Below are positions 1-64,000 of a DNA stretch of 64,000 nt, one piece after another; position 1 is the stretch's first letter, and each line of letters opens with the position of its first letter. The stretch is from Pediococcus acidilactici DSM 20284 (GTDB taxonomy: Bacteria; Bacillota; Bacilli; Lactobacillales; Lactobacillaceae): the NCBI RefSeq assembly GCF_000146325.1, contig NZ_GL397067.1, forward strand, positions 437,747 to 501,746, written 5' to 3'. The translations under genes and the position numbers were made by a program. The notes under the pieces are model-generated. The model was given only the letters and a program-made list of their open reading frames with translations. It did not search any database and had not been told where the DNA came from.

Positions 1-274
1 AAATAATAACCATGCTCAACTAGTAAAGTTACTACAAACAAAAACCAAAAATTCATCATTACATACTTTGCTTAAAACCTTTAATGCCAGAGCTAAATCT
101 ATTATTAACGCTATGCGTTCGCCATTATCCAACGGACGAATCGAAGGAGTTATTCGTAAAATCAAGCAAATTAATCGCACAGCCTACGGCTACCGAAATT
201 GGCAACATCTAAGAGATCGCGTCTTTATTGAATTTTCACTCAAAACTAAAAAAAGGAAACCAATTCGTCGCTAA
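1..274 (+). CDS. ISL3-family transposase, C-terminal part (cut by window edge)
   Basis: The reading frame is open from base 2 to the stop at 274, so about 90 C-terminal residues are visible and the N-terminus lies outside the window. The segment SNGRIEGVIRKIKQINRTAYG followed by YRNWQHLRDR is the typical C-terminal signature of ISL3 (IS1165-like) DDE transposases, which move the element by cut-and-paste and make 8-bp target duplications. A terminal inverted repeat follows at about 299-324. Whether the copy is intact cannot be judged because its left end is not present. Family recognised from memory of the C-terminal motif. Confidence 0.85.
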   Translation, partial: NNNHAQLVKLLQTKTKNSSLHTLLKTFNARAKSIINAMRSPLSNGRIEGVIRKIKQINRTAYGYRNWQHLRDRVFIEFSLKTKKRKPIRR

Positions 275-290
275 ACGAAATGATTTCCTT
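247..290. repeat. Terminator-like hairpin repeat, copy 1 of 3
   Basis: A GGAAACCA / TGATTTCC stem with an inner TCGTC..GACGA-like stem overlaps the last transposase codons. Near-identical sequence occurs at 9441-9482 and 12012-12052. On the minus strand it ends in a run of T, as an intrinsic terminator would; here the run is seven T. Sequence sharing between an IS end and two chromosomal intergenic sites is seen directly; the functional role is inferred. Confidence 0.6.
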
Positions 291-298
291 AACAGCTT

Positions 299-324
299 CT
301 ATCCACACTTGATGACAGAGAGCC
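299..324 (-). repeat. Terminal inverted repeat of the ISL3 element
   Basis: Read on the minus strand this begins GGCTCTCTGTCATCAAGTG, matching the GGCTCT start usual for ISL3-family termini. It lies 25 bases after the transposase stop, as expected for the right end of the element. The bases beyond it, about 337-375 (AAAAGTTAGACC...), may be a scrap of another IS end but are too short to assign. Confidence 0.6.
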
Positions 325-526
325 AAAAATATAGCGATCCTCAAAAGTTAGACCAGGAGTCTAGCTAATGCGAGTTGCCATATAAAATCGTTGTCTTTTA
401 GTTTGTCTAATATTTTAAAAACTATACTCTAATTAAAATAATTCATTATTTAACTGGGGTTGGTTCGGTCCATACCCAGTTAGATATTCGCTTATTAAGC
501 TACCACTTTCCATTTACTTGAATCAA

Positions 527-664
527 TTAATCTTGATGACGAACGCTTTCTTTATTATGAACAATTTCTTCATTATCATTCGAGCCTTCCAAAACAACAA
601 AACTATAAGATATGCATTTTGCTGCGTTACCATCAATTTTGAAAATAAAAATATCAAGATTCAT
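527..664 (-). CDS. Small ORF of unknown function, possibly a truncated gene
   Basis: An ATG at 664 opens a 45-codon frame (MNLDIFIFKIDGNAAK at the start) that ends with TAA at 527. Its ATG overlaps the end of the upstream broken gene (stop 654-656), the arrangement seen for translationally coupled genes. I do not recognise a family. The protein is acidic at its C-terminus and has no clear membrane segment. Beyond its stop come a short hairpin (451-479) and IS debris, so the frame may be the N-terminal stump of a longer protein cut by a mobile element. Confidence 0.4.
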   Translation of the reverse strand: MNLDIFIFKIDGNAAKCISYSFVVLEGSNDNEEIVHNKESVRHQD

Positions 665-1215
665 TATGCAATTTTTCCAACTGAAGTCTAACTTCATTTT
701 TTAATTTACTAAACTCACATTCTGTCATCAAATTATCACGCTTAAATCCCACATATTCTCTAATTCCTTATAAATATTTTTCAGATAATCATATTTTTCA
801 GTATAAATTTTTGAACCATCCACACCCACTTCAAAAGGAGATTCAAAAACAAATGTATTTTGGATCTCCTGGCAAGCATTTAGAAAAATCAATGTATATT
901 CAATAACTCTGATATATTTAAATTGGACTGGGCTATTAATATATGTAATTTCCTTATCTCTAAGATAGGCTAACCCTTCTGCAGGTATCCCTATAGAATT
1001 TATTGTCTGTCTGTATTCTATACTATCAACATACTCTTTTTTATCATATTTTTGAATTTAACATAGTTTATATAGTGCCAATACCAATTAATAATTGGTA
1101 TAAACAAAGCCGTTAAAATAAAGCGCAAACACTTTATAAAAAAATCAATGTTTTCTTTTGTTATTACTTTTGAACTTATTTCTACAACAACTTGAATCAT
1201 ATAATTGGTTTCCAA
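654..1215 (-). pseudogene. Frameshifted gene for a membrane-anchored protein of unknown function
   Basis: The intact frame 1215-1018 gives 65 residues with one hydrophobic segment (about residues 28-48, ending IINWYWHYINYV). At a six-T run (1037-1042; six A on the coding strand) the coding signal moves to another frame and continues for roughly 85 residues (for example EGLAYLRDKEITYINSPVQF). A second shift near 745-770 leads into ..REYVGFKRDNLMTECEFS and a stop at 654-656. Joined, the product would be about 185 residues: one N-terminal membrane segment and a soluble C-terminal part. The start overlaps the end of the upstream 156-residue gene by 19 bases, so this was the second gene of an operon. 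No family recognised. Two shifts make a real pseudogene more likely than a single sequencing error. Confidence 0.6.
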
Positions 1216-1667
1216 TCGTCTGTAAATAACTGTTGAACCGTATTATCTTCTAAATTTATTGGGGATTCTCTTATGTCATCAAGTTCAAAATCTACCCATT
1301 CAATGCAATAAGAAATATCATATTTTTCATTTTCAGGCATTCTATTAATTGCACCGATTAAATAATAATGTTTTGTACTGCTAATAAGATTATCGTCCGT
1401 AACATTACAGACAATACCTACCACTTTTTTTAAGGAATTTGCATAGTCAACAATATACCCTTTGGTTAAAGTTCCAGAAACACCAACTATATTAGCAATT
1501 TCTTTTTCAGATATATATAATTTATCTTTTCCCAATAAGTTACGTTTATTAAACAATTCAATAAATAAACTCAATTGTTTTTTTGCTGTTTCAAGTTCAT
1601 CTATTAAACCATGAACAGTAAAAAAACAATCTTTTGAGTCATTATACATGCTTTGTATATATTTCAT
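1197..1667 (-). CDS. Hypothetical protein, possible helix-turn-helix segment
   Basis: A 156-residue frame with ATG at 1667 preceded by GGAGAG at good spacing. There is no membrane segment or signal peptide. Residues about 51-68 (YISEKEIANIVGVSGTLT) resemble a helix-turn-helix (EIA..VGVS), so DNA binding is possible but not established. The C-terminal third is strongly acidic. It is the first gene of a minus-strand cassette whose next member (654-1215) is broken and whose last small ORF (527-664) abuts mobile-element remnants. AT-rich and unlike the housekeeping genes to the right, it looks acquired. Function unknown. Confidence 0.6.
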   Translation of the reverse strand: MKYIQSMYNDSKDCFFTVHGLIDELETAKKQLSLFIELFNKRNLLGKDKLYISEKEIANIVGVSGTLTKGYIVDYANSLKKVVGIVCNVTDDNLISSTKHYYLIGAINRMPENEKYDISYCIEWVDFELDDIRESPINLEDNTVQQLFTDDWKPII

Positions 1668-2020
1668 AAAATTCTCTCCATAGTTATTACATATTAAATA
1701 ACAAAAACTGACTTAACTAAACAAAAAAATTTCGAGCCAGTTCCGAATATATCTAGGTTTTAACAACAATTTATCAACCATTTTTTCTGATAATAATTAG
1801 ATGTGTTTATAACCGAAAATATGATAAATGAACATTAATTTAACACATGATTCCTTTTAAATAAATGCTTAATAGCCCACACCTCATACAGTAATACTTT
1901 AGGGCGTATACACTTGTTAATTATATGTTTATATTTAAAATGATTCTACTAAGAAAGCACCATATCCATTAATATGCAATATATCCTCAACAAAATTTTA
2001 ACTTTTTATCATGAATTATA
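1668..2020. other. AT-rich intergenic stretch without gene
   Basis: No convincing ORF, repeat or strong terminator was found here. It separates the unknown cassette (starts at 1667) from the stop of the HEPN-like gene at 2021, both on the minus strand. The first gene's promoter should lie here, but no clear -35/-10 pair stands out in such AT-rich sequence. Confidence 0.5.
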
Positions 2021-3436
2021 TTACCTGTTAATTAAATCTGAAAATGTAGTGGCACTTATTTTTTTTGCAAAAGAAATATTTGAGTTGTTTTTCAAGTAAT
2101 TCAATATTTCTTTTGCTCTATCATTTAAAGTCGAACTATCAATGACACTTAATAATTCACCAAAATTTTTATTGGTATTATTGCTATCTAGTTCATTAAT
2201 GACAATTGGATCTTTTAAGATAAAAAACAGTTTCATTATTTGTGCACCGCTTAATAGTTTGAAAAATTCATCATAATAACTAATTGCACTTGGTGAAACA
2301 CCGCCACAATATTCAACGTGACTTTTCCCAATTCTGCAAAGTAAAATATTCCTAATTAAGTTTTCTTCTCGTCCTAAAGGTATATCTTCCGATGTTTTAA
2401 TATACTTCATAATATTTCTAATAATTGGAGTTTCAAATTTGAAATTATCCCATCCATTATGAGCATTCATTAAATCATCTGATAAAATTGTAAGCTCTAA
2501 ACTTTTCCTGGAATCAGGTTTGAATCTAAATCCGTCACATTTCTCAAAGAAAGTTTCAGCAAGCGCTTTCTTCTCTTCTTCAAGATTCACTATAAATCCT
2601 TCCAATTTAACTCCTAAATCATATTTATACTCTTCCTTTGCCGCACACCAAATAGCAGGGGCAATAGCCAAAATATTTTCTTTAACGACTTTTTCTATTT
2701 TTACGTCAGTGAACATTCCAAAAATAGTTTTTAATATATTGCCGCATAACATTGATGAGAGATTATTGATTGATTCTTTTATTGTTACAATATCACTTTG
2801 TATAAACGATGACTTTTTTGCTCGCAGGTTAGAAATGAATTTTTTAACTTCAAGTGCTCCAGCAGATGGTTCTACGGATATAACCTCTACAGTACAAGTT
2901 TGTAACCATCCTAGTAATTCAAATGGTTGAATCTGTCCATTATTTGGATGTGCACTACTTATATTGTTACGCATATTTAAAATATGAACCAGTTTCTGGT
3001 AAACAATATCTGTTATTATTTCTAATTTTACGCATGTATCTAATAAAACTCGATCTTTTATATTTTTAAGGTCATTTTCATCATTATACTGGTCTCTAAG
3101 GTTATCACCTATAGCTGAATCAAAAAAAATATCAATACCGTATAAGCATATCTTATTATGTAAGTTAGTAACCACTTCATTCCATAAATCATTTAAGGCC
3201 GAATCAAACCTTCCAATTGCAACACTCGAAATAAATTTTGATAAATAATTAGCTTTATTTCTAACTTCAGGGGGAATACGCTCAATAATTGTTGGTAGAC
3301 TTACTGAAATCTGATTCCGTTCATCTCTAGATGCCAAAATCCTTTCGGCAGGTAATCCCAAATTTTTTAGATAATTTTCAAAATCACTATTTGCTACTAA
3401 AGACATCTCAGATTTTTCACCTGAATTATTTTGCAT
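2021..3436 (-). CDS. HEPN-like domain protein, putative defence/abortive-infection factor
   Basis: A 471-residue soluble protein with no signal peptide or membrane segments. Residues 156-163 read RNNISSAH, preceded by a helix (YQKLVHILNM). This fits the R-polar-X4-6-H signature of HEPN ribonuclease domains, common in toxins and abortive-infection proteins. The likely HEPN region is about residues 75-185; the C-terminal 280 residues are mostly helical and unrecognised. It stands alone between the ISL3/cassette region and a type I toxin module, in AT-rich island DNA. Start: ATG at 3436 with GGAGA about 11 bases upstream; an internal Met at 11 is an alternative. What is seen is the motif; RNase activity and defence role are inference. 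Confidence 0.5.
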   Translation of the reverse strand: MQNNSGEKSEMSLVANSDFENYLKNLGLPAERILASRDERNQISVSLPTIIERIPPEVRNKANYLSKFISSVAIGRFDSALNDLWNEVVTNLHNKICLYGIDIFFDSAIGDNLRDQYNDENDLKNIKDRVLLDTCVKLEIITDIVYQKLVHILNMRNNISSAHPNNGQIQPFELLGWLQTCTVEVISVEPSAGALEVKKFISNLRAKKSSFIQSDIVTIKESINNLSSMLCGNILKTIFGMFTDVKIEKVVKENILAIAPAIWCAAKEEYKYDLGVKLEGFIVNLEEEKKALAETFFEKCDGFRFKPDSRKSLELTILSDDLMNAHNGWDNFKFETPIIRNIMKYIKTSEDIPLGREENLIRNILLCRIGKSHVEYCGGVSPSAISYYDEFFKLLSGAQIMKLFFILKDPIVINELDSNNTNKNFGELLSVIDSSTLNDRAKEILNYLKNNSNISFAKKISATTFSDLINR

Positions 3437-3723
3437 TTTACCATCGTCTCCAATCTTATTTGTACAATAACCTATAATTACATTCTAATCATATCAAATA
3501 TGTTTTATAATTTTCACAAAATTATCTTATATAAATCTAAATTTCGTCTATCATATAATAATATTGGTAATCATAAGATTAACATCCTATTTCCACGATC
3601 CACGTTTTATTCGGTGATATACATTTGCAATACTAAGGCACCATAAACGATATAATTACCAAACCTATTATAATATATACGTTCAATTTCAAATCCCTCG
3701 CATTAATTTTCCTAGTTTAGTGT

Positions 3724-3815
3724 TATAATATTCTGTATAAAAAGAGGGCGGTTGCAGCGCCCTCCCTACGTTCTATGCTTTTGAGTTGGGCTAACCTTGA
3801 TGGTTAGTCTTTTTT
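3724..3815 (+). ncRNA. Antisense antitoxin RNA of a type I toxin-antitoxin module (putative)
   Basis: A perfect TATAAT at 3724-3729 predicts a start near 3736; the -35 is weak. The predicted RNA of about 80 nt ends at an intrinsic terminator, GGCTAACC..GGTTAGTC (3789-3809) followed by six T. It is fully antisense to the 3' end of the toxin mRNA on the minus strand, including the toxin stop codon, and contains the toxin terminator's hairpin near its 5' end. Convergent 3'-overlapping RNAs with two opposed terminators are the layout of txpA/ratA-type modules. No expression data. Confidence 0.5.
3738..3764 (-). terminator. Intrinsic terminator of the toxin mRNA
   Basis: A perfect 7-bp stem GAGGGCG / CGCCCTC with a 7-base loop, followed on the minus strand by TTTTT. 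It lies within the predicted antisense RNA, so the same bases form part of the antitoxin's 5' structure. Confidence 0.7.
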
Positions 3816-3889
3816 AGTATCTCACAAACCTTAGCCAAATTTAACACTGCTATGGATAAACCTATCAGATTCAACACAAAAGAATCCAA
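3791..3889 (-). CDS. Small hydrophobic toxin, TxpA/holin-like type I toxin (putative)
   Basis: A 32-residue frame: a short N-terminus, a hydrophobic stretch (about residues 4-20, VLNLIGLSIAVLNLAKV) and a lysine-bearing tail ending KKTNHQG. Starts at TTG 3889 with AGAGG about 7 bases upstream. A possible promoter is TTGTTT (3947-3952) and TATTAA (3924-3929) with 17-bp spacing. The mRNA would end at a strong minus-strand terminator, GAGGGCG/CGCCCTC (3744-3764) then five T. Size, single membrane helix and basic tail match the small holin-like toxins of Firmicutes type I modules. The TTG start means a decayed copy cannot be excluded. Confidence 0.5.
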   Translation of the reverse strand: MDSFVLNLIGLSIAVLNLAKVCEILKKTNHQG

Positions 3890-4055
3890 CTTTCAGCCTC
3901 TATGAATTATTTAATAACTTCACTTAATATCTTAAGCCTTACGTCGAAACAACTCTTAATCTCTCCCAATAATAAATCAAATCATTTTTAATCCTCATTT
4001 AACTAGGATATCCTTGTAATACATAGTAAAGCTATCTTAAAAGAAGGCGGAATTG

Positions 4056-4426
4056 ATGCGACTTTGGCACGAAGATTTGATTGAAAAACTCCCCCGAGCT
4101 CAACTCCTAGATCAACATCGAGAAATTACAGCATTACGTGGTAAAGGTTGGGGTAAAAAACATGCAACCGTTGACTATGTTTTCCCACACTCGCCATATA
4201 AATTATATCAATTTCATATGTTAGTCATGTAGTCATGAACGAAATGAAAAGACGTGGTTATCAACCAAACCTGAACTGGTTCAACCCAACCTACCGCGGA
4301 TTAAACTGCCCACCTTATCTAAGTTTACCAACTTGCCCATTAACTCACCCAATTTATCCTGAACATGATTTTGATTATTTGGCAGAGCGTCTAACCAATT
4401 TGCGTGCAAAAGATATTGATATTTAA
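4056..4426 (+). pseudogene. Pyrimidine-dimer DNA glycosylase (TIGR02328-like), broken by an 8-bp duplication
   Basis: ATG 4056 starts MRLWHEDLIEKLPRAQLL, nearly the same as the intact gene at 45124-45492. The frame stops at TAG 4230 after 58 residues. TAGTCATG is present twice in tandem (4222-4229 and 4230-4237); removing one copy restores the frame through NEMKRRGYQPNLNW to the normal end at 4426. The rest of the gene is undamaged, so the break is recent. The family is annotated as T4 endonuclease V-like pyrimidine-dimer glycosylase that starts repair of UV lesions. RBS: AAGGCGG upstream of the ATG. ISL3 elements make 8-bp target duplications, so the repeat could be an excision footprint (inference). 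Confidence 0.85.
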
Positions 4427-4463
4427 ATTCTAAATTTTAGTCAATTACGCATAATGCTTTTGT

Positions 4464-4765
4464 TTATTCTCTATCAAGTTTGACAATTAATCGTATTGTA
4501 TTTTGAACTTCTTCTATTAAATCTGTAGGTAGTCGCTCCTCAAATTGCCAATTTCTGTGGACATAATCAAAAGACTTTAATTGTTCAATATAAATGGTCC
4601 CCTCTACCTTAGTTCTCTTATCCAAATGAACATGCAGTGGATAATCTTTTCCATTGAATTTCCCATGTGATATAGGTACCACCCATACAAAGGGAAAAGT
4701 AGCCATTAACTGGTTATTACTAACAATTGGTCTTTTTTATAAAAAAGCAAAATTGGTATATACCT
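4464..4765 (-). pseudogene. mazF/pemK-like mRNA interferase toxin, remnant
   Basis: The frame 4706-4464 gives 80 residues ending NTIRLIVKLDRE, with FVWVVPISHG and HVHLDKRT, the core and C-terminal part of MazF/PemK endoribonucleases. Translating past the ATG gives KRPIVSNNQLM, the normal MazF interior, but a stop lies just upstream at about 4733-4735. Further upstream, YTNFA-like coding is visible in the same frame but separated by stops. A full toxin is about 110 residues, so the N-terminus is destroyed. No mazE-like antitoxin gene is seen upstream. Probably inactive. Confidence 0.7.
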
Positions 4766-4937
4766 ATAATCGACTTTTGAAAGCGCCGTTTTGATAAAAA
4801 ATTACATATTTGAATTTACCGTGGTCTAAAGGGCTAAATTTTTTTAAAAAAATATTGGTTACAACCTCCGTAGACCGCTTTTTTGGACAGCAACTAAATC
4901 TTCGTATCGCTACTCTCTATCTATTGTTTGCTCAATA

Positions 4938-5060
4938 TCAACTATTTCCAGTAGCCCATTGCACATTCACTGCCCTTATTTCTGGCTTTCCGCCCGCTCG
5001 ATTAAAGGCCTGTTCCATATTTTCTGTTATCAGTACCACAAATATTACCGGTACTTTTCC
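4938..5060 (-). pseudogene. ribH: ribH (lumazine synthase) C-terminal remnant
   Basis: A 40-residue open stretch without start codon reads GKVPVIFVVLITENMEQAF then NRAGGKPEIRAVNVQW. It aligns well with the C-terminal lumazine synthase motif ([21 protein letters not shown].K). A stop lies immediately upstream in frame; the preceding DNA still resembles the CNEVSKG region in another frame. No other riboflavin gene is visible nearby. A dead relic. Recognition rests on about 20 matching residues. Confidence 0.55.
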
Positions 5061-5227
5061 TTATTTGTATTTATATTCGTTACATTTACCAACCGAATTA
5101 GTCTAGCATTGTTTAGGAAATGTAAATGAACAACTTAAATGTAAAGTTGGGCAGTGCCTACAAATATTTGTCCATTATGGCTAGAAATCATTCTAAAATT
5201 TAATTTACTATTCGAAATAACACTAAA

Positions 5228-5253
5228 TAAAAAAGCCCTATATAAAGGGCTTC
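5228..5253 (-). terminator. Intrinsic terminator after nox
   Basis: On the minus strand AAGCCCT (ttatat) AGGGCTT is followed by TTTTATTT, 68 bases past the nox stop. Confidence 0.8.
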
Positions 5254-5320
5254 CTGCTAATTAGACTTACTATTTTATCCTTTTTAAAAGCACTAATATA
5301 ATCGGAGAAACAACCTATCT

Positions 5321-6691
5321 TTAGAAACGTGCATAACCTAAAGCATGTTGCGCAGCCAAATTAATTAAACTCCATTGCCGGTCGTAACCAGGTTGGAAGA
5401 AGAAGTCAGCTTCGGCTAAATCTTCAAGCGTCAAACGATGCTCTACCGCTAATGCCAAAACATTTCCTTGAGCAGTCAAATCGCATGTTGAAAGGACTGC
5501 TCCACCTAAAACAATGTGGGTATGGGGGTCAAACGTGATATCAACATCCACGCGAACATTTCCCTCTGACTCGGGAACGTATGCCGGTCGGATGTGGTCA
5601 ACATAGTGTGAATTAACAATTTCAACATTGGAGCGTTCTGCAGTAAACTCATTTACACCCGTAGAAGCAAAGTGTTCGTCAAATACATGTAGCGCTGATG
5701 AACCAACTACGCCTTTAAAGATTTGGGTTGGTTTCTTCTCGAAAATATGATTTACAACGTATTGGGCTTCACGCCGGGCAGTTGTAGCTAAAGCAATTGG
5801 AGATGGCTTTCCAGCCGGGATAGATAGCGGTAAGATAGCATCTCCGACAGCAAATACGTCGGGCACGTTAGTTCTCAAGTAGCCATCCACATTGATGAAT
5901 CCGCGATCAGTTAGATCCACTACGCCTTCGAGCCATTCTGTATTAGGTTGTACACCGGCAGCTTGAATTACAAGATCTGCAGGGTAACTGCCCTTTTTGG
6001 TTTCCACACTGGCAACTTTTCCGTCGCCCTTAAATGCGGTAATGCTCTGGCTCATTTCTACTTGAACACCGTTGTCAGTCAAGGTTTTATCAATAATTTC
6101 AGTCATTTCAGGGTTGAGATAATTGCCGAGGGGGCGATCGATGAAATCAAATAAAGTGACGTGTTTACCTTTCTTAGCAAATACCTCAGCCGCTTCAATC
6201 CCGATGTATCCTGAACCAACCACCGCGACATTTTTAATACTATCATCAGTTAACGCTGCCTTAATCTTTGTAGCCCAGTCGTAACCACGCATTAAATATA
6301 CATTTTCAAGGTCTGTACCTGGGACTGGCAAATTTTTAGGTGTTACTCCCGAACTAAGAATCAATTTATCGTAAGCAACTTGTTCTTCTGTACCTTCTTT
6401 TAAATCCTTAACGGTTACCTGTTTTTGGTCAACATCAATTGCTGTAACTTGGTGATTGTTATAAATCTTTCCGCCTTTGGAAGTGATGTCTTCTGGTCGG
6501 AAATTCCTTACGTCATTAACATCTGTAACTTGGTCTTCTAAGTAAAGTTGCATCCCACAGGACATGAACGATACGAAATCGCCCATTTCATAAATCGTAA
6601 CATCAACGTTATCGTATTTATCCAACAATTCAATTGCTGACTCATGTCCGCCATGTGAAGCCCCAACAATAATAACTTTTGCTTTATCCAT
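5321..6691 (-). CDS. nox: NADH oxidase (water-forming), Nox
   Basis: A 456-residue flavoprotein of the CoA-disulfide reductase / NADH peroxidase / NADH oxidase family. It reduces O2 to water with NADH and so regenerates NAD in the cytosol. Visible: N-terminal FAD fold (VIIVGASHGGHESA, 6-19), redox-active cysteine in SFMSCGMQLY (Cys45), NAD fold (VAVVGSGYIGIEAAE, 155-169), second FAD contact VFAVGDA (279-285), and a full C-terminal dimerisation domain. Length is normal. Start ATG 6691 follows GGGGGAT. Single gene with its own terminator at 5228-5253. NADH peroxidase or CoA-disulfide reductase are close alternatives; Nox is favoured by overall likeness to lactobacillar oxidases. Confidence 0.9.
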   Translation of the reverse strand: MDKAKVIIVGASHGGHESAIELLDKYDNVDVTIYEMGDFVSFMSCGMQLYLEDQVTDVNDVRNFRPEDITSKGGKIYNNHQVTAIDVDQKQVTVKDLKEGTEEQVAYDKLILSSGVTPKNLPVPGTDLENVYLMRGYDWATKIKAALTDDSIKNVAVVGSGYIGIEAAEVFAKKGKHVTLFDFIDRPLGNYLNPEMTEIIDKTLTDNGVQVEMSQSITAFKGDGKVASVETKKGSYPADLVIQAAGVQPNTEWLEGVVDLTDRGFINVDGYLRTNVPDVFAVGDAILPLSIPAGKPSPIALATTARREAQYVVNHIFEKKPTQIFKGVVGSSALHVFDEHFASTGVNEFTAERSNVEIVNSHYVDHIRPAYVPESEGNVRVDVDITFDPHTHIVLGGAVLSTCDLTAQGNVLALAVEHRLTLEDLAEADFFFQPGYDRQWSLINLAAQHALGYARF

Positions 6692-6923
6692 CTATAATAT
6701 CCCCCTATTCATAATATTACAGCTATAGTCTAACTCTTTTTGTAAATCGCTTACAAATAAAACGACCATAATTTTACAAAAACTATACTTTATTGCATTA
6801 AATGTATTTGTTTAATCAAAATTATTAAGTACTTAACGTTAGATAAGTTAGAGCTAAAACGGAATTTGTTATTCAGTATAGTTTGTATCAGAACTTCAAA
6901 CATCTTTTTTACGCTTTTAATAA

Positions 6924-8102
6924 TCAAACAGCTTCAATTATTGTACCTACGCCCATACCGCCACCAACGCAAAGGCTAGCGAGCCCTTTCTTTAATTTTT
7001 GATCGTGTAACTCGTATATCAAACTCACTAATATTCTTGCTCCCGAAGCACCTACTGGGTGTCCCAAAGCAATCGCACCACCATTAATATTCACATTCTC
7101 TGTTTTTAACTTTAATTTTCTAATACATGCAAGCGATTGCGCTGCAAAAGCTTCGTTGAGCTCATACAAATCAACGTCTTCTTTCGCTAATCCTGCATTT
7201 TTTAATACTTCATTAATAGCATAATACGGACCCATCCCCATTAGGTCAGGTTCTAAACCCACCACCGAACAGTTTACCCACCTTGCTAAGGGCTTTAGCC
7301 CGTGTGCAATAACCGCTTCCTTAGAAGCAAGGATTAGCGCTGCAGCCCCGTCGTTAATCCCAGAAGAATTGCCGGCAGTAACCTCCCCATCTAACTTAAA
7401 CGCTGGTTTTAAATTTCCCAATTTTTCAATGGTTGTGTCCTTTCGTGGAGCCTCATCTTTGTTAAATAAATATTTGCCATCCGGTTGATTTACGGTTATT
7501 GATGTAATTTCTTTATCAAAGCGACCGTTATTTTGCGCATTAACTGCTTTTTGGTGGCTAGCTAAAGCAAACTCATCCATTTCACGTCTGCTAACATGGT
7601 ATTTCGAGGCAACATTTTCAGCAGTAATTCCCATATGATAGTGGCCCCAGGCGTCAGTTAGCGCGTCACTTAGAATTGCATCTTCTAGGATTTGATTACC
7701 AAGCCGCTGTCCAAATCTCGATTTACGCGAAATTAAAGGCGCTGATGACATGCTTTCCATTCCTCCGGCAATTACGATTTTTGCTTGTTTCGAAGCAATC
7801 AGGCTTGCCGCTAAATTAATACTAGATAGACCAGACCCACACACATCATTAATAGTAATGGCCGGCACAGAATAATTAATGCCTGCGGATACCGCCGCTT
7901 GCCTTGCCGGGTTTTGACCATTACCTGCTTGAATCACGTTTCCCATTAGTACTTGATCAACGTAATTATCCTTTATATTAGCTTGTTCCATTGCCGCCTT
8001 TATTGCAAATCCGCCTAGTTCAGCGGCTGTAAATTCTTTTAGACTTCCACCTAGTTTGCCAATTGCCGTCCGTTTAGCTGCTACTATATAAATTTCATCC
8101 AA
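6924..8102 (-). CDS. Acetyl-CoA acetyltransferase (thiolase)
   Basis: A 392-residue biosynthetic thiolase that condenses two acetyl-CoA to acetoacetyl-CoA, the entry step to the mevalonate pathway in lactic acid bacteria. Active-site residues are in place: nucleophile Cys88 (NDVCGSGLSS), the NEAFA motif, His348 (GGAIALGHPVGASG) and Cys378 (SLCVGGGMG). Normal length. The only in-frame start is TTG 8102 (MDEIYIVAAKRT), with a GGGGTG upstream as weak ribosome site. It stands alone; no HMG-CoA synthase or reductase is in the window. Confidence 0.92.
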   Translation of the reverse strand: MDEIYIVAAKRTAIGKLGGSLKEFTAAELGGFAIKAAMEQANIKDNYVDQVLMGNVIQAGNGQNPARQAAVSAGINYSVPAITINDVCGSGLSSINLAASLIASKQAKIVIAGGMESMSSAPLISRKSRFGQRLGNQILEDAILSDALTDAWGHYHMGITAENVASKYHVSRREMDEFALASHQKAVNAQNNGRFDKEITSITVNQPDGKYLFNKDEAPRKDTTIEKLGNLKPAFKLDGEVTAGNSSGINDGAAALILASKEAVIAHGLKPLARWVNCSVVGLEPDLMGMGPYYAINEVLKNAGLAKEDVDLYELNEAFAAQSLACIRKLKLKTENVNINGGAIALGHPVGASGARILVSLIYELHDQKLKKGLASLCVGGGMGVGTIIEAV

Positions 8103-8546
8103 TCCCTATTCACCCCATGAATATTACTAAATGCCATTTCACTTAAAAGAAACGGCACAACTGCTCGTTAATATGTAAAAAATTTATTGACGCCCTTCGT
8201 CAAGAGTATCTGAGTGCTTTCAAAACTCGTTCTCTCGTTTATTCTTAAGCACTAATGTTATCACTTGTTATATTTCTTTACATATACTATTTATGCATCA
8301 GGCAAAATCATTACGTTTTTTTATAAAATGTGTTCTCTACTTTGCCCAATCTCTAAAGCGTTTTACCCCAAAATCCTCCATATTCGATAAACTAAAATGT
8401 GCTAAAATCACATTAGAATCGGAATTTGTAAGAAAAGTAGCGTATAAATGCCCATACATCACCCGAAAGTTCGTCAACGATGGTTATTGGCAACGAACGG
8501 ACTTATCTAAAATATGCTATATCATTTAAGCGAATGGAGAATTCTT
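8103..8546. other. Intergenic region between divergent genes
   Basis: Divergent promoters for the thiolase and the GyrI-like gene should lie here. A 78-codon frame (8293-8529, plus) has no family likeness, no good RBS, and runs into the next gene's leader, so I leave it out. Nothing else stands out. Confidence 0.5.
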
Positions 8547-9176
8547 ATGAGTAGTGAAAAAATTGAATGGCGGAAGGAAGAAAAAGGCTTTTCCCTTAGG
8601 AAAAAGCCTCAAATATTAACCATCCCCGAACAAAATTATTTTAGTATTGCCGGCGAAGGTGATCCTAATTTACCTGATTTCCAGAAAAGGGTTCAATCCC
8701 TGTATCCTGTTTCTTATGCTATTCGGATGAGTCAAAAGAAAGGCTGGGACATCCCTAACTTTAAGCTATATACAGTGTACCCACTCCAAGGTTACTGGGG
8801 AATCCAAGACCAATATTTAAATGCTCCGGTAATGAAAAAAGAACACTTTAAATACATTATCAGCATTAAACAACCAAGTTTTGTAACTGACGAGATTGCT
8901 AAAGAAGCTCTAGAACGTGCTAAACCTAAGATTGATGATTTCCTGTTTGATCAAATTTATTTCGAGCATCGTCCAGCACAACTGGTCGCCCAAATCGTAC
9001 ACGTTGGCTCATTTGATACTGAACCCGAAAGTTTTCAAAAATTAGAGCAATTTATTGATGAAGCTGGTTATCAACGTAGTGAAAAAGAACATACGGAAAT
9101 CTATATGAGCGATTTCCGCCGGGTTGAGGAAGCTAAGCGCAAAACTATTTTACGAGTGGCTATTCAGGAGAAATAG
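8547..9176 (+). CDS. GyrI-like small-molecule-binding domain protein
   Basis: A 209-residue cytosolic protein resembling the GyrI-like/SOUL-fold family (PQILTIPEQNYFSIAGEGDPN near the start, YPVSYAIR, TVYPLQGYWGI, and a C-terminal TEIYMSDFRRV). Such domains bind hydrophobic small molecules; this stand-alone form has no DNA-binding part. The frame opens earlier at 8514, but ATG 8547 has TGGAGA at the right distance. A terminator follows at 9262-9307. Ligand unknown. Confidence 0.8.
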   Translation: MSSEKIEWRKEEKGFSLRKKPQILTIPEQNYFSIAGEGDPNLPDFQKRVQSLYPVSYAIRMSQKKGWDIPNFKLYTVYPLQGYWGIQDQYLNAPVMKKEHFKYIISIKQPSFVTDEIAKEALERAKPKIDDFLFDQIYFEHRPAQLVAQIVHVGSFDTEPESFQKLEQFIDEAGYQRSEKEHTEIYMSDFRRVEEAKRKTILRVAIQEK

Positions 9177-9261
9177 TAATTAATTGAATAGTGCTTGTTG
9201 GCTCTGCGAATATAGTCAAATATGCCCATTTTTCCAAGTAAGGTATCTATTTTTTTTAAGT

Positions 9262-9307
9262 GAAAAGGCCTTGAGGATTTTATTTTAATCTTTAAGGTCT
9301 TTTTTGT
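9262..9307 (+). terminator. Intrinsic terminator after the GyrI-like gene
   Basis: AAGGCCTTGAGGATT pairs imperfectly with AATCTTTAAGGTCTT and is followed by T-rich sequence (TTTTTTGTTTTT). Confidence 0.7.
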
Positions 9308-9440
9308 TTTTAGCTAAAATAATACCCATTCTTAGCTTTACCATTTCACCTAACTACTAATACGCGTAGCTAAATGATTAGCCAGCCCTAATCTCATTAG
9401 TTAATATCTAAAATTGCCCCTCCCTGAATTTTTTAAAAAT

Positions 9441-9482
9441 AAAAAAGGAAACCACCTCGTCGTTAAACGAAATGATTTCCTT
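9441..9482 (-). terminator. Terminator of clpL; hairpin repeat copy 2 of 3
   Basis: The same hairpin as at 247-290 and 12012-12052 (AAGGAAATCATTTCG..GGTGGTTTCC then six T on the minus strand). It sits 57 bases past the clpL stop and should end that transcript. Confidence 0.75.
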
Positions 9483-9538
9483 AATAGCCACTACTTACTT
9501 ATACGTTACTCTTGAATGTGCAAAACGCTAAAATCAGA

Positions 9539-11653
9539 CTATTTGGCTTCGATGACAATTTGGTCATCAACCAAATCAGCTTTCAAGTTCTTCACATCTA
9601 AATGATCAAGATAGAAATCAGTAACCTTGTCCCGAATTTGTTGTTCGATCACTCTTCTTAATGGACGAGCGCCCATTGCTTCATCGTAACCTTGCTCCAT
9701 CAACCAATCCTTAGCTGGTTTAGTTACTTCCAAAGTCAAATCTTTCTTCGCCAATGTCTTTTGAACATCCGCAATCATTAAATCAACGATTTGACTTAAG
9801 TCTTTCTTAGTTAAGTGTGAGAATTCTACGATACCGTTGAACCGGTTTAAAAATTCTGGCCGGAAGAACGGTGCAAGTCGATCCATTAGAGATTGGTCCT
9901 TAGCATCGTCGCCGGTTAATTTTTCGTTACCGAATCCAGCGTTTGACGTTGCAATAATAATCGTGTTCTTGAAGTTGATTACGTTTCCTTGACCGTCCGT
10001 TAAACGTCCGTCATCCATTACTTGAAGTAAAAGTGTTAGGACTTGGGGATCCGCTTTTTCAATTTCATCTAATAAAACAATTGAATATGGGTTCCGCCGT
10101 ACACGTTCGGTTAAGGTATTTGAGTTATCATCGTATCCTACATAACCAGCTGACGTACCAATTAATTTAGAAACCGCCGTCCGGTCCGAATATTCACTCA
10201 TATCCAACCGAATAATCGCATTCTTATTGCCAAACATATCCAAAGCCAACTGTTTAGCTAATTCAGTTTTACCAACCCCGGTTGGGCCGACGAATAAGAA
10301 ACTGCCAATCGGTTGTTCGCCTTCGGAGAATCCTGCCCGGTTCCGCCGAATTGCTCGAGCAACCATTTCTACCGCTTCGTCCTGCCCGATTACCTTGCTC
10401 TTCAAACGACTATCCAAATCTTTTAGCCGTTCAATATCGTTAGCGCCCATGTCAGAAACCGGAATTCCGGTTAAACGTTCTACCGATTGAGCAACGTCGT
10501 CAACCGTTGCAACAACTTCTTCTTTCTTATCTGCATTCTTAATTTGCTTGTTGGTCTCTTCAATCCGTTGCTTTAGGTCAGCAGCACGTTTGAAATCTTC
10601 TTCTTTAACTGCCTGTTCCTTTTCTTTTTCAAGCTTATTGAGCTTTTCTTTTAAGGTTGCTTCATCACTTTCAGGCTGACGAGCTGCTAAGTGGGCGGCG
10701 GTCATATCGATCAAGTCAATCGCCTTATCTGGTAGAGTTCTTTGTGGAATGTATTGAACCGAATAATCCACCGCTGCCTTCAAAACATCATCGGGGAGTT
10801 TTACATGATGATGTTTTTCGTATAAGTCCTTAACACCTTGCAAAATTTTAAACGTGTCTTCCGCGCTTGGTTCATTGACCACCACGTCGTTAAACCGACG
10901 AGCTAGCGCTGCGTTTTTCAAAATTGTATTACGGTATTCGTCTTGGGTAGTTGCCCCAATGACGGTTAATTCACCACGGGACAATGCTGGCTTAATAATA
11001 TCTGCCATCCCTTTGCCACCATCTTCGCCGCCGGTTGAACCTGCGCCAATAATTTGGTGAATTTCGTCAAAGAATAGAATAATGTTTCCAGCTGCCTTAA
11101 CTTCTTTGACTAAGTCTTTGATGTTTTCTTCAAACGACCCCCGGTATTGGGTTCCTGCTTCTAGAGAGGATAAATCGATTGAATAAATTTCTTTGCCTTG
11201 AATAGCTTCCGGAACGTTACCATTTACAATTGCTTGTGCTAAACCTTCAACAATTGCAGTTTTACCGACTCCGGCGTCCCCAACTAAAATGGGGTTATTC
11301 TTCGTTCTCCGGCTCAAAATTTCAGCTGTTTCTTGTATTTCATTTTCACGTCCAATAACTGGATCTAGCAGACCATCGCGGGCTTGTTCAGTCAAGTTAG
11401 TTCCTAACTTCTCCAAAATACCACCCTTTTTAAGGGCCTGTTGTCCGTCCTTGGATACTTCAATTGTTTTTGCATTTTCTGGTAGTTTACCAGTTGCTCG
11501 ATATTGAGCAAATTCATCTGGAGTTAACGACTGCCCATTGACCAAGTAACGAGCGGAATCCGAGTTAGGATTTCCCATCCGTTTGAATACTTGATTAAAA
11601 ATATCATCCATATCATTGTTGAAAAAAGGATCATTTCCGTAAAAATTGGCCAT
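9539..11653 (-). CDS. clpL: ATP-dependent Clp chaperone ClpL
   Basis: A 704-residue HSP100 ATPase. Two AAA modules: Walker A GDAGVGKT (125-132) with Walker [10 protein letters not shown] (192-200), and Walker A GPTGVGKT (456-463). A UVR-like coiled coil (about 335-375, [15 protein letters not shown]) lies between them. The short N-terminal region ([11 protein letters not shown], then a [11 protein letters not shown] patch) lacks the repeated ClpN domain, typical of lactobacillar ClpL. It disaggregates proteins under heat and acid stress. RBS GGAGGTG just before ATG. A promoter overlaps a near-perfect CIRCE element (11749-11775), so HrcA repression is expected. Monocistronic. Confidence 0.93.
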
Positions 11654-11734
11654 GTAACAACACCTCCGTTAATTAATGAAGTAAAAATTGTACTTCAGCA
11701 TTAATTCAAAAGCACTCTTTTCACCTACAACCGT

Positions 11735-11763
11735 ATTGTACTCCCTTTTTAGCACTCTGTTAA
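11735..11763 (-). promoter_or_regulatory. clpL promoter
   Basis: On the minus strand -35 TTAACA (11758-11763), 17-bp spacer, -10 TACAAT (11735-11740). The -35 lies inside the CIRCE spacer, so repressor binding would block RNA polymerase. Confidence 0.75.
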
Positions 11764-11775
11764 GTAAAGTGCTAA
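11749..11775. promoter_or_regulatory. CIRCE operator (HrcA binding site)
   Basis: TTAGCACTC (11749-11757), nine bases, then AAGTGCTAA (11767-11775). The consensus is TTAGCACTC-N9-GAGTGCTAA; there is one mismatch in the second arm. It overlaps the clpL promoter. Confidence 0.9.
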
Positions 11776-12011
11776 TTAGATTACCCTGTATAATATTTCG
11801 AGGTGTCAAATGCCATATTAGCGGGATTTCTCGGCTTTAAAAGTTTTCCGTAAGGATTAAATATTATGCCTTAGGATCTAAATTTAAACATTCGGGACTC
11901 TTGATTTTCGCTTCCGTGGAGCAATTCAGGGCTTCTTGGCAGATTTGGAAGTATCTCCAACCTGCCACTAACTTTTACAATCGATAACCATTAAAAATTT
12001 GGCTCGGAAAT

Positions 12012-12052
12012 AAAAAAGGAAACCACTCGTCACTAGACGAAATGATTTCCTT
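12012..12052 (-). terminator. Terminator after the YxeA-like gene; hairpin repeat copy 3 of 3
   Basis: GGAAACCACTCGTC / GACGAAATGATTTCC arms with six T following on the minus strand, closely matching the copies at 247-290 and 9441-9482. Between it and the CIRCE site (11790-12011) I see no gene. Confidence 0.75.
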
Positions 12053-12078
12053 TTATTTATCGAATATTTTTTAACAGC

Positions 12079-12450
12079 TTACTCATGCAGCTGTTTTAAA
12101 GCCGCTTTAGGGACGTCCTTTTTAGCAACCTTTTCCCAAGAAATCACTTGGTGCCGCTTGGTGTTATATCCAACCTTTAAATATGCATGTAGTTTTAAGG
12201 GCCGTTCTAGCCCACCTCTAAACTTAGCCATTACTTGTTGGCCATTTTGATCATAGATCGGTTGATGATACATGTAATCCACGACTTGGCTGCCCGAGTC
12301 ATCTTTTTCAACAATTTTGGTTCCCTGATTAATGATTTGAGTGTAATAATTTTCGGTACCGTAGTTGGACTTATACCAGAAATAAGCACCCCCGAAAATG
12401 AATAAAAATATTGCAACAATGATACCGCTAGCTATAACTCGTTTACGCAT
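12079..12450 (-). CDS. YxeA-like (DUF1093) secreted/membrane-anchored protein
   Basis: A 123-residue protein with an N-terminal hydrophobic signal/anchor (residues 7-26, ASGIIVAIFLFIFGGAYFWY). The mature part has YTQI, GLERPLKLHAYLKV and QVISWEKV, features of the YxeA/DUF1093 family of small exported beta-sheet proteins. The molecular role is not known. It lies 16 bases after the YdcF-like gene on the same strand and is followed by a terminator, so the two form an operon. Confidence 0.8.
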   Translation of the reverse strand: MRKRVIASGIIVAIFLFIFGGAYFWYKSNYGTENYYTQIINQGTKIVEKDDSGSQVVDYMYHQPIYDQNGQQVMAKFRGGLERPLKLHAYLKVGYNTKRHQVISWEKVAKKDVPKAALKQLHE

Positions 12451-12466
12451 AAACTATTCTCCCATT

Positions 12467-13483
12467 CTAAAAAAAGGCTAACAAGAGTCCAAGTAAAATC
12501 CATCCTAACACAATCGCAATGGTTGTTTTCTTATAAATCACTAACAAAGCGATATATTCACGAATTAGCGCGCTAGGTAAAAAGTAAAATGAAGTTGGTG
12601 AACCCACACCGTTTGCATTTAACCCCGCCTTACGAGCATAAATTGCACTGCGCAATACATGATAGTTGTTAGTAGCAAAAATAACCTTAGGCACTCCTGA
12701 CTTTTTCCAATCCTTTTCAATCTTTTGCTTTGAAAATTTCATATTTTGTAATGTAGTGGTGGATTGGTCTTCTAAAATGATTTTATCTTCGGGGACATGC
12801 TGACTTTTAAGGTATTTCGCCATGGCATAGGCTTCCGAAACAGGTTCATCAGGCCCCTGCCCGCCACTAACTATAAACTTGGGGTTCCCATCCTGTTTCC
12901 AAAAGTATTCTAACGCTTTGTCTAGCCGCCCTTTCAAGAGCGGAGTTACAGTTTCTGACCTTATTCCAGCGCCTAACGTAATAATATAATCGACTTTTTC
13001 TCTTATAGGAATTATTTGATACAGAAACGAATAGAACAAATAACAACTAAAAATAAACGTAAAAGTGACGTCGATTCCTATAAAAACGAGTAACACGCCC
13101 GTTAACCGACCTAAGTACTGACTAGCAAGTAAAATAGTCGCACCTGCACCCAATACAAGTAACAGGTTAACCCCGAAAATTAGCGACAATTTAGCCGTCA
13201 AGCTTTTGCCTTCGCGCGTTTGCATGACGTAGGAATTAATAATTAAACTAAAACCGACCAGTAACGGAACCACGATAATCCCTAATAGTAAAAACACCGC
13301 AAGACTAATGATTCCAATCCTAGAATCTCCAGCTAGATAAGAGGCAATTCCTAAAGTCGCTAATAAAGTTAAATTAATACAGCTTCCCGCAAAAAAGATT
13401 CCTGCAATAAAATTACGCCGATCTTTATATAGGTAAATACTAGAAACTAGAATAGTAAGAATTAAAAGAAGGTAAACAAACAT
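12467..13483 (-). CDS. YdcF-like (DUF218) membrane protein
   Basis: A 338-residue protein. The N-terminal half has about four to five membrane helices (first at residues 2-20). The DUF218/YdcF domain spans about 165-310: VDYIITLGAGIRSETVTPLL, then FIVSGGQGPDEPVSEA, ILEDQSTTTLQNM and FATNNYHVLRSA. A last helix closes the C-terminus. Proteins of this type are linked to cell-envelope processes (SanA/ElyC relatives), but the substrate is unknown. First gene of a two-gene operon with the YxeA-like gene. Confidence 0.85.
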   Translation of the reverse strand: MFVYLLLILTILVSSIYLYKDRRNFIAGIFFAGSCINLTLLATLGIASYLAGDSRIGIISLAVFLLLGIIVVPLLVGFSLIINSYVMQTREGKSLTAKLSLIFGVNLLLVLGAGATILLASQYLGRLTGVLLVFIGIDVTFTFIFSCYLFYSFLYQIIPIREKVDYIITLGAGIRSETVTPLLKGRLDKALEYFWKQDGNPKFIVSGGQGPDEPVSEAYAMAKYLKSQHVPEDKIILEDQSTTTLQNMKFSKQKIEKDWKKSGVPKVIFATNNYHVLRSAIYARKAGLNANGVGSPTSFYFLPSALIREYIALLVIYKKTTIAIVLGWILLGLLLAFF

Positions 13484-13716
13484 AGCAGCCCTCGCAATTT
13501 TGATTTAATAAACCAGCAACTAAATCATTTAATTAATATAAAACAAGATTTATTACACGTTATTATATCAACTAATCCGAGAACTAGCCTGCAAAAAGCC
13601 TTGTGACGCATACTAGGAAACTTTTCTGCTTTCAAGCTTTTGCTCTAACTCAAATAACCAATGACAGATTGTCGATTACTGCATGTTGAAATCTACAATG
13701 CAATGTTTAACACCAA

Positions 13717-14217
13717 TCATTTTAGCGGAGTTGGCACCGTAATTAATTTGCCAAATCGATTATCCCATATGTTTGCGTGATGCTTCTTTATTTGTTCAGC
13801 ATTTAGCACATCCCCGTTAATGGTTGTAACTCCATCAATTAATATATCGGTTTTAAAACCCAGATGGAACGCGACTCGAATAGTTGTATCTACGCAAAAT
13901 TCGACTTGTGCTCCGCAAATTTCTATATAATTCAGATGGTTCATTTTAAGAAATGCCTCAAGCCCCGTTTGGTAAAAAGCATCAGGCCGTATTTTATTAA
14001 AATAAGTATCAGTGCCTAACGAATTAAGCTCCTCAAAAAGTCTCCATTGTTCACTTGCAACTTCCATTCCTGGTTCAGTGTGCTGAACAAATACAATTGG
14101 GAGATTATTTTCTCTGTATTTATTAATCCGTTCGTTAATGTTTGAGATAACTTGATTGCGATTAGCTATTTTACTTAATGCTCGTTGCATATCAATAACG
14201 ATTAAAACCTGAGCCAT
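13717..14217 (-). CDS. Isochorismatase-family cysteine hydrolase
   Basis: A 166-residue cytosolic protein. The triad pattern is visible: Asp9 in VLIVIDMQ and the nucleophile cysteine in ICGAQVEFCVDTTIR (about residue 105). Length fits single-domain members that hydrolyse amides such as nicotinamide or related compounds. Substrate cannot be told from sequence. Alone, between the YdcF pair and the end of the purine operon. Confidence 0.85.
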   Translation of the reverse strand: MAQVLIVIDMQRALSKIANRNQVISNINERINKYRENNLPIVFVQHTEPGMEVASEQWRLFEELNSLGTDTYFNKIRPDAFYQTGLEAFLKMNHLNYIEICGAQVEFCVDTTIRVAFHLGFKTDILIDGVTTINGDVLNAEQIKKHHANIWDNRFGKLITVPTPLK

Positions 14218-14419
14218 AGGTTTAAAATTCCTTTTCTTTTTATGACGTTAAGTACCACTAAGAATAATTTTTAAAGATGATGGAGGTTGTAAAGTTGATA
14301 TCAGATTATTAATAGTGTTAAATACTATCACCGCTCAGGCACTATGGCAACCTTTTTTCTAGGGGATGTTTTTGTACTAATTGCAGTGTGTCTAAAATTC
14401 TTGCAGTTGAAATACTTAA

Positions 14420-14450
14420 AAAGAAGAGCTATTCAAACTCGAATAGCTCT
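14420..14450 (-). terminator. Terminator of the purine operon
   Basis: A perfect 9-bp stem GAGCTATTC / GAATAGCTC (14426-14449) with TTCTTTTT following on the minus strand, 29 bases after the purD stop. Confidence 0.85.
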
Positions 14451-14478
14451 CCCGTTTGCCCGCTAATAACTCGACTGT

Positions 14479-15738
14479 CTACTCTCCACGTTTTCCAATG
14501 TCATTCCGATAACGCATCCCCACTAACTTCTGTTGATTTAACCACGAATATAAAATTGTTCGCGCTTGCGTAATATTACTAGCTTTGGTTGTTGCACAAA
14601 GGATCCGGCCACCATTACTAACCAATTCGCCCTTCGAATCTTGTGCCACGCCAGCATAATTGATGGTAAGGTCTGCTGGAACGCTATTAAAGCTGGATAA
14701 TCTAATCCCTGCAGCCGAAGATTGTGGGTAATTTTCTGAACTCACAACCACTCCTAAATAAATATCGTTATTTTGCCATTTTACTTGGGGCAGTTGCTGA
14801 TCCAGTAACCCCAGAATAAGCTCGTAAAAATCACTTTGCAGCTGTGGTAATACAACTTCCGTTTCGGGGTCTCCAAAGCGGACGTTGAATTCAATTACCT
14901 TGGGCCCCGTTTTAGTCATAATCAAACCGGCATATAAAACCCCGCAAAAACTAATATCCCGTTGACGTAAAGCGTGAATGACCGGACGGACAATCTCATC
15001 CACACACCGTTTGCCCAGCTCTGTTGAAAATTGAGGCAAAGGACTATATGCGCCCATTCCACCCGTATTAGGTCCGCGGTCGCCATCATAAGCTGCCTTA
15101 TGATCCTGGGAAAGCGGCATTGGGATAATTTGGTCGTCGTTGACAAATGCCATTAGCGAGAACTCTTGTCCTTCCAAGTATTCCTCGATAACGATTGACG
15201 TGGTATTAAATTGGTGCTCACCTAGCAATTGGTGAATTATTGCTACGGCATCACTTTGATTTTTAGCAATCGCAACCCCTTTTCCGGCGGCTAATCCGTC
15301 AGCTTTAATTACTAATGGATAAGTTGTCTTGGATAACGCCTGGATTGCAGAGCTTTCGTCTTGAAAGCTGGCGTAGCGCGCGGTTGGTACTCCCGCCTCC
15401 TGCATAACCTTTTTGGCAAATTGCTTCGAGCTCTCTAATTTTGCTGCCGCTTGAGACGGGCCAAAAATGGTTAACCCTGCCGCATTGAAATAATCAACAA
15501 TTCCCTGTTGCAGCGGCAATTCCGGGCCGACAACCGTTAAACTAACCGCTTGCTTGCGGGCAAAATCAACCAACTTTTCAAAGTTTAATTCCTTGATGGG
15601 AACGGTCTTAATTCCGCTTCGCAACATACCGGGATTTCCGGGAGCGCAATAAACTTCTTCAACCTGCTCACTTAATAATAACTGGCGGCCAATTGCGTGT
15701 TCACGGGCACCTTGCCCAATAACTAGTACTTTTGCCAC
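14479..15738 (-). CDS. purD: Phosphoribosylamine-glycine ligase PurD
   Basis: A 419-residue ATP-grasp enzyme for step 2 of purine synthesis (phosphoribosylamine + glycine + ATP to GAR). Visible: the N-terminal preATP-grasp fold (VLVIGQGAREHAIG; the usual GSGGREHA is GQGAREHA here), PLVIKADGLAAGKGV for nucleotide binding, and the metal/ATP segment VIEFNVRFGDPETEVV. Last of eleven genes, 12 bases after purH and followed by a strong terminator. Full length. Confidence 0.95.
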   Translation of the reverse strand: MAKVLVIGQGAREHAIGRQLLLSEQVEEVYCAPGNPGMLRSGIKTVPIKELNFEKLVDFARKQAVSLTVVGPELPLQQGIVDYFNAAGLTIFGPSQAAAKLESSKQFAKKVMQEAGVPTARYASFQDESSAIQALSKTTYPLVIKADGLAAGKGVAIAKNQSDAVAIIHQLLGEHQFNTTSIVIEEYLEGQEFSLMAFVNDDQIIPMPLSQDHKAAYDGDRGPNTGGMGAYSPLPQFSTELGKRCVDEIVRPVIHALRQRDISFCGVLYAGLIMTKTGPKVIEFNVRFGDPETEVVLPQLQSDFYELILGLLDQQLPQVKWQNNDIYLGVVVSSENYPQSSAAGIRLSSFNSVPADLTINYAGVAQDSKGELVSNGGRILCATTKASNITQARTILYSWLNQQKLVGMRYRNDIGKRGE

Positions 15739-15750
15739 GAATTAAGCCCC

Positions 15751-17286
15751 CTAATGTCTAAAATGACGCCGACCGCTAAAGACTAGCGTGATTCCTAACT
15801 CGTTTGCTTTATCAATCGACGCTTGATCTTTAATGCTACCACCAGGTTCGACGATGGCCTTAATCCCGTGTTTAGCTGCAAACTCGACGCAATCGTCCAT
15901 TGGGAAAAAGGCGTCGGACGCCATAATTGCATTTTTAAATCCAGCAGCTTTTTCTGCCTGTTCAACGGCAATTTCAACCGATCCAATCCGATTCATTTGC
16001 CCTGCGCCAATTCCTAAAGTCTGATTTTCCGTAGCAACCACGATTGCATTGCTCTTAACGTGTTTAACCACCGTTTGACCAAAAACCATGGCTCTTAGTT
16101 CGGTCTCTGTCGGTTGGCGCTTAGAAACCACCTTGAAATTAGCCTGGCTTTCAGCGACTTCATCAGGCTCTTGTACTAAAAGCCCGCCCATTACGGAGAC
16201 TGTTTCGAGTTCCTTAGACGCTTGTTTTTTACTAAAATCAACCGTCATTATTCGTAGATTTTTCTTCTGCGCCAACACTGCAAAAGCTTCCTTTTCAAAA
16301 CTAGGAGCAATTATAATTTCCAAAAAGAGCTGGTGCATTTTTTGGGCAGTCTCCAAATCAACTGGTCGATTTAATACAATAATCCCGCCAAAAATAGAAA
16401 TTGGGTCAGCAGCGTACGCCCGGTCCCACGCTTCCTGAATCGACTTGCCTAGTCCAATTCCGCAAGGATTCATATGCTTAACGGCAATCACCGCAGGCTG
16501 CTCAAACTCGGCACTCATTTTCAAAGCCGCGTCAGCATCTTTAATATTGTTATACGAAAGTTCCTTTCCATGTAATTGCTTAGCTCGGGCAATCGAGAAC
16601 GGTACTGGTAAGGCATTCTCGTAGAAAGCGGCTTTTTGGTGACTATTTTCACCGTAGCGCATTGCCTGTTTTTTAGTATAGGTCATTGTGAGTTGGGTAG
16701 GAAATTCTTCATCCGCACGGCCCAGATATTGGGCAATTAACGTGTCATACGCTGCCGTATGCTGGAAAACTTTCAAAGCTAGCGCCCGCCGAAAAGCAAT
16801 TGCATCATGCGGTTGCGCCATCTGTTCTAAAACTGCTTGATAATCTGCAGGATCCGCCACCACCCAAACCGACGCAAAATTTTTAGCCGCGGAACGCAAC
16901 ATGCTGGGTCCGCCAATGTCAATTTGTTCAATTGCTTCTGCTTCAGTGATTCCGTCTTGCATAATAGTGCTTTTGAATGGATAGAGGTTCACACAGACTA
17001 AGTCAATCAGGTCAATTTGGTGTTCTTTTAGCGCCTGCAAGTGGTTCGGTAAGTCGCGTCGAGCCAATAGTCCGCCGTGAATTACGGGATGTAACGTCTT
17101 TACCCGACCATCCAGCATTTCTGGGAAACCCGTTAATTCCTCTACTCCCGTCACCGTTAGCCCCGCTTCTTCAAGAACCTTTTTAGTCCCGCCAGTAGAG
17201 ACTATTCTAAATTCTTGAGCTGCTAAGCCCTTGGCAAATTCAACAATTCCAGTTTTATCCGACACGCTTAATAATGCAGTTTTCAT
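15751..17286 (-). CDS. purH: Bifunctional AICAR formyltransferase/IMP cyclohydrolase PurH
   Basis: A 511-residue enzyme for the last two steps to IMP. The N-terminal cyclohydrolase domain starts [18 protein letters not shown] and carries STGGT; the C-terminal formyltransferase has [11 protein letters not shown] and [15 protein letters not shown] chose ATG 17286 because AGGGAG lies 7 bases upstream; an in-frame GTG two codons earlier is less likely. It starts 12 bases after purN. Confidence 0.95.
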
Positions 17287-17298
17287 GAGCACGCTCCC

Positions 17299-17880
17299 TT
17301 ATTTAATCAATTTTCGTTGTTTTAAAACTTCGCATAGGCTAACAAAATATAACTCATGCTCAACTTGATGAATTCTTTGTGCTAATCGCGGCACATCATC
17401 ATCGGGCAAAATAGGAACCGCCCGCTGCGCAATGATGGGGCCAGTATCAATTCCATCGTCAATCCAGTGCACGGTGACCCCGGTAACTTTTACGCCGTAT
17501 GCCAAAGCGTCTTCAATTCCGTGTCGTCCCGGAAAGGCAGGCAACAATGCGGGATGAATATTAATAATGGCCTGCGGGTAGGCTTCTAGTAGCACTTTCG
17601 TAATAATTTTCATGTAACCGGCTAACACAATTAGTTTTAAATCGTATTTTTGCAACTCGAGCAGAATTGCTTGTTCGTAAGCCGTTTTGTCGGCAAACTC
17701 GCCCAAACGGTGGGTCCAAACTGGAATCCCCAATCTGACCGCTTTTTCAACTACTGGTGCATCTGGTTGATCACAGACTAAACATGCAATGCGAATTGGT
17801 ACGTTAGTTTCTTCGATGTGGCGGGCAAGTGCAACAAAATTGGTGCCGGTCCCCGACGCAAATATTGCGATTTTAATCAT
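17299..17880 (-). CDS. purN: GAR formyltransferase PurN
   Basis: A 193-residue folate-dependent enzyme that formylates GAR with 10-formyl-THF. Visible: IAIFASGTGTNF (phosphate loop), INIHPALLPAFPGRHG with the catalytic Asn/His, and GVTVHWIDDGIDTGPII with the catalytic Asp. The ATG shares one base with the purM stop (TAATG), indicating translational coupling. Confidence 0.95.
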   Translation of the reverse strand: MIKIAIFASGTGTNFVALARHIEETNVPIRIACLVCDQPDAPVVEKAVRLGIPVWTHRLGEFADKTAYEQAILLELQKYDLKLIVLAGYMKIITKVLLEAYPQAIINIHPALLPAFPGRHGIEDALAYGVKVTGVTVHWIDDGIDTGPIIAQRAVPILPDDDVPRLAQRIHQVEHELYFVSLCEVLKQRKLIK

Positions 17881-18926
17881 TAATCAGCTCCTAAAAGTAC
17901 GACGGCTGGTGCATTTTCTGGGCGCCTCTTCACTTGGCCAATCTTAAAATACGGTTCTTTTTGGCAGTCGAGTTCGTCCTTTACTTGCTGATATTGCTGA
18001 GGGCTCACGGTTAACACCATGCCAATTCCCATATTGAAAGTTTGGTAACGGTCGGTTTGTGAAAGTTTTCCAAGCTTAGTGAGAACCTTAAAAATCGCTG
18101 GTTTAGGCCAACTAGCCAATTTTATTTCAGCCTGTTGGTTAGGTTGTAACATCCGCGGTACGTTTTCCAGTAAACCACCGCCCGTAATGTGAGCAATCCC
18201 GTTTAATAACCTTTTTTGTAATAGTGGCCGGATCACGTTGCCATATAACCGGGTCGGTTCCAAAAGTTCTTCGATTAATGGACGGGCGATCCCTGGCAAA
18301 TGGTCGTCAAATTGATAGTGGTGATCCGTGAAGAGAATTTTACGCACCAATGAGTAACCGTTACTATGTAAGCCAGTCGAAGGTAAACCAATCAAGTAAT
18401 CTCCTTCACTTACCATGGCTGAGTTGAGGAGATTACTTTTAGCAGCTAAACCAACCGCAAAGCCGGCTAAATCAAAATGCTGGTCTTGATAAAGTCCTGG
18501 CATCTCGGCCGTCTCTCCGCCTAATAACGGGATGGATTGGGCCTGGCAAGCTTTCAAAATCCCTTTTAAAATTGCGGCTGTTTGGTCGCTTTCTAAATGT
18601 GAAAACGCCAAATAATCTAAAAAGAATAGCGGTAATGCGCCCTGTGCCAACAAATCGTTAACGCACATTGCTACCAAATCTTGCCCTAACGATTCGACTT
18701 TTCCAGTTTGGGCAGCTAACAGCACTTTAGTTCCCACTCCGTCAGCCCCCGCCACTAAAGCTGGATCGTCTAATTGATCTTCGGAGAGTTGGTAACATCC
18801 GGCAAAATTGCCAATCCCATTTAGAATGTGGGGGCCTTGTTCACCAATTGCTTGCTTTAAGCCTTCAATAATTTCTTCGCCCGCAGCAATGTTTACTCCC
18901 GCTTGTTCATAAGCATTTTTGGTCAT
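17880..18926 (-). CDS. purM: AIR synthetase PurM
   Basis: A 348-residue ATP-dependent cyclase that turns FGAM into AIR. Visible: DGVGTKVLLA near residues 85-95, MCVNDLLAQGA, LLGGETAEMPG and HITGGGLLENVPR. It belongs to the PurM/PurL superfamily. Between purF (2-base gap) and purN (1-base overlap). Confidence 0.95.
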   Translation of the reverse strand: MTKNAYEQAGVNIAAGEEIIEGLKQAIGEQGPHILNGIGNFAGCYQLSEDQLDDPALVAGADGVGTKVLLAAQTGKVESLGQDLVAMCVNDLLAQGALPLFFLDYLAFSHLESDQTAAILKGILKACQAQSIPLLGGETAEMPGLYQDQHFDLAGFAVGLAAKSNLLNSAMVSEGDYLIGLPSTGLHSNGYSLVRKILFTDHHYQFDDHLPGIARPLIEELLEPTRLYGNVIRPLLQKRLLNGIAHITGGGLLENVPRMLQPNQQAEIKLASWPKPAIFKVLTKLGKLSQTDRYQTFNMGIGMVLTVSPQQYQQVKDELDCQKEPYFKIGQVKRRPENAPAVVLLGAD

Positions 18927-18928
18927 TA

Positions 18929-20398
18929 TTATTTCTCCTTTGCGACTCCCGTTGCCGATAACATAGTATCTTTTGCGGTTTTAGGAACTTCAAAATCGGC
19001 CGCGTAATCGTAAAGCGGCGTAGGATATTTTCCATCAAAGTACGCTACGCAAAGTCCGTCGTTAGAGGCATCTTGGTGTAAACCGATTGCGTCAATCAAA
19101 CCGGGCAAACTTAAAAAGTGCAACGAGTCCGCCCCGATTGCAACGCACATTTCCTTTACCGTGAGGTTTGCCGCCATTAATTCACGAGTATGTTCGATAT
19201 CAATTCCGTAAAAGCAAGGGTATTTCAACGGTGGTGAACTGATCATCAAATGCACCGCTTTAGCCCCCGCTTTTTTCAACATTTTTACAATGTACTTGCT
19301 GGTGGTCCCCCGAACAAGCGAGTCGTCAACGAGGGCTACCTTTTTCCCCGCAACTACCGCGGATAACACTGTCAACTTCATCTCGACCCCCTGTTCACGT
19401 AACTTAGGGGTGGGTTGAATAAACGTGCGGCTGCTGTACTGATTTTTAATCAGGCCCATTTCATTTGGGACCCCCAACTGCTCCGCCACTCCTGCCGCTG
19501 CTGATAGCGAAGAATTGGGTACCCCGACGACAATGTCCACGTCTAACGGATTTTCTTGGGCTAATCGCTTACCCATTCGTTGTCGCGCGCGATGGACGTT
19601 CACCCCGTAAAGATTCGAATCTGGACGGGCGAAATAAATAAATTCCATCGAACAAATTGCTAGCTGAGTCTCGGTCGTAAAATGGCTAATTTTAATTCCC
19701 TGGTCGTCAATTTGGACTAGTTCGCCAGGTTCTACGTCCCGAACAAACTCGGCACCCACCGCCGTTAACGCACAAGTTTCACTTGCGATCACGAATGCGC
19801 CATTAGCTAATTGTCCAATCACCAAAGGCCGGAAACCATTGGGATCCAATGCTGCGTATAAAGCATTTTCCGTAAGAATTAGGTACGCGAACCCGCCCTT
19901 AATTTGTCGCAAACTAGCCTTTAATTTTTCACTAAAGCTCGCCTGCTTTTGGTGCTGAATGAGGTGCATTAGAACTTCGGTATCCGAATTGGATTGAAAA
20001 ATTGCGCCCTGCTCTTCTAATTGGTGGCGCAGTGTAATTGCATTTGTCAAATTACCATTATGGGCCATCGCCACGTCCCCTTGTAGATAGTGGAAAAGCA
20101 GCGGCTGAACATTTTCAACCCCGCGGCTTCCAGCCGTACCGTAACGGACATGGCCAATTGCACTGCGCCCAATTAAGTTCGTTAAGTCATCCGGGTTACT
20201 GAATACGTCCGCTAAAAGACCTAGGCCTTTGTGGATGGCAAATTTTCCCGTGGGAGTACGGGTTACGATGCCCGCCCCCTCTTGCCCGCGATGCTGTAAG
20301 CTGTGTAATCCGATATACGTTCGTTGCGCTGCATCAGGATCTCGCCAAACCCCAAAAATGCCGCATTCTTCATTGAGTCCCTTTAATTCAGTTGCCAT
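18929..20398 (-). CDS. purF: Amidophosphoribosyltransferase PurF
   Basis: The committed step of purine synthesis: PRPP plus glutamine to phosphoribosylamine. With ATG 20398 the protein has 489 residues. [10 protein letters not shown] places the N-terminal nucleophile at Cys12 after an 11-residue propeptide, normal for PurF. The glutaminase part has [12 protein letters not shown] and the PRPP loop is [17 protein letters not shown] 20398 has AAGGAAG at good distance; an upstream in-frame TTG at 20416 is less likely. It overlaps the end of purL by 16 bases. Confidence 0.95.
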
Positions 20399-22587
20399 GC
20401 GAGTGCTTCCTTCCAACTAGTTTCGGCCGCCGTTAAATCAACATCCAACATGTCATCAGTGGTTAAGATTTTAAGCCGATCACCCCCTACGCGCCCTAAT
20501 AGCGTCGCTTTGCCAGCAGTTTTAGCTTCAAAATGCTCCCGGTTTGCTGGCGTAACGGTTACGAGGAATCGCGATTGGTTTTCAGCAAATAATTCGGCGG
20601 CCGCTAAGTCAGTTTGCACGTTAAACCCAATTTCTCCTGCGAAGGCACTTTCTGCGAGGGCGATCGCTAATCCACCTTCTGCCAAATCGTGCACACTAGC
20701 CAAAAGTCCTTCATGAATTAGGTCGCTTACTAAGCGTTGTTGGTCAATTTCGTATTGCAAATCAAAGTCGAACAGTTTACCTTCCACGTGGCCTAATTGC
20801 ATTTTTTGGAGTTCACTACCGTTTAAGGCATCCGTAGTTTCGCCTAAAACATAAATCAAATCACCCGTTTGTTTAAAATCTAAGGTGGTTATCCAAGCTG
20901 GATCTTCAATTATTCCGACCATGCCCACCATGGGAGTAGGATAAATTGGTTGCCGATTAAATTCGTTGTACAGTGAAACGTTGCCCGAAATCACGGGAGT
21001 ATCAAAAACATCGCAGGCCGCGGCCATTCCATTAATGGCTTGGGCTAATTCGTAGTAACTTTCCGGATCCTCTGGGCTCCCAAAATTCAGGCAATCGGTA
21101 ATTGCTAAAGGCTTTCCTCCCGTTGCCACCACGTTGCGGGCCGCTTCACTAACGGCAATTTGTCCGCCGAGGTAAGGATCCAAGTATAAGTAACGGGGAT
21201 TCGCGTCGGTAGTCATTGCGAGTGCTTTTTGGGTCCCGCGGATTCGAACCACAGCAGCGTCACTTTGGACGGTTGAAATCGTGTTAGTTTGTACCTGTGC
21301 ATCGTAGCGTTCAAAGATTGCTTCTTTATTAGCAATCGTGGCTTGACGCAACATGGCATTAAAAGTTGCCGTTAAATCCTTAATTTGCGGTTGAAATTGC
21401 TTTCCATCGCTCTTGACACGTTGCGGTTTTTGGCTTGGCCGATGATAAGTCGGTGCTTCATCAACTAACGCATGAATTGGGACATCGGCTACGGTGGTCC
21501 CTTTAAAAATCAGTTGATATCGCTGGTCTTCGGTAACCTCCCCAATTTTTACAGCGGTACTATCATATTTTGCAAAAATTTCCTCTACTTCACGTTCGTG
21601 CCCCTGCTTAACGCAGAGCAACATCCGTTCTTGGGATTCAGAAAGCATTAATTCGTAGGGAGACATGTCTGCTTCACGTTGAGGAACCAAGTCAAGATCC
21701 AAGCGCATCCCAAATCCCGCTTTGGCCCCCATTTCCGCTGATGAGGAAACTAAGCCTGCCGCCCCCATATCTTGGATCCCTACTAACCATTCGGCATGGT
21801 TATGGATTAATTCTAAGCAAGCTTCCATTAACTGTTTTTCAGCAAACGGATCCCCAACCTGGACCGCCGACCGTTGTGTAGTCTGTGCATCATTAAATTC
21901 AGTGGAAGCAAAAATAGCGCCTTGAATCCCATCTCGACCAGTTTTAGCGCCCACATAATAGATTGAATTGCCGACCCCAGCGGCAGCTCCCCGTTGTTGG
22001 TCAGTGACGTTCAACAAGCCCACGCACATGGCGTTCATCACTGGGTTATTCTGGTAAATTGCATCAAAAGTCGTTTCTCCGCCAACCGTGGGAATCCCCA
22101 TGCAATTACCGTAGTTGCCAATTCCCGCTACGGTTTGGTCCACTAAGAATTTTGTCCGGGCGTCAGTCAATTCACCAAAATGCAGACTATCCATTAACGC
22201 AATTGGTCGAGCGCCCATGGAAAAAATATCTCGAATAATGCCGCCCACGCCGGTTGCCGCACCTTGATAAGGTTCCACTGCCGTAGGATGATTATGACTT
22301 TCGGCTTTAAAAACTACCGCCTGCCCGCCGCCAATATCGACAATGCCAGCACCTTCTCCCGGTCCCTGTAATATTTGCTGACCCGTTGTGGGAAATTGTT
22401 TTAAAAGTGGCTTAGAGTTTTTATACGCACAATGCTCACTCCACATGGCAGCAAATAATCCTGTTTCAGTGAAGTTAGGGAGTCGACCCAGCGTGTTCCT
22501 GATTTGGTTAAATTCGTCTTCGCTTAGTCCCCACTGGATATATAATTTTTGATCCCAAATTTCGGTCGGTGTTAATTCCGTCATCAT
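20383..22587 (-). CDS. purL: FGAM synthase large subunit PurL
   Basis: A 734-residue subunit that forms FGAM from FGAR and ammonia. This is the small-type PurL of Gram-positives, working with separate PurQ and PurS, both just upstream. Motifs: [53 protein letters not shown] and the second half with [14 protein letters not shown]. Start ATG-ATG after GGGGAG. Length is typical. Confidence 0.95.
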
Positions 22588-22604
22588 CGCAAAATCTCCC
22601 CTTA

Positions 22605-23279
22605 TTAAACGTGTTGCGTGATACTAGCAACTAAACTTTGGAACAATATTTTCCCGTCCGTCCCCCCTAAAACTGCTTCACTAGCTCGTTCCGGATGGGG
22701 CATTAGTCCGAGGACGTTGCCCCCTTGGTTAGTAATTCCGGCAATGTTATCAGTACTGCCGTTAGGGTTGTTTACGTAACGCAGAACAATTTGGTTGTGT
22801 TCCTTCAAATCTTGTAAAGTTGTTTCATCACAATAATAGTTTCCTTCACCGTGAGCGATGGGGAACGTTACGGTTTGCTTTAAACTAAATTGGCGGGTAA
22901 ACGGCGTTTGACAATTTTCAACAACCAATTTTTGGGGTCGGCAAATAAAATTTAAGCTCTCATTAGGATGCAATGCTCCGGGTAAAAGCCCGGCTTCCGT
23001 TAAAATTTGAAAGCCATTGCAGACCCCGATCACTGGTTTTCCAGCTTCCGCAAATTCTTGCACCGCGGACATGATGGGCGAAAAACGGGCAATTGCGCCG
23101 CTCCGGAGGTAATCACCGTACGAAAAGCCTCCCGGAATTAAGACGGCGCTGGTTTCAGCTGGTAAAACAGTCTCACGATAATCCACAAAACTCGGGGTGA
23201 CCTTAAGGACGTCTCGTAAAACGTAATACATATCCCAGTCACAATTGGAGCCTGGAAAACGAAGGATGCTATATATCAT
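22605..23279 (-). CDS. purQ: FGAM synthase glutaminase subunit PurQ
   Basis: A 224-residue class I glutaminase that feeds ammonia to PurL. Visible: [10 protein letters not shown], the nucleophile elbow [11 protein letters not shown] (Cys near residue 87), [10 protein letters not shown] and [10 protein letters not shown] with the catalytic His/Glu. ATG overlaps the purS stop by four bases. Confidence 0.95.
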
Positions 23280-23536
23280 TTTTCGTCCTCCTGATCGTCT
23301 TGAATCTCAAACCGGTAAGTTTCCATGTTAACGTTAGCTAATAATTCATCACACATTTTTTGGACTTGTTCGTTAATTTTTTGTCCGCCATCGGCCACCT
23401 GGATTTCGAAATATTTTCCCACCGACACTTTTTGGACCTCTTGATAATTCAAATGATGAAGCGCTTTTTTAATGGCGGCTCCCTGAGGATCCAAAATAGA
23501 TTCTTTATAAGTTACGTAAACTTTAGCTTTGTACAT
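23276..23536 (-). CDS. purS: FGAM synthase subunit PurS
   Basis: An 86-residue structural subunit that bridges PurQ and PurL ([20 protein letters not shown] at the start). Overlaps purC by 14 bases and purQ by 4. Typical length. Confidence 0.93.
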
Positions 23537-24257
23537 GCGCTTCCTCCCGTGAATTTATTAAACGCCGGAGTACCTCTTGATAAACCGTCACCAGATTACC
23601 CGTTTTTTTGCGAAAAACGTCCTTATCTAAGGAAGTTTTGGTGGTTAGGTCTACCAACCGGCAAGAATCGGGTGAGATTTCGTCTGCAAGCATAATTTTT
23701 CCATCTGCGGTTTTGCCAAATTCAACCTTAAAGTCCACCAGTTGCAAACGAGCCTGCCGAAATCGTTCCTTTAATAGCCGATTAATTTGAAGTGCTAAGT
23801 TTTCGAGGATTTCACCTTCTGCATAACTAATAATTTTCAAAGAAACAGCTTGATTAGTGTTGATGAATGGATCGTCCAATTCGTCAGATTTATAAAAAAA
23901 TTCCACAATCGGCTGATCGAACTCTCGTAAATACGGCACCGCAAATTTTCGCTGAAAACTGCCCGCTGCTGCATTACGTACGACTACCTCTAGTGGAATA
24001 ATGTCTACTTTGTAATTTAATTGTTCGGTATCGGAAATTTTTTTAATAAAGTCCGTATGAATCCCTTTTGCACCTAGCATTTCAAAGAGGATACAATCGA
24101 TCTGATTATTCAAAGCTCCCTTGCCAATAACTTGCTCTCTCCGTTTACCATTTAACGCCGTTGCTTGATCCAGGTACTCAACCCACACCACGTCTTCCTC
24201 ATCCGTCCTATACAATCGTTTAGCTTTACCCTCTTTAATTAACGTCGTTTTCTTCAT
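23523..24257 (-). CDS. purC: SAICAR synthetase PurC
   Basis: A 244-residue ligase joining CAIR and aspartate with ATP. Visible: LIKEGKAKRLYRTDEED, KGALNNQI, VVVRNAAAGSFQRKF and LADEISPDSCRLVD. Overlaps the end of purK by 23 bases and the start of purS by 14; tight packing suggests coupled translation. The C-terminal tail is slightly shorter and more basic than usual but the core is complete. Confidence 0.95.
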   Translation of the reverse strand: MKKTTLIKEGKAKRLYRTDEEDVVWVEYLDQATALNGKRREQVIGKGALNNQIDCILFEMLGAKGIHTDFIKKISDTEQLNYKVDIIPLEVVVRNAAAGSFQRKFAVPYLREFDQPIVEFFYKSDELDDPFINTNQAVSLKIISYAEGEILENLALQINRLLKERFRQARLQLVDFKVEFGKTADGKIMLADEISPDSCRLVDLTTKTSLDKDVFRKKTGNLVTVYQEVLRRLINSREEAHVQS

Positions 24258-25395
24258 TGCTAATCTCCCAAATCTTTTCCGCTTGAATTGAACCTAAGCT
24301 TGGTTGCAGTTCTCCTAACAAGGTAATGTGCCCCATCTTCCGATTCACCCGACTTTCCGCTTTGCCATAATCGTGAAAATGCCAATGCGGCCGTTGTGCT
24401 AGCTTTTGGCGGGCTAATGTTAAATGTTGCCCGAGTAAATTGACCATCACTGCGGGGGCGTGTTGCGTAATTTTCGGTATTTCAAGTCCACAGATACTGC
24501 GAACGTGGGCTTCAAATTGTGAAATGTTACATGCTTCAATCGAGTAATGTCCCGAATTATGGGGACGGGGTGCTAATTCATTCACTAACAAACGCTCATC
24601 AGCTAACATGAAGAATTCAATCCCCAATACTCCTCGTAAACATAAACCTTGCGCAATTTGGCGAGCAATTTTTTGTGCTTTTTGCTGAACCTCTTTCGTT
24701 ACCCGTGCCGGGACAATGCTTTGATGGAGAATATGGTTGTGATGGATATTTTCCGCTACTGGAAAACATCGCACCTGGCCATCCCGGCTTCGCGTCACCA
24801 TTACCGATAATTCTTTGCTGAATTTCTGACGCTTTTCCAAAATGCACGGTGTTTGGGATGCTAAACTCCGGCCCGCTGGCAAATCGTCCTCCGAATTAAT
24901 ATCTTGCTGACCATGCCCGTCATAACCGCCCTCACAAGATTTTAAAATGCAAGGGTACCCTAGCTTAGTAATCGCGTCATTTAGCTCGGTTGGATTGCTG
25001 ACGGGTTGATAAGGCGTTACCGGGAGGTCGTGGCTAGCAAGAAAATGTTTTTCGCGAAGACGATCACTAGTTACGTATAGTAAATTAGTCCCTTGCGGAA
25101 GAGCCGCTAACTTTTGTGTAGCCTCCAAGCTAGCTAAATCGACATTTTCAAATTCATAAGTTAAAACATCGCTACGTTCGGCCATCTTTAATAGGGCTTG
25201 CTGGTCGTTATAAGCGGCCACAATTTGAAAATCACTAACCTGACCAGCCGGACAGTTAGGGGTCGGATCTAAAATACCCACCTTATACCCCATTGCTTTG
25301 GCAGCCAGAGCGATCATCTGTCCTAATTGGCCGCCGCCAATAATTCCAATCGTTGCTGGCGGTAGGTATACACCCGCTTCACCACTGCTTTTCAC
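24235..25395 (-). CDS. purK: N5-carboxyaminoimidazole ribonucleotide synthase PurK
   Basis: An ATP-grasp enzyme that carboxylates AIR to N5-CAIR. I choose the GTG at 25395 because AGGAGG lies nine bases upstream, giving 386 residues; the longer open frame to 25434 has a non-family leader. Visible: TIGIIGGGQLGQMIALAA, LTYEFENVDL, PCILKSCEGGYDGHGQ and LVNELAPRPHNSGH. Overlaps purE's stop by 17 bases. Confidence 0.93.
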   Translation of the reverse strand: MKSSGEAGVYLPPATIGIIGGGQLGQMIALAAKAMGYKVGILDPTPNCPAGQVSDFQIVAAYNDQQALLKMAERSDVLTYEFENVDLASLEATQKLAALPQGTNLLYVTSDRLREKHFLASHDLPVTPYQPVSNPTELNDAITKLGYPCILKSCEGGYDGHGQQDINSEDDLPAGRSLASQTPCILEKRQKFSKELSVMVTRSRDGQVRCFPVAENIHHNHILHQSIVPARVTKEVQQKAQKIARQIAQGLCLRGVLGIEFFMLADERLLVNELAPRPHNSGHYSIEACNISQFEAHVRSICGLEIPKITQHAPAVMVNLLGQHLTLARQKLAQRPHWHFHDYGKAESRVNRKMGHITLLGELQPSLGSIQAEKIWEISNEENDVN

Positions 25396-25861
25396 TATTC
25401 TGGGCCTCCTGGGTTTGTTCTTGCCGAAATTCAATCATTTTTTTAGCAAGCCGCGGCTCGGTAATCGCTAAAATTTCGATTGCCAGTAAAGCTGCATTTT
25501 TAGCCCCGGCCTCTCCAATTGCCGTGGTTGCTACCGGTACTCCGCTGGGCATCTGCACAATCGACAATAAAGAGTCCAAGCCGTGCAACGCATGACTTTC
25601 AATCGGGACGCCCACCACCGGCAAAATGGTGTTGGCCGCTAACATTCCTGGTAAATGTGCAGCTCCACCAGCTCCCGCAATTATTACCCCATAACCATCT
25701 TTTTGAGCTTGCCTGCCAAATTTTTGAAGTTCACTAGGCATCCGATGCGCTGAAATTACGTGTCGCTCATAAGCCACCTCAAACTTATCAAGCATCGCTG
25801 CCGTTTCCTTCATCGTGGGCCAATCGGAAATTGATCCCATCACTACCGCAATTTTTTTCAT
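25379..25861 (-). CDS. purE: N5-CAIR mutase PurE
   Basis: A 160-residue enzyme converting N5-CAIR to CAIR. Visible: VVMGSISDWPTMKE, VISAHRMP with the catalytic His and GVIIAGAGGAAHLPGM. ATG 25861 follows AAAGGAG; the open frame extends five codons further to a TTG that is not the start. First gene of the operon, about 45 bases downstream of the -10 element. Confidence 0.95.
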   Translation of the reverse strand: MKKIAVVMGSISDWPTMKETAAMLDKFEVAYERHVISAHRMPSELQKFGRQAQKDGYGVIIAGAGGAAHLPGMLAANTILPVVGVPIESHALHGLDSLLSIVQMPSGVPVATTAIGEAGAKNAALLAIEILAITEPRLAKKMIEFRQEQTQEAQNSEKQW

Positions 25862-25905
25862 AACAGCTCCTTTCAAACAAAAAAACTTGGTTAGTTTTCA
25901 CGTTT

Positions 25906-25934
25906 AGTGTACCAACTTAGTTAACTTTAATCAA
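25906..25934 (-). promoter_or_regulatory. Promoter of the purine operon
   Basis: On the minus strand -35 TTGATT (25929-25934), 17-bp spacer, -10 TACACT (25906-25911), ahead of purE. PurR boxes lie just upstream. Confidence 0.75.
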
Positions 25935-25937
25935 CGC

Positions 25938-25986
25938 TTTATACGAACTATTTTTATTTAATTTCATTTTATAGTTCGTTTATAAC
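25938..25986. promoter_or_regulatory. Paired PurR boxes
   Basis: Two inverted copies of ACGAACTAT (core CGAAC at 25944-25948 and GTTCG at 25974-25978) in AT-rich flanks, directly upstream of the pur -35. This fits the two-box PurR operators of Bacillus and lactobacilli, where PRPP relieves or activates. Inferred from motif and position. Confidence 0.8.
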
Positions 25987-26036
25987 TCTTAAAAAGAGAT
26001 ATATCATCATTAATCATCCGAATTATACATAAAGAC

Positions 26037-26078
26037 CTCCCCAATCAACACTAACCGTTGCTCGAGGAGGTCCAATAT
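26037..26078. other. Long hairpin of unknown role
   Basis: GACCTCC..GGAGGTC (7 bp) encloses an inner CAAC/GTTG pair. It lies in the gap upstream of the pur operon. On the minus strand it overlaps the 3' end of a 53-codon frame (26184-26023) that has AAAGGGA before its ATG and begins MHTLLVELVV, vaguely like Fst-type toxins. Could be a small-RNA terminator; evidence is thin. Confidence 0.3.
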
Positions 26079-26253
26079 AAAGTATGGTGAAAATAATTTT
26101 TGAATAAGTGCTTAAAAATAAGGTCCCGAAACTGGGTCTGGAGAAAAAAACATTCACCACTAACTCAACTAATAAAGTATGCATCCGTAGGTCCCTTTAA
26201 GTTATTATTTAGTAACTAATCATCAAAAAAGTTGCATCACTAATCTTAAGGTA

Positions 26254-26430
26254 CTACCCACCTATTTTTACTTGGCCGCTAGCAACTTGCATTTTTTGAG
26301 CAGCCACTAGTAAAAGTTTTTCCGTTCCAACTGCCGACGACTTTGCGTCAGCGAATACGCGCCCGCTGTTAACCAGTGGCCCTAAACTTCTTAAAATCAC
26401 GGCCAGCGTTAATAAATCTTTTTGTCCCAT
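26254..26430 (-). CDS. Small protein of unknown function, cre-controlled
   Basis: A 58-residue frame with ATG 26430 and GAAGGGA at good spacing. It begins MGQKDLLTLAVILRSLGP and ends ASGQVKIGG; moderately hydrophobic N-terminal half, no cysteines, predicted mostly helical. A TATAAT (26460-26465) and a perfect cre site (26468-26482) sit just upstream, so it is likely transcribed and under CcpA control. I recognise no family. The good ribosome site, promoter and operator together support a real gene. Confidence 0.55.
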   Translation of the reverse strand: MGQKDLLTLAVILRSLGPLVNSGRVFADAKSSAVGTEKLLLVAAQKMQVASGQVKIGG

Positions 26431-26459
26431 ATTGATCCCTTCTTTCTTAATTTTAAAGT

Positions 26460-26482
26460 ATTATATATGTGAACGCTTTCAT
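26460..26482 (-). promoter_or_regulatory. cre site and -10 of the 58-residue gene
   Basis: Minus-strand ATGAAAGCGTTCACA (26468-26482) matches the CcpA cre consensus WTGNAANCGNWNNCW at every position and sits just upstream of -10 TATAAT (26460-26465), where CcpA binding would block transcription. The -35 is poor. Confidence 0.7.
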
Positions 26483-26701
26483 TTTATCGTGGATACTTCT
26501 GGGACGCAAATAATAACTATCGTCAATTTCTTATACTTAGCCATCCAACTCTTTCAAGTTCACTTATTTAAATAAGCCCTCCTACCTCTCATCAAGAAGA
26601 AACGCGATTCACACCATCTTCACAGCAAAGATTCTTTACTATTGCTAAATCATTTTCTAACTGCTAACCAAACCATTCCACTACATCCTAATCCAGTAAC
26701 G

Positions 26702-26920
26702 CTAAATATAATCTGCCTCCAATGTATTACGTTTAGGAAGACCTAGCACGGGATTTAAATTATGTCTATGGGAAGCAACCACGCTAAACACCACGCAAAA
26801 AATAAAAATTAGCCACCACCGTTTGCTTAAAAAATCCCAAAAAGTCATCCCCGTCCGGGCTCTTTGAACCCGTAATTTTTTGGCAGGGACTTCCCGATCC
26901 CGGATCAACGCGTCTAAACT
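26702..26920 (-). pseudogene. Fragment of an unidentified membrane protein
   Basis: A frame without its own RBS, open from the end of the upstream DUF4260-like fragment, reads ISLDALIRDREVPAKK, then RARTGMTFWDFLSKRWW and a hydrophobic helix (LIFIFCVVFSVVAS). It looks like the C-terminal end of a larger membrane protein fused by deletion to the fragment before it. Family not recognised. Confidence 0.4.
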
Positions 26921-27077
26921 AATTCGGGGAAATCAGGTAGCCTAAAGCTCCCACATCAAATATTAAAAATGTCGCCAGTAAAAAAAGTAGGTTTACCCTA
27001 GCTTTAACAAAAACGATTCCTAAAACCGCTAACAATAACAAATATTCTAATTTAGATGCCCACGTTTTAAAGACCAT
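26919..27077 (-). pseudogene. DUF4260-like membrane protein, N-terminal fragment
   Basis: 52 residues from ATG 27077: LEYLLLLAVLGIVF, then FLLATFLIFDVGALGYLISP. This matches the first half of DUF4260 proteins (about 115 residues, several helices), including the D-(x)3-LGY motif. It ends abruptly and runs into unrelated coding sequence, so the C-terminal half is deleted. Confidence 0.5.
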
Positions 27078-27101
27078 TACTCACGCTCGCTTTTTCAAAG
27101 A

Positions 27102-27269
27102 TCACCCTAATTTTTTCAAATCCTCCTGAGAAATAAAAAGAGTCACTTCACCAGTTTCCTTATTAACCTTAGCTTTTACTTCCACACCATGGGCAAAGAA
27201 AGTTGGCTTGCCAACGTCAATTCTTAAGTATTGATTGCCATAGCATAACACTTGATAAAGTTTTTCCAT
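27102..27269 (-). CDS. Small conserved-looking protein of unknown function
   Basis: A 55-residue frame with ATG 27269 and a strong GGAGGAG ribosome site. It reads MEKLYQVLCYGNQYLRI at the start and VNKETGEVTLFISQEDL at the end; a compact alpha/beta domain without membrane segment. Intact in a region where the neighbours are broken. Function unknown. Confidence 0.6.
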   Translation of the reverse strand: MEKLYQVLCYGNQYLRIDVGKPTFFAHGVEVKAKVNKETGEVTLFISQEDLKKLG

Positions 27270-27330
27270 TATTATCTCCTCCGTTAATCGAGTCTAAAAA
27301 AAATTATTAGCCATCAAGGTAATCCCCAGC

Positions 27331-27968
27331 TTAACTAAGAACATCTATAACTGTAGATTTTAATTGCTGAGCTACTTGCTGCGGTTGCGTAGCCTTCATG
27401 ATTGCCGAAACTGCTGCAACTCCGTCGACATTCGTATTCCGCAAAACGGACAGATTTTCCGCATTTAGCCCACCAATTGCAAAAACCGTTATTTTTGCTT
27501 CCTGCTTAATTCGTTTTAGCGTTGCAACACTAGTGTGCACAGTTTTAACGTGGGTCGTAGTGGGAAAAATTGCTCCCACTCCCAAGTAGTTAGCTCCCTC
27601 TTCAACCGCGCGTCGTGCTTGCGCAACTGTTTTAGTAGTCGCTCCAATAATCTTGTTGGGCCCTAAGATTCGCCGTGCTACCGCCACTGGTAAATCAGCT
27701 TGTCCAAGATGAACACCCGCAGCATCGACAGCTTGCGCAATCGCTACCTGGTCATCGATTATTAACGGGACTTGGTAACGGTCGGTAATCTTTTTACATG
27801 ACCCGCCAATTTATAGTATTCAGCACTGCTGATTTCTTTTTCCCGTAGCTGTAGTAAATCAACCCCTCCTTGGCAAGCCAACTTAATCCTTTCTAAAAAT
27901 TGTTGTTGATTTAGTCCTAACCGGCCCGTGTCGAGATAAAGTAATGGCTTTTCTAACATTTGATCCAC
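27331..27968 (-). pseudogene. thiE: Thiamine-phosphate synthase thiE, single frameshift
   Basis: Two frames cover one ThiE protein. 27968-27762 gives the N-terminal part (LLYLDTGRLGLNQQQF, GVDLLQLREKE). The rest continues in another frame (ITDRYQVPLIIDDQVAIA, GVHLGQADLPVAVAR, YLGVGAIFPTTTH, VFAIGGLNAEN) to the stop at 27331. The shift is at a five-T run (27791-27795); one more base there restores a complete protein of about 212 residues. ThiE couples HMP-PP and thiazole phosphate. No other thiamine gene is here. Either a recent inactivation or a read error. Confidence 0.85.
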
Positions 27969-27980
27969 CTCAATTTAATT

Positions 27981-28009
27981 TTGACTTTCTTTATGATAGT
28001 GTTTACAAT
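27981..28009 (+). promoter_or_regulatory. Promoter of the TPP-riboswitch transcript
   Basis: TTGACT (27981-27986), 17-bp spacer, TACAAT (28004-28009). An inverted repeat GTGGTAA/TTACCAC (28014-28032) lies at the expected transcription start: either a 5' RNA hairpin or an operator. Confidence 0.75.
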
Positions 28010-28049
28010 GTACGTGGTAATAATTTTACCACATAAATCAAAACTTTAA

Positions 28050-28132
28050 AGTTCGTCTGGGGTGCCATTTTTGGCTGAGATCATACCCATTGAACCTGAT
28101 GTAGTTCGTACTACCGAAGGAAGACCGAATAC
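28050..28132 (+). promoter_or_regulatory. TPP riboswitch (THI box)
   Basis: TCTGGGGTGCC..GGCTGAGATCATACCC, then ACCTGATGTAGTTCGTACTA and CGAAGGAAGA reproduce the conserved thi-box parts (GGGGUGCC, CUGAGA.nAUACCC, ACCUGAU, GnAGGGAA-like). Thiamine pyrophosphate binding would favour the terminator at 28191-28230. The downstream gene is broken. Confidence 0.92.
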
Positions 28133-28190
28133 CGCAATAGCATAATTCTGTAACTCACTTTTGGTGAATTACGCCACCCATAATTGCGTA

Positions 28191-28230
28191 CCCCCTTTCT
28201 TTGGTTGTATCCATAAGAAAGGGGGTTTTT
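28191..28230 (+). terminator. Riboswitch terminator
   Basis: A perfect 11-bp stem CCCCCTTTCTT / AAGAAAGGGGG followed by TTTTT. Placed between the aptamer and the coding region, it is the likely expression platform. Confidence 0.85.
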
Positions 28231-28290
28231 GCATGGCAATCGTTAACGCTAAGTTTCTTGATGCGTTTCCAATTGCCTGTGGATAGCTCC

Positions 28291-29056
28291 TTACCTGCAG
28301 TTCAGGCTACTCCGCCCGTAAATTGGTAAAAAACTCTGCTTAATTTAGTTCCGCAAAATATTTTTAACGCTTTTGCCCAGAGAAACGTTGGTCAGATTAT
28401 CATTTTTGTAATTTTTCTGGGTGCCCTGCTAAGCTATAGCAAACGTCAGCACCATTATGACCAATTGCTTACCTTGGTTACCCAACTAATGATTTAATTA
28501 TCCAATTGAACGTCTTGGTTATGTGAATTGTCCCTTTAGGAATTGCTTGTCTGATGGTCAAAACCACTGCCACTCACGGAATCACTTTACTATTACCGCT
28601 ACTTTACTTTTTATTTTTATACGGGAGCGGTGTCGTTGTATTTTTAGTATTCTTAACGTTACTCACCATTTTGCGCACGCAAATCTCGCTTGCTAAATTG
28701 TTCAAGGGGCTCACCCGCATACTGCTCGTGGCGTTTACCACTACTTCTTCAGCAGTTACCCTTCCGGTTGAGTTCATGGATGTACAGCACCGGCTTAGCG
28801 TCAGTAAATCAGTCAGCGAATTAGTTTTACCGTTAGGGATGGTTTTAAAAAATAATGGTCCAGCAATGTATCTTGCTTTAGTTTGCACCGCCATTGCCAA
28901 ATCTGCCACCTCCCCCTCACCACCCCTTATTTGCCAGCGGAAAGTATCGCGCTATTTGCTAGTATAGACTGGTTTGTAGGCATGCTTCGCACCGTGGCCA
29001 ACGTGATTGGGGATGTAACTACTGCAGTAATCATTGATCATGAAGAAGCTGGTTGA
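28291..29056 (+). pseudogene. Dicarboxylate/amino-acid:cation symporter (DAACS), multiply broken
   Basis: Symporter sequence is recognisable across frames: LLNLVPQNIFNAFAQRNVGQ, IIIFVIFLGALLSY (28350-28435), KGLTRILLVAFTTTSSAVTLP (about 28707-28770, matching the serine-rich loop LLIAFSTSSSEAVLP of this family), SELVLPLGMVLKNNGPAMYL, and the end IDWFVGMLRTVANVIGDV (28960-29020). Several stops and shifts separate them and the first membrane helices are missing. It sits directly behind the TPP riboswitch, so it was a thiamine-regulated transporter, now dead. Confidence 0.75.
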
Positions 29057-29179
29057 TGGCTGAGGTTGGCTTTTTATAGTTTCACTTTTGAATCGTTAGT
29101 GTTGATTTACAAAGAATTTTGTTTAGCAAAACATATTGACTAACGAAAAAGTCATTTTAAACAGTAAATTGCTTTCCTT

Positions 29180-29215
29180 AAAAAATGACCACACCTAAAA
29201 TGGGTGTGGTCATTA
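29180..29215 (-). terminator. Terminator of the citrate operon
   Basis: ATGACCACACC / GGTGTGGTCAT stem with TTTTTT after it on the minus strand, about 70 bases past the citG stop. Confidence 0.85.
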
Positions 29216-29283
29216 TATTGTCTATATAAAATAAACTTACAATCACAATAAAATTGTACATAAAAAAGCAATAAAAAATTTAT

Positions 29284-30135
29284 TTACAAAGCTTTATTTC
29301 TCAATCCTATAAAAATAGTCAAAATCAAAAGATCAGCAGTGCCACCTAAACTAAGATTACGATCTAAAAATTTCTGATTCATTTCGTATAGCTTTTGCAT
29401 CCCTAATTTAGTTTTACTACCACCACTATTTAACACGTCAATAGCTTCTGTACGTGCCCAATTGATAATATTTAAATCGTTATCAGCACGCTTTACCAAA
29501 TTCGAATCTTCATTAATAGATACTAATTTCAACAATGTATCAATCAGTCTTTGGTTCTTTGTTCCCGTTGCTCTACATAGGAAGGGAAAGGCAACGCGAA
29601 ATACTTTCGGAAAACCATCCTCTGCTTCACCGCGGATTCCCTTATAACCAAACCTTAAATATTGTATTTCACCAGCAGTTAAATTTTCTGGATTTTTTTC
29701 AGTTAAATTAGCGAAATCATGTTTTGTTAATCCTAATAGCATCTGCTTTATTACATCTTGTACAGCCATATGCCGTTGTTCTGAATAAGCCATCGCACAA
29801 GTCATAATCCCTAGAGAAAAGATTGCACCTTTGTGCGTGTTAACTTGCGAAGTTGCTTCAAACATTGCTTTTTCAGCTGTTTTGCCATATTCGCGTAATT
29901 CCAAAAACATTTTTGATAGTTGCCCTTGATAACTATATCCTAGGTCAGCGGCCTTTAAAAAATAATTTTTTAAACTCATGGAACTATCTATAAATGTAAA
30001 TATATCCATATCAGGATGCGGTCCTGGCGACACTGGATCTACAAGCCCCGGTTTAGGATTTACACTTACTTCATATAGCAACGACTTAACTGCATCGTTA
30101 GCAATTTCGCTTACAACACTTTCACTTTCCACCAT
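29284..30135 (-). CDS. citG: Triphosphoribosyl-dephospho-CoA synthase CitG
   Basis: 283 residues from ATG 30135, which has GAGG six bases upstream and overlaps the end of citX; a TTG at 30147 is the other option. CitG makes the precursor of the citrate lyase prosthetic group from ATP and dephospho-CoA. Visible: LLYEVSVNPKPGLVDPVSPG, HPDMDIFTFIDSS, HKGAIFSLGI and LSLGGTADLLILT. Last gene of the operon. Confidence 0.93.
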   Translation of the reverse strand: MVESESVVSEIANDAVKSLLYEVSVNPKPGLVDPVSPGPHPDMDIFTFIDSSMSLKNYFLKAADLGYSYQGQLSKMFLELREYGKTAEKAMFEATSQVNTHKGAIFSLGIMTCAMAYSEQRHMAVQDVIKQMLLGLTKHDFANLTEKNPENLTAGEIQYLRFGYKGIRGEAEDGFPKVFRVAFPFLCRATGTKNQRLIDTLLKLVSINEDSNLVKRADNDLNIINWARTEAIDVLNSGGSKTKLGMQKLYEMNQKFLDRNLSLGGTADLLILTIFIGLRNKAL

Positions 30136-30661
30136 AATTTTCCTCAAAGTTGGTTACTTTTTCTTGTATAAATTGTTGCAATTCATTGACGGAATGTTTG
30201 CGTGAGCGAGCACAATTTTTGGCTAAATTTCCACAAACAAAACATTTCCGTGGTTCTAAACCTAAGTCTGTCCGCGAAATTGATTTGTTTCGTCCACCAG
30301 CAATCACATCAATATCGAAGAAGCGACCAATATCGTCATTATTTTCAAAATCAATTGCTCTTTCTTTAACATCATTTGCTGATAATTCTGAGATGATAAA
30401 ACAAGTGTTACCAGCAGGTTTATTCCAATTTAAAATTATTTTAGTATTATCAACCCGGTTTAAGAAGCGGTTAACCCCGTTCACAAAAACTTTATGCAAA
30501 TTGGAATTATTTTTAATAGGTCCAGGAATATTTAGTTTAATAACCACTATAGAATTAACAACGTATTTTCGGCTAAGTTGATTTTGAACGTAAACACGTT
30601 CATCACGATCATTTAAGATATCTTCAATCGATTGTACTTCACCTTTATTAAACAGTTCCAT
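30122..30661 (-). CDS. citX: Apo-citrate lyase phosphoribosyl-dephospho-CoA transferase CitX
   Basis: A 179-residue enzyme that attaches the prosthetic group to the CitD serine. Visible: VQNQLSRKYVVNSIVVIKLN, a GGRNKSISRTDLGLEPRKC motif and FVCGNLAKNCARSRKHS typical of CitX. Stands between citF and citG; the stop overlaps the citG start. Confidence 0.93.
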   Translation of the reverse strand: MELFNKGEVQSIEDILNDRDERVYVQNQLSRKYVVNSIVVIKLNIPGPIKNNSNLHKVFVNGVNRFLNRVDNTKIILNWNKPAGNTCFIISELSANDVKERAIDFENNDDIGRFFDIDVIAGGRNKSISRTDLGLEPRKCFVCGNLAKNCARSRKHSVNELQQFIQEKVTNFEENYGGK

Positions 30662-30688
30662 CTTATTCAGCCTCTAATTTATCATACT

Positions 30689-32227
30689 TTAATCTTTAAC
30701 CTCTTTAATTGTATCAATCAAAGTACCATCACGGTATTCAATAAGAGCTACTGTACGATCGGTGAATTCAAGAGGTTCTGGTGTACCAACTTTATGTTCA
30801 GCCATCTTTTGAAGTTCTTCAATTGAATACACTGGTACCCCAGGAATATTATTTAATTGCCCTATTAAATCTTTCCGCTTGGGATTAATTGCAATTCCAT
30901 ATTCAGTTACTAATACATCTATTGAATCGCCTGGAGTTACAACTGTGGTTACTTGCGGTACAACAGTTGCAATTCGACCACGGACCAATGGAGCTGAAAT
31001 AATTGTTAGCTTCGCTGTTCCAGCATCTTGATGCCCGCCAATTGCTCCTCGGATAACTCCGTCTGAACCACTCATAACGTTAACATTGAAGTTGGTATCA
31101 ATTTCTAACGCACTTAGGATAGCAACGTCAAGCTGGTCGACCATAGCACCCTTGTTATCAGGATCGGCATACCACGAAGCATCAATTTCTTGTTGGTTTT
31201 CTTCAGATTGCATTGCATCAGCAGCACCCTTATCAAAGTCCTGAACGTCCATTACTTTCTTGACTAAACCTTCTTTCAATAAGTCAGTCGTCGGTTTAGT
31301 AATCCCACCTAATGCAAAGGAAGCTGTAATTTGATTATCTATCATTGCTTTTCTTAGATAGCGAGTAACTGCTAGAGCTGCTCCGCCCGAACCAGTTTGA
31401 AATGAAAATCCCTCTTTGAAATAATTTGAATTAACAATTACATCATTAACTGTCTTAGCAATCTTCAATTCCTTAGGATCCTTAGTAAATCTAGTAGCAT
31501 CGGATCCAATCTTGTCAGGATCACCAACTTGTTTTACCTTAACCACATAGTCTACTTGAGTTTGCTTAATTGAAGCTGGTGTATTTGGATAATCAACAAT
31601 ATTATCCGTAACTAACACAACTTTGTCTGCATATTGAGCGTCCATCAAAGCATAACCTAGTGAGCCAAACACTGCATCACCTTTCATTCCATTAGCATTT
31701 CCTAACCTATCAGCATTAGGGACGCCTAAAAATGCCACATCAATTTTAATGTCACCATGCTCGATTGCACGTGCACGATTACCATGTGATCTAAAGATAA
31801 CGGGATTTTTTAATCCGCCATGAGAAACAAATTCTCCTAGAGATCCCCGCATTCCAGAACTAGTAATATGCGTAATCGTTCCGGCCTTAATAGCTTCGAT
31901 TACAGCGTCATTCATAACACCAGTTAATGAAGAGGGAGCTAGGGTTAGGTCTTTAATACCTTCATCTAAAATAATCTCCATAACTTGGTTAAAAACGAAA
32001 TCCCCGTTTCTAAAATGATGGTGAAATGAAATTGTCATACCATCATGAACAGTCTTTTTAACCACGTCCCTTAATGATTCAACTACTTTATTGTCACCTG
32101 TAGTGACATGCACCTTAGGCGCAACACGTTGAATATCTGGATGTCCAATTTCAGTTGTTTGAAATGAACGATAATTATATTTATTTAAGGTATCTTCTGA
32201 AACTTTACGTTGTACTCTATTCTCCAA
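30689..32227 (-). CDS. citF: Citrate lyase alpha subunit CitF
   Basis: The citrate:acetyl-ACP transferase subunit. I take TTG 32227 as start (GGAGG nine bases upstream; 512 residues); the open frame reaches 32248. Visible: [57 protein letters not shown] and [15 protein letters not shown]. Overlaps the end of citE by 11 bases. Works with CitE and CitD to split citrate into acetate and oxaloacetate. Confidence 0.94.
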
Positions 32228-33125
32228 GGTAATTGCCCTCCTCATCAATTAATCCAGACGCTTTAGCTAATTTCATAACCCGTTGAGCTCTCAAAACAAC
32301 TGGCCTATCAACCATTTGACCATTCATTGAAATCACTCCTGATCCCTTAGCCCGAGCCTCTTCAATGGCAAAGATAACATCTTTAGCTTTTTTAATTTCT
32401 GGTTTAGTAGGTGCATAAACTTCATTAACCATTGGAATTTGTCGCGGATTAACTAATGATTTCCCATCGAATCCAAGCTGATGGATATAACGTGTTTCAC
32501 GATAAAATCCTTCTGTATCATCCATGTTAGAGAATACAGTATCAAATGCAGCAATCCCAGCAGCACGCGCAGCATGTAGAACCATATTGCGAGCAAACTC
32601 AAGCTCCGCTCCATCCGGATAACGGTGGGTCTTCATATCGGTAGTATAATCTTCGGCCGAAATTGCAATTCCAATCATACGTTCCGATGCACTCGCAATT
32701 TCGGGAGCGTTCAAAACTCCTTTAGCTGATTCAATAGCAGCCATGAGATGAGTACTTCCAATTTCACGATTAAATTTCTTCTCAGCTTCTAAAACATCTT
32801 GTTCTAGTTTTTTAATCATGTCAGCTGATTCAGCTTTTGGCAAACGAATAACTTCGATACCAGCCTTCACCATCGCTAAAACATCATTACGGTAAAAAGG
32901 GGTGTCTTGGCCATTAACACGGACGACCAATTCGGCATCACCATAATCTTGCGTTTTTATAGCTTCTGCAACCAAGAAACGGGCTGCATCTTTTTCTGCC
33001 ATCGAAACAGCATCTTCTAGGTCAAACATGATTGAATCTGCTCCATAAATTCCAGCATCCTTAACCATAGCTGGATTATTTCCTGGAACAAACATCATTG
33101 TTCTACGTAATCGTTCATCTTGCAT
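32217..33125 (-). CDS. citE: Citrate lyase beta subunit CitE
   Basis: 302 residues from ATG 33125 (GGAGGT six bases upstream). The citryl-ACP lyase subunit with the HpcH/HpaI aldolase fold: [60 protein letters not shown] and [12 protein letters not shown]. The ATG shares a base with the citD stop. Confidence 0.95.
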
Positions 33126-33418
33126 TAGAATACCTCCCAAACTGGTTCTTCAGCTGTACCAGTTGCTCTTTGGGCTGCGGCAAACGTCCGAGCCTTAATT
33201 ACACAATCTAAAGCACCTTGATCAACAGCTTTAACCTTAGCATTTTCAATTCCTAACAAATTCAAACTACTAGTTATCACCTTTTTAATTTGTTTCCCAA
33301 ATATTTTTGATACATCGGAGTCTAAATCAATTTCAATTCCATTATCATTTTTTGAAATTGTAATTTGAATGTCAGACGATTCTAGTGTTCCCGCAATAGC
33401 GGTTGATTTAATTTCCAT
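33125..33418 (-). CDS. citD: Citrate lyase acyl carrier protein CitD
   Basis: 97 residues from ATG 33418. Carries the phosphoribosyl-dephospho-CoA arm on a serine in the AGTLESSD segment near residues 10-16. Overlaps citC by 11 bases and citE by one. Normal length. Confidence 0.94.
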   Translation of the reverse strand: MEIKSTAIAGTLESSDIQITISKNDNGIEIDLDSDVSKIFGKQIKKVITSSLNLLGIENAKVKAVDQGALDCVIKARTFAAAQRATGTAEEPVWEVF

Positions 33419-34463
33419 CAATTTTAAAACCTTCCTTAATTAGTTTTTGTAAATCATTTAAGTGCTTAATAATATATTCGTAGGTAGTGGCCGGTAAATA
33501 ATCTTTAATCTGTTCAATTGCATTATTTTTAATTGCGCGTCGCACCTGTGTAGCTGAAATTACATTGCCATCAATTTGCTTTCGTGGAATAATCTTAACT
33601 TTAACTTCAGGAGGTAAAACTTCTGATAAAGCTTTATTGTAGATACTTGTAGTTTTCGAAAATGGTTCTGAACCTAAATACCGTGTTTTGATATTAAGTG
33701 GTTTGGCGATCTGCGTCTTAAATAATTCAGCATCCATAGCAGTTTGATATTTGATGACATTATCACTACCAGTAATGAAATACGATGGAAAAGTCATATA
33801 ACTAACCATGTACTCATTTCCTAACCTAACGATAACATTACTTAAATCTGCCAACCCTTGGCGAACTAGTTCAAAACGCGTTTTTGTGGTGAATAGCGAT
33901 GCATCTTGTTCGACTACAAAAACATACACCAAATCACTTTGGGCAGCCGCTGTTTCAACCAAATAACGATGTCCTAAAGTAAATGGGTTAGCATTCATGA
34001 CAATCGCACTGACTTGCTTGTCAGATTGGTTTTCCATTGTAGGAAGTGTTTTAATAAAATCATGTACACTATAATCCCCTGTTTCTAACAAAACAGCCGT
34101 ATCAGTTTTTGCTAAAGTTTTAAAGCCAACATGTTCAAAACTATTTTGATAAATCGCTTTCGTAAAAACAAACACGTGAAATATTTGGCGTTGCGCCAAT
34201 TCATTAATTAGCGTTGACACAATTAAATTAAATAATTTTCCATCCTGACAAGTAGGATCTACAGCAATGTACTTCAAAACATTGTTGTGGAAAGAGCCCG
34301 TAGCAATTAGTCGTTGCTTTTCAAAGATACCAAAACATGATATTTGAAGTAAAGTTTGTTTATCAGGAATTGTAATATCAAACTCCGACAACAAAGTTCC
34401 CCATTTTTTTCGATTACTAGCATCTTGCAAATTAATTTGCTTTACTTTCCCCTCATAAGCCAT
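33408..34463 (-). CDS. citC: Citrate lyase ligase CitC
   Basis: A 351-residue enzyme that acetylates the lyase prosthetic group with acetate and ATP, switching the complex on. An N-terminal GNAT-like part (KYIAVDPTCQDGKLFN) precedes the nucleotidyltransferase core with the HxGH-type motif NANPFTLGHRYLVE and the later SATQVRRAI. RBS GGAGC before ATG. Confidence 0.94.
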   Translation of the reverse strand: MAYEGKVKQINLQDASNRKKWGTLLSEFDITIPDKQTLLQISCFGIFEKQRLIATGSFHNNVLKYIAVDPTCQDGKLFNLIVSTLINELAQRQIFHVFVFTKAIYQNSFEHVGFKTLAKTDTAVLLETGDYSVHDFIKTLPTMENQSDKQVSAIVMNANPFTLGHRYLVETAAAQSDLVYVFVVEQDASLFTTKTRFELVRQGLADLSNVIVRLGNEYMVSYMTFPSYFITGSDNVIKYQTAMDAELFKTQIAKPLNIKTRYLGSEPFSKTTSIYNKALSEVLPPEVKVKIIPRKQIDGNVISATQVRRAIKNNAIEQIKDYLPATTYEYIIKHLNDLQKLIKEGFKIDGN

Positions 34464-34475
34464 TTCGTAGCTCCT

Positions 34476-35789
34476 TTAAACAAATAAACGCATCAAGAAA
34501 ATCGATAATGTAACTGTAATTGCTCCACCTAAACGAACAGCAACTTGAGCAAATGGCATTAGTTCCATTCGATCGCCAGCTGCTAGAATAGCAAGCGCGC
34601 CAGTGCCACCTTGACCACTACAACACGAAACTGCAATGGCGGTATCAACTGGGTACATACCTAACATTTTGGCACTGAAAAATGCGGCACAAACAATCCC
34701 AGTAACTGTAACTACAATAGTAATTAACATAGGAATATTGGTGAATACCGTAACTAACGATTCCCAGGGAGTCATTGCAATACCAACTCCGAACAAAAGT
34801 GGAGGTGTAATTCCTTTAACCGTTAAGCTATAAAGAGACTTTCCACCTTCTTGCAAACTTTCAGGGATCCACCCTAACATTTTAGCAATCATCACTACAA
34901 TCAATAAAACAATTGGAGCTGGCAAATGAATCACACTGTTAACCCATACCCCTAATAAATAAAGTGAAATAGCTAAAATTCCCGAAACTAACATCTTTTC
35001 AATATCTGCACCGCTAGATTTTTGGGTCAAGTTGCCTAAATCAGATTGACCGTCATCAGCTTCGACTAGCCGTCCATTCCCAGTCCATTCAGGGTGAATA
35101 TCCCCCATTTTTTTCAAAATACCAGACAAAATAACTGCTACTAAGCTTCCTAACATAACACAAGGCAAAATCATCGCAAAAATTTTAGGTTGTGCCATAG
35201 AAATAATAGCTGCATATCCCAAAGATAGAGGTAAAGCTCCTTCACCAACCCCGCCAGCCATAATTGGGGCAACCACGTAAAAATAACTTTTCCAAATAGA
35301 TAAGCCTAACAAGCTCCCCACCGCGATTCCAAGCAGAGGACCAACTAACTCACAAATCAATAAAACAACGATAATTCTAGTGCTTGCCTTTATTAAGGTC
35401 TTTCGATTCATGGCACTGATACTACCAACAATCAATAGGGCAATAAAGAATGCCAAAAAATTATTATTGTTCATAAAATCCGTAACTACATGAACTGTGC
35501 TTTTAGGTAGCCAGTTTTCATATACTAAGTATGATGGTAAAAAGGTAACAACCAAAACCTTGCCACCCAATGACTTTAAGATTGGAATGTGTTTTCCAAT
35601 CTCTTCCAAAATAAATGAGAAAAGAGTCATAATTCCAATTGCGCCCAGCATATCGTCTGGCATCTGGTTACCCCATGTTAATAACACATAAGCTACAATT
35701 AGCAAAATATAAAGTGGCATTGGAATAATTCCAATTTGCAACGAAAAGAGTTTTTTTAACATGCCTTGTGAACTCATTTTTTCTTCCAT
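34476..35789 (-). CDS. 2-hydroxycarboxylate (citrate/malate) transporter, CitP/CitS/MaeN family
   Basis: 437 residues from ATG 35789 (GGAGG six bases upstream). About eleven membrane helices. Diagnostic 2HCT loops: AGGVGEGALPLSLGYA and SCCSGQGGTGALAILAAGD, followed by MPFAQVAVRLGGAI with the substrate-binding arginine. Between citM and citC, so it most likely imports citrate, by proton or sodium symport or exchange with lactate. Malate cannot be ruled out. Confidence 0.9.
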   Translation of the reverse strand: MEEKMSSQGMLKKLFSLQIGIIPMPLYILLIVAYVLLTWGNQMPDDMLGAIGIMTLFSFILEEIGKHIPILKSLGGKVLVVTFLPSYLVYENWLPKSTVHVVTDFMNNNNFLAFFIALLIVGSISAMNRKTLIKASTRIIVVLLICELVGPLLGIAVGSLLGLSIWKSYFYVVAPIMAGGVGEGALPLSLGYAAIISMAQPKIFAMILPCVMLGSLVAVILSGILKKMGDIHPEWTGNGRLVEADDGQSDLGNLTQKSSGADIEKMLVSGILAISLYLLGVWVNSVIHLPAPIVLLIVVMIAKMLGWIPESLQEGGKSLYSLTVKGITPPLLFGVGIAMTPWESLVTVFTNIPMLITIVVTVTGIVCAAFFSAKMLGMYPVDTAIAVSCCSGQGGTGALAILAAGDRMELMPFAQVAVRLGGAITVTLSIFLMRLFV

Positions 35790-35811
35790 AATAGGCCTCC
35801 AATTTTTGGAA

Positions 35812-36951
35812 TTACTTGCTATTTTTAACAGCTGTGACAACGGTTTCAACTACTGCTTTATCAAATACACCTGGAACAATGTTTTCAGCAGTTGGATTAC
35901 TAATAACATTCGCTAAAGCTTCTGCAATTTGCATTTCCATTTGAGGTTTAAAATGTTTGATCTTTTCTTCTAACAGCCCCTTAAAAAGCCCTGGAAAAAC
36001 TAAAATATTATTAACTTGATTTGGATATGTTGAACTACCAGTAGCAATTACTGCTGCACCAGCCTCTCTAGCAACTTTTGGATCTACTTCTGGTCTGGGA
36101 TTCGCCAAAGCAAAAATAATTGGTTTGTCAGCCATCGATTTAATCATCTGCTTATTAACAATGTCTCCAATTGATAAACCAATGAAAACATCTTGATTTA
36201 CTAGTGCATCTGCTAAATCTGTCCCTTGTTTAACTTCTTCAAAATGCTTAGCAACATCTAGCTGATACTGGTTTAAGCTAGTTCGTTTATCCCGAATAAC
36301 GCCGTTTTGATCAACCAATGTAACATGTTTAAGACCCGCAGTGGCAAGTAACTTAGCTGTAGCTAACCCCGAAGCTCCTGCTCCATTAATAACAATTTTT
36401 AAGTCTGTAAGCTCCTTATTAACAACTTTAGCAGCATTAATCAAACTAGCTAAAACAACAATCGCCGTTCCTTCTTGGTCGTCATGATAGACTGGAATAT
36501 CTAGTTGCTGGCTTAATTGTTCTTCAATTTCAAAACAACGTGGCGCTTTAATATCCTCTAAATGAATTCCTGCAAAACTCTTGCTAATATTTTTAACCGT
36601 TTTCACAAATTCAGGAACGGAACTTTGGCTTAGCGCTAATGGGATAGCATTAACACCTGATAACTCTTTATACAAAAGTGCTTTCCCTTCTACAACCGGC
36701 AAACCAGCTGATGGCCCTATATCTCCTAACCCTAAAACAGCTGAACCATCTGTCACCACTGCAACAAGTTTCCCACTGATAGTCAACTCATCTTTTTGTT
36801 TTGGATCGTCATAAATAATTCTAGATAATTCAGCAACTCCTGGCGTATATGCCTTACCGAGCTCATTTGAATTTCTAACTGGCAATTCAGCCGTAACTTC
36901 TAAAACACCGGTTTGTTTCTTATGTAATTCAATAATTTCTTGCTTATCCAT
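35812..36951 (-). CDS. citM: Oxaloacetate decarboxylase / malic-enzyme family, CitM
   Basis: 379 residues from ATG 36951. Malic-enzyme fold: YTPGVAELSR, VTDGSAVLGLGDIGPSAG, VYHDDQEGTAIVVLA, NAD-type loop INGAGASGLATAKLL and IFALANPRPEVDP. In citrate loci of Weissella, Leuconostoc and lactococci this soluble enzyme (CitM) decarboxylates oxaloacetate to pyruvate. Context favours this over malate oxidation. First gene of the operon, divergent from citI. Confidence 0.88.
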   Translation of the reverse strand: MDKQEIIELHKKQTGVLEVTAELPVRNSNELGKAYTPGVAELSRIIYDDPKQKDELTISGKLVAVVTDGSAVLGLGDIGPSAGLPVVEGKALLYKELSGVNAIPLALSQSSVPEFVKTVKNISKSFAGIHLEDIKAPRCFEIEEQLSQQLDIPVYHDDQEGTAIVVLASLINAAKVVNKELTDLKIVINGAGASGLATAKLLATAGLKHVTLVDQNGVIRDKRTSLNQYQLDVAKHFEEVKQGTDLADALVNQDVFIGLSIGDIVNKQMIKSMADKPIIFALANPRPEVDPKVAREAGAAVIATGSSTYPNQVNNILVFPGLFKGLLEEKIKHFKPQMEMQIAEALANVISNPTAENIVPGVFDKAVVETVVTAVKNSK

Positions 36952-36984
36952 AAGTCCCACCCTTTTCATTTTATTTGCATCTAT

Positions 36985-37117
36985 AGAATAGCACTTTTTT
37001 ACATTTTTTAAAATATTATATTATTTTTTTAATTTTTTAAAAACATTTAAAAAATATGCAAAAAACGTGTAAAAGGTTTTTGATTTTTTAAAAGAAAGCA
37101 TAAAAAAATGCTATACT
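36985..37117. promoter_or_regulatory. Divergent citM/citI promoter region
   Basis: Very AT-rich. Toward citI: TATACT (37112-37117). Toward citM: TATTCT (36985-36990). Both are embedded in a shared motif, AAAAAA(G/A)TGCTAT(T/A)CT, reading outward in opposite directions, and an AGCAT..ATGCT inverted repeat lies at 37098-37113. These are candidates for CitI operators. Confidence 0.6.
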
Positions 37118-37156
37118 TTTACTGTACATAGATATGAAACCTAAGGAGATACAGTA

Positions 37157-38119
37157 ATGCCAAAAAGTTACTCTAATAGAAAAAGATTAACTCAAATCGC
37201 TCACGACTATTATTTGTCAAATCTTTCAATTACAGAACTGTCAAAAAAATACGATGAGAGCCGCTACTTAATTACTAAAGCGTTAGATGAAGCTCGTACA
37301 TCTGGGATTGTAAGCATCAAAATTAACGCTCCTATTGAAAGAAACTATCAGCTAGAAGAAGAGCTAAAAAAACGTTTTAATATACCTTTTGTTGCAGTAG
37401 TTAAAGAAAGCGACAATGGAGATGAAGACTACAATAATGTCTTGGAATGTGCGGCGGAAAGGATTCAAATATTAATTGAGAAAAGTCATATAGTCGGAAT
37501 GACTTGGGGTAGTACGGTCTATTCGGTTATTGAACATTTCAAAAATACTCTGCGTGATGATTTAACTTTCACCCAATTCATTGGTGAAAATATGAAATAC
37601 AACTCTGAAGCTGGATCTAGAAGGATGGTAGAACGTGCCGCTTCACATTACGAGGCTAAGTACCTTACTTTGCCGCTTCCTCTTTATATTGTGGATGATA
37701 CAATCAGAGAACATTTACCTGAGGAACCCGCAATTCGGACAACTTTGGCTGCAGCTAGAAGAATGGACTTTTTATTCTGCGGTTTAGGGACAATTAGCTC
37801 ATTTAATTCGATTAGTACTTGGAAATCAGCCAAAAATAAAATTTTACCGTATGTGAATGCCGAAGACATCGCTGGAATGCTATATGCTCGTCCTTATGAT
37901 ATTAACGGAAACTTTTTAACGCAAACAAATGACAAGACTACTGGAATAACAATTGATGAAATTTTGACTACACCTCGTCGTCTAGGAATTGTACACAGTA
38001 AGTTCAAGACTAGCGCTGCTCTGGGTGCGCTACGTGGTAATATGCTAACAGACATGGTAATGAGTGAGGGAATTGCACAACGTATCTTAATTACTGATGA
38101 TGAAACTTCAAAGTACTAA
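37157..38119 (+). CDS. citI: SorC/DeoR-type regulator CitI
   Basis: A 320-residue regulator with an N-terminal helix-turn-helix (LTQIAHDYYLSNLSITELSK, residues about 10-45) and a sugar-binding-like effector domain (HIVGMTWGSTVY, DFLFCGLGTISS, LGIVHSKFKTSAALGAL). In Weissella CitI binds the divergent region and activates the cit operon with citrate. RBS AAGGAG before ATG. A terminator follows at 38201-38248. Confidence 0.88.
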   Translation: MPKSYSNRKRLTQIAHDYYLSNLSITELSKKYDESRYLITKALDEARTSGIVSIKINAPIERNYQLEEELKKRFNIPFVAVVKESDNGDEDYNNVLECAAERIQILIEKSHIVGMTWGSTVYSVIEHFKNTLRDDLTFTQFIGENMKYNSEAGSRRMVERAASHYEAKYLTLPLPLYIVDDTIREHLPEEPAIRTTLAAARRMDFLFCGLGTISSFNSISTWKSAKNKILPYVNAEDIAGMLYARPYDINGNFLTQTNDKTTGITIDEILTTPRRLGIVHSKFKTSAALGALRGNMLTDMVMSEGIAQRILITDDETSKY

Positions 38120-38200
38120 GTGCGTTTAACTTGATAAAAAATCCTAATATTTAATTAACTTCAATGCTACGGTTTACTTATTAATAAAATTTGATTCTAC

Positions 38201-38248
38201 AAAATCTGCTATTTGATAGACTTATCTATGTACTGATAGCAGATTTTT
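38201..38248 (+). terminator. Terminator after citI
   Basis: AAATCTGCTAT / ATAGCAGATTT stem with a loop of about 20 bases, then TTT. Confidence 0.75.
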
Positions 38249-38359
38249 ATATTATTATGTTGTAAAAAGGTGTTTGTTTTTTCACCAAGGAACTATAAAA
38301 ATATTGCACGTAGGTCGTGTGTTTACATTAAATTATAATTTACCAATTTTGTAAGTTAA

Positions 38360-38418
38360 ATCAAAAAATCTAGTTAACCAGCCGGAAATAATTCCACTAG
38401 TTAGCTAGATTTTTCATT
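38360..38418 (-). terminator. Terminator after ndk
   Basis: AAATCTAG..CTAGATTT long stem with TTAAC/GTTAG extension; T run on both strands. The gap 38120-38457 holds only this hairpin and the citI terminator. Confidence 0.75.
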
Positions 38419-38457
38419 CATAAATACTTATAACTATGCCTTAGCTAGATAATCAAA

Positions 38458-38883
38458 TTAACTTAATTCGGGGAACCAAATTTTAATTTCTCGTTCGGCA
38501 CTTTCAACGCTATCGGAGCTGTGCACAACGTTTCGAAGTAGTCCATCTGGCCATTCCCGACCAAGATCTCCCCGAATCGTTCCGAAGGCAGCTTCGGACG
38601 GGTTGGTAGCTCCCGCCATCCGATGGAAAACTTCAATCACGCGAGTACCACTAGCAATCATGGCCACGATTTTGCCTTCCAACATGTATGTTTCAATTTC
38701 CTTAAAGAATGGTTTATCAACTAATTTTGCATAGTGCTGATGTAACTGGCTTTTAGTTGCCCGGGTAACTTTAAGAGCATCAATTTCGTACCCCTTACGC
38801 TCTAGCCGCGTAATCACTTCACCAATGTGCCCTAAATTAACTCCATCCGGTTTGACTAAAATTAAGATTCGCTCTTGATTCAT
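38458..38883 (-). CDS. ndk: Nucleoside-diphosphate kinase
   Basis: A 141-residue enzyme that equilibrates NTP and NDP pools by a phospho-histidine, here His121 (RNVVHSSDSVESAEREI). Also visible: LVKPDGVNLGHIGEVI and TNPSEAAFGTIRGDLG. Own ribosome site (GGAGG) and terminator. Confidence 0.94.
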   Translation of the reverse strand: MNQERILILVKPDGVNLGHIGEVITRLERKGYEIDALKVTRATKSQLHQHYAKLVDKPFFKEIETYMLEGKIVAMIASGTRVIEVFHRMAGATNPSEAAFGTIRGDLGREWPDGLLRNVVHSSDSVESAEREIKIWFPELS

Positions 38884-39092
38884 TAAAAATCCTCCGTTTC
38901 CGTCTAAGAGTGCCTTAATTGTACTAGAAATTATAAAGTCACACTACACATTAACTAAATCTATAGTGTAAGCTGATAAGACTTACACGAAAAAAGTCAG
39001 ATTTTTAATTAACCATCGTATTACGATACTTCGTCGTAAATATCCGCTTTAAGAATTGGCCCAAAGTTAAAAATTGATTAATAGATTTTCTT

Positions 39093-41165
39093 TTATTCAG
39101 GAGCATCTTCTAACGTCCACCTTAATTCACCATGATAATCGCCCACTCGATCCAGCGGGTTTAATTCAATTTGCAAATATTTACTTAAATCTAAGCTGAC
39201 ATTTCCCTTACCTTGATAAACAATTTGACTTACGTTGTTTATCGACACTTCTCCAAACCGTAAGCGTTGCGAAAGTACCCAGTTTTCTTTGCTGGTCAAG
39301 GGCCGTTGTTCACATAGCTTTACGGTCCAGTAGCGCTGATCCACCTTGCTTTGATCAGCAATCTTTAAAAATTCTTCTTTTGGTAATGAAACTGTAGTAG
39401 TTTCGGCTGGAATGTTAAGTGTTTTAAAATTAATTTGCTTGGGCAATGACATTTGCGGACCGTGTTCTTGCTTAATGGTTCGAACTTCCTTATTAGACCG
39501 TTGATGATTAGTGTCTTCAACATAAAATGTCACTTGTTCGCCCAACCAAGCCTTAGGAAATGAATACATAAACTCGTCAGTCACTCTTTTAGGTGCATTA
39601 GTGTACTCCTTTAGGACCTGCTGCTCTCCTTTACAGCTGGCTACCAGAGTTATTTTTCCAGCTGTTGCTTGCGCAAAGGAAAAGGCCACCTTTCCTTTAT
39701 TAGTAAATCGGGAAACGTAAATATTATCATCCTTGTCTTTTAATTCAAAATGCATCTGCTGTTTTTTTCGGTAGCGGTGCACCACCGTTTGGTCGTAAGG
39801 CATGAAGTAACCAGTATCTTTACTTGCATCATTTTTAACTGGAAAATATCCTGAAACTTCTGGGTACGTTGTGGACATGTCAAAAGGTGTCGTTAAAATC
39901 CCCTTTTTTTCAATGGGGGAACGGATTTCTTTGTATTTTTCGTTTACAAAAATTGTAGATATCTTGCCAATATAATTAATTGTCGTAACAGCACCACTTT
40001 TACCAACAGTCTTTCCTTTTACAGTTGTAGTTACGTCAAATGGTAGAGCTAATTCTCCGTTAACTATTTTAGCGGGATTTACATGATTTTGTTTTCCACA
40101 CCACCTTAAATAAATCTTATAATGTAAAACGGTATCAGAAATTTGATCGGCAGTATTTTTTTTTGCCTGGAATCGAATTGTTTTATTCCCCTTTGCATCA
40201 TAAATATAGTAAAAATTAAAGTAGTTAGATACATCCTTCCCATCAAAATCAGTTACCGTTGTTTGCTCAATCTCATATTGTCCGCTTTTCTCAATTTCCT
40301 GCAACCCACCAAAGTTAACTTCCACAGCCGAGTCTCCACTAGAAACAGTTTGGTGCGCAGCTAAATAGACTCCGCCGCGGTCTGCTAGTTTAAAATAGGC
40401 GTCTTCAGCGTAGGCCGGGGGAGTTTCAGGCTTTGCTAAAAATTCGGTCTGATACACTAATGATGATGGTGAGCTATCATTGTTATGCACTATGAAATTA
40501 ACTTCAGAAATCGACTTAGTAACAACTTCAAAACTTTGTCGGGGGTCCCGCCACGGAATCCCCGCAGTAAGGTTTTTTAAATATAACCATTGTGCCCCAT
40601 CCTGATTTTCGTTGTCATACATAATATTTGTGGGATTATTTGCATATACCGCTTCAATTACTCCACCAGGATCTTTGTACCCAATAAATTTATTAGTATT
40701 AAGTCCGTAATAATTAAACGCCGTCTTGACTGTCAAGGGCTTCTCGTGCTCGTCGACAAATTTATAGGTAACCACTACTTCATCAGCAACATCTATCCCT
40801 AAAAAATATGTTTTAGAAAAGCTCAACGTACCTCCTTTCAAGTTACTTTTACTTCGTTTTAAAGTTACTAGTAAATTAACCGTATTTCCCTTATAAAACC
40901 CTACATTTTTTATCAATGCTTGACTTTCATTAGTCTTTTGATCAACCGCTAAACGATTAGCGGTCGCATCTCCTTTCAAAGGGGTTACTTCTGTATGGGC
41001 TCCACTATGCATAATGAAGGTGTTTTCAGCGGGAGTAACTGCTTGGTTAGCCCATTTAAAACCATCCAAATTAGGTAGTGGTCTCAAACTGGCTTTTACA
41101 CCAGGAGCTAGCCACCACAAACTCATTAGAAAAGTTACCAATATCAATCCTTTAACTTTTTTCAT
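39093..41165 (-). CDS. Large secreted WxL-domain surface protein
   Basis: 690 residues with a signal peptide (KKVKGLILVTFLMSLWWLAPGVKA). Long extracellular body with beta-rich repeats and MucBP-like stretches (VTYKFVDEHEKPL, YIGKISTIFVNEKY, VVHRYRKK). C-terminal WxL domain: first motif RYWTVKLCEQRPL, second ELRWTLEDAP at the very end. WxL domains bind peptidoglycan non-covalently. Last of four surface genes; the WxL spacing differs from the short partner. Confidence 0.85.
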   Translation of the reverse strand: MKKVKGLILVTFLMSLWWLAPGVKASLRPLPNLDGFKWANQAVTPAENTFIMHSGAHTEVTPLKGDATANRLAVDQKTNESQALIKNVGFYKGNTVNLLVTLKRSKSNLKGGTLSFSKTYFLGIDVADEVVVTYKFVDEHEKPLTVKTAFNYYGLNTNKFIGYKDPGGVIEAVYANNPTNIMYDNENQDGAQWLYLKNLTAGIPWRDPRQSFEVVTKSISEVNFIVHNNDSSPSSLVYQTEFLAKPETPPAYAEDAYFKLADRGGVYLAAHQTVSSGDSAVEVNFGGLQEIEKSGQYEIEQTTVTDFDGKDVSNYFNFYYIYDAKGNKTIRFQAKKNTADQISDTVLHYKIYLRWCGKQNHVNPAKIVNGELALPFDVTTTVKGKTVGKSGAVTTINYIGKISTIFVNEKYKEIRSPIEKKGILTTPFDMSTTYPEVSGYFPVKNDASKDTGYFMPYDQTVVHRYRKKQQMHFELKDKDDNIYVSRFTNKGKVAFSFAQATAGKITLVASCKGEQQVLKEYTNAPKRVTDEFMYSFPKAWLGEQVTFYVEDTNHQRSNKEVRTIKQEHGPQMSLPKQINFKTLNIPAETTTVSLPKEEFLKIADQSKVDQRYWTVKLCEQRPLTSKENWVLSQRLRFGEVSINNVSQIVYQGKGNVSLDLSKYLQIELNPLDRVGDYHGELRWTLEDAPE

Positions 41166-41176
41166 CAGTCGGCCCC

Positions 41177-41494
41177 TTATTCATAAAACTTTTTATACCA
41201 ACGTCTGACCAAAACGTAACTGACCACAATTAGTCCTATTAAAAATAGCCCCCAAGAGGTGCTTTCATTAGTTTGCGGTAAACATCGAACATAGTCACTG
41301 TTTACTGGGGATTGAGGCTTTTTGGGAGAATCTTGTTTCGATAAAGAAACTTTCTTCATGGGCACCACTTGGTTAGCATTATTTTCCTGATAAAAGGTAA
41401 TTCCAGCTTCGGTATTAACTCGGTCACTCGCGAGTACATCCGGAGTTACGTTGACTAACAATGCTAATAAAATTAATCCACCCCAAAATTTCAT
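41177..41494 (-). CDS. Small cell-wall-anchored protein of the WxL cluster (CscD-like)
   Basis: 105 residues: a signal peptide ending TPDVLA, a short linker, and a C-terminal sorting signal LPQTNESTSWG plus hydrophobic helix and basic tail (VRRWYKK). The sortase motif is LPQTN, not LPQTG; position 5 is changed, which could reduce sortase A cleavage. Gene order and size match cscD of WxL loci. Confidence 0.8.
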   Translation of the reverse strand: MKFWGGLILLALLVNVTPDVLASDRVNTEAGITFYQENNANQVVPMKKVSLSKQDSPKKPQSPVNSDYVRCLPQTNESTSWGLFLIGLIVVSYVLVRRWYKKFYE

Positions 41495-41495
41495 T

Positions 41496-42551
41496 TTACT
41501 TCTCCGTTTTTTTATTTTTGTGCTTCAATCGATAAATATAAACGCCTAAAATTAAGATTACCATTACCAAAAAGTCCATCATTAGATAAATTAAGCTATT
41601 ATCTGCCGGCTTCTTAACTTCAACCGCGCTTTTATTTAGTTTCTCAGCATCTCCTTTAATCGAAAATTCTTTTTTTAGTAGCCATTTTTCTCCAGCAGGA
41701 CTCTTTAAATGAATTGTTAAAACGTATCTACCACTTTTCAAAGGCTCATTATCCCAATCAATCGGCAAGCAAAAACGAGTCCGGGGAGCGATCGATATTT
41801 TTTTGGTAACCTGTTTTAATACGGCAGATTGTCCTTTTTTAGTTACGGTGGCCCGCATATCTAATCTACTCAGCAGCACCGGTTGGGGGTTTTCCAAGGT
41901 TGCAAAAACGGTCAAGTATCCATTAGCTAGCCCCGGAAAAACTTTTTTTAAAGTTAACTTAGGATGAATCACTTCATTTGTACATTCTAATTTTGCACCA
42001 ATTGTGTAAGCAAAATTATTTAACAAACTTACTCCTTGCTCTTTGGGGGAATTTTTTAACGGCTTGGAGTAACAATAAAATCCACCTAAAACAGTTCCTT
42101 TAAACCCCTTTGTAGGAATTTTCAAAGGAAATTCAACTTTGCGAACTTCTTTTGGTTTTAAGATGACGGAATGCGGTCCTGAAACCATTGCTTTAAACGA
42201 AGGAGTCCCTAGCAACTGCGCCTTTGATTTAGAATAGTCAATCGCCCCATTCTGGTTAGTAATTGCATTATTAGTTTCAATAATTATTCGTTGCTTTTGA
42301 TTGGTTATGTTTCGTAATTTGATAGTTAATTTTTCAGAAGAACCTGCCCGAACTCGTAAATCAAAATAGCTAGCTTTAGATTGCTGATTTTTTGGCAAAA
42401 TAGCCTCTGCGTCGAACGACACTTGGTTATTTTTGGTCGTACTAGCTCGAGTGTTAGTATGGCTAACCAAGATAGTAAAAAAACAAACCAATCCAAGTAC
42501 TTTTATCCACGACGTTCCTTTTTGAATGAATGGTGATTTAAACTGGCGCAT
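41496..42551 (-). CDS. DUF916/DUF3324 protein of the WxL cluster (CscA-like)
   Basis: 351 residues: signal peptide, N-terminal WxL peptidoglycan-binding domain DUF916 (YFDLRVRAGSSEKLTIKLRN), DUF3324 (FPGLANGYLTVFATLENPQP, LPIDWDNEPLKSGRYVLTI), then a C-terminal membrane helix and lysine-rich tail. It anchors the WxL complex at the membrane. Overlaps the WxL gene upstream by 14 bases. Confidence 0.88.
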   Translation of the reverse strand: MRQFKSPFIQKGTSWIKVLGLVCFFTILVSHTNTRASTTKNNQVSFDAEAILPKNQQSKASYFDLRVRAGSSEKLTIKLRNITNQKQRIIIETNNAITNQNGAIDYSKSKAQLLGTPSFKAMVSGPHSVILKPKEVRKVEFPLKIPTKGFKGTVLGGFYCYSKPLKNSPKEQGVSLLNNFAYTIGAKLECTNEVIHPKLTLKKVFPGLANGYLTVFATLENPQPVLLSRLDMRATVTKKGQSAVLKQVTKKISIAPRTRFCLPIDWDNEPLKSGRYVLTIHLKSPAGEKWLLKKEFSIKGDAEKLNKSAVEVKKPADNSLIYLMMDFLVMVILILGVYIYRLKHKNKKTEK

Positions 42552-43191
42552 CGGTCAACACCCAAGTCAAATCAGCTGTATAGCTTTGCGCTTCAACTCC
42601 CGCGCGCGGCACATGTAATTTAACGTTCTCATTTTTACCATCTTGACCTGCAAAAACGGCCGCAAATGCTCCTGCACCTTGCCCTTCTTTTGCAGTCATC
42701 ACTTCTTGATATTCCTTATTTAGTTCAAAAGAATTTTGTACAATCTCAGGTTTGGGTGATTCATTGTTCTTGGTGGCCACTTTTCCATTAGATAGGGTCA
42801 TTTTTGCACCGACTAATTCCTTACCGTTCGCGCCCACAAAAGGTGAAATCGCAACTCCTAGCGTCCAACCTTTTGCACCGCCCCGGGTGTCGTTAACCTG
42901 GACATGGGGTTTTTGATTTAAAGCGTAGTAATCCGTATCTTCCTGCTTAATTTCTTGTTGCCCAAAGGTTATGTTAGACGCGTAAGGAATCGATAACGCT
43001 CCCATGTCCCCTGTACCAGAATCATCATCGTGCGTATCATCTGGAACAACTGGGTGTACGTCTTCACCAGAACCTGCCGTTAAAGTTACGTCCGTTTTAT
43101 TAGTTGCTTCAGAAATTTGCGAAGCCATTACTGTAGTTGAATTTAAAGCCAATATGCCTAATGCAAGTGTTATGATCACCTTTTTTCTCAT
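42538..43191 (-). CDS. WxL-domain surface protein (CscB-like)
   Basis: 217 residues: signal peptide ending TTVMAS, an acidic DDTHDDDSGTG linker, and the WxL domain with KGWTLGVAISPF and YTADLTWVLTDAP at the C-terminus. It binds the peptidoglycan surface. First gene of the four-gene cluster with GGAGG and a plausible promoter (TATATT) upstream. Confidence 0.9.
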   Translation of the reverse strand: MRKKVIITLALGILALNSTTVMASQISEATNKTDVTLTAGSGEDVHPVVPDDTHDDDSGTGDMGALSIPYASNITFGQQEIKQEDTDYYALNQKPHVQVNDTRGGAKGWTLGVAISPFVGANGKELVGAKMTLSNGKVATKNNESPKPEIVQNSFELNKEYQEVMTAKEGQGAGAFAAVFAGQDGKNENVKLHVPRAGVEAQSYTADLTWVLTDAPV

Positions 43192-43303
43192 TAAGATTCC
43201 TCCTTAAAATATATAAGTTACAGTAATTCTCGCACGTCTTTTTTTCAGTTACTAGTTCACCTTTTTTCTCTATTTTAAAAAAATTTAAGGTTCAGTAATA
43301 ACA

Positions 43304-43345
43304 AAAGACCCCTCTCCAACTGAATCTTGGAAAGAGGCCTTCTTA
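43304..43345 (-). terminator. Terminator after the Mga-like regulator
   Basis: GGCCTCTTTCCAA / TTGGAGAGGGGTC stem followed by TTTTG on the minus strand. It separates the regulator from the WxL cluster. Confidence 0.75.
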
Positions 43346-43423
43346 GACTTGAATTAATAGTAATTTCCCAGCCGTTTGTATACACGCTTCAAAGTTGGAA
43401 TGACCCAACGTAGCCCGTATTAA

Positions 43424-44881
43424 TTACCTTGACAATTGATATAGCATTCCTCCTAGCTGTCGCCAATTACGTTCGGTAGGAAGTACCTTCATCAGAATAA
43501 GCGGCGTATCTCCAGTGTTAACGTAAAAATTAGAAATCACTAAATCTACTTGCGAAACGGGAGTTTTATAATCAAAAAACTCAAAGGTAAAAGAATGACC
43601 GAAATAAGCCCTAATCTTATTCATTAACCATAAGCGATGGGTATGGTGCACATCGTCTTTCACTAGAATTTTAATGGGGACAGCTTGCTTCACGAACAGA
43701 CCGTAATAGTCCAGAATAAAATAATAATTCAAAAATAATTGTTGCCAATTTGATAATAGCTTTTTAACTGATTCACTAGCATTTCTGAGTAGTTCTTGAT
43801 GAAAATTATTCATAATCTGGCACTCACGTGGACGTTCCGCCTCTAGTTCCGTAATGTAAGAACGGTTAAAAAAAACATCTGTATTACCAAAAAAGAAGGC
43901 ACTTCTTTCATGAAAAGCTATAAAATTAAAGACCAACTCCAAATCGGTGGTTGCCAGCTGAAAATTAAAATGCTCTTTTACTACCTTCGCTAAATTTACT
44001 ACTGCCTGATAGGACGCCGTTTGACTTTTTTGATGCGCTAATGCGTAGCTATTTTCATAATTTGAATTTCCATCAATAATCCCAAAACTATAAATAACTT
44101 GATATAAAAAATATAGCTCCGACTCTTTTAAGGGGAGTTTTCCAATTAAGTGCCACTTCCTCATCAAAGCAAAACTAGGATCGTTATCGACCACTTTTTT
44201 CTTTGCTAATTCAATTTGAACCGGTGCGTGTGAACTACGCTCCAAAGTAATTGCCATCCAATAAGCAAAAGTTTTCCATTGTAGAGGCTCTAATTCAATT
44301 CCATATACTTCCTCAAAATTAGTAATATACGCTTTAATTTCCTTTAAATCCGCTTTAAAAGGCCAGCTATCCGTTATTTCTCTAGTAGAATTCCAATAAA
44401 AGTAATAATAAAAGCTACGAATATTTACTTCGCTACCTTTTAAATCCAATCGATATGGCAAAAAATCTAACCGGTAACGACTGAAGTACTGTTTTAATAA
44501 TTTAGCGTATCGAGAAACGGTTGATATACTCGTAAATTGGCTATCTGCATAATCCGTGAGTCGTAAATGTGGGTTCTGGAACATAAAATCAATTAGCTTA
44601 TAATTATACGAAGCTCGGTAAAATTTCAAGTAAATCGGGTAAATTGGAAAATCCTCTTCTTTTAAAATTTGGACGTTTTTATTGCGATCGTTAAATAATT
44701 GTATTTTTTGGTTAGTTTCTTTAAATAATTGCTCAAATTCGTCTAGATAATTTAAAATTGATTTTTCAGTTACGCCCATTACCTCTGCAAGTTCCTTAGT
44801 TGAACACCAAGTGTTACTTTCCAACAAATATTCTAACAACTTAACTTTTTTTAATGACGATGCCGTTAAAAACGTTTTCAT
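43424..44881 (-). CDS. Mga-type transcriptional regulator
   Basis: 485 residues from ATG 44881 (GGAGG five bases upstream). N-terminal Mga HTH (VKLLEYLLES, then STKELAEVMGVTEKSILNYL, residues about 13-50) and a second winged-helix (LTDYADSQFTSISTVSRYAK, about 105-125). The central part resembles PRD-like helical domains. Adjacent to the WxL cluster and on the same strand, so it probably regulates it (inference). Confidence 0.82.
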   Translation of the reverse strand: MKTFLTASSLKKVKLLEYLLESNTWCSTKELAEVMGVTEKSILNYLDEFEQLFKETNQKIQLFNDRNKNVQILKEEDFPIYPIYLKFYRASYNYKLIDFMFQNPHLRLTDYADSQFTSISTVSRYAKLLKQYFSRYRLDFLPYRLDLKGSEVNIRSFYYYFYWNSTREITDSWPFKADLKEIKAYITNFEEVYGIELEPLQWKTFAYWMAITLERSSHAPVQIELAKKKVVDNDPSFALMRKWHLIGKLPLKESELYFLYQVIYSFGIIDGNSNYENSYALAHQKSQTASYQAVVNLAKVVKEHFNFQLATTDLELVFNFIAFHERSAFFFGNTDVFFNRSYITELEAERPRECQIMNNFHQELLRNASESVKKLLSNWQQLFLNYYFILDYYGLFVKQAVPIKILVKDDVHHTHRLWLMNKIRAYFGHSFTFEFFDYKTPVSQVDLVISNFYVNTGDTPLILMKVLPTERNWRQLGGMLYQLSR

Positions 44882-45123
44882 TTTTACCTCCAAATCCAAC
44901 TAAAAACGCTTTTCGTTCCAGTTGGTTCATTATCCAATTAAAAATATGCAAATACTTTTATTTTTGTAGTTATTTATATCATATTGGTTCTCTAAATTAC
45001 ACGTTCATTTTAAAATTGGCTTTATTTCAGTATAGTAAGTAATCACGCTCAAAAATCAAGTTAGTTCCTTTTTTTCACAGATTAAGCTATTCTTAAACTA
45101 AATTAATACAGGAGGCCGAGTTC

Positions 45124-45492
45124 ATGCGTTTATGGCACGAAGAACTAATTTCCAAACTGCCCCGGGCCCAGCTTTTAGGTCAACACCGGGAAGTTGCGGC
45201 ACTCCGCGGCAAGGGCTGGGGCAAAAAACACGCCACCGTCGATTATGTTTTCACCCATTCGCCATACAAGTTGTACCAATTTCATTTGCTAGTAATGGCT
45301 GAAATGCAAGCGCGGGGATACCACCCTGATACCAAGTGGTTCGATTCCACTTACCGGGGATTGCATTGCCCAGCTTATTTAGCATTGGCACCTTGTCCGC
45401 TCACCGACCCAATCTATCCCGAACATGATCAGCAATATTTGGCAGAATGCTTGGAAAATTTGAGATCTAAGGGAATTCAGATAATGATTTGA
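45124..45492 (+). CDS. Pyrimidine-dimer DNA glycosylase (TIGR02328-like), intact
   Basis: 122 residues. MRLWHEELISKLPRAQLLGQ, KGWGKKHATVDYVFTHSPYK and FDSTYRGLHCPAYLALAP match the TIGR02328 family, annotated as pyrimidine-dimer glycosylase acting at UV lesions. RBS GGAGGCC. The broken paralogue at 4056-4426 is about 75% alike. This copy probably provides the function. MITE copy A begins one base before its stop. Confidence 0.82.
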   Translation: MRLWHEELISKLPRAQLLGQHREVAALRGKGWGKKHATVDYVFTHSPYKLYQFHLLVMAEMQARGYHPDTKWFDSTYRGLHCPAYLALAPCPLTDPIYPEHDQQYLAECLENLRSKGIQIMI

Positions 45493-45708
45493 AAAAGAGA
45501 GTGGGACAAAAGTCGGGCAGTTTGCGAGCATTAACTAAAAATAGACCATCATGTCTGAAGTTGGCATGATGGTCTATTTTTGGTTAAGCGGAACCAACTG
45601 ACTTTTGGCACACGTTTTGGTTTTATTGAAGGCAAAATACTAAAACAACTTTCTAATGACCTTTTCATCCTTGAAAAGTATTTTTTTAGTTTGTTCCCCA
45701 CCTCTTCC
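45492..45708. repeat. MITE-like modular repeat, copy A
   Basis: About 217 bp between the glycosylase and the bgl operon. Outer ends: AAAGAGAGTGGGACAAAAGT on the left and, on the other strand, AAGAGGTGGGGAACAAA at the right. It holds a 17-bp perfect hairpin (AAAAATAGACCATCATG and its complement, about 45535-45585), the segment GCGGAACCAACTGACTTTTGG and a CTTTTCA..TGAAAAG hairpin. The first hairpin can end transcription from both sides. Copies at 51803-52030 and 56953-57166. Confidence 0.8.
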
Positions 45709-45722
45709 GATTATAAAATGTT

Positions 45723-49000
<3,278 letters not shown>

Positions 49001-49011
<11 letters not shown>

Positions 49012-49855
49012 TTCCAACGTCCTTTCTGCTTGTAACTCGGTTAATATGGATCATTAAATAGGTATATTCATCAGGGGAAATTTCCTGCCCGAAACTTTTA
49101 CTAATGTACTTATCAATTTTTTGTACCGCCCGAAATGCTTCAGGATAAATTGCCCTTATTTGTTCATATAAAACGTTTACGTCGGTTTTCGTGGACAGTT
49201 CATGACAATTTAATCGATCAATAAAATATTGTAAATGCGTAACCAAGCGCATGTAATTAATACTGGTTTCATTAAAATTGATATTGAAATGGTACTTAAT
49301 TATATTTAGTAAATCTCTCAGTACCGTAATGTCTTTAACTTTTTGTTCGACATTGATCTGTTCATCTTGGACATTAATAAAGTGCAAACTAATTGGAATT
49401 GCTTCATCTTCTGGAAAATTAACCTCATAAGTCTGGTTAAGCCAGTTAATTGCCTTTATTCCAATTTCGTAATATTGGGGATAAAATTTCTTTACTTCCC
49501 ATACCAGCGGGCTTGCAATAAACTGTCCTTTTTGACCTCGTTTTAACGCAAACGAAATATGATCTAATAACGCTAAATACAAACAATCAGTCACTTTAAC
49601 TTTTAGGTAATTTTCACCGTAATCAACAATTTTATTAACCAAAGTAATAATTTTTTTATCAGAATGGGTTAATAAAAAACTAAGATGTTCTAAACGATCT
49701 TTTGAATCTAGAACGTACAGTTTACTAATCTCTTTTTCCTCAATTTGCTGTCCAACTTTTTTCTTGAAAGCAATCCCTGGAGAATACGCGATTGATTCAT
49801 GAGTACCTTTAGATATAATGGCAACGTTGTTATTTAGTATCTTTTTTACTTTCAT
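49001..49855 (-). CDS. licT: BglG/LicT-family antiterminator
   Basis: 284 residues: N-terminal RNA-binding CAT domain (KVKKILNNNVAII, about 1-55) and two PRD domains (about 65-170 and 175-280) with HISFALKRG and YLMIHINRV. PTS phosphorylation would control binding to the leader RNA. The leader terminator at 49872-49931 and its overlapping RAT lie just upstream. First gene of the bgl operon. Confidence 0.93.
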
Positions 49856-49871
49856 TCCTACTCCTTTCCAG

Positions 49872-49945
49872 AAAAAAACTCAGGCAAAACGCGCCAAGCC
49901 ATTTATTGGCTAAAACGTGTCTTGCCTGAGTCCTGCCCTTTGTTC
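49872..49945 (-). promoter_or_regulatory. Leader terminator and RAT antiterminator site of the bgl operon
   Basis: Minus-strand hairpin ACTCAGGCAA..TTGCCTGAGT with an AGCCA/TGGCT inner stem, followed by seven T (49872-49931). Its 5' arm is part of a RAT-like stretch (GGGCAGGACTCAGGCAAGAC, ending like CAGGCAAAAC). LicT binding would prevent termination. Confidence 0.75.
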
Positions 49946-50016
49946 GGTCACATTACTCAAAGAAAAGTTACGTACTCTTCTAAGCTTTTTTCTATATTTA
50001 GTTCTTCAACTTCTTA

Positions 50017-50055
50017 ATATTATCATTTCTAATTTTATTTTGTCAACGCTTTCAT
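50017..50055 (-). promoter_or_regulatory. Promoter and cre site of the bgl operon
   Basis: -35 TTGACA (50041-50046), 18-bp spacer, -10 TAATAT (50017-50022). A perfect cre, ATGAAAGCGTTGACA (50041-50055), overlaps the -35, so CcpA would repress in glucose. Confidence 0.85.
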
Positions 50056-50201
50056 CGTTTAGTTTTTGGCGCAATAATTTTTTCACCTCCACACGTTCTA
50101 TAAAGTTCCCTATCAAGAACACCATCTATACCAATTTGATTTATACCTACAAATACGTTAACATTTTCCTTATCAATCAAAAATTAAGGAGCGTATTTTT
50201 T

Positions 50202-51785
50202 ATTAAAAAACTAAATCTTTTTCAGCTAGTAATGCTCGGACTTGGTTCTCTAATTGGTTCCGGGTGGCTTTTCGGATCAATGGAGGCTGCTTCGGTGGCA
50301 GGTCCGGCAGCAATCTTTTCTTGGATAATTGGGTTTATCGTGATTGCTGTGATTGCCTACAACTATATCGAACTAGGCACCATGTTTCCCGAATCCGGAG
50401 GAATGAGTAAATTTGCCCAATACAGCCACGGTTCGCTGGTGGGCTTCATTGCCTCTTGGGCCAACTGGATTTCTTTAATAACCTTAATTCCCATTGAAGC
50501 CGTTGCCTCGGTCCAATACATGAGTACCTGGCCGTGGGCTTGGGCTAATTGGACCCATCACTTTTTCAAAAATGGGACCATCACCACTAGTGGTTTGTTA
50601 GTAGTGTTTTGTTTCATTTTAATCTTTACCCTACTAAATTACTGGTCGGTATCTTTATTAACTAGGTTTACAAGTTTAATTTCAATCTTTAAAATTGCCG
50701 TACCCTTAATCACCATCATCTTTTTAACGTTAAGTGGTTTTCATCCAGAAAATTACGGCCATTCTTTAACTGAATTTATGCCGTACGGATCGGCTTCAAT
50801 CTTTGCTGCCACCTCGGCTTCTGGAATCATTTTTTCCTTCAATGCCTTTCAGACGGTAATTAATATGGGTAATGAAGTTAAGAACCCTAAAAGAAACGTT
50901 GGTTTGGGTGTGGGGATCTCCCTTTTAATTAGTGCCGTACTTTACTTAGTTTTACAAAGCACCTACATTACCTCAATTCCAAGTTCATTGATCGCTCAAT
51001 CAGGTTGGCACGGGATTAATTTTGAATCTCCCTTTGCCGATTTAGCAATCCTCTTAGGGATTCACTGGTTGTCCGTCCTACTTTACCTGGACGCCTTTAT
51101 TTCACCATTTGGTACCGGAGTTTCCTTCGTTGCTTCAACGGGACGGGCCTTAGCTGCCATGTCGAGTAATAACCATTTCCCTAAAATTTTAGGGAAGATC
51201 AATGCTAAGTATGGAATTCCACGGATCGCAATGGCCTTCAATGCCGTTTTAAGTATGGTAATGGTTTCGATTTTTAGGTCATGGGGTACTTTAGCAAGTG
51301 TCATCTCAACTTCAACCTTAATCGCTTACCTAACGGGCCCGATTACGGTGGTTTCATTAAGAAAGATGGCCTCGCGTTTCAACCGGCCCGTCCGGTTAAA
51401 AGCAATTAAATTCATGGCTCCGTTAGCCTTCATCTTAGCTTCCTTAGCTATTTACTGGGCAATGTGGCCCACTACGGTAGAAGTTATCCTAGTTATTTTA
51501 CTTGGCTTACCAATTTTCATATATTACGAGTGGCGTTTACATTGGAAAGAAACCATTAACCAGTTGCGTAGTAGTCTTTGGCTAATTGTGTATCTAATTT
51601 TTCTTTCAATCATGTCCTACATTGGTAGCGCCGATTTTAACGGTAAAAACTTAATTCACTACCCCTTCGACTTTATTATGATTATTATAGCGGCGTTCAT
51701 TTTCTACGTATGGGGAATGCGTAGCCGAATTATTACCGTCTCATTTGGCAATGCCCGCGAAGTTAATAATCGCGTCAAAAAATAA
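50202..51785 (+). CDS. APC-family amino-acid permease with apparent ATT start
   Basis: A 12-helix permease, 527 residues if translation begins at ATT 50202 (then KKLNLFQLVMLGLGSLIGSG). AAGGAG lies ten bases upstream, and the codons after ATT match the usual permease N-terminus MKKLNLFQLV. No ATG, GTG or TTG with a ribosome site exists in frame there; the first ATG (50232) would cut into helix 1. Visible: GSLIGSGWLFG, GPAAIFSW, and the SFNAFQTVINMGNEVKNPKR loop. Substrate uncertain (aspartate/glutamate or other). Transcribed divergently from the bgl operon. Confidence 0.85.
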   Translation: MKKLNLFQLVMLGLGSLIGSGWLFGSMEAASVAGPAAIFSWIIGFIVIAVIAYNYIELGTMFPESGGMSKFAQYSHGSLVGFIASWANWISLITLIPIEAVASVQYMSTWPWAWANWTHHFFKNGTITTSGLLVVFCFILIFTLLNYWSVSLLTRFTSLISIFKIAVPLITIIFLTLSGFHPENYGHSLTEFMPYGSASIFAATSASGIIFSFNAFQTVINMGNEVKNPKRNVGLGVGISLLISAVLYLVLQSTYITSIPSSLIAQSGWHGINFESPFADLAILLGIHWLSVLLYLDAFISPFGTGVSFVASTGRALAAMSSNNHFPKILGKINAKYGIPRIAMAFNAVLSMVMVSIFRSWGTLASVISTSTLIAYLTGPITVVSLRKMASRFNRPVRLKAIKFMAPLAFILASLAIYWAMWPTTVEVILVILLGLPIFIYYEWRLHWKETINQLRSSLWLIVYLIFLSIMSYIGSADFNGKNLIHYPFDFIMIIIAAFIFYVWGMRSRIITVSFGNAREVNNRVKK

Positions 51786-51802
51786 ACTAGCTAATGTAAA
51801 AA

Positions 51803-52030
51803 TAAGGGGCTGTGACAAAAGTCTCTAAACAAAAAAAACGATTCATGAGGTGAAAATTCCTCATGGATCGTTTTTATTTTGGTTTTTTGACTTCAATTGA
51901 GCCAAAAGGTGTGCCAAAAGTCAGTTGGTTCCGCTTAACTAAAAAATTGATCATCATGTCAAATTCAGGCATCATGGTCAATTTTTAGTTAATGCTCGCA
52001 AACTACCGATTTTTTGTCCCACTCTCTTTT
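51803..52030. repeat. MITE-like modular repeat, copy B
   Basis: About 228 bp. Ends: GGGGCTGTGACAAAAGTCTC at left; AAAGAGAGTGGGACAAAA on the other strand at right. It shares the GATCATCATG hairpin and the GCGGAACCAACTGACTTTTGG block with copies A and C, but the last module is replaced by another hairpin, ACGATTCATGAGG / CCTCATGGATCGT (about 51839-51872), followed by T-rich sequence that can terminate the permease transcript. Confidence 0.8.
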
Positions 52031-52118
52031 ACGTAGGAACAAATTAGTAGGCACCGAATTGTCAGATTACTTTTCTAAACTAGCTTTTATTCCACCTTGG
52101 ATAAAATTTTTCCTTAGA

Positions 52119-52472
52119 CTAAAGCCAGTTTTTTTCATATACCGCGGTATTAAAGCCGCAAGTAACCTTAGTATCGTCAACCATTAGTGGGCGCTTAATC
52201 AATTTGCCATTCTGCGACATTAATTCCGCTGCTTGTTCCTTTGACATCGTATCTATCTTATCTTTAAGTTTCATCTTACGATAGTCTATTCCACTGGTAT
52301 TGAAAAAATAGCGTAAATTCTGATCACTTTTAGCAAAAAAATCCAGCATCTGCGCCTTAGTTGGCGGCTGTTCAACCAGGTCAATTTTGTTATATGAAAT
52401 TTGTTGCTCTTTTAGCCATTTTTCGGCCTTTTTACACGTACTACACTTAGAATAACAATAAAATGTGGTCAT
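52119..52472 (-). CDS. ArsC/Spx-family protein
   Basis: 117 residues, thioredoxin-like fold with CSTCKKAEKWL (CxxC at residues 10-13) and a KRPLMVDD motif. Related to ArsC/YffB and the Spx/MgsR group. Either a thiol reductase or a Spx-like RNA polymerase-binding regulator; the CxxC and length do not decide. Confidence 0.82.
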   Translation of the reverse strand: MTTFYCYSKCSTCKKAEKWLKEQQISYNKIDLVEQPPTKAQMLDFFAKSDQNLRYFFNTSGIDYRKMKLKDKIDTMSKEQAAELMSQNGKLIKRPLMVDDTKVTCGFNTAVYEKNWL

Positions 52473-52589
52473 AGTAGCCTCCTAAGTCATCTCTAAACTT
52501 TAATTTATGATACTACATTTTTTAGCTAAAGAACCCGACTCCATCCGCTTTTTATTTAGAGATTCACTATTATTTTGAAAATTCCGTAT

Positions 52590-52625
52590 TAAAAAAGGGT
52601 TCGCCAACTTAATGACGAGACCCTA
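52590..52625 (-). terminator. Terminator after the S41 protease
   Basis: AGGGTCTCG / CGAACCCT stem and six T on the minus strand. Confidence 0.75.
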
Positions 52626-52672
52626 CTTACTTTTACTAAATTGAAGTTCATGTTAAAAGCTTTGATTCATAC

Positions 52673-54091
52673 TTATTTTTGCTTAGCAAGCACTTGTTCC
52701 GCTTTATTTAACGCGGGGTCACTCTTCGAAAGTGCGTTAATTACCGCTTGTTCAATAGAACGCATGGTCTTCGCGTCAGTTTTTCCGGTAACCGTTAGAT
52801 GATTAGCTTGTTGGTAAGCTTGCACTGCTTGCGCAACGCTTTCTGTGTAATCTTTAGTAACTTTGCCAGAATAATAACCCAAATCTTTCAACGCAATTTG
52901 TAGATTCTTAATATCGGTACCGCTTTGTCCCACTTGGTACGTTTTATGGTGGTTAAACGTGGTGATGTAGGCCATTTCAGGATAGTCGGCTTTATAATCT
53001 GGCGTTAGTCCTTTTTTATTGATCCAAGTTCCATCCGGCGTTAACCACTTAGCAATCGTTAGCTTAAGTTCGTCATTATCCGTGTACTGGGTAATATTTT
53101 GTACGGTTCCCTTGCCGTAGCTTTGCGCGCCCACCAACGGAATCCCCGCTGATTGATGCAAAGCAGCCGCAAAAATTTCGGCAGCGCTAGCACTTTCGCC
53201 ATTGATAATTACTACGGCCGTTTTCTTAACTTTGTATCCCCCGTCTAACTTACGACTAGCCTTATAAACTTCAGGCTTACCACTCCGGGTTTTGACCTGC
53301 ATAATTGGCTGGCCGTCTTTTAAGAACATTGAAGACATCTTCAACGCCTGTTGCATCAATCCTCCCGGATTATTACGCACGTCGATGATGTATGATTTAG
53401 CCCCTTGATGATCTAGCTTCTTCAAGTTCTTCTTTAGTTCACTCGCCGTCTTCTCTGCTACAGAAGAAATCGTGATGTATCCCACTTTATTCTTCAGTAG
53501 CTTTCCAGTCACTGTTTCGACCGGAATTTTGGCGCGCTTAAGCTTTTTAGTAAAGGTGGTGTCTCCGCGGTGTAATTCCAATTCCACCGTGGTTCCCACC
53601 TTACCGCGCATAATGCTCATCGTTTTGGATAACGACTGACTGGCAACTGATTTACCGTTAACCTTAATAATCTGATCGCCGGCCTTCAGCTTCGCTTTTT
53701 GTGCGGGAGTTCCGTCAATCGTGGACATGATTTCGATATGACCATTCTTTTTAATTACTTGGATCCCAATTCCGCCAAACGATCCCGCCACGCTATCATT
53801 TAAGGAGGAAGCGTCGCTATCGGTAAGGTAGTTTGAAAACGGATCGTCTAAGGTTGCCAGCATCCCGTTAATTGCCCCGGTAGCTAACTTGTTAGAATCA
53901 ACGTTCCGGTAATAATTAGTATCAATTTGATTATAAACGCTCGCAATTCGATTTAAATTGGTTTGGCGGTCTGCTGATGAATTAGTGAAACCCAGTAGAA
54001 AAGTCATTACCCCCGCCAAGGTAATAACACCCCCTAAAATTACCGACCCAACCACGGTAAGGTACGGGTGTCGATTAATAAATTTTTTCAT
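52673..54091 (-). CDS. S41 C-terminal processing protease (CtpA-like)
   Basis: 472 residues. N-terminal membrane helix (13-33), PDZ domain (about 100-185, GIGIQVIKKNGHIE, LKAGDQIIKVNG), S41 catalytic core with NNPGGLMQQALK, Ser300 in NGESASAAEI and Lys327 in YGKGTVQ, then a C-terminal peptidoglycan-binding domain (LQIALKDLGYYSG). It cleaves exported proteins at the cell surface. ATG shares a base with the YozE-like stop. Confidence 0.9.
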   Translation of the reverse strand: MKKFINRHPYLTVVGSVILGGVITLAGVMTFLLGFTNSSADRQTNLNRIASVYNQIDTNYYRNVDSNKLATGAINGMLATLDDPFSNYLTDSDASSLNDSVAGSFGGIGIQVIKKNGHIEIMSTIDGTPAQKAKLKAGDQIIKVNGKSVASQSLSKTMSIMRGKVGTTVELELHRGDTTFTKKLKRAKIPVETVTGKLLKNKVGYITISSVAEKTASELKKNLKKLDHQGAKSYIIDVRNNPGGLMQQALKMSSMFLKDGQPIMQVKTRSGKPEVYKASRKLDGGYKVKKTAVVIINGESASAAEIFAAALHQSAGIPLVGAQSYGKGTVQNITQYTDNDELKLTIAKWLTPDGTWINKKGLTPDYKADYPEMAYITTFNHHKTYQVGQSGTDIKNLQIALKDLGYYSGKVTKDYTESVAQAVQAYQQANHLTVTGKTDAKTMRSIEQAVINALSKSDPALNKAEQVLAKQK

Positions 54092-54315
54092 TAATTCTGT
54101 TCACTTTCCAAGTATCGTTGCCAAGCCTGATCAAAAATGGTCATGTTTTGCAAATAGCTCCCGTTGAGCTCTAGATACTTACTGATTTCTTCAAAATCCC
54201 GGTCTTGTTTAGGAAATGATTGGTCGAAAAAAGCTTGGTTTGCAAACTCTTCAACTTCGTCATTAGGTTCTGGATTCCGCTGGGTCATTAAAAACTGGTA
54301 AAATGTTTTTCTCAA
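54091..54315 (-). CDS. YozE-like small protein
   Basis: 74 residues. FYQFLMTQRNPE, SFPKQDRDFEEISKYLELNG and FDQAWQRYLESE match the YozE/UPF0346 family, a small sterile-alpha-motif-like fold of unknown role. Conserved next to YpmS and the SGNH gene in lactobacilli and bacilli. Confidence 0.88.
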   Translation of the reverse strand: MRKTFYQFLMTQRNPEPNDEVEEFANQAFFDQSFPKQDRDFEEISKYLELNGSYLQNMTIFDQAWQRYLESEQN

Positions 54316-54346
54316 AATATTCCTCCTCTACTTCACGACAACTCGG

Positions 54347-54937
54347 CTAGTTTGCTGATTTAGGCACGTTGATAATGAATTTAAACTGGTCGTGTACAAT
54401 ATCAATCTTTTCAACTTGGAAACTAACTTTATTTGTGGTTTTGATCTGGTCTAAACGTAGCAGTGCCTGATCCCCATTAATAATTACCCATTTAGGTAAT
54501 TCATAGTTGCGGGAAATATATTTCAAAACCACCTTAGCTGGCAATTTTAACGTTCCCACTGACAAGCTGTGTGCTTTAAGCCGAATATTGCCCCCCTTAG
54601 TAACTGAAGGCACCATCGTTAACGCAAATTGAACCTTTTGCCCTAGGACTTCAATTTGCCCGCCTAAAATCGCGTAACGTTTTCCAATTCTAAATTGGTA
54701 GGTAAAGTCTTTGCTTTTTTGAAACTGGTTCAAATAGGCCGCACTTAAGTCATTTAACTGCGTTTTATTCAACGTGATTGGTACTTGGTCAAACTTATGG
54801 GGATCCTTCTTAGCCGTTTTTTCAAACTGGGGGACCGGTAAGCTCGCTTTGAAGCCCACGTAAACGCTCCCCGCCAATAATAACGCTACCAGAGTTAAAA
54901 ATCCCCATTTCCAAAAATTATATAAATACTTGTTCAT
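54347..54937 (-). CDS. YpmS-like membrane protein (DUF2140)
   Basis: 196 residues with one N-terminal helix (about 10-30) and an extracellular beta domain (ITLNKTQLNDLSAAYLNQF, YAILGGQIEVLGQKV, ALTMVPSVTKGGNI). Together with the SGNH hydrolase upstream it makes the ypmR-ypmS pair; envelope role suspected. Confidence 0.85.
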   Translation of the reverse strand: MNKYLYNFWKWGFLTLVALLLAGSVYVGFKASLPVPQFEKTAKKDPHKFDQVPITLNKTQLNDLSAAYLNQFQKSKDFTYQFRIGKRYAILGGQIEVLGQKVQFALTMVPSVTKGGNIRLKAHSLSVGTLKLPAKVVLKYISRNYELPKWVIINGDQALLRLDQIKTTNKVSFQVEKIDIVHDQFKFIINVPKSAN

Positions 54938-54946
54938 TCCGCCCTC

Positions 54947-55897
54947 CTAATCAAAAACTTCCAATTTTTGCAAAGCGGATTTTATTTTACTTGTCATCAT
55001 ATCATACCCCTTGTTATTTGGGTGAAAATGATCTTCATTTGAAAGGTATGCGTTCTTTTCTTTACTGTCCACTTTCCGAGTTTCCACCCGACTCTTCTCC
55101 ACTACCGCAATATCATCTTCGGTACTTTGCTTCTTTAATTTTTTGATTTGTTGTTTAGTAGTAAACTGCCCTTTAGACAAGGCGTCGATGTTCACAAAAG
55201 TAGCGTCGTCAAATTCATCAGTCGTCGCCTTAGCAGTTGTATTAAAAGTCGTTACCGCTTGGGTAATGCTAGTTACGTTGGGGAAGTACACGTAAAATGG
55301 ATTATAAATACCCACCATCACGATTTTTATCTTAGGGTTATTTTTCCGGGCAATTTCAAAAATTTTTCGTAAATTATTTTGATATTCTAGGCTAACTTTA
55401 TTAACCCGTACTAAAATTTGACTTTCTGATTCACTAACGTTTTTTTGTAAGTTCTGGAAAAGATCGTTGCCTCCCGCAGTAACCACCAAAACATCACTTT
55501 TAACCGCTTCTTTTTGAATCCGCTTTGTATTCTGCAACCGGTGTAAAATTTGGTCACTACGTTCGCCACTAACCCCTTCATCATAAACAGTTGCTTTACC
55601 TGCAAGGTTTTTTTGAACAATTTGTTTTTTTAACCGCTTTTGGTACCCATCCTTGTCCTGAGTGTCTCCCACACCCTGGGTTAACGAGTCTCCTAGCGCC
55701 AAAATCTTTACTTGCGACGTTGCAGGCTGCGGTTGCTTAGTTTTGAGCTTCACGCTTTTCTTAACGACAGTTGGGGTAGGATTTGGCGAGTGGTTAGGCT
55801 GCGAGCTTTTGAAAAAACCCATGGCCCACAAAAAAACCGTTGCGATTAACAGCACCCCCACGATGCTAAACACGATTTCCTTTAAAACTTTTTTCAT
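54947..55897 (-). CDS. SGNH/GDSL hydrolase (YpmR-like)
   Basis: 316 residues from ATG 55897 (GAGG upstream). N-terminal membrane anchor, then the SGNH domain: ILALGDSLTQGVGD with the nucleophile Ser, VVTAGGNDLFQNL, and DHFHPNNKGYDMM with the catalytic Asp/His. Probably an extracellular esterase; substrate unknown. First of the ypmR-ypmS-yozE-S41 group. Confidence 0.9.
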   Translation of the reverse strand: MKKVLKEIVFSIVGVLLIATVFLWAMGFFKSSQPNHSPNPTPTVVKKSVKLKTKQPQPATSQVKILALGDSLTQGVGDTQDKDGYQKRLKKQIVQKNLAGKATVYDEGVSGERSDQILHRLQNTKRIQKEAVKSDVLVVTAGGNDLFQNLQKNVSESESQILVRVNKVSLEYQNNLRKIFEIARKNNPKIKIVMVGIYNPFYVYFPNVTSITQAVTTFNTTAKATTDEFDDATFVNIDALSKGQFTTKQQIKKLKKQSTEDDIAVVEKSRVETRKVDSKEKNAYLSNEDHFHPNNKGYDMMTSKIKSALQKLEVFD

Positions 55898-55919
55898 TTT
55901 TTCCTCACTCTTAAACCAA

Positions 55920-55953
55920 ATTAGGGCCAAAACCGCTTATTCGATTTTAGCCC
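55920..55953 (-). terminator. Hairpin between degV and the SGNH hydrolase gene
   Basis: TTAGGGC.AAAA / TTTT.GCCCTAA stem just after the degV stop; likely a terminator although the T run is weak. Confidence 0.6.
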
Positions 55954-55959
55954 TAAAGG

Positions 55960-56805
55960 TTAGTCTTCACTGTAATATAGTAAACAAAATGCGCCCATGC
56001 CAGTGTGGGTAGCAATGATTGGCACCGTTTCACGAACCACAATATCCTTTACAGGGAAAAGTTCGCCAACGTGCTTCTTCATATCTTCAACCATTTCATC
56101 AGCATGCACATGTGAAATCCCGACTGACTTAATTTTACCGCTTTGTTTCATTTCTTCGTAAATATCAAGCCAGATCTTCTTCATGGCCTTCATACCACGA
56201 ACTTTGTTAGCAATGTCTAATTTACCATCTTTTACTTGCAAAAGCAGCTTGATATTTAACAATCCGCCAAGCATTCCACTAACCTTACTAAGTCGGCCAC
56301 CCTTAACTAAGTTTTCAAGGTTAACAATACCTAAATAAAGTTTAGTGTGGTCGCGAATGTAGGCAGCACGTTCCAGAATTTCTTCTTTGGTTGCTCCAGC
56401 CTGAGCCATCTTAGCCGCTTCAATAACTTGAAAGGCTAGTGCCCGATCGGTAAACTGGCTATCCACCACCGTCACGTCGGACTTACTTAGTTCAGCAGCT
56501 TGTTGCGCAGTGTGTACCGTCCCACTAATGGCCGCAAGCATATTAAAACTAATCACCTGACTGCCATCCGCACCTAACCGATCAAACATCTCAACGAATT
56601 TACCTAGCGGTGGTTGGCTAGTTTTAGGGAGTGAATTTGACTCGGCCATTTTTTGAATAAATTCCTCGTTAGAAATGGTCTCCCTTTCCACGTATACGGT
56701 GTCATCAATCATCACGCTCAATGGTACGATTGAAATATTATATTTTTTAATTTCTTCATCCGTTACACCACAGGATGAATCGGTGACAATTTTAATTTGA
56801 GTCAT
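55960..56805 (-). CDS. DegV-family fatty-acid-binding protein
   Basis: 281 residues, two-domain DegV fold: KIVTDSSCGVTDEE, LPKTSQPPLGKF, YLGIVNLENLVKGGRLSK and THTGMGAFCLLY. Members bind a fatty acid and work in exogenous fatty-acid activation (FakB-like). Confidence 0.9.
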   Translation of the reverse strand: MTQIKIVTDSSCGVTDEEIKKYNISIVPLSVMIDDTVYVERETISNEEFIQKMAESNSLPKTSQPPLGKFVEMFDRLGADGSQVISFNMLAAISGTVHTAQQAAELSKSDVTVVDSQFTDRALAFQVIEAAKMAQAGATKEEILERAAYIRDHTKLYLGIVNLENLVKGGRLSKVSGMLGGLLNIKLLLQVKDGKLDIANKVRGMKAMKKIWLDIYEEMKQSGKIKSVGISHVHADEMVEDMKKHVGELFPVKDIVVRETVPIIATHTGMGAFCLLYYSED

Positions 56806-56952
56806 ATGCTTCCACTTTCCCTTGTATCATAATTATTACGAGCCAACCAACGTCAATTAACACTTTCAATTAAGTTAGTAAAACTCGCTTGCTTAATAAT
56901 ATCATTATAACAATCTCTGTTGATTTTTGGCTGAATAATGCCGTTTTTTAAT

Positions 56953-57166
56953 AAAAAGGTTGGGAAAAAATAATAAAATGCTTTTCAAGGATGAAAAGGA
57001 TCTTAAAAAGTTGTTTTGGTGTTTTGACTTCAAGAGAGCCAAAACCTGTGCCAAAAGTCAGTTGGTTCCGCTTAACCAAAAATTGACCATCATGCCTAAT
57101 TCAGGCATCATGGTCAATTTTCAGCTAATGCTCGCAAATTACCCGACTTTTGTCCCACTCTCTTTC
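56953..57166. repeat. MITE-like modular repeat, copy C
   Basis: About 214 bp in reverse orientation to copy A: AAAAAGGTTGGGAAAAAATA at left, and AAAGAGAGTGGGACAAAAGT on the other strand at right. It shares with copy A the CTTTTCA hairpin module, the GCGGAACCAACTGACTTTTGG block and the GACCATCATG hairpin. It sits between degV and folA; nothing else is seen in 56806-57200. Confidence 0.8.
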
Positions 57167-57200
57167 GTCATGGCTATTTTATAGTTAATTTTTTCCAAAA

Positions 57201-57683
57201 TTAATTACGCCTGATCCATTGCTGAAAAACGTGGTCTGGAACTCCAGGTACACTTTTTCCCGGACGTTCTTCCTGTAAAGTAAACTTTTGTTTATCCACC
57301 ACGGGAGCAAATACGTCGCATTGAAAGTCGCCAGTTACTTTAGTGATCAATAATTCATCCGCAACCGGCATTAACTTATGATATACCGCTGACCCACCAA
57401 TTACGAAATGCTTTTCCGTTTTCGTAAGGCTAGCTAACAGTTCTTCGTAAGAAGAAAATCCCCGAACTTCCGAGGGCAAATGTTCCGGATGGTGAGTTAG
57501 TACCAGATTTGTTCGACGCGGTAACGGACGACCAATCGACTCAAAAGTCTTGCGACCCATAATTACCGAATGGTCCAGCGTAGTTTGTCGGAAAAAAGCC
57601 ATATCATCCGGTATGTGCCACGGGATGGATTGCTGCCGACCAATTCCATGACGGTCATCTTCCGCCCAAATCATTGTAATCAT
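57201..57683 (-). CDS. folA: Dihydrofolate reductase
   Basis: 160 residues. MITMIWAEDDRHGIGRQQ, IPWHIPDDMAFFRQTT (with catalytic Asp), VIMGRKTFESIGRPLPRRTN and KHFVIGGSAVYH. Reduces dihydrofolate with NADPH; follows thyA by 17 bases so the cofactor consumed by thymidylate synthase is recycled. Confidence 0.95.
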   Translation of the reverse strand: MITMIWAEDDRHGIGRQQSIPWHIPDDMAFFRQTTLDHSVIMGRKTFESIGRPLPRRTNLVLTHHPEHLPSEVRGFSSYEELLASLTKTEKHFVIGGSAVYHKLMPVADELLITKVTGDFQCDVFAPVVDKQKFTLQEERPGKSVPGVPDHVFQQWIRRN

Positions 57684-57700
57684 GCAAATCTCCTAATTTT

Positions 57701-58651
57701 TTAAACAGCTACCGGAGCCTTAATGGCAGGATGTGGATCGTAGCCTTCTACCACAATGTCGGCTGGTTCGTAATCAAAAATATTTTCGTGAACTTGGTTA
57801 AATTTCAACCGCGGAGCCGGACGAGGGTCCCGAGTTAATTGTTCCTTAACTTGGGCAATATGGTTACTGTAAATATGCGCGTCCCCAAGGGTATGCACAA
57901 ATTCACCAACTTCTAGGCCACAAGTCTTAGCAATCATCGCCGTTAGCAATGCGTAACTAGCAATGTTAAACGGCACCCCGAGGAAAATATCCCCGCTACG
58001 TTGGTAAAGTTGACAACTCAGCTTGCCATCAGCCACGTAAAATTGGAATAACGAGTGACACGGTGGCAAAGCAGCCGTTGGGACATCCTCTGGATTCCAA
58101 GCGGTCACGATCATTCGGCGAGAATCAGGATGGTTCTTAATCAAATCAATCACGTTTTCAATTTGGTCAATAGTTTCTCCAGTACTAGTTTTCCAAGCCC
58201 GCCATTGACTACCGTACACATTCCCCAAATCGCCATACTTAGCAGCAAAGGCGTCGTCTTCCAAGATTAACTTGGTAAAACGATCCTTTTGCACTTGATA
58301 CTGTGCGTTAAAATCCGAGTCGATCAAGGAGCGGTGCCCAAAATTGGTCATATCTGGCCCATCGTATTCGGCACTCTCTACCCATTTTTTAAAGGCCCAT
58401 TCGTCCCAAATGTGGTTCTTGTGTTGTAACAAATAGCGAATATTCGTATCACCCTTTAAAAACCACATCAACTCGCTTTTAATTAAGCCAAACGGCACCC
58501 GTTTGGTAGTTAACAGGGGGAACCCTTCACTGAGGTCAAACCGCATTTGGTAGCCAAAGGTACTCAAGGTTCCCGTTTGTGTCCGGTCACTTTTTTGGTG
58601 ACCATTTTCTAAGACATATCTTTCTAGGTTCAGGTATTGTTCTTCGAGCAT
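57701..58651 (-). CDS. thyA: Thymidylate synthase
   Basis: 316 residues from ATG 58651 (AAGGGGAG upstream). Catalytic cysteine in [13 protein letters not shown], the arginine loop ([15 protein letters not shown]) and [14 protein letters not shown] are present. Converts dUMP to dTMP with methylene-THF. Between the ABC-F gene and folA on the same strand. Confidence 0.95.
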
Positions 58652-58655
58652 CCCG

Positions 58656-60551
58656 TTACTCCCCTTCTTCAAAACTTTCCAAATACTCCCAACGCGCCAT
58701 TTTATTCTCTAACTCATCGGATACCTGGTTGAGTTCAGCCTGAAGTTCCGATAGTTTGCCATAATCCGCAGCGTATTCGTTCATTTGTTCGGTAATTGTT
58801 TTAGATTTTTGTTCTAGTTTATCAATTTCTGCTTCAATTGTCTGCCATTCTTTTTCTTCGGCATAGGTTCTTTTTTTCTTCTTTTTTGGTTTGGCCACGG
58901 AAGTTGGTTCCGTCCGAGGCTTAGCCGCGGTAGCACTAGTAGACGTGGTTTGCGCCCGCTGTTTAAGGTAGTCGCTAATTTGACCAGTGTATTGTTCAAT
59001 CTGCCCGTTACCATCAAAAATCAACAATTGATCGCTAACCTTATCAAGGAAATAGCGGTCGTGAGATACCGTTAAAACGGTCCCGTTGAAATGTTCAAGG
59101 TAGTTTTCTAATACGGTTAAGGTGGCAATATCTAAATCGTTCGTCGGTTCGTCTAGTAATAAGACGTTAGGTTGTTGCATGAGAACCTTAATTAAGTACA
59201 ACCGGCGCTTTTCACCACCCGAAAGTTTTTTAATTAAACTTCCATGCATAAACTTCGGAAAGAGAAATTGCTCTAATAAACTGGTAACGCTAATTTTTTC
59301 ACCGTCCCGGTTAACAACTTCTTGACCAATTTCCTTGATGTAATTAATTACCCGTTTGTCTTCTGGAATGGGCTCCATCTTCTGAGTATAATAGCCAATT
59401 TTAACCGTTTCGCCAATGTCGATCGTCCCGCCTTGGATGGGGAGCTTTCCGGCTATCGCATTCAAGAAGGAAGATTTTCCCGCACCATTGGCCCCTGTAA
59501 TCCCAATTCGGTCGCCAGCTTGAATTAACTTGGTAAAGTCACGGGCAATCGGATGGCCCCCCACTTGCAAATCAAGGTGCTTAATTTCAATAACTTTTTT
59601 TCCTAATCGTTGTTGGGTTAGTCCAATCTCAACGTCTTGGTCAATTTCCTTAGGCGCATGCACGTCTTGATCAAGTTTATCAAACTTGTTAATTCGAGCC
59701 TGTTGCTTTGTTCCCCGGGCTTTAGGACCCCGCTTAATCCATTCCAGCTCTTGCTTATAAAGCTTGTACTTCTTTTCTTGGCTAGCTTCATTTTGCTGTT
59801 CGCGTAACGCCTTTTGTTCCACGTATTTAGCATAATTACCTTCATATTCGTACAGGTGACCGAAGCTTAGTTCCCAGATGTGGTTGGTTACCCGATCTAA
59901 GAAATACCGGTCGTGGGTAACTAGTAAAAGGGCGCCCTTGTAATCGGCTAAATACTTTTCTAGCCACTCAATTGAGTCAAAATCCAAGTGGTTAGTGGGT
60001 TCGTCCAGTAGCAATAAATCCGCGGGTTCTAATAAAGCCTGCGCTAACGCAATTCGCTTCACCTGGCCCCCTGATAGTTGGTTAATTGGGGCATCCAGCA
60101 TATCCACGTGGAGTTGCGTTAAGATTGTCTTGATATTGCTTTCGGTATTCCAGGCGTCCAGCCGGTTCATTTCATCTTCAGCTTTAGTAAACTTCTCAAA
60201 AATCGTATTTGAAGTGGGTTTATCAGTATATTGAGCTAAAACTTGCTCGTAACGTTTGATTACCCGAAAAACTTCTTGGTCCCCGCTATAAATAAAGTCC
60301 CGAACCGTTTCATATTGGTTAATCTCCGAGCTTTGCTTTAAGTAGGCAATTCGGTAATCGTTGGGAGCTTCAAACTCGCCGCTATCAGCCGGATCAATCC
60401 CAGCGACCGCGTTTAAGAGGTTGGTTTTTCCTGACCCGTTCGTCCCGATCAACCCAATCCGATCATTTTCGTTGATGGTGAAATTAATCGATTGAAAGAG
60501 TTGCTTTTCCCCATATGTTTTGGTTAAATTTTTAGCCTTTAATGTTTTCAT
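58656..60551 (-). CDS. ABC-F ATPase, Uup-like
   Basis: 631 residues from ATG 60551. Two ATPase modules without membrane part: Walker [10 protein letters not shown] and GANGAGKSS, signatures [13 protein letters not shown] and [13 protein letters not shown], Walker [14 protein letters not shown] and [14 protein letters not shown] coiled-coil C-terminal tail follows (about 550-631). ABC-F proteins act on ribosomes. Overlaps the last bases of cca; expression is probably coupled. Confidence 0.92.
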
Positions 60552-60553
60552 TC

Positions 60554-61762
60554 TCAATCATCTTTCCCTAATTTTCGTGCTGCTGTAAACAATGCTTCTG
60601 GTTGGTTCGGCAATTGATCGTTAATCACCATGGCTTTTAAGGAGTTTAAAATCCGCCCCATTTGGGGTCCTGGAGTGATGATCTGGTTTGCAATCAAGTC
60701 CTTACCAGTTACCGCTAATTCTTTAGGTGATTTGATTTGTAGCGTTTGGTAAGTGTCCAACCATCCCTGTGCATCATGACCTAAAATTTTCGCCACCCGG
60801 ACTGCGTTAGCGACGTTATTAGCACCAGCTTCAAATAAAATTATCCGATCCACCCCGGTACTATCCAGCATGCTAAGTACCCGAACGGTTGCCGTAACGT
60901 GGCGAATCAATTCGTTAGAGGTCTTCCACTGCTTTAAAAAGCGGTTAATTTGTGCGCCGCGTAGCTGCAACATCCACGCTAAAAGCGCCCAAACTTGGGT
61001 TTCGTTTTCTAACTGGCTTAGCGGATAAGCTAGCAATTCTTGCAGTACGGCTCCCTTACCGGCTAATCCTGGACAGTACTCATGGAGCCGCGTGGCAACC
61101 ATATCAGCTAACCCCCGGTTAGGATTAGTTCCTAGCATCATCTTTTGAAACTCTACTAGGGTTCGTTCCACCGAGATTTTAGCCAACAAACTGCTATTCA
61201 TTTTAATGGCCGCCAACGTTTGCGGTTCGATCACAAAATCTAATTGACTAGCAAACCGGACTCCGCGCATCATTCGTAAAGCATCTTCGTGAAAACGTGC
61301 CTTAGGGTCCCCGACCGCGCGAATTTTCTGCTGTTTAAGGTCGGTTAAACCGTCAAAAACGTCAATAACGGTTCGATCTTCCCGTAAGGCAAAGGCGTTA
61401 ATGGTAAAATCGCGCCTCATTAAGTCTTCCTTTAGTGACCGGACAAACGTAACCTGATCAGGCCGCCGAAAATCTTGGTAACCACTTTCCGTTCGAAAAG
61501 TGGTGATTTCGTAACTATGTTCTCCAGTTAAAACCATTACGGTTCCGTGTTCGATTCCCGTATCAACGGTTCGTTTAAAAATTTGTTTAATTTCAGCGGG
61601 ATAAGCACTCGTCGCAATGTCCACGTCGTGAATGGGCTTACCAAGCAACGTATCCCGGACACTACCGCCCACAAAATAAGCTTCATATCCAGCTTCTTCG
61701 ATTTGTTGTAACACGTTTCGTGCTTCCTCAAACTCTTGTGGCATTTTTTCTAACTGCACCAT
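60554..61762 (-). CDS. cca: CCA-adding tRNA nucleotidyltransferase
   Basis: 402 residues from ATG 61762; the frame opens earlier at 61801 but with no better site. Visible: AYFVGGSVRDTLLGK, HDVDIATSAYP (metal Asp pair), FTINAFAL and ALRMMRGVRFASQL. Adds CCA to tRNA 3' ends. Confidence 0.94.
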   Translation of the reverse strand: MVQLEKMPQEFEEARNVLQQIEEAGYEAYFVGGSVRDTLLGKPIHDVDIATSAYPAEIKQIFKRTVDTGIEHGTVMVLTGEHSYEITTFRTESGYQDFRRPDQVTFVRSLKEDLMRRDFTINAFALREDRTVIDVFDGLTDLKQQKIRAVGDPKARFHEDALRMMRGVRFASQLDFVIEPQTLAAIKMNSSLLAKISVERTLVEFQKMMLGTNPNRGLADMVATRLHEYCPGLAGKGAVLQELLAYPLSQLENETQVWALLAWMLQLRGAQINRFLKQWKTSNELIRHVTATVRVLSMLDSTGVDRIILFEAGANNVANAVRVAKILGHDAQGWLDTYQTLQIKSPKELAVTGKDLIANQIITPGPQMGRILNSLKAMVINDQLPNQPEALFTAARKLGKDD

Positions 61763-61877
61763 TCTCACATCCAATCCACATTTAATACTACCAGAAACCA
61801 CCCTGATTTTGAAAAGGAAGTTCCACTTCTATGGTATGATATTTGCAAGTACTGCATAAGGAATAAGGAGGTTGTTT

Positions 61878-62747
61878 ATGCAAAAAGATGAATCAATTCG
61901 GTTGTTAGATTTCGTCATGATTACGCTAGGCTGTTGTCTGTACGGGCTTGGTCTTGCCGTGGTTAACATCCCCAATCACCTCGCGGAGGGTGGGATCACC
62001 GGGGTAACTCTGATATTGCGGGCCTTGTTTGGGATTGATCCCGCGCTTTCCACGCTGTTAATCAACGTTCCCTTAATTTTAATTGGTTACCGCTTTTTGG
62101 GTAAGCGTTCCTTAATTTACACAATTTTTGGAACGTTAGCACTTTCTTTTTGGTTGTACTTTTGGCAACGCATCCCCATTAGCTTGGATATTCATCACGA
62201 CATGTTCATTGCCGGGATTCTCGCCGGGATCGCCGGTGGTTTCGGAAGCGGGGTCGTTTACCGTTTTGGTGGAACTACCGGTGGAACCGACGTCGTTGCC
62301 CGAATTTTGGAAAAGCGCCGCGGAATTGCAATGGGACACACCCTTTTCGCACTTGATGCGGTTGTCTTAACCATTTCGCTTTGCTACATTGACGTCTTAC
62401 ATATGATGTACACGTTACTAGCTGCCTACGTTTTCTCCCGCTTAGTTTCCCTGACCCAAGTCGGAGCTTACGCGGGCCACGGCTTAATCATTATCAGTGA
62501 CCAAAATGAAGAAATTGCAGAAGCCCTTATGAATGAGCTCGGTCGTGGTGCTAGTTACATAAAAATGACGGGCGCGTATTCTAATAACGAACACCAGATG
62601 GTTTATTGCGTAATCGGCCCTAACGAACTCAACTTAGCTAAACGAATTATTGAACGCGTCGACCCCCGCGCGTTTACTTCCGTAATCGACGTTCACGAAG
62701 CCATTGGTGAAGGATTCACTTACGATTCCGATAAACAACCTGAATAA
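61878..62747 (+). CDS. YitT-family membrane protein
   Basis: 289 residues from ATG 61878 (AAGGAGG upstream). Six or so helices (LDFVMITLGCCLYGLGLAVV, FGGTTGGTDVVARIL) and a C-terminal DUF2179 domain (KMTGAYSNNEHQMVYCVIG). Function not established. Faces the ntd gene across a shared terminator. Confidence 0.9.
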   Translation: MQKDESIRLLDFVMITLGCCLYGLGLAVVNIPNHLAEGGITGVTLILRALFGIDPALSTLLINVPLILIGYRFLGKRSLIYTIFGTLALSFWLYFWQRIPISLDIHHDMFIAGILAGIAGGFGSGVVYRFGGTTGGTDVVARILEKRRGIAMGHTLFALDAVVLTISLCYIDVLHMMYTLLAAYVFSRLVSLTQVGAYAGHGLIIISDQNEEIAEALMNELGRGASYIKMTGAYSNNEHQMVYCVIGPNELNLAKRIIERVDPRAFTSVIDVHEAIGEGFTYDSDKQPE

Positions 62748-62749
62748 TA

Positions 62750-62797
62750 CAAAAAAATGCAGAAGTCGCCAATTGGCAATTTCTGCATTTTTATTAC
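62750..62797. terminator. Bidirectional terminator between yitT-like gene and ntd
   Basis: AAAAATGCAGAA..TTCTGCATTTTT perfect outer stem serving both converging genes. Confidence 0.85.
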
Positions 62798-62810
62798 CGC
62801 TGCCTAACCT

Positions 62811-63281
62811 TTAAAATACCGTTAAATCAGAATACTTCGGAGTTAACTCATTAAAATCATAGGTAGCTAAATTTTTAATATCTTCTCCATGGAAGAATGC
62901 TGCGTGACTACGAGCCAACATGAGGTTAATCTTGTCGGTGTCGTCAAATTGAACTAAAATAACTGGTTTGCCATTTTCAAATGCGGCGCCAATTTCAAAT
63001 ACCGTTCCAGGATCTGAAATCACTTCTTCATCTTGCTTAGCATAATCAAGAATTGCAACCACCACGTCTGATTTACGAACTTGACGAACGTCAGCTTCAA
63101 ATACGCCAACTTGCCACTTAAAAGTACCAAACTTTTCTGCTTCGTATTGGTGATCCATTGGAACGTAGATGTTATCACCGTCGATCGTCGAATTTTTCTT
63201 TAAAAGTTCTTCAACCTTCCGTACCCGTTCAATTTGTAAATCACTGAAGAAAGGTGCTGCTAAATATACCGAATTTGCCAT
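62811..63281 (-). CDS. Nucleoside 2-deoxyribosyltransferase
   Basis: 156 residues from ATG 63281. SVYLAAPFFSDLQIERVRKV, VVVAILDYAKQDEEVISDPGT and VFEIGAAFENGKPVI with the catalytic Glu match the lactobacillar enzyme. It moves deoxyribose between bases for salvage. Confidence 0.93.
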   Translation of the reverse strand: MANSVYLAAPFFSDLQIERVRKVEELLKKNSTIDGDNIYVPMDHQYEAEKFGTFKWQVGVFEADVRQVRKSDVVVAILDYAKQDEEVISDPGTVFEIGAAFENGKPVILVQFDDTDKINLMLARSHAAFFHGEDIKNLATYDFNELTPKYSDLTVF

Positions 63282-63338
63282 TCTTCCAATCACTCCTTTA
63301 GCCTTGTGTAATAAAACTATAACATAGCTAAGAGCATT

Positions 63339-63662
63339 TTAGAGCAATGTTTTTAACTCCGCGGTCGAAATTTTTTCCGGAAGATTCTTGTCTAGCGCAT
63401 AGAAAAACTGACCGGTTGCGTTTTTACCAACGACTCCGTAAACGGTTCGTTCGTTAAAACTAGTGAGTAGTTTAATTTGGTAATTTTTGGCAATCACATT
63501 TTTCATTAACGTTTGTTGTTCATTAAAACTTGCGTCGTTAAATTTCGTAAAGTCCGCCGGTTGTTCTGCCGTAAATTGATTTTTACGCATAACCTCGACC
63601 ATCTTTTTGTTAAATTTAGGCGCCCAATCTTTAATCTTAAAGTTATCTTGCCAACGATTAAT
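63339..63662 (-). CDS. Hypothetical protein, possible ATT start
   Basis: 107 residues if read from ATT 63662 (NRWQDNFKIKDWAPKF follows), where GGAGG lies nine bases upstream. The first in-frame ATG (63602) has no ribosome site and would lose 20 conserved-looking residues. It overlaps the TPR gene by 5 bases, so coupling or an original fusion broken by a frameshift are also possible. Family not recognised; no membrane segment. Confidence 0.65.
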   Translation of the reverse strand: MNRWQDNFKIKDWAPKFNKKMVEVMRKNQFTAEQPADFTKFNDASFNEQQTLMKNVIAKNYQIKLLTSFNERTVYGVVGKNATGQFFYALDKNLPEKISTAELKTLL

Positions 63663-64000
63663 AACCCTGCACCTCCAAATCTGCTAATTCATCTTGCATA
63701 TTCAAATCGGTTGGAACCAATTTGACATACTTCCGCGCTACGTCTACCGCTTGTTCAAGTTGACCATTTTCTTTACTGAAGTGGTACCAATCTAGCAAGA
63801 ACGGCGCAGAGTCAGCCAAATCATTCGCAGCAGCACTAAAATGCTTCTGTGCTCCCGCAAAGTCTTCCGTTTTCCACTCGGCAAGTGCCACGTTCCAATT
63901 TAATTGGGCATCCGTGATTTCGTCCGTCGCGTAATTTAAAGTTTCTGCGTAACGACCTTGGCGATTATAAAAATCGGTAATCCGAATTATGGCTGCCTGA
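63658..64000 (-). CDS. TPR-repeat protein, C-terminal part (cut by window edge)
   Basis: The frame is open to the window edge, so the N-terminus is missing. About 113 residues are visible, with two to three helical pairs typical of TPR repeats (ITDFYNRQGRYAETLNYA, ALAEWKTEDFAGAQKHF, FSKENGQLEQAVDVARKYV). Stop at 63658. Role unknown. Confidence 0.8.
   Translation of the reverse strand, partial: QAAIIRITDFYNRQGRYAETLNYATDEITDAQLNWNVALAEWKTEDFAGAQKHFSAAANDLADSAPFLLDWYHFSKENGQLEQAVDVARKYVKLVPTDLNMQDELADLEVQGY

Follow-up and report, generated by a model that had tools for sequence, protein, structure and literature searches.

A stand-alone HEPN-fold protein with a helical-repeat half in a decayed island of Pediococcus acidilactici: a predicted RNase with a proposed role in phage defence

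Introduction

What does an isolated gene whose product carries a HEPN-like motif do in a decayed genomic island? The question is raised by one gene in the 64,000-nucleotide stretch of Pediococcus acidilactici DSM 20284 analysed here (contig NZ_GL397067.1, positions 437,747 to 501,746; hereafter the window). A sequence-only reading had noticed RNNISSAH in a 471-residue protein and proposed a single-gene defence factor. The HEPN superfamily, as defined in the part of PMC3710099 that we cite, is a four-helix bundle with an insert between helices 2 and 3, whose active site has a polar residue right after the arginine and, when present, an acidic residue in helix 2. In this work we examine the gene, the fold and conservation of its product, and the company its relatives keep.

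Results

The open reading frame is present with all 471 residues and lies on the minus strand, which the earlier reading had omitted; it begins with ATG, contains no internal stop and encodes a protein as long as most of its relatives (Table 1). The gene is intact. Its GC content is 29.7%, as opposed to 39.5% for the whole window, and scans for consensus promoters and terminators gave no excess over shuffles.

Table 1. Positions of the gene, its parts and its neighbours in the window
Feature	Position	Strand	Remarks
HEPN and helical-repeat protein gene	2021..3436	-	471 aa; residue i starts at 3436-3*(i-1)
GGAG, ribosome-binding-site-like	3448..3451	-	ATG 11 bases further on
HEPN domain, residues 55-191	2864..3274	-	Model of residues 34-191, structural matches, conservation
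W85-N86-E87 in helix 77-99	3176..3184	-	E87 is the candidate for the acidic residue conserved in HEPN helix 2; conservation
RNNISSAH, residues 156-163	2948..2971	-	Predicted RNase site (R156, N157, H163); conservation; placement as described in the cited part of PMC3710099
All-helical superhelix, residues 192-471	2024..2863	-	Proposed control half; models and conservation
ISL3 transposase remnant, C-terminal piece	68..274	+	Confirmed in the window
PemK/MazF toxin remnant	4464..4706	-	80 aa; confirmed
Broken TIGR02328-family gene, two ORFs	4053..4426	+	4235-4423 matched; 4053-4232 by eye
Intact 156-aa ORF, downstream of the HEPN gene	1197-1667	-	Weak family matches

The motif is where the sequence-only reading had put it. 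Taken by itself it is weak evidence, since the pattern R.{4,6}H arises in 43% of 5,000 shuffled copies of the protein (the stricter RN.{3,5}H in 5.5%), and on that ground we rejected it as sole proof of a HEPN domain; a second R-x4-H is found in the same protein at 368. What settles the HEPN case for the motif is that the family conserves it. A family profile built from 11 proteins was run on a species-genome collection: of the 194 stretches that matched the pattern, 187 encoded relatives, and of these the best 80 were kept while the less similar 107 stayed unseen. Together with plasmid and viral-collection relatives, and after dereplication at 80% identity, these gave 84 sequences (60 from genomes, 10 from plasmids, 13 from the viral collection and the window protein itself). 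R156, N157 and H163 are each present in 83 of them, as is P164, so the conservation of R156 and H163 in homologues, on which the original proposal depended, is borne out. The three residues are kept in all 80 genome loci (the best 80 of 187), which were not selected on the motif since the pattern of that scan lacks it, and in 10 of the 11 plasmid loci examined; the 13 viral-collection sequences give no independent evidence on this point, one of the two patterns used in that scan containing RN..HP. Further upstream in the protein, W85 is found in 84 of the 84 sequences and E87 in 80.

The one exception to the motif is a divergent Agrobacterium relative of 17% identity (L011:5881-7209), which lacks RN...H yet retains, in its C-terminal half, the stretch NFYNEP. 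Near it lie a nucleotidyltransferase gene and a patatin-like phospholipase gene, a combination that may recall CBASS.

An AlphaFold2 model of the whole protein, made with 74 sequences, is all-helical (pLDDT 92.8, pTM 0.84). Structure searches with it matched residues 190-471 to PUF, HEAT and ARM superhelices (best Z 9.2); with Foldseek, neither the PDB nor a viral library yielded a match at E<=0.001. As such repeats filled the PDB rows of the whole-model search, the N-terminal domain was modelled separately. The resulting model of residues 34-191 (pLDDT 91.4, pTM 0.87) is a four-helix bundle with an insert between helices 2 and 3, in which R156 lies in the last turns of helix 143-161 and H163 in the loop beyond the helix end, this loop and the residues following it being the less confident part of the models (pLDDT blocks 71-79 over both models, 75-79 around the loop in that of residues 34-191). 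When the model was compared with solved structures by VIA-align, ranks 1 to 23 were all HEPN-superfamily entries and the first entry of another kind came at rank 24, with Z 7.0. Among the former were 2jpu (Z 10.7, rmsd 3.4, 119 aligned), 2hsb (Z 10.1, rmsd 3.3, 111 aligned), HepT 7bxo (Z 9.4, rmsd 3.7, 114 aligned), Csm6' 8pe3 (Z 9.1, rmsd 3.6, 117 aligned) and AbiA 8oz7 (Z 8.6, rmsd 3.5, 112 aligned), the kinds represented being archaeal and Thermus HEPN proteins, HepT toxins, Csm6, AbiA, human sacsin, MtlR and nucleotidyltransferase-associated proteins. These entries are counted as HEPN proteins on the strength of their titles, of PMC3710099 or of general background.

The best of these scores, Z 10.7, falls short of the 13 which, by the tool's own note, chance alone can give for helical bundles, and Foldseek with the HEPN-domain model gave no match at E<=0.001 (best E 0.21). 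Absolute scores being moderate, membership in the superfamily rests on the uniformity of the match list and on the conserved site. Neither the protein nor the family profile had a match at E<=1 in sequence searches of solved structures; three matches to the HEPN-domain profile, at E 0.7-1.9, were taken as chance. Pfam searches with the HEPN domain of 74 members gave weak matches to Abi_C, which we take to be HEPN-like, in six (best E 0.15) and to DUF4145 in four (best E 0.021); with the full proteins DUF4145 was again matched weakly in 4 of the 74 (best E 0.004).

The HEPN fold of the N-terminal half is thus well supported by the models, as the sequence-only reading had anticipated, with the difference that the bundle spans about residues 55 to 191 rather than 75-185. 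Residues 55-191 are also the most conserved part of the protein, holding 21 positions conserved at >=95% versus nine in residues 192-471 (83 sequences, the Agrobacterium relative left out). As modelled, R156, the polar N157 that follows it, H163, and E87 within helix 77-99 are arranged in a way that fits the HEPN RNase site described in the cited part of PMC3710099, and RNase activity, predicted from the fold and the conserved site, is likely.

The C-terminal half carries its own conserved residues: all 84 dereplicated sequences have N331 and E335, and L322, G379 and Y388 are each present in 83. A HEAT/ARM-like superhelix is a common arrangement and reveals no function; the conservation of these five residues suggests a shared surface that may serve for docking, for binding a ligand or for autoinhibition.

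The earlier statement that the protein belongs to no recognised family stands for Pfam and PADLOC (2023), where it has no match at E<=1, and for NCBIfam, where its one match, E 0.19, is far below the cut-off; it does not stand for PHROGs v4, where PHROG 27609, annotated 'unknown function', matches residues 39-450 at E 3.6e-91. Among 74 members PADLOC gave weak matches to 12 families, in one or two members each (best E 3.6e-4). Of the 50 matches to the plasmid relative in E. coli, the 15 that were listed carry the annotation 'hypothetical protein'. No description of the family was found in open-licence PMC main texts, and a report in a supplement or elsewhere is possible.

The surroundings of the gene in the window are those of a ruin. 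A low-GC stretch, 25-33% in 1-kb windows, runs from position 1 to 4,500, and the ISL3 and mazF remnants that had been noticed near the gene are indeed there (Table 1), as is a broken TIGR02328-family gene. The region upstream of the window, judged by eye from its ORFs, holds housekeeping genes and, at L124:10672-11292, the transposase's N-terminal piece. For the type I toxin remnant that had also been claimed, Rfam gave no match in window positions 1-5400; a 76-base stretch at 3740-3815, which contains a GC-rich, hairpin-like repeat and matches at 84% an unannotated place on one Pediococcus plasmid, is possibly what was meant. The gene was probably acquired, and now lies in a decayed mobile island.

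With its recognisable neighbours reduced to remnants, the window copy might itself be a decaying, non-functional passenger of the island. Its long end branch of 0.8 in the tree is compatible with this, as are its R76, S79 and H93 (3158-3211), at positions where L, A and R are near-universal among the relatives. The frame is nonetheless open over its full length with the catalytic set intact, and these departures amount to 3 of 45 conserved columns, against a family median of 1. Moreover, the sister protein from Streptococcus varani (L039) has R76 and S79 in common with it, though not H93, so these two look like features of the lineage. We regard decay of this copy as quite unlikely.

Could the gene be half of a toxin-antitoxin pair, with the antitoxin encoded by the 156-aa ORF or by another gene? 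That ORF is the next one downstream on the same strand, HEPN toxins are often paired with nucleotidyltransferases (PMC3710099, in the part cited), and the ORF weakly matches positions 193-253 of the 265 of an NCBIfam aminoglycoside nucleotidyltransferase model (E 0.0088). The match, however, scores 15 bits against a cut-off of 550, while those in Pfam, PADLOC and PHROG are at chance level; 353 bases separate the ORF from the HEPN gene; and the ORF has no plasmid match, whereas 76 of 72,556 plasmid records contain a relative of the HEPN protein (tblastn). As an operon partner the ORF was rejected, nothing beyond the one partial NCBIfam match speaking for it. Nor did BLAST clustering of the ORFs of >=70 aa in 83 loci reveal a recurrent partner gene, although small or diverged antitoxins could escape such clustering: the commonest neighbour clusters occur in six of the 83 loci each and include annotated recombinases or integrases. 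Of 60 loci, 37 have an upstream neighbour that reads in the same direction as the gene and 34 such a downstream neighbour; the distance is within 60 bases in eight and nine, respectively. A paired toxin is accordingly a very unlikely reading of the gene.

Some relatives adjoin genes for Shedu SduA, HmaC, an HmaA-like helicase, Old or a type IIG restriction enzyme. Whether defence genes are in excess there was assessed on the 110 nearest neighbours of >=120 aa from 60 dereplicated genome loci, of which 108 were scanned (the two longest, of more than 1,500 aa, were left out), against 99 genes at a distance of 14-40 kb from recA, drawn from 25 out of 30 genomes with such loci, some of them outside the case set. 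At E<=1e-15, 181 PADLOC models matched in the case set versus 10 in the control, a count inflated by proteins that match many models (24 for one at L046, 33 for one at L070). Counted as proteins at E<=1e-50, a line picked after the results were known, defence genes make up at least 8 of the 108 neighbours (five traced proteins, with REase_II, PtuB and a methyltransferase counted as three) versus 2 of the 99 controls (p 0.067); admitting a match at 1.4e-49 raises the controls to 3 of 99 (p 0.14), and with the fewest proteins that the data allow, six, p is 0.17-0.29. The excess of defence genes beside relatives is therefore suggestive and not statistically firm (p 0.067-0.29). No PADLOC match at 1e-15 was obtained for 15 of 20 neighbours scanned singly, and in the first 25 of 86 Pfam families matched by the 108 neighbours there are many ordinary genes (Hsp70, LpxB, transporters).

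Two loci show individual arrangements. In a Pelotomaculum bin (L025:4517-9404) the HEPN gene starts 13 bases past an HmaC-type ATPase gene or, with an earlier start, overlaps it by 11, and resembles part of that defence operon. On a Sinorhizobium plasmid (L004:2605-10409) AbiEi/AbiEii-like ORFs and a PHP/ATPase pair lie near the relative, by eye from translations.

The distribution of the family is patchy and wide. The window genome is the sole match among 397 genomes of its taxonomic family; matches are found in 4 of 398 genomes of its class and 4 of 398 of its phylum, its own included in both counts and one of the latter weak and broken by a stop. Relatives among the best 80 of the 187 stretches come from many bacterial phyla, chromosomal-size contigs included, and from one archaeal bin. 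A tree of 61 proteins in 15 groups requires 20 group changes, the minimum possible being 14, and in it the window and S. varani proteins are long-branched sisters (support 98/92). Scanning the viral collection with the single protein found no relative, while the profile found 27 loci; tblastn found no match in the 50,697 INPHARED phage records.

Such patchiness and the mobile context described below are unlike those of a housekeeping gene. They stand against a non-defence HEPN protein acting in RNA processing or regulation, like MtlR or Las1, even if a HEAT/PUF-like half could, judging by the models, bind RNA or ribosomes and MtlR is among the fold matches. In addition, 60% of MtlR proteins have the motif according to the cited part of PMC3710099, as against its conservation in the present family. 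We hold such a non-defence role to be highly improbable.

Of the 76 matching plasmid records 48 are typed conjugative. In E. coli a close copy of the plasmid relative occurs in 50 of 5,426 complete genomes, at 30 chromosomal and 20 plasmid places, and at each of the six places examined in E. coli, Shigella and Klebsiella it is accompanied by a BCCT transporter gene and a DUF2254 gene, the settings being IncF plasmids, the vicinity of phage-type genes and the inside of a prophage. At one enterobacterial place an integrase gene and drt3a/drt3b adjoin the relative, together with P4-type genes. The company of BCCT transporter and DUF2254 was seen at L191:5046-15373 (E. coli TCM_B_2) and also at L182 and L193.

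This residence on conjugative plasmids, beside P4-type genes and amid prophage genes might mean that the RNase guards mobile elements, through plasmid or prophage exclusion or through addiction, and is no broad anti-phage system. Relatives nevertheless sit on chromosomal-size contigs in many phyla too, and addiction would need an antitoxin partner, such as the 83 loci did not yield. Exclusion and defence are compatible with each other. A role limited to guarding mobile elements is, in our judgement, unlikely.

Discussion

The interpretation that we favour, and consider likely, is that the gene encodes an endoribonuclease of the HEPN kind that stands alone, contains its own control half and would act by abortive infection. 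According to it, the bundle computed for residues 55-191 would carry, in R156, N157 and H163, probably aided by E87, a metal-independent site for cutting RNA, the site being computed and its catalysis predicted from it. The superhelix of residues 192-471, with its invariant and near-invariant residues, would form a conserved docking, ligand or autoinhibitory site. In a healthy cell the protein probably keeps itself off, since no antitoxin gene was found alongside. A phage product, or a change caused by infection, would then be sensed through the C-terminal half, upon which the active enzyme would cut host and/or phage RNA and the cell would halt before phage release. The HEPN part of the defence factor originally proposed has therefore held; its role in phage defence we infer from the context, namely the absence of a partner, the residence on mobile elements and the defence genes beside some relatives.

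A more ambitious version is tentative, and we would give it somewhat less than even credence: the family may consist of hitherto undescribed single-gene immune receptors spanning phyla, in which the superhelix, through a site with the invariant N331/E335 and the near-invariant G379/Y388, senses a conserved phage product or a molecule made in infection and directly frees the HEPN RNase, the whole travelling as cargo of plasmids, prophages and satellites. If so, conjugative plasmids would be carrying a defence RNase found in many phyla, of which the E. coli relative, WP_001460374, is amenable to work in standard strains and with the phage collections that exist. Such proteins would also allow a clean test of what holds a lone HEPN enzyme in check, and of what triggers it, when there is no antitoxin. 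In either version a one-gene phage-defence RNase would have been left unnamed by the libraries searched.

Among the systems found in the literature, BxaP of Akkermansia has the most similar architecture, as compared by description (PMC10799925). In the part of that report cited here it is a single protein with an N-terminal DUF4145, predicted to belong to the HEPN superfamily, and a weak HEAT-like C-terminal match, which is located within BREX and restriction loci and protects E. coli against T4, likely by abortive infection. The models give the window protein a HEPN fold and a HEAT/ARM-like part, and DUF4145 is matched weakly here and strongly, in HHpred, by BxaP. BxaP and the window family are probably not one family at the BLAST level, since few nr homologues are reported for the former in the text cited (PMC10799925) as opposed to 187 stretches in one scan for the latter.

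PD-T7-3 is an anti-phage system listed under HEPN in the part cited of PMC10952713 (see also PMC9519451), and is called a single-protein system structurally similar to BxaP in that of PMC10799925. No model so named was among the 12 weak PADLOC matches of 74 members, a library that may hold none.

Tha, from S. aureus prophages, is described in the cited part of PMC11087260 as a HEPN-containing RNase with an Rx4H site that is activated by proteins of the incoming phage. It has 301 aa, its HEPN domain is C-terminal (184-296) and preceded by no known fold, and it is accompanied by the ith gene, whereas the HEPN domain of the window protein is N-terminal, at residues 55-191 of 471. DS-11, found with DefensePredictor, likewise unites a regulatory domain and a HEPN RNase in one protein, the regulatory part consisting of CBS domains instead of a superhelix, and four further validated DefensePredictor systems have HEPN domains (PMC13092281, in the part cited); one of these four could be the window family.

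The protein belongs to a real and broad family of a kind already known, HEPN single-gene defence; by analogy with what is described of them in the texts cited, Tha and DS-11 (PMC11087260, PMC13092281) would follow the same logic as the window protein, with other regulatory parts.
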